NCBI GenBank assembly: GCA_020051025.1
Contig: JAGVJS010000294.1
Location: forward strand, 1 to 17,705
Length of the DNA stretch: 17,705 nucleotides
Direction of reading: 5' to 3'
DNA from: Sphingobium sp.
Lineage (GTDB): Bacteria; Pseudomonadota; Alphaproteobacteria; Sphingomonadales; Sphingomonadaceae
Below are positions 1 through 17,705 of this stretch, one piece after another; position 1 is the stretch's first letter; the number at the start of each line of letters is the position of its first letter. The notes under the pieces are model-generated. The model saw only the letters and a program-made list of their open reading frames with translations. It was not told the DNA's origin and searched no databases. A program made the position numbers and the translations under genes.

Positions 1-407
1 ACAACGACCGCCAGCGCTCCGGTCAGTGCCGCGCCCAGCAGGCCGTCTCGCCCGTCCAGATTCTGGCCGATGCGTTGCAGGCCGATGCCCATTTCGAACA
101 GCCCTGCCAGGTTCAGCGCTGCGCCGAGCACGACCAGCGTCAGTAATCCGACGATCAGAGGCGATTGCAATTGAAAGCCCCATCCTACCGCTGCGCCACC
201 CGCCCGCAGTGCAATGAGGATGCCGGCCAGCGCCAGCATGGCAAGGAGGGTGCCGACGAAGAAGGCGACGCCTTCCCGACGTATATGATGCGGATCGCCA
301 CCCTGCTGCACAAGGCCGAAAGCCTTGAGCGAGATGATCGGGAAGACGCAGGGCATCAGGTTCAGGATCAACCCGCCCAGCAGGGCGGACAGGATGGCGA
401 CGAGCAT
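1..407 (-). CDS. DsbD/ScsB-type thiol:disulfide interchange membrane protein, partial (C-terminus outside window)
   Basis: The visible 135 residues are hydrophobic. They begin with a segment ending in NLMPCVFPIISLKAFG, the first-helix signature of the DsbD/CcdA-type electron-transfer domain, with redox cysteine C20. Two further membrane segments follow before the window edge. In this family two membrane cysteines pass electrons from cytoplasmic thioredoxin to periplasmic partners. The ATG at 407 follows a GAGG ribosome site. Only about 14 non-start codons separate it from the peroxiredoxin stop, so the long N-terminal periplasmic domain and signal peptide of E. coli DsbD appear to be absent. 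Any C-terminal thioredoxin-like domain would lie outside the window. It starts 42 bases after the peroxiredoxin on the same strand, which suggests one operon and that the peroxiredoxin could be its substrate. Family call is firm; the exact subfamily is open. Confidence 0.85.
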   Translation of the reverse strand, partial: MLVAILSALLGGLILNLMPCVFPIISLKAFGLVQQGGDPHHIRREGVAFFVGTLLAMLALAGILIALRAGGAAVGWGFQLQSPLIVGLLTLVVLGAALNLAGLFEMGIGLQRIGQNLDGRDGLLGAALTGALAVV

Positions 408-449
408 GGCAAACCTCGTGAGGAAGGAAATGGATCGGGCGGCGCGGAA

Positions 450-1007
450 TCAGCCCTGCCTGGCCTTCCATGCGCGCACAGCTGCCATGGTCTTTTCGAT
501 ATGAGCCTGCGGATTGCGGTCGGTGTAGCTCAGCAGGATCGTACCGTTGGGGGCGATGACGAACGAAGTGCGATCGGACATCATGGGCTTGCCCGGGATC
601 TGCATGGTCGTTTCATATCTGGCGGCGACTTTTGCACCTGGATCGGCGGCGACGGCGAACTTGTCGCGGCATTCGGACTTGGAAAATTCCGCCACCCGCT
701 CGACATTACCGGCCGTCACGCCCACGACACGCGCGCCCAGCTTGTTGAAATCATCGCTGGCTTCGGCGAACAGATGGGCTTCCACCGTGCAGCCGGAGGT
801 GAAGGCGGCCGGGAAGAAATACAGGACGACCGGCCCTTTCCTGAGCGACTGATGCAGGGTGAGGTTGAAAGGCTTGCCATCGAGCGCTGCGCCCAGCGTG
901 AAATCTGGGGCCTTGGCGCCCTGTGCCAGCGCAGCGATGCCCTGCGTCGGTGTGGCGGCCATCAGGCCGAGGCCCAGCAACAGTGCGAAAGTCTTGCGGA
1001 TAGTCAT
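450..1007 (-). CDS. Exported Bcp/PrxQ-like peroxiredoxin (AhpC/TSA family)
   Basis: This 185-residue protein has an N-terminal signal-like segment (charged start, then a hydrophobic run to about residue 22), so it probably acts in the periplasm. The thioredoxin-fold core carries the peroxidatic motif FTSGCTVEAH with C73 and the conserved active-site arginine at R146. Peroxiredoxins reduce H2O2 and organic peroxides through the peroxidatic cysteine. Bcp/PrxQ proteins often have a resolving cysteine five residues after it, but here that place is H78. The only other cysteine is C113 (SECRDKF), a possible resolving residue. The start is the ATG with GGAG nine bases upstream. The DsbD-like gene follows at once, which fits DsbD-fed recycling as described for a Caulobacter envelope peroxiredoxin. 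Peroxiredoxin assignment is strong; partner assignment is inference. Confidence 0.88.
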   Translation of the reverse strand: MTIRKTFALLLGLGLMAATPTQGIAALAQGAKAPDFTLGAALDGKPFNLTLHQSLRKGPVVLYFFPAAFTSGCTVEAHLFAEASDDFNKLGARVVGVTAGNVERVAEFSKSECRDKFAVAADPGAKVAARYETTMQIPGKPMMSDRTSFVIAPNGTILLSYTDRNPQAHIEKTMAAVRAWKARQG

Positions 1008-1152
1008 CGAGAGGGACTCCAGATCGAAAAGGGGTGGAGAATGACCCGTCGGTCACGCTCCACCTCCATGTTCGCTGGCATCCGGTAAAAAGTTGCGGTC
1101 CCCGACGCCGGTGAGAAAATTTATCTGATTCTTGCCTGTGAATCCGAACGGA

Positions 1153-1518
1153 TCAGACTTTCGATGTGGCGGGCGCACTGGTCGACACCCGCAATTTGTG
1201 GCTGTCGTCATAGCGGATCCAGCAGGCGAAGCCGTGGCCGCATTCCGCATGCAGTTTTAGAATTTCGCCATGGTCGAAACTATAGAGATTTCCATCGTCC
1301 CTGACTTCGATCGTGTCGACGCTCTGGAAATCGACCGGGGCAAGCGGCACGGCATCCCGACCCCGCTTGATTCTGACATCATAGCGGGCCGCGCCCTTCA
1401 GATAGGCAATGACGATGTCATGGGAACTGGCATTCTGCCATCTGGGATGAATGGGACCGCATCCCGGCAGCAGGGCCAAAGTGGCCATCGCAGCGGCGGT
1501 TCTGCCGATTATCTTCAC
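1153..1518 (-). CDS. Small putative lipoprotein of unknown function
   Basis: A GTG-initiated frame gives a 121-residue protein beginning VKIIGRTAAAMATLALLPGC. This is a classic lipoprotein signal: basic n-region, hydrophobic core and lipobox LPGC with the lipidated cysteine at position 20. The adjacent GTG at 1521 is equally possible; GGAG lies five or eight bases upstream of the two codons. A longer ATG frame from 1578 would bury the signal behind 20 polar residues, so it is less likely. The mature part of about 100 residues has no motif I recognise; it contains C93 and C99 and several short beta-like stretches. It lies between pntB and the peroxiredoxin on the same strand, 145 bases from the latter, so co-transcription is uncertain. 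Function unknown. Confidence 0.65.
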   Translation of the reverse strand: MKIIGRTAAAMATLALLPGCGPIHPRWQNASSHDIVIAYLKGAARYDVRIKRGRDAVPLAPVDFQSVDTIEVRDDGNLYSFDHGEILKLHAECGHGFACWIRYDDSHKLRVSTSAPATSKV

Positions 1519-1588
1519 CACAGGGTCTCCGCGTTCCGTTGGTTCGCCTCTCCCGATATGGCGTCTTGTGACGATCATTGTTTCGATC

Positions 1589-1604
1589 GCCGGCTATTAC
1601 CGGC
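1589..1604. other. Short hairpin GCCGG/CCGGC upstream of the lipoprotein gene
   Basis: GCCGG and CCGGC form a perfect five-base-pair stem around a six-base loop. It lies between pntB and the lipoprotein start with no U-tract on either strand. It could be part of a leader structure, or chance in GC-rich DNA. Confidence 0.25.
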
Positions 1605-1633
1605 CTGAATGTGAGTGCCGGATTAACGATCGA

Positions 1634-1651
1634 CGGACGGGATGCCGTCCG
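1634..1651 (-). terminator. Candidate terminator hairpin after pntB
   Basis: A perfect seven-base-pair stem (CGGACGG/CCGTCCG) with a four-base loop begins 18 bases beyond the pntB stop. In the pnt transcript it is followed by a mixed TCGATCGTTAA stretch rather than a clean U-run. It is therefore a weak intrinsic terminator or an mRNA 3'-end stabiliser. Position and stem quality support it; the poor T-tract argues against strong termination. Confidence 0.4.
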
Positions 1652-1669
1652 CCGATGAAAAGCCATGAC

Positions 1670-3121
1670 CTACCCGATCTTGCCCAGCAGGCTATCCACT
1701 GCGACCTTGGCGTCGCCGTAGAACATGCGCGTATTCTCCTTGTAGAAAAGCGGGTTTTCGATGCCGGAATAGCCGGTGCCCTGACCGCGCTTCGACACAA
1801 ACACCTGCTTGGCCTTCCACACTTCCAGTACGGGCATGCCAGCGATCGGCGAATTGGGATCATCCTGCGCCGCCGGATTGACGATATCGTTGGATCCGAT
1901 GACGATCACCACGTCGGTCGACGGGAAATCCTCGTTGATCTCGTCCATTTCCAGCACGATGTCATAGGGCACCTTCGCTTCGGCCAGCAGCACGTTCATA
2001 TGGCCGGGCAGGCGGCCTGCGACTGGGTGGATCGCGAAACGTACGCTCTTGCCGGCGGCCCGCAGCTTGCGGGTCAACTCGCTGACGCTCTGCTGCGCCT
2101 GCGCCACCGCCATGCCATAGCCCGGCACGATGATGATGCTGTCCGCATCATTGAGCGCAGCGGCCACGCCATCGGCGTCGATCGCCACCTGCTCGCCCTC
2201 AATTTCTGCGGCCGGGCCACTGGTGCCGCCAAAGCCGCCCAGGATCACCGACACAAAGCTGCGGTTCATCGCTTTGCACATGATGTAGCTCAGGATCGCA
2301 CCCGAAGAACCGACCAGAGCGCCGGTCACGATCAACAGGTCGTTCCCCAGCGTGAAGCCGATCGCGGCGGCCGCCCAACCCGAATAGCTGTTCAGCATCG
2401 ACACGACGACCGGCATGTCCGCGCCGCCGATCCCCATCACCAGATGGAAGCCGATGAAAAGCGCCAGTACCGACATGGCGATCAATACGGTCAGCTCGCG
2501 GCCCTCGACGCCGATATTGCCGACGTACAGGATCAGCAACACCAGTGAGGCGATCGCCGCCGTCGCATTGAGCACATGCCCGCCCGGCAGTTTTTTCGCC
2601 TTGCCGTCCAGCTTGCCTGCCAGTTTACCAAACGCGACGATCGACCCGGTGAAGGTCACCGCGCCGATGAAGATTCCCAGAAACTCTTCGACTTTCAGGA
2701 TGTTGATCTCGACCGGAGTCTTGTGCGCCAGTACGCCGGCAAAGCCCGTCAGCGCGGCACGTGCGGCCGGATCAAGAGCATTTACCGTTTCCAGTTCGAA
2801 ATGGGCGTTGAAGCCGATGAACACGGCCGCCAGTCCGACAAAACTGTGCAGCGCGGCGACCAGTTGCGGCATTTCGGTCATCTGGACCCGGACCGCCACG
2901 ATCCAGCCGATCACGGCAGCCACGGCGAATGTGCCCACCACGATCGGCAGGTTGGCCGCGCCCGGGCCGAACAAGGTTGCCAGCACGGCCAGCGCCATAC
3001 CGGATATGCCATACCATACTGCCCGTTTCGCGCTTTCCTGGTTGGAAAGGCCGCCGAGCGACAAAATGAACAGGACCGCTGCCGAAATATAGGCTGCGGA
3101 CACTACACCAGTATCAAACAT
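1670..3121 (-). CDS. pntB: NAD(P) transhydrogenase beta subunit PntB
   Basis: PntB pairs with PntA in the inner membrane and uses the proton-motive force to move hydride from NADH to NADP+. The 483-residue protein has the family layout: a run of hydrophobic helices over roughly residues 1-260, then the cytoplasmic NADP(H)-binding domain. That domain contains the fingerprint [12 protein letters not shown] and the C-terminal signature [20 protein letters not shown]. The chosen ATG gives the usual N-terminus [12 protein letters not shown] and is preceded by a GGGGGG ribosome site. An upstream in-frame ATG would run into pntA and adds an atypical extension. Only ten bases separate it from the pntA stop, so the two are co-transcribed. 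E. coli PntB is 462 residues, close to this. Assignment is secure. Confidence 0.96.
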
Positions 3122-3131
3122 GCAGCCCCCC

Positions 3132-4706
3132 TTATGACCGCTGGAACATAGCCAGCATCCGGCGCGTGACCAGGAAGCCGCCAACGATGTTGATCGAAGC
3201 GATCAGAATGGAAATCGTCGCCAGAACCATGACGATCGTGCTGGACGATCCCACTTGCAGCATGGCCCCCACGACCACGATCCCTGAAATGGCGTTCGTC
3301 ACCGCCATCAGCGGCGTATGCAGCGCATGACTGACATTCCAGATGACCTGAAAACCCACGAAGCAGGCCAGCACGAAGACGATGAAATGCGCCATGAAGC
3401 TGGCCGGGGCGACTGCGCCGATCCCCATCAGCAGTAGCGCACCGACGATCAGCAAAGTCACCTGCGACCGGGTCTGCGCCTTGAAAGCGGCGACTTCGCG
3501 CGCCCGCTTCTGTTCGGGCGTCAATTCCTCCGCTTTGGGCTTGGACTTCTGCGCCGCGATCGCCTTGATCTTGGGCGGAGGCGGGGGGAAGCTGATCGTG
3601 CCTTCAAAGGCGACGGTCGCGCCCCGGATCACGTCATCCTCCATGTCATGGACGATCACGCCATCCTTGCCCGGCGTCAGGTCGGCCAGCATGTGGCGGA
3701 TATTGCTGGCATAGAGCGCGCTGGATTGCGCGGCCATGCGGCTCGGGAAATCGGTATAGCCGATGATCGTCACGCCATTGTCGGATACGATCTTCTGGTC
3801 GGCGACCGTCAGTTCGCAATTGCCGCCACGTTCCGCTGCCAGATCGACGATGACCGACCCCGGCCGCATCGCTTCGACCATATCCTTCGTCCACAGCACC
3901 GGCGCATCGCGTCCCGGAATGAGTGCGGTGGAAATGACGATATCGACGCCCGGCGCCAGTTCGCGGAACTTCTTGAGCTGTGCCGCGCGAAATTCCGGGC
4001 TGGACGGGGCAGCATAGCCACCGGTCGCCGCGCCATCCTGCTGTTCCTCGGCAAAGTCGAGATAGACGAACTCAGCTCCCATCGATTCGATCTGTTCGGC
4101 CACCTCAGGCCGCACATCGAACGCCAGCGTGATCGCCCCGAGCGAGGTCGCGGCGCCGATCGCGGCAAGGCCTGCAACGCCGGCGCCAATCACCATCACC
4201 CTGGCTGGCGGCACCTTGCCGGCTGCGGTCACCTGTCCGGTGAAGAAGCGGCCGAAATTGGCGCCCGCCTCGATCACGGCGCGATAGCCGGCGATATTCG
4301 CCATGGACGACAGTGCGTCCATCTTCTGCGCGCGCGAGATGCGCGGGACCATGTCCATCGCCAGAACATTGGCGCCGGTCGCGCTGATCGCGCTCAACTC
4401 CTCACTGCGCTGGCCGGGATAAAAGAAAGAAATCAGCGTCTTACCAGGATTTAAACGGGCAACTTCGTCTGCCTCGGGCGGACGAACCTTCACGATCACA
4501 TCCGCTGTGGCCCATAAATCCTCTGCCGTCGGCACTACCGTCACACCGGCCGCGCGATAGGCATCGTCGGCAATGCCGGCGCCTTTGCCAGCGCCGCTTT
4601 CTATCAGGCATTCATGGCCGAGTTTTTGCAGTTGCCCGGCACTTTCAGGGGTTAGCGCAACGCGCGCCTCATCCCTGGCCGTTTCTCTGGGTGCACCAAT
4701 CTTCAC
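3132..4706 (-). CDS. pntA: NAD(P) transhydrogenase alpha subunit PntA (fused form)
   Basis: The 524-residue subunit contains the soluble NAD(H)-binding domain (about 1-380) with the Rossmann fingerprint GAGVAG at 174-179. A proline-rich, charged linker (about 374-410) follows, then four membrane helices (about 415-515) ending [13 protein letters not shown] as in E. coli PntA. The alpha subunit is one chain here; some alphaproteobacteria such as Rhodospirillum split it into PntAA and PntAB. The GTG at 4706 is chosen because GGAGGAGG sits five bases upstream and the product then begins [18 protein letters not shown], the usual family N-terminus. A longer ATG frame from 4754 would read through that ribosome site. 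First gene of a pntA-pntB operon, divergent from the thiamine operon across a 370-base control region. Assignment is secure. Confidence 0.96.
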
Positions 4707-4937
4707 TCTGCCCTCCTCCCCTTTTTCTGGCCCTGTTCCGGTCGCACGGCCCAAGGCTCCAAATCTATTGGCGGCGGAAATGCCATCGGTCCATCGCGAA
4801 AGCCTTGCCGACTTAAAAGCTGAACTTGTCGCCTTGCGCCGCCATCATGCAACGGCTCTTCGGACAGGGCCAGCGATAATGCCCCTCATGTTCGATAATG
4901 CTTTTCACATCGCGTCCGAAAGCCTAGAGGCGCTGCA
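4707..4937. promoter_or_regulatory. Divergent control region between pntA and the TPP-riboswitch operon
   Basis: This stretch has no credible gene. It must hold the leftward pnt promoter and the rightward promoter of the thiamine operon. I could not identify a convincing -35/-10 pair for either. Two copies of GATAAT (4875-4880, 4894-4899) resemble -10 hexamers on the plus strand but lack recognisable -35 partners. Confidence 0.45.
4874..4901 (+). repeat. Direct repeat CGATAATGC x2, 19-base period
   Basis: CGATAATGC occurs at 4874-4882 and again at 4893-4901, ten bases apart and about two helical turns start to start. It lies some 40 bases upstream of the TPP aptamer. It could be a regulator binding site or part of tandem promoters. 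The repeat is exact; its role is unknown. Confidence 0.4.
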
Positions 4938-5025
4938 TCCCCGGGGGGCCGCTTATGCGCGGTTGAGAGGTGGTCAGCAGACCACGACCCGCTGAACCTG
5001 ATCCGGCTGATTACCGGCGTAGGGA
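4938..5025 (+). ncRNA. TPP riboswitch aptamer (THI element)
   Basis: The conserved aptamer parts appear in order. P1 pairs TCCC 4938-4941 with GGGA 5022-5025, followed by the GGGGGGC block. P2 pairs GCCGC 4948-4952 with GCGGT 4959-4963 (one G-U pair), followed by the TGAGA core motif at 4964-4968. A variable P3 hairpin pairs GTGGTC 4970-4975 with GACCAC 4980-4985. The strongly conserved CTGAACCTGATCCGG and ACCGGCGTAGGGA blocks complete the P4/P5 arm. This element binds thiamine pyrophosphate and normally lowers expression of thiamine synthesis or uptake genes. It leads the TonB receptor, kinase and permease genes that follow. Identification rests on several independent motifs and consistent pairing. 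Confidence 0.96.
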
Positions 5026-5076
5026 GGGCAAGGCGGCGCGTCCGTCAGTCCCTCCGCGTGGAGTGGACGAGAGACG
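5022..5076 (+). promoter_or_regulatory. Predicted translational expression platform of the TPP riboswitch
   Basis: GGAGGG at 5023-5028, which includes part of the 3' strand of P1, can pair perfectly with CCCTCC at 5050-5055. CTCC at 5052-5055 can instead pair with GGAG at 5060-5063, just upstream of the receptor ATG at 5077. With TPP bound, P1 would hold its 3' strand and release CCCTCC to cover GGAG (off state). Without TPP the alternative helix would free GGAG (on state). No terminator U-tract is present, so control should be at translation. GGAG to ATG is 13 bases, a little long, so the neighbouring GGA at 5065-5067 may share the ribosome-site role. Confidence 0.55.
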
Positions 5077-7371
5077 ATGACGATTACTATCCATTATGTT
5101 GGCCGGGCTGCACTGGTGACGGCGCTGATGTTTTCTGTCCCCGGTGCGATGGCGGCCGGGGCCGACGAGCCGGCGCGCGCGACCATAGAGGTGACGGGCT
5201 ATCCCGACCCCCAGGGCCTGTTGCCCGACCAGGGCGCGCCCAAGGCCGTCAGTTCGATTGCCGAAGCCTTCATCAGCAAGCAGGCGCCGACGCTCAACGC
5301 CTTCCAGCTGGTCAACCTGCTGCCCGGCGCAAATGTGTCGTCCAGCGATCCCTATGGCCTGTCGGCAAGCTCCAGCCTGACGCTGCGCGGTCTGGGACAG
5401 GATCAGATCGGCGTACTGCTGGAAGGCGCGCCGCAGAATGACATCGGCTATTATTATGCCTATCCCTCGCAATTCGCCGACGCCGAAAATGTGCGGCAGA
5501 TCGCCTTGGCCCAGGGTGCGGCAGATATTGACGCGCCGGTCGTCGCCGCGGCGGGCGGGACATTGTCCCTGACGCTGGATGATCCCAAGGCGGCGATGGG
5601 CGGACTGGTCAATCTGTCGGTCGGTTCCTTTGACCAGCGGCGCGCATTCCTGCGATTCGACACTGGGGAGATCGGGGGAAGCGGGCTGAAGGCGTTCGTC
5701 TCCTACTCCAACAATCGCGCGGACAACTGGCGTGGGGCGGGCTACGATAAGCGGCAGCATATTGACGCGAAGCTGCTGCATGAATGGGGGGAGGGCAATC
5801 GCGCCAGCCTCGCCATTTCCTATAATGACGCGATCACATCGACCTATCCCAGCCCGACCATGGCGGACTGGCAGGCGAGCGGGCGCGGCTTCAATTTCAC
5901 GAAGCGCTACACCGATGGCGACACCAGCTATTGGCGCCTGTATCGTGCGCCGTTCCGCAACCTCTACTTCGCGGCGCCGGTGCATATTCAGCTGAGCGAC
6001 AATCTGACCTTCGATAGCAGCGCCTATCTTCAGATGGGGCACGGCAATTCGCCCTATGGCACGCAACTGGCGACCACCGGCAATTTCCTCGGCACGGAGG
6101 AACTGAGCCAGCCGATTACTCTGCCCGGCGCGGTGGATGGCGTGGCGACGGTGCTTGGCAACTGGACCGGCAAGCAGAGGCGCGTCGGCGACGTCAGCAA
6201 GCTCACCCTGAAGACGGGCACCCACGCCCTCACCGCCGGCCTGTGGTTCGATTATGGCACCGACCGGGTGACGCAAAGCTACACATCGATCGACGCGAAC
6301 GGGCGGCCGGTCGATGCATGGGGCTATCAGGACAAGGCGATCCGTACTGCTGACGGACGTTTGCTCGCCTATGAAAACCAGCGGACGGTCACGGTGACGA
6401 AGGGCTTCTTCCTGGCGGACAGCATCGCGGTCACGCCGCGTCTTACCATCGATGTCGGGTTCAAGGGGGTGAGCCTGCTGCGCAACGGCCGCAACTATCT
6501 GCCGGGGCCGCAATCGACGGTGCATGTCGACAGCGTCGCCGCCTTGCCGCGCGGGGCGGTCCATTATCAGCTGGATGAGCGGCAGCAACTGTTCGCCAAC
6601 ATCACGACCAATTTCCGCACGCCCAACGAGTTCGCGCTCTATAACGCCTATTATGGCGGTGAACTGGTTAGCCAGGGCACGGAGGCGCTGAAGAATGAAT
6701 ATAGCGTCTCGCAGGAACTGGGTTATCGCTATATCGGGCCGAACCTGTCGCTTTCGTTGACCGGATTCCATTATCATTTCCGCAATCGTCAGGTGGCGAC
6801 GGTGGTGAACAGCGGCGGTGCGCTGGTCAATTCGACCATAAACGGCGGCAGCCAGACCAGCTATGGCCTGGATGGCGAGGTCGATTATCGCCCGGCCAGG
6901 GGATTCAGCCTCTATGCCTCGGGCGAATATCTGCATACGCGGCTGGACGGCGATCTGCGCGTCGGCGGCAACCTGCTGCCAACGAAAGGCAAGCGGGCGG
7001 TATCCGCCCCGCGTTTCCAGTTCGCGCTTGGCAGCACCTATGATGACGGCCGTCTGTTCGGCAGCAGTGCGCTCAAATATGTCGGCCGCCAATATGCGAC
7101 TTTCATGAATGATGAGAGCATCAGGGGCTATGCCACGCTGGATCTGGCGATCGGCCTGCATCTGGCCGGTCTGATCGACACGCAGCGCATGGATGTTCGT
7201 CTCAATGCGATCAACGTCACCAATCCGCGCGTCCTGTCCGGCGTGTATGCGATCAGCAGCAACGCGCAGGACGTGATCGGTCGCAACGGCACGCTGATCG
7301 CGGGATCGGCGCCCAGCTATTATATCGGCAGTGGACGCGCCTTCGTGGCGACACTATCGCGGGCCTTCTGA
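5077..7371 (+). CDS. TonB-dependent receptor, predicted thiamine (or precursor) transporter
   Basis: The 764-residue protein opens with a clean signal peptide, cleaved probably after AMA at residue 26. A short linker with a possible TonB box (TIEVTG, about 36-41) and a plug domain (about 50-165, containing SSSLTLRGLGQDQIGVLLEG) follow. A long beta-barrel ends in the typical terminal phenylalanine (LSRAF). Such receptors take up scarce ligands across the outer membrane using TonB energy. The TPP riboswitch 52 bases upstream and the downstream PnuC-type permease indicate that the ligand is thiamine or a thiamine-derived compound. TPP-controlled receptors of this kind have been described by comparative genomics (called Omr1 in Bacteroidetes). 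Receptor family is certain; ligand is inference from context. Confidence 0.93.
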   Translation: MTITIHYVGRAALVTALMFSVPGAMAAGADEPARATIEVTGYPDPQGLLPDQGAPKAVSSIAEAFISKQAPTLNAFQLVNLLPGANVSSSDPYGLSASSSLTLRGLGQDQIGVLLEGAPQNDIGYYYAYPSQFADAENVRQIALAQGAADIDAPVVAAAGGTLSLTLDDPKAAMGGLVNLSVGSFDQRRAFLRFDTGEIGGSGLKAFVSYSNNRADNWRGAGYDKRQHIDAKLLHEWGEGNRASLAISYNDAITSTYPSPTMADWQASGRGFNFTKRYTDGDTSYWRLYRAPFRNLYFAAPVHIQLSDNLTFDSSAYLQMGHGNSPYGTQLATTGNFLGTEELSQPITLPGAVDGVATVLGNWTGKQRRVGDVSKLTLKTGTHALTAGLWFDYGTDRVTQSYTSIDANGRPVDAWGYQDKAIRTADGRLLAYENQRTVTVTKGFFLADSIAVTPRLTIDVGFKGVSLLRNGRNYLPGPQSTVHVDSVAALPRGAVHYQLDERQQLFANITTNFRTPNEFALYNAYYGGELVSQGTEALKNEYSVSQELGYRYIGPNLSLSLTGFHYHFRNRQVATVVNSGGALVNSTINGGSQTSYGLDGEVDYRPARGFSLYASGEYLHTRLDGDLRVGGNLLPTKGKRAVSAPRFQFALGSTYDDGRLFGSSALKYVGRQYATFMNDESIRGYATLDLAIGLHLAGLIDTQRMDVRLNAINVTNPRVLSGVYAISSNAQDVIGRNGTLIAGSAPSYYIGSGRAFVATLSRAF

Positions 7372-7373
7372 CC

Positions 7374-8492
7374 ATGAGCGGTGGCCATCTGGTGCATGGC
7401 ATGGGCCTCGCGCTGGAAGCGCCGACATGGCCTGCCATCACATCGGCAGAGGCGGAAGCGGCGCTGGCCCGCTTCCCGGCGGCGGGGCGACTGGCCGACC
7501 TCAGCTGGCATTCGCCGCGTCCGTTCTCGGCGGCGGCGCTGGTCGAAACCGACCGGGGCGTGCATTTCCTAAAACGCCATCATCGGCGGCTTCGTTCGCT
7601 CGCCGCGCTGGCGGAAGAACATGCCTTCATGGCCCATCTGCGGACGGCAGGCCTGTTGGTGCCGGAAGTTGTGGCGGCAACGGGTGGCGCGGGTGCCATC
7701 GCGCTGAGTGAATGGACTTATGAGTTGCACCGCGCCGCGCCGGGCCTCGACCTCTATCGCGACCGCCAGTCCTTGACCCCGTTCCTGACGTCGGACCATG
7801 CCCATGAAGCGGGCGCGGCGTTGGGGCGGTTGCATGAGGCCGCGCAGGGTTTTGCGGCACCGGCGCGGGGCGATTATCCGCTGGTCGCCAGCTTTACCAT
7901 AATGGCTGCGGGTGATCCGCTGGCGGCGACGGAGGCTTATGTCGCCGCCCGTCCGGCGCTGGCCGGCTGGCTGGCTGGCAAGAACTGGCAGCAGCAACTG
8001 GCGCGGCTGTTTGCAGCGCTGGGCGGCGGCATACCGGATCAACCGTCGCTCTGGACCCATAATGACTGGCATCCTTCCAATCTCCTCTGGGCGGAGGATG
8101 GCAGGGTGGCCGCCATCATCGATTTCGGACTGTCCACCCGCACCTGCGCGTTGCACGATCTGGCAACCGCGATCGAACGGACTGCCTTTCGCTGGCTGGA
8201 CTTGGGGCAGGAGGCGGCGCTGGGCGATGTCGACACGGCGATTGCGATGCTGCACGGGTATCGAACGGTGCGTGCGCTCAGCCGGACCGACATGGACAGT
8301 CTGATCCGCCTGCTGCCGCTGGTCCATGTGGAATTCGCCTTGTCGGAGATCGACTATTTCGCTGGTATCGTCGGCGACCCCGGCCAGGCGGCCATTGCCT
8401 GGCAGGATTATCTGATCGGCCATGCCGACTGGTTTCTGTCCATGGCGGGCCAGAGCTTTCTGCGGTGCTTCGCGAAAGAGGCGATGGCCTGA
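7374..8492 (+). CDS. APH-family small-molecule kinase, predicted thiamine kinase (ThiK-like role)
   Basis: The 372-residue protein has the aminoglycoside/choline kinase fold. It shows an N-lobe lysine in FLKRHH (about K67), the catalytic loop HNDWHPSNLLW with D231 and N236, and the metal-binding IIDFG with D250. The ATG lies two bases after the receptor stop without a strong ribosome site, so translation is probably coupled. M10 is a less likely start. Its place between a TPP-regulated receptor and a PnuC/PnuT permease suggests that it phosphorylates incoming thiamine, trapping it as thiamine monophosphate as E. coli ThiK does. It is about 100 residues longer than ThiK, so a different vitamer or a diphosphokinase activity is possible. 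Nothing supports antibiotic resistance. Kinase fold is firm; substrate is inference. Confidence 0.85.
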   Translation: MSGGHLVHGMGLALEAPTWPAITSAEAEAALARFPAAGRLADLSWHSPRPFSAAALVETDRGVHFLKRHHRRLRSLAALAEEHAFMAHLRTAGLLVPEVVAATGGAGAIALSEWTYELHRAAPGLDLYRDRQSLTPFLTSDHAHEAGAALGRLHEAAQGFAAPARGDYPLVASFTIMAAGDPLAATEAYVAARPALAGWLAGKNWQQQLARLFAALGGGIPDQPSLWTHNDWHPSNLLWAEDGRVAAIIDFGLSTRTCALHDLATAIERTAFRWLDLGQEAALGDVDTAIAMLHGYRTVRALSRTDMDSLIRLLPLVHVEFALSEIDYFAGIVGDPGQAAIAWQDYLIGHADWFLSMAGQSFLRCFAKEAMA

Positions 8493-9064
8493 TGTCCATG
8501 CTGGAAATCATCGCCGTTGCCGTCAGCTTTCTCGGCATCTGGTTGACGGCGAAGCGGTACATGCTGTGCTGGCCGGTCAATCTTCTGGCCTGCACGCTCT
8601 ACTTTCGGATATTCCTCGACGTGCGCCTCTATGCCGATATGCTGCTCCAGGCGTTGTTTGGCCTGGCCATCCTCTATGGCTGGATCATATGGGCGCGCGG
8701 CAGGGCACAGGCGGGCACAGTGATCGTGGCGCCGCTGCCGGTCAGGCGCGCGGTTGTGGGACTGGCGACCGGCGCCGCCGGTGCGCTTGCGATCGGATGG
8801 ATCATGCATCGTTTCACCGACGCATCATTGCCCTGGATGGATGCCTCCCTGAGCAGCTTCAGCCTGGTCGCCCAATATTGGACTGCGCGCCGTCATGCAG
8901 TCAGCTGGCTGTTATGGATAGCTGTCGATATCGTTTATGTCGGCATGTTCGCGTTCAAGCATCTGTGGCTGACGGCAGGTCTTTATGGGGCGATGATCAT
9001 TCTTGCCGTGCTGGGTTATCGACGGTGGCGGGCGACGATCATGACGCCCGATCGGTCCGACTGA
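8492..9064 (+). CDS. pnuT: PnuC/PnuT-family vitamin permease, predicted thiamine transporter
   Basis: This 190-residue membrane protein carries the PnuC-family pattern: a WPVNL motif (W27), LYADMLLQ at 46-53, YGWIIW at 62-67, and a C-terminal tryptophan-rich helix pair (about 136-175). About seven helices are expected. PnuC proteins are facilitators for nicotinamide riboside, thiamine (PnuT) or riboflavin, and rely on intracellular phosphorylation to retain the substrate. The TPP riboswitch at the operon head favours thiamine. The ATG at 8492 overlaps the kinase TGA by one base (TGATG), showing tight coupling; a frame from 8465 would begin inside the kinase. The 3' end overlaps the convergent rhamnosidase gene by 26 bases. 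Family call strong, substrate moderately supported. Confidence 0.88.
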   Translation: MSMLEIIAVAVSFLGIWLTAKRYMLCWPVNLLACTLYFRIFLDVRLYADMLLQALFGLAILYGWIIWARGRAQAGTVIVAPLPVRRAVVGLATGAAGALAIGWIMHRFTDASLPWMDASLSSFSLVAQYWTARRHAVSWLLWIAVDIVYVGMFAFKHLWLTAGLYGAMIILAVLGYRRWRATIMTPDRSD

Positions 9065-12000
9065 AGCGATAATGGCCTGACCCCAGCGTGAATGTCCCGC
9101 CGGTCGCGCAGGTCACGACCGGATGATCGTCAACCGCCGGTCCATCTTCGACCCAGTTGCCGGCCGGCAATTCCACCTGTGCCGTGCAATTGGCGGGGAT
9201 GGTGATCGTCAGGCACGAAAGGCCGGTTCCATCGCCGGCGATCATGGTTTCAATCAGTCCGACCTGACTGTCATAATGCGCCGACACGGCCCCAACCTCA
9301 GGAAACCAGAGTGGCTTGATCGCAATCTGGCGGAATCCCGCGCTCGCCGGCGCAATAGCCGCCAGTCGACGATAGAAGAATCCAACCACTGCGCCGAAGG
9401 CATAATGGTTATAGCTGTTCATCGAAAGGTCGCCGACATCGCCATTCCACCGCTCCCAGACGGTAGTCGCGCCGACGCTGGGCATATAACCCCAGGAAGG
9501 ATAGGCCGTCTGTAGCAGCAGGCCGGCTACTTCCTCCCATGCACCCGCCTCGGCCAGCACGTCCAGCAGATAGGGCGTGCCGAGGAAGCCGGTCGACAAT
9601 TTCATGCCCCGCGCCCGAATATCCTGCGCCAGAAGGCGGGCGGCATCACCACGCTGCCCCTGCGGCACCAGACCCATGTAGAGCGCCAGCACCTGACTGC
9701 ACTGGCTACCATTGCCGGCCTTGCCGTCGCCGTCCAGCAACTCTGCGGCAAAGGCCGTGCCGATCGCCGTGCGCAGCGCAGCATAGCGCTCGGCATCCGT
9801 TTCGCGGCCGGTCGCCTGCGCCATCTCCGCCATCAGTTGCGCACTATAGGCCCAGTAGGCGGTGGCGCACAGGATGCGGGGCGTGGTTTCGTCATCGGGC
9901 TGGATCGCATCGACCGACAGCCAATCGCCCAGATCCAGCCCGCGATCGTTGCGCCAGACATGGTCGGGATTGTCACGGGCGACGAAATCCATCCACCGCT
10001 CCATCGCCGCCCAATTCTCGTCGATGACGGCGGTGTCACCATAACGCTGCCACAGGCCATGTGGCAGGATGATGCCGGCTTCGCTCCAACCCGCCGTCAC
10101 GACGTCGGGGAAAGACAGGGGCTGCGGCACGACGATCGGATAGGCGCCATCGGGCCGCTGCGCCGCCCGTGCTTCCAGCAGGAAACGACGGATGAAGGGA
10201 TCGACTTCCATATTGAAGGCGGCTGCGTCCAGAAACACCTGAATATCGCCCATCCATCCCATGCGCTCGTCGCGTTGCGGGCAATCGGTGGGCACGGCAA
10301 AGAAGTTCGACCGCTGGCTCCACAGCGCATTGTTCCAGATGCGCTGAAGCAGGGGCGAGGCGAAGTCCATCGTGCCGGTTTCGCGGCAGTCGCTATGGAC
10401 GACGACCGCCTTTATATCGTCCAGCGTAGGCGTGCCGGGGTAGCCTTCCACCTCGACATAACGGAAACCATGATAGGTGAAACGCGGGGCGAACGTCTCG
10501 CCTGCGGCATCGCCGCGCAGGATGAAGCGATCGGTACATTCAGCCCGGCGCAGGTTGGACTGGTCCGCCGTGCCGTCCGGGTTCAGCAATTCGGCAAAGC
10601 GCAAAGTGATGCAGGTGCCAGCAGGGCCGCTGGCCCGCAGCTGTGCCCAACCGGGCATGTTCTGGCCAAAATCGAACACGAAGCGGCCGGCTATCGGCTC
10701 GGCGACTGATTGCGGCTGCATGATCCGTGTCGCGCGCAGCGGTGGAGACGTCTGTGAGATCAGTTGTATGGCCGGAGCATCGCCGATCCGTACCGTGCGC
10801 CAAGCGCTGTCGTCGAAGGCGGGCTGATCCCAGCCGGGATGCTCCAGGCGGGCATCATATGTTTCGCCGCCATAGATGTCGGAAGCCAGAACCGGACTGC
10901 CGCCGATGCGCCACTCGCGTCCTGTCGCCACCCACTGGCTTGATCCATCGGCATAGTCAATGCGTAGCTGGGCGAGCAGGCGGCGCGGTGCCGGGCCGAA
11001 GCCGTATCGCTCCATCCGCCAGCCGAACGCGCCCGCATAGAAGCCGTCCGCTACGGTGAAGGCCAAAGCATTGGCGCCCTGGCGCAGCAAGGGCGTCACA
11101 TCATGGCATTGGTAAAGGATATGGCTTTTAGCGACGCTGATCTCGGGCGCCAGCACATGGTCTGATACAGGCTGGCCATTGATCCGCGCTTCATAGGCGC
11201 CCAGCGCCGTAGCATAGAGGCGTGCCGTCACAACCGGGCCGCGCGCTTCGAATTCCGTCCGCAGGCAGATCCCCGGTTCCTTGGGGCGCGGGTCGCCCTG
11301 CGCGCGCGCGCCGGAAGACTGGGCCGCTGCCCAGCCGCTCATGTCGAAACTCGGATCGGTCCAGCCTTCGACCGGGTCGGTTTCAACCCGCCAATGGGGA
11401 CCGCTGACCCATCGTTCGACGTCGCCATTGCCGTGATGGAGACGGATCAGTGCTGCCATGGCGCCGCCATCGACCGGGAAGAAGCCGCTGGTGTCGGCCG
11501 TCGCAAGCAGGCAAAGGCAGTTGCGGCCTGGCTTCACCAGCCCCTGCGCAGGTAACAGGCTGCCCCAGTAGACAAGCTCAGGCAATGTTACCGGCTCGCC
11601 ATTCAGCCAGACACCCAGCAGATTGTCCTTCGCGGCGACCAAGATGGCCGCATCGATCAGCTCCTCGGGCGCATCGAAGTCCAGCCGGAATCCATGCGGA
11701 CGCGGATCGAGCGGGTCGGCGCTCCATATCCATTGCAGGCCGGCGGCGCGATCGGCCGCCGCCTCTTCATCTTCGGCTTCGATCCATTCTGCCTTCCAGG
11801 CATCGGGCGTCATCAGCCCGGCTTCGAACCAGCTGGATTCAGACTGTGCGCTGCGTCCCTGATTGTCGACGATCAGGACACCCCACCAGATGCGTTGCAT
11901 CAGCTGAAGCGGCGGCCCGCCATAGGCTATGTCGAAACAGGCATCGCTTTCCACCACGCCGCTATCCCACAGCAAAGTGCCACCGCCTCGCGGATCGGTC

Positions 12001-12155
12001 GTCGCCCGGATGCGATAGCTGCGCTGCATGACGTCCCGGCCGTCGCTTTCCAGGCGCCAGGACAGGCGCGGATGACGAGCCTCCACGCCCAGCGGTTCGA
12101 CCAGATAATCAGCGCGCAAATCCAGAACGCGCAGAAAACGGGCAGGGGAGGTCAT
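9039..12155 (-). CDS. GH78 family alpha-L-rhamnosidase, cytoplasmic
   Basis: The 1038-residue protein has the GH78 architecture. An N-terminal beta domain (about 10-115, with EARHPRLSWRL) and further beta domains (about 290-470) precede the (alpha/alpha)6 barrel (about 590-930) and a C-terminal beta domain. The barrel holds the catalytic block DCPQRDERMGWMGD (about 624-637), source of the general acid, and TTVWERW with a second glutamate (about 901) at the expected general-base place. GH78 enzymes release alpha-L-rhamnose from plant glycosides and pectin fragments by inversion. No signal peptide is seen, so it probably acts on imported oligosaccharides or glycosides. The ATG at 12155 lies ten bases after the isomerase stop, with a GAGAG-rich leader; an upstream ATG would overlap that gene. 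Family is firm; the exact glycoside is unknown. Confidence 0.93.
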   Translation of the reverse strand: MTSPARFLRVLDLRADYLVEPLGVEARHPRLSWRLESDGRDVMQRSYRIRATTDPRGGGTLLWDSGVVESDACFDIAYGGPPLQLMQRIWWGVLIVDNQGRSAQSESSWFEAGLMTPDAWKAEWIEAEDEEAAADRAAGLQWIWSADPLDPRPHGFRLDFDAPEELIDAAILVAAKDNLLGVWLNGEPVTLPELVYWGSLLPAQGLVKPGRNCLCLLATADTSGFFPVDGGAMAALIRLHHGNGDVERWVSGPHWRVETDPVEGWTDPSFDMSGWAAAQSSGARAQGDPRPKEPGICLRTEFEARGPVVTARLYATALGAYEARINGQPVSDHVLAPEISVAKSHILYQCHDVTPLLRQGANALAFTVADGFYAGAFGWRMERYGFGPAPRRLLAQLRIDYADGSSQWVATGREWRIGGSPVLASDIYGGETYDARLEHPGWDQPAFDDSAWRTVRIGDAPAIQLISQTSPPLRATRIMQPQSVAEPIAGRFVFDFGQNMPGWAQLRASGPAGTCITLRFAELLNPDGTADQSNLRRAECTDRFILRGDAAGETFAPRFTYHGFRYVEVEGYPGTPTLDDIKAVVVHSDCRETGTMDFASPLLQRIWNNALWSQRSNFFAVPTDCPQRDERMGWMGDIQVFLDAAAFNMEVDPFIRRFLLEARAAQRPDGAYPIVVPQPLSFPDVVTAGWSEAGIILPHGLWQRYGDTAVIDENWAAMERWMDFVARDNPDHVWRNDRGLDLGDWLSVDAIQPDDETTPRILCATAYWAYSAQLMAEMAQATGRETDAERYAALRTAIGTAFAAELLDGDGKAGNGSQCSQVLALYMGLVPQGQRGDAARLLAQDIRARGMKLSTGFLGTPYLLDVLAEAGAWEEVAGLLLQTAYPSWGYMPSVGATTVWERWNGDVGDLSMNSYNHYAFGAVVGFFYRRLAAIAPASAGFRQIAIKPLWFPEVGAVSAHYDSQVGLIETMIAGDGTGLSCLTITIPANCTAQVELPAGNWVEDGPAVDDHPVVTCATGGTFTLGSGHYRFSRTDRAS

Positions 12156-12165
12156 GCCGTCTCTC

Positions 12166-13146
12166 TCAATAGGAAGTGAAAAGGGCGTCGCGCGCAAGCT
12201 TCATCGCGGCGATCGCATCCTGTCGATCCTGCGCCGCCTGCATCGCCTCGAAATCCAGCTTATCCAGTGCCCGTTCGATCACCTTCAGGAAACTGATCGC
12301 GGCATTGGCGGCTTCGACGCTATCCTCACGGAAGGGGAACTGGTCCAGTTGCCAGACGCCGTCCCACTGGTTCTTGCGTAGCGTATAGAAGAATTCGAAC
12401 AATTCGATCGGATGCACCGATCCGGCGATCATGTCGTCGTCCCAGCCGCGAAAATTGTCGTTCACATCCATGCCGAACAGCCGGCCATGGTCGATCGCCA
12501 GCTGCGCTGCGTCCGCCGGCGATTCTCCGCCATAAAGCGAGTGACCGAAGTCGAGCAAAATGCCGATATTGGGCAGGCCGATTTTCTCGATGCCCAATAG
12601 CGTTCGCGCGACGCTGTCATAACTCATATGGTTGCGCGGCTCGCGTGGCTTATATTCGATGACGAATTTCAGGTCCGGATTCTGGCTGGCCAGTTCGCCC
12701 ACACCATCCATGCTCATCTGCCACAATTTGCGATGATCGACCTGGAAGGGATAATCCCAGCCATCCTGCCCCGGCCAAAGCTTCACGTAATCGGCACCGA
12801 ACCGCCGCACCACATTGGCTGCATCGTTTACCATAGCGTTGGCCAGTCGGCGCACGCCCGGATCGGGATTGGTGAAGGCGCCCTTGGCGAACTGGCGGGT
12901 GTATATTTCGGGCGTGATCCCGATCACCGACAGATTGTTGCGTTTCAGCGCCGCATCCACCGTATCGAGCGACAGGCTGGAGTCGACGAAGGGATAGTTG
13001 ATGTCGACAACCGACAGATCCTCCACCTGTCCGGCCAGATCGATCATCTCGATCAGCGAGCGGGCCGGGCCATAGCCATCGGTGGCATAGCGATCCACAT
13101 AGGTTGCGAAATGCCAGATGCCCGCGCCATATCTCTGCTTGCCCAT
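12166..13146 (-). CDS. Xylose-isomerase-like TIM-barrel aldose-ketose isomerase (candidate D-apiose isomerase)
   Basis: The 326-residue protein shows active-site elements shared with xylose isomerase. EYKPREP at 164-170 supplies a metal-binding glutamate and the catalytic lysine K166. LLDFGH follows (D199, H202), then MDVNDN (D227, N229), resembling the SIDAN strand, and LDQFPFRED (D268), resembling the DQFP segment. Two metal ions normally assist hydride transfer between C1 and C2 of an aldose. The ATG at 13146 has GAGG eight bases upstream and gives [13 protein letters not shown]; a longer frame has an arginine-rich, unlikely extension. It sits between a DeoR regulator and a rhamnosidase, opposite a split transketolase and FGGY kinase. 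This fits production of a ketose for phosphorylation, with D-apiose to D-apulose as the best precedent. L-rhamnose is an alternative substrate. Confidence 0.8.
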
Positions 13147-13216
13147 AGGGTGATCCTCTCCATATGAATTGCTGCCATGGCGCACGACCCCGCGCGCCGG
13201 CCTGCCGCCATTGCGG

Positions 13217-14005
13217 TCAGGCGATGATAATCTGCACGCCGATCGCCTCGATCGCCTTGCGGTCCTCGTCGCGTATGCCTTCGTCGGTGACGAGGACATG
13301 GACCAGTTCCAGCCCGCCCAGTGACGAGAAGGAGCGCTGTCCGATCTTGCTGCTGTCGGCGACCAGGCATACCTGTTCGGCTGCGCCGATCATCGCCCGT
13401 TTGACGGCGATGTCCGACAGCGCCGGATAGGTCAGGCCGCTCCCGATATCGACCGCCGCCGTCGCCAGAAACAGGCGCTGGACATATAGGCCCGTGAAAT
13501 AGTCAGCGGACCGTTCGCCGGACAGAGACAGGGTCGGGGCTTTGAAATGGCCGCCTGTCATATGCACTTCGAATCCCGGTTCCGCCCCCAGCATCAGCGC
13601 GATGTTCAACGCGTTGGTGATGACCGTCAGGTCGCGTCGTCCCAGCATATGAGTCGCGACCGCCGTGGTCGTCGATCCGCTGTCCAATATGATCGTTTCG
13701 CCATTGCCGACCAGCGCTGCGGCGGCGCGGCCGATCCGATCCTTCGCGTCCAGATGTCCCTGATGTTGCAAGGCCATCGACCGCACCTGTTGCGGCACGG
13801 ATTTCAGGAAGGCGCCGCCATGCTCGCGCTCGATATGGCCGTCGGCTTCCAGCTTCTCCAGATCCTGCCGCACCGTGACTTCCGATACGCCGAATGCTTC
13901 GGCCAGGGTCCGGACGCGGGCACTGCCCTCCTCCTGCAACCATTCCAGGATCTTGAGTCGGCGCGTTTCACCCAGCAGACGGCTTTGTACGCTGTCCTTT
14001 ACCAT
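13217..14005 (-). CDS. DeoR/GlpR-family transcriptional regulator
   Basis: The 262-residue protein has an N-terminal winged helix-turn-helix (about 17-65, with [19 protein letters not shown]). Its C-terminal DeoR sensor domain shows ILDSGSTTT at about 106-114 and [10 protein letters not shown] near 217, the sites that bind a phosphorylated sugar in this family. Most members repress neighbouring sugar genes until the phosphorylated intermediate appears. The ATG at 14005 has GGAAG five bases upstream; a longer frame adds a non-conserved leader of 27 residues. It heads the leftward gene set (70 bases before the isomerase) and lies beside a tandem repeat at 14135-14154 that is a likely operator. 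It probably controls both divergent arms. Size matches GlpR (about 252 residues). Confidence 0.93.
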
Positions 14006-14110
14006 CCCTGCTTCCGGATCAAGGTGGGGGATAGTGCGCGCAAATGTCTCTCCAGCGGGTCGCCGCCCGATAGCAGCCTTCAACACTCCCTAAGATAGTT
14101 TGGCGCGCCT

Positions 14111-14116
14111 TGTCAA
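14111..14116 (-). promoter_or_regulatory. Candidate -35 hexamer of the leftward deoR-isomerase-rhamnosidase transcript
   Basis: On the minus strand this is a perfect TTGACA about 105 bases upstream of the regulator start. The region 16-18 bases further (CTTAGG/TTAGGG) is a poor -10 match, so the call is tentative. Confidence 0.35.
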
Positions 14117-14134
14117 TTTCTCCCTTTCACATTT

Positions 14135-14154
14135 AAAACGAAAGAAAACGAAAG
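14135..14154 (+). promoter_or_regulatory. Tandem 10-bp repeat, candidate DeoR-type operator
   Basis: AAAACGAAAG occurs twice with no gap (14135-14144, 14145-14154) in the AT-rich centre of the divergent control region. DeoR-family regulators commonly bind short direct repeats, and the adjacent gene is a DeoR-family regulator. The site lies just upstream of the leftward TTGACA. It also abuts the -35 zone of a possible rightward -10 CATAAT (14176-14181), so it could control both directions. A CTTTC at 14124-14128 may be a partial inverted copy. The repeat is exact; operator function is inference. Confidence 0.6.
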
Positions 14155-14175
14155 TTATCCACTTGCGTATTTTTT

Positions 14176-14181
14176 CATAAT
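14176..14181 (+). promoter_or_regulatory. Candidate -10 hexamer for the rightward transketolase-kinase operon
   Basis: CATAAT matches TATAAT at five of six places. No good -35 lies upstream, but the expected -35 position adjoins the tandem repeat, which fits a regulated promoter. It would give a leader of roughly 75 bases. Confidence 0.35.
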
Positions 14182-14264
14182 CCAATAGCAACCCGCTTCA
14201 GGGAGAGTTTTGCCAGATGATGATACAGCCTGCTTCCGCCCCGTCTCTTGGGGGTGGAGATGAC

Positions 14265-15095
14265 ATGAACCTACGCGCTTCTCGCATTAAATCGCGCGCC
14301 AACTGGATGCGCAGGCGTCTGCTGGCGATGATCGTGGAGGCGGGGCAGGGCCATCCGGGCGGCGATCTTTCGGCGACCGATATTATCGCGGCGCTCTATT
14401 TCGATATTCTGCGTTTCGATTCGGCGGAACCTGCCGCCCCCGGTCGCGATCGTTTCGTGATGAGCAAAGGGCATTGCACTGGCGCTCTCTATACCGCGCT
14501 GGCTGGTGCAGGCTTCTTCCCGGAAGCGGATCTGGACACCTATTTGAAGCCGGAGTCCCGGCTCAACGGCCACCCGAACCGCACCTATCTGCCGGGCGTC
14601 GAAACCAACACCGGGCCGCTGGGCCATGGTTTGCCGGTGGCGGTCGGCATCGCCGTCGCGGGGCAGATCGACAGGGCGGACTATCGCGTCTTCGTCCTGA
14701 CCGGCGACGGAGAATTGCAGGAAGGATCGATGTGGGAAGCGGCGATGTTCGCCGGCCATCGCGGCCTTGGTCAGTTGACGGTGATCGTCGATCGCAACCG
14801 GTTACAGCAGGGCGCGGCGACCGAGGACACCAATGCGCTCGAGCCGCTGGCCGACAAATGGCGTGCCTTCGGTTGGGATGTGGCGGAAGTGGACGGCCAT
14901 GACCCGGCCGCTCTGCTCACGGCCTTCGATACCGCCTGCCGGCCCCGGTCCAAACCGCTGTGCATCATCGCCAATACGCAGAAGGGGCATGGCGTCAGTT
15001 TCATGGAAAATCAGGCCGGATGGCATCATGGCGTGCCCAATGCCGAACAATATGCGCAGGCAATCGCCGAGCTGGAAGCGGAGATGGTCGCATGA
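14265..15095 (+). CDS. Split transketolase, N-terminal (TPP-binding) subunit; AptA-like
   Basis: The 276-residue protein is the pyrophosphate-binding half of a transketolase. It has the early GQGHPGGDLSATD segment (H30), SKGH at 67-70, the GPLGHG turn with H121, and the thiamine-pyrophosphate motif GDGELQEG (147-154) closing at VDRN (N178), which coordinates TPP-Mg. The ATG at 14265 is chosen because GGTGGAG lies five bases upstream and the product then starts like other N-terminal subunits. ATGs at 14217 and 14220 would add 15-16 residues and have a more distant ribosome site. The stop overlaps the next subunit by four bases (ATGA). Together the halves should transfer a two-carbon ketol unit. 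The kinase/isomerase context suggests apulose 4-phosphate or a similar ketose phosphate as donor, rather than a housekeeping role. Confidence 0.9.
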   Translation: MNLRASRIKSRANWMRRRLLAMIVEAGQGHPGGDLSATDIIAALYFDILRFDSAEPAAPGRDRFVMSKGHCTGALYTALAGAGFFPEADLDTYLKPESRLNGHPNRTYLPGVETNTGPLGHGLPVAVGIAVAGQIDRADYRVFVLTGDGELQEGSMWEAAMFAGHRGLGQLTVIVDRNRLQQGAATEDTNALEPLADKWRAFGWDVAEVDGHDPAALLTAFDTACRPRSKPLCIIANTQKGHGVSFMENQAGWHHGVPNAEQYAQAIAELEAEMVA

Positions 15096-16048
15096 GCGCC
15101 GCTGCGGCCCCCACCGGCCTGTTCGACTGCCGCGACGCCTATGTCCGCACCGTTGAGCAACTGGCCGCAGATGACGATCGCATCGTCGCCGTCGTCAATG
15201 ACTCGGTCGGATCGTCCAAATTGGGCAAGTTCCGCGACCGCTTCCCCGAACGGCTGGTCAATGTCGGCATCGCCGAACAGAATATGGTCGGCGTCGGCGC
15301 CGGTCTGGCCAATGGCGGCAAGATTCCCTTCGTCAGCGGGGCGTCCTGTTTCCTCAGCGCGCGCGCGCTGGAGCAGATCAAGGCGGACTGCGCCTATAGC
15401 CATGCCAATGTGAAGCTGTGCGGTATTTCCAGCGGCGTCGCTTATGGCGAACTGGGCGCGACCCATCATAGTATCGAGGACGTTGCCTGGCTGCGCGCGA
15501 TCGATCGGCTGACGGTCATTGTGCCAGCCGATCCCTGGCAAACGGCCGAGGCGATCAAGGCGGCCGCCGCTCATGATGGCCCGGTCTATATCCGCATCAG
15601 CCGCATGCCTGTGCCCGAACTGGCGCGCACCGATGCAACCTTCCGCATTGGTCAGGCAGAGCGGCTGCGCGCCGGGACCGATATCGCGATCGTCGCGAAC
15701 GGCACGCTGGTCCATCATGCCGTATCTGCGGCGCAGAGGCTGGAAGCAGACGGCATTTCCGCGCAGGTCATCAATATGGCGACCGTGTCCCCGATCGATA
15801 CCGCCATGTTGGCGCAGGCGGCGGCGACCGGGGCCATCGTCACGGCGGAGGAGGGGCTGGCGCATGGCGGCCTGGGCGGCGCTGTCGCCGAATATTGTGC
15901 GACGCACAGCCCCGTGCCGATGCGTATGCTGGGTTTCCCTGGTTTCCTGCCCACCGGATCGACGCAATGGCTGATGGACCGGTTCGGCCTCAATGCGGAC
16001 GGGATCTTCGCTGCTGCGCATGACCTGCTCAAGGTAAAGGCCCGCTGA
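15092..16048 (+). CDS. Split transketolase, C-terminal (pyrimidine-binding) subunit; AptB-like
   Basis: The 318-residue protein carries the transketolase pyrimidine-binding domain (about 10-175) and the C-terminal domain (about 185-315). VGIAEQNMVGVGAGLA holds E62, the conserved glutamate that activates the thiazolium cofactor from the partner chain. GATHHSIED (H125/H126) supplies substrate-phosphate or donor contacts in this family. The ATG at 15092 sits in an ATGA overlap with the N-terminal subunit, which ensures paired translation. A longer frame from 14960 lies wholly within the upstream gene and is discarded. The gene overlaps the following kinase by one base. Such split transketolases are often devoted to one catabolic route. 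Assignment to apulose 4-phosphate is by context only; E1 and DXS families fit less well because no synthase-specific features are present. Confidence 0.9.
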   Translation: MSAAAAPTGLFDCRDAYVRTVEQLAADDDRIVAVVNDSVGSSKLGKFRDRFPERLVNVGIAEQNMVGVGAGLANGGKIPFVSGASCFLSARALEQIKADCAYSHANVKLCGISSGVAYGELGATHHSIEDVAWLRAIDRLTVIVPADPWQTAEAIKAAAAHDGPVYIRISRMPVPELARTDATFRIGQAERLRAGTDIAIVANGTLVHHAVSAAQRLEADGISAQVINMATVSPIDTAMLAQAAATGAIVTAEEGLAHGGLGGAVAEYCATHSPVPMRMLGFPGFLPTGSTQWLMDRFGLNADGIFAAAHDLLKVKAR

Positions 16049-17577
16049 TGCGCAACCCGGTCATCCTGGCCATCGATCAGGGGACGACCAATACCAAGGC
16101 CCTGCTCGTGTCCCCGGCGGGCGAGATCATCCTGTCGCGCGCGCGGGCAATGCAGGTGACATATCCGCAACCTGGCTGGGCGGAACAGTCCGCGTCGGAC
16201 ATATGGCAAGCGGTGGCAGGCCTGATTGCGGAACTGGTCGCGGCGGCGCCCAATGTGGAAATCGTCTCGCTCGCTTTGTCCAACCAGCGTGAAACGGTCG
16301 TCTTGTGGGACGCACGGACCGGTGAACCTGTGGCGCCTGCCATCCTCTGGCAATGCCGCCGGTCCGAAGCGCGCTGCGCCGCGCTGCGAGAGGCCGGGCA
16401 TGAGGAGATGATTGCCGCGCGTAGCGGCCTTGGTATCGACCCGCTCTTCCCGGCGGCCAAGATCGGCTGGATGCTCGCCGCCCTGCCCAATGGCCGGCAA
16501 CGCGCTGCGCGCGGGGAATTGCGCTGCGGTACGATCGATAGCTGGCTGCTGTGGAAATTGACTGACGGCGCGGTGCACGCGACCGATTACAGCAATGCAT
16601 CGCGCACCCAATTGTTCAATATCGATACCTTGTGCTGGGATCCGGCGCTCGCCGCTTTGTTCGATGTGCCGCTGGTGCTGCTGCCGGATGTGCGCGGATC
16701 GGACAGCCGCTTCGGCACGGTCGCGACAGGTTTGACGGCGCTGCGGGCTGACACGCCCATTCACGCAATCATGGGCGACAGTCACGCCGCCCTCTTCCAC
16801 CACAGCGCGACGCAGGCCGGCGCGACCAAGGTGACGATTGGCACCGGCAGCTCGATCATGACCGCAACGCCACGCCCTGTCCGCTCGGGCCATGGCCTGT
16901 CCAGCACCATCGCCTGGCATCGCCGTGGCGCGGCCCAATATGCGTTGGAAGGCAATATCGCCATTTCCGGTCATGCCGCTGCCTTCGCCGCCACCCTCCT
17001 GGGCCTGCCTGATGAAGCGGCTCTTACCGATTTGGCGGCCAGCGTACCCGATAGCGGGGGCGTCGTGTTCCTGCCGGCATTGGTGGGCCTGGGCGCGCCG
17101 CATTGGTGCAGCGAAGCGCGCGGCGCGATCTCTGGCCTGTCGCTCGGCACACGCCCCGCCCATATCGCCCGCGCCGCTTTAGAGGCGATCGCATTGCAGA
17201 TTGCCGATGTGGTCGCCGCGATGGAGGCGGATCTGGGCGCCGTCGTGCCGCAAATCTCGGTCGATGGCGGCGCGACGCGCAACCCGCTGTTGATGCAGTT
17301 GCTTGCCGATCTGACCGACCGCCCCGTCTTCCGCCCGCATGTGGCGGAAGCCAGCGCATTGGGCGTGGCTCGCCTTGCTGTCGAAGCGATCGGGCTGTCG
17401 GTGCCGGCTCTTCATGGCGCGTCGGCCAACCGGGTGATGCCGATCATGCCGGCGGAAGAACGGCAGCGCATCAGGGCGAGTTGGCAGGCGGCCGTGGCCA
17501 GCGCGATGCGCCGGACTCAGTCCGATCATGCCAATGAAAATGGGTCGATAGTGAAGGAAGCAAGGACAGGCCGATGA
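16048..17577 (+). CDS. FGGY-family carbohydrate kinase related to glycerol kinase (candidate D-apulose kinase)
   Basis: The 509-residue protein follows glycerol kinase nearly end to end. It has the phosphate-binding start AIDQGTTNTKALL (D10), NQRET (R81, E82), WQCRRS (W101), DYSNASRTQLFNI, the catalytic GDSHAALF (D244), GTGSSIM, and a C-terminal FGGY segment VDGGATRNPLLMQ. FGGY kinases phosphorylate polyols or ketoses with ATP. Two E. coli GlpK glycerol contacts are changed: Tyr135 corresponds to leucine in GIDPLF, and Phe270 to serine in GTGSS. The GlpK GGKGGTR loop that binds fructose bisphosphate is also missing. Glycerol is therefore an unlikely substrate. The ATG overlaps the transketolase stop by one base (TGATG). 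With an isomerase and transketolase alongside, a ketose such as apulose is the best candidate, but only by context. Confidence 0.88.
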   Translation: MRNPVILAIDQGTTNTKALLVSPAGEIILSRARAMQVTYPQPGWAEQSASDIWQAVAGLIAELVAAAPNVEIVSLALSNQRETVVLWDARTGEPVAPAILWQCRRSEARCAALREAGHEEMIAARSGLGIDPLFPAAKIGWMLAALPNGRQRAARGELRCGTIDSWLLWKLTDGAVHATDYSNASRTQLFNIDTLCWDPALAALFDVPLVLLPDVRGSDSRFGTVATGLTALRADTPIHAIMGDSHAALFHHSATQAGATKVTIGTGSSIMTATPRPVRSGHGLSSTIAWHRRGAAQYALEGNIAISGHAAAFAATLLGLPDEAALTDLAASVPDSGGVVFLPALVGLGAPHWCSEARGAISGLSLGTRPAHIARAALEAIALQIADVVAAMEADLGAVVPQISVDGGATRNPLLMQLLADLTDRPVFRPHVAEASALGVARLAVEAIGLSVPALHGASANRVMPIMPAEERQRIRASWQAAVASAMRRTQSDHANENGSIVKEARTGR

Positions 17578-17651
17578 ATTAAGCCGCACCAACGGACTGC
17601 CGCGAAAGATAAATAATCAGCGGTTTCTATTATCATAAGAGGGGATTGACC

Positions 17652-17705
17652 ATGAAGGTTCACCATATTTGTCGTCGGCGCAGCCAGCAGCTGCGCGCTT
17701 TGTGG
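17652..17705 (+). CDS. Start of an unidentified gene, cut by window end
   Basis: An ATG preceded by GAGGGG at suitable distance opens a frame that stays open for its 18 visible codons (MKVHHICRRRSQQLRALW). The very basic start ahead of a possible hydrophobic stretch would suit the n-region of a long signal peptide, as in sphingomonad TonB-dependent receptors, but too little is present to decide. It lies 74 bases after the kinase on the same strand, so it may belong to the same locus, perhaps as its uptake component. Confidence 0.45.
   Translation, partial: MKVHHICRRRSQQLRALW

Follow-up and report, generated by a model that had tools for sequence, protein, structure and literature searches.

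Genes and layout of the locus

We analysed a stretch of 17,705 nucleotides (hereafter the window) that makes up the whole of one contig (C91) of a 61% complete Sphingobium sp. assembly (GCA_020051025.1; G000 in our genome samples). It carries two divergent gene sets (Table 1): as the preliminary description had it, a DeoR regulator, an isomerase and a GH78 rhamnosidase run leftward, and a split transketolase with an FGGY kinase runs rightward with stop/start overlaps. All six genes are real and have open frames. The isomerase stop lies 10 bases from the GH78 start, an ATGA overlap at 15092-15095 joins the two transketolase halves, and a one-base overlap at 16048 joins the C-terminal half to the kinase. 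Overlooked in that description was the start of a TonB-dependent receptor at the right-hand end, and the rightward operon therefore runs off the contig; in Sphingobium sp. Leaf26 the receptor likewise comes after the kinase. A domain search of nine window proteins returned no match to an aldolase family, in line with the earlier statement that the locus has none.

Table 1. Features of the locus, with positions in the window
Feature	Position	Strand	Remarks
GH78 alpha-L-rhamnosidase	9039-12155	-	1038 aa; second gene, after isomerase, in leftward set; Pfam Bac_rhamnosid6H 375 bits
D-apiose isomerase (ApsI-like, predicted)	12166-13146	-	326 aa; xylose-isomerase-type TIM barrel
DeoR-family repressor	13217-14005	-	262 aa; DeoRC + HTH_DeoR domains
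Candidate DeoR operator	14139-14154	.	CGAAAG-N4-CGAAAG direct repeat in the divergent gap; putative binding site
AptA-like transketolase N-terminal half	14265-15095	+	Transketolase_N
AptB-like transketolase C-terminal half	15092-16048	+	Transket_pyr + Transketolase_C
Apulose kinase (AplK-like, predicted), FGGY family	16048-17577	+	FGGY_N/C
TonB-dependent receptor, first 18 residues, cut by contig end	17652-17705	+	matches start of Leaf26 (L002) receptor

The closest named locus is that of Leaf26, with identities of 96% for the isomerase, 95% for DeoR, 91% and 92% for the transketolase halves, 89% for the kinase and 85% for GH78; the kinase of another genome of the genus (G076) is identical to that of Sphingobium xanthum NL9. 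For a wider view we used 80 isomerase loci, which, being the best 80 of 153 relatives, are biased towards close kin. All 71 of these loci that hold both transketolase halves and the kinase have them in the order N - C - kinase, all on the same strand and spanning no more than 4.5 kb, and this constancy (71/71) shows that the arrangement is not due to chance.

The best NCBIfam model for DeoR is AgaR (206 bits, under the cut-off of 260), and no PDB relative was found at E 1e-10. DeoR would bind the direct repeat in the divergent gap and repress from there. Across 33 divergent DeoR/transketolase gaps of related loci, the relaxed form CGAAA-N5-CGAAA occurs in 10 (0.13 expected) and the strict pattern in four, with neither form in 23. 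Elsewhere in the window, positions 4932-9064 hold a TPP riboswitch (4932-5042, plus strand) followed by genes for a TonB receptor, an APH-family kinase and a PnuC-type transporter; this is probably a thiamine uptake cluster, and its place beside a thiamine diphosphate-dependent transketolase is probably a coincidence.

Isomerase, kinase and split transketolase

The window holds a D-apiose isomerase homologue, whose nearest PDB chain is 3ktc from Erwinia carotovora atroseptica SCRI1043 (200 of 320 residues identical, 62%). The names given to that structure, 'xylose isomerase' and 'putative sugar isomerase', do not point to apiose, which counts against the apiose reading, and a literature search found no paper related to 3KTC. 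In an NCBIfam profile search the isomerase reaches no cut-off; a protein search counted 3664 relatives, and of the 120 that were listed none bears a more telling name than xylose isomerase, TIM barrel protein or sugar phosphate isomerase/epimerase. According to the available part of PMC13001218, the apiose cluster of P. carotovorum WPP14, a species related to the source of 3ktc, includes apsI, the E. coli cluster lacks apsI (a point against the apiose reading), and E. coli, E. fergusonii and Pectobacterium strains carrying the cluster grow on apiose; the cluster of E. coli SE15 was its authors' query, the strains grown on apiose being others. In Marinomonas (L063:9986-10969), an isomerase of 76% identity is surrounded by genes that belong to other pathways, and the stretch examined contains no match to the kinase or the transketolase; thus, the isomerase alone is no marker of a locus.

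A blastp comparison with the SE15 cluster gave 44% identity of the N-terminal transketolase half to AptA, 41% of the C-terminal half to AptB and 42.3% of the kinase to AplK. A two-gene transketolase of the AptA/AptB kind lies beside the kinase; the N-terminal half also matches the split-chain transketolase 6yak (267 bits). A comparison of the kinase with characterised apiose enzymes had been proposed earlier, and when 73 kinases (69 different) were placed in a tree, the window kinase fell together with SE15 AplK and 46 kinases of other loci on one side of a 99/90 split, with GlpK, the actinobacterial kinases and four others on the other side. This placement calls for caution given the long branches (AplK 1.45, GlpK 1.2) and the fact that the window kinase is nearly as near to E. 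coli GlpK (39.6%) as to AplK. The kinases of four isomerase loci (L027, L028, L029 and L033) group with GlpK, which counts against the apiose reading. Against the glycerol kinase model the window kinase scores 474 bits, under the cut-off of 590; glycerol metabolism was considered for it and set aside on the kinase tree and the operon partners.

The likeness of the isomerase to 3ktc, the kinase tree, the identity to AptA and AptB and the co-occurrence with PF13204 enzymes (see below) support the earlier proposal of the same or an analogous apiose route. The core of the locus is very probably an operon for the breakdown of D-apiose by isomerase, kinase and split transketolase. In the apiose scheme reportedly set out by Carter et al. 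2018, and also named in the preliminary description, apulose 4-phosphate and a transketolase give DHAP and xylulose 5-phosphate. The isomerase would turn D-apiose into apulose, the kinase would make apulose 4-phosphate from it, and AptAB would move a two-carbon unit to glyceraldehyde 3-phosphate to yield these two products.

Rhamnosidase, apiosidases, uptake and rhamnose-route genes

The GH78 protein aligns over its full length (669 bits) with 3w5m, which we take to be the GH78 alpha-L-rhamnosidase SaRha78A. The GH78 catalytic domain is present, with the RDER and WERW stretches, which presumably hold the acid and base, kept in the alignment. N-termini were judged by a crude hydrophobicity scan that took the best of several start codons, some GH78 rows using a start inside the gene: the window GH78 shows no signal-like stretch, and neither do 13 of the 14 relatives listed, the one from Asticcacaulis (L040) having a Tat-like one. 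Among 396 genomes of the order, GH78 at 63% identity or more was found in nine (G000 included), the isomerase in 12 and both in eight (p 3e-13). This and the other p values given here treat related genomes as independent, and some of the sampled genomes are also among the 80 loci. This co-occurrence supports the coupling of the rhamnosidase to apiose genes that was noted before from the window itself. In seven of the eight genomes no more than 13 kb separates the two genes; in the eighth (G045) the distance is 36 kb. Four of the 12 isomerase genomes are without this GH78 group, and one genome (G196) has a GH78 of the group and no isomerase, the gene adjoining homologues of rhamnonate dehydratase, hydrolase and lactonase. 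Six further GH78 matches at 44-46% were found in G434, G456, G314, G450, G394 and G261, with the isomerase in G434 and G314 only. In the GH78 tree, 27 rows close to the window (same-genome copies included) fall on one side of a fully supported branch; since the label 'close' was set by identity to the window, the evidence is the co-occurrence and not the branch.

A second contig of the assembly (C325) begins within a TonB receptor, at about residue 49, followed by a GH140 enzyme, an MFS transporter and a DUF5060/PF13204 enzyme. Its receptor covers residues 49-1006 at 96% identity to that of Leaf26, where the order is likewise receptor, GH140, MFS; we infer that C91 and C325 join in the genome across an unbridged gap. 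The GH140 gene of C325 (L083:2931-4309) is broken into two overlapping frames, through decay or assembly error, and the Leaf26 copy (L002:776-2419) has an open frame. Matches of the L006 GH140 protein are 3kzs/5msy (418 bits) and 8t9w, named 'Apiosidase' (300 bits). GH140 N-termini are hydrophobic and signal-like in all 11 rows listed (10 distinct genes). L004, L006 and L008 share the order isomerase - GH140 - GH78, and in them a distance of 73-105 bases separates GH140 from the isomerase. A GH140 or DUF5060-type PF13204 enzyme occurs in the stretch examined in 29 of these best 80 of 153 relatives; 16 have GH140 (at 40% or more) and 22 the DUF5060 type (at 50% or more). Among 149 genomes of the family, PF13204 is over cut-off in eight and the isomerase is present in seven, with both in five (p 2e-6); G004, G110 and G146 have PF13204 without the isomerase, G025 and G057 the reverse, and in G029 the PF13204 gene lies about 40 bases from the isomerase.

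The type of uptake system looks exclusive among the 80 loci at the thresholds used: a receptor or MFS transporter is found in 31, a ribose-type ABC permease in 21 and both in none. An Sde182/nucleoside-hydrolase-like protein (PF07632) directly follows the isomerase in L036 (10997-12472), L040 (about 11.0 kb) and G045 (C2:117471-118253), loci that are without GH140. With a threshold of 25%, 13 of the 80 loci have it, mostly kilobases from the isomerase, in Alpha- and Gammaproteobacteria, Actinobacteria and one Bacteroidia MAG, and none of them has a GH140 of 40% or more (the one in L028 reaches 32%); it is found in three of seven isomerase genomes and five of 142 others (p 0.003). This protein is a candidate for a new apiofuranosidase; its family is widespread among the matches listed, and a literature search under the family name DUF1593 found no paper. 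In four actinobacterial loci (L048, L050, L054 and L075) a protein group lies near the transketolase or isomerase, its L050 member matching inosine-uridine nucleoside hydrolase (PF01156).

The non-phosphorylative scheme converts L-rhamnose by way of rhamnonate and then 2,4-diketo-3-deoxyrhamnonate into pyruvate and lactate. Proteins of isomerase loci pass the NCBIfam cut-offs for Lra1 (462 bits, cut-off 400), rhamnonate dehydratase (740, cut-off 393) and LldD (643, cut-off 550), and a diketo-rhamnonate hydrolase falls just under its own (471, cut-off 500). At least two of Lra1, dehydratase and hydrolase occur in 11 of the 80 loci. Another contig of the same assembly (C332) holds homologues of rhamnonate dehydratase (81%) and diketo-rhamnonate hydrolase (59%); by our reading, its open frames also include an IclR-type regulator and the beginning of an SDR. 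A protein that we read as a glycolate-oxidase-like iron-sulphur subunit occurs in 10 of the 80 loci (e.g., L024:15594-16904).

A predicted two-sugar system and its known relatives

Both RG-II and numerous other glycosides of plants have apiose as a key constituent (in part PMC13001218, PMC7939467). The explanation that covers the whole, drawn from gene content, gene order, homology and co-occurrence and given high confidence, is that an apiose operon has been broadened so that apiose and L-rhamnose from a plant glycan can be used together, and the locus probably serves growth on plant glycans that contain both. The TonB receptor would import an apiose-bearing oligosaccharide, the periplasmic GH140 apiosidase (with the second PF13204 enzyme) would free apiose or a rhamnosyl-apiose piece, the MFS transporter would carry this into the cytoplasm, and GH78 would remove alpha-L-rhamnose there, the rhamnose then going via rhamnonate and 2,4-diketo-3-deoxyrhamnonate to pyruvate and lactate.

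That GH78 acts on the rhamnosyl-apiose bond in particular has, in our estimate, not quite an even chance. The available text of PMC7939467 describes, for the RG-II pentasaccharide with Rha-alpha1,3-Api-beta1,2-GalA, the action of BT1012 (beta-apiosidase) and finally of BT1001 (alpha-rhamnosidase) on the Rha-Api disaccharide; because this sequence of steps is compatible with the isomerase - GH140 - GH78 order, Rha-Api is the best single guess for the substrate, with saponins and flavonoids as possible alternative sources. Tentatively, the GH78 group may even be a cytoplasmic enzyme dedicated to the Rha-Api disaccharide left by GH140 from RG-II, the operon and its rhamnose-route partners forming a compact two-sugar scavenging system of sphingomonads. 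It is just as conceivable, if doubtful, that apiose is the substrate of the core and that the targets of GH78 are other rhamnosides (flavonoid rutinosides, saponins, RG-I ends) imported together with apiosides, the operon merely grouping sugars that are met together. The rhamnose-route neighbours of the G196 gene, in a genome without the isomerase, the 36 kb separation in G045, and the incomplete overlap of GH140 (16 of 80 loci) with this GH78 (19 of 80) point that way, whereas the gene order in L004, L006 and L008 fits stepwise action on one glycan, and the Rha-alpha1,3-Api linkage does exist in RG-II, as the accessible part of PMC7939467 has it.

A different substrate for the core itself is improbable. 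The GlpK-like profile score of the kinase and the failure of the isomerase to reach any NCBIfam cut-off would suit another aldose or branched sugar (e.g., a tetrose or other pentose), with apiosidases nearby for other reasons; however, PF13204 is present in five of the seven isomerase genomes of the family sample, the kinase groups with AplK, and 3ktc comes from a group with an apiose cluster. The standard phosphorylative L-rhamnose pathway, in which the isomerase would act as RhaI and the kinase as RhaB, is rejected as exceedingly unlikely, as the preliminary description had also argued: GH78 lies next door and two RhaI-type models detect the isomerase weakly (64 and 30 bits), but these scores are far below the cut-offs of 531 and 647, the kinase is only 25% identical to RhaB, no aldolase matched among the nine window proteins, and genes of the L-rhamnose dehydrogenase route occur in related loci and partly in the genome itself.

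The core pathway is already known; what appears to be new is its form in sphingomonads, where it is accompanied by GH78, apiosidases, a TonB receptor and rhamnose-route genes, and we found no description of an apiose locus in sphingomonads in open-licence PMC full text. The pairing of apiose catabolism with apiosidases and one GH78 group points to a likely substrate for sphingomonad enzymes that are recorded only as xylose isomerase or TIM barrel protein, and the claim is directly testable because Leaf26, an isolate, has nearly the same operon (isomerase 96%, GH78 85%).

Among known systems, SaRha78A resembles the window GH78 in full-length alignment and active-site stretches, but the latter falls into a group of its own, most of whose members come from isomerase-bearing sphingomonads and Asticcacaulis. 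At least two of the three genes of the non-phosphorylative L-rhamnose route (Lra1, rhamnonate dehydratase, 2,4-didehydro-3-deoxy-L-rhamnonate hydrolase) accompany 11 of the 80 loci and two lie on C332, with none inside the window. RG-II degradation by BT1012 and BT1001 likewise pairs an apiosidase with an alpha-rhamnosidase acting successively on Rha-alpha1,3-Api-beta1,2-GalA; in contrast, the genes identified in the window and C325 include no GalA, fucose or arabinofuranose hydrolase, and the window GH78 is without a signal-like N-terminus. A further relative is the D-apiose transketolase pathway (apsI, aplK, aptA, aptB), known from Pectobacterium and other bacteria, as presented in the available part of PMC13001218, which likewise has isomerase, FGGY kinase and split transketolase in one cluster and no aldolase match. 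The sugar ABC importer of the E. coli cluster, no defining enzyme of the pathway, was not found here. Whereas E. coli has that importer and a sugar-binding regulator, the locus described here has a TonB receptor (with the MFS transporter on C325) and DeoR, and is adjoined by GH78 and, on C325, PF13204 hydrolases.
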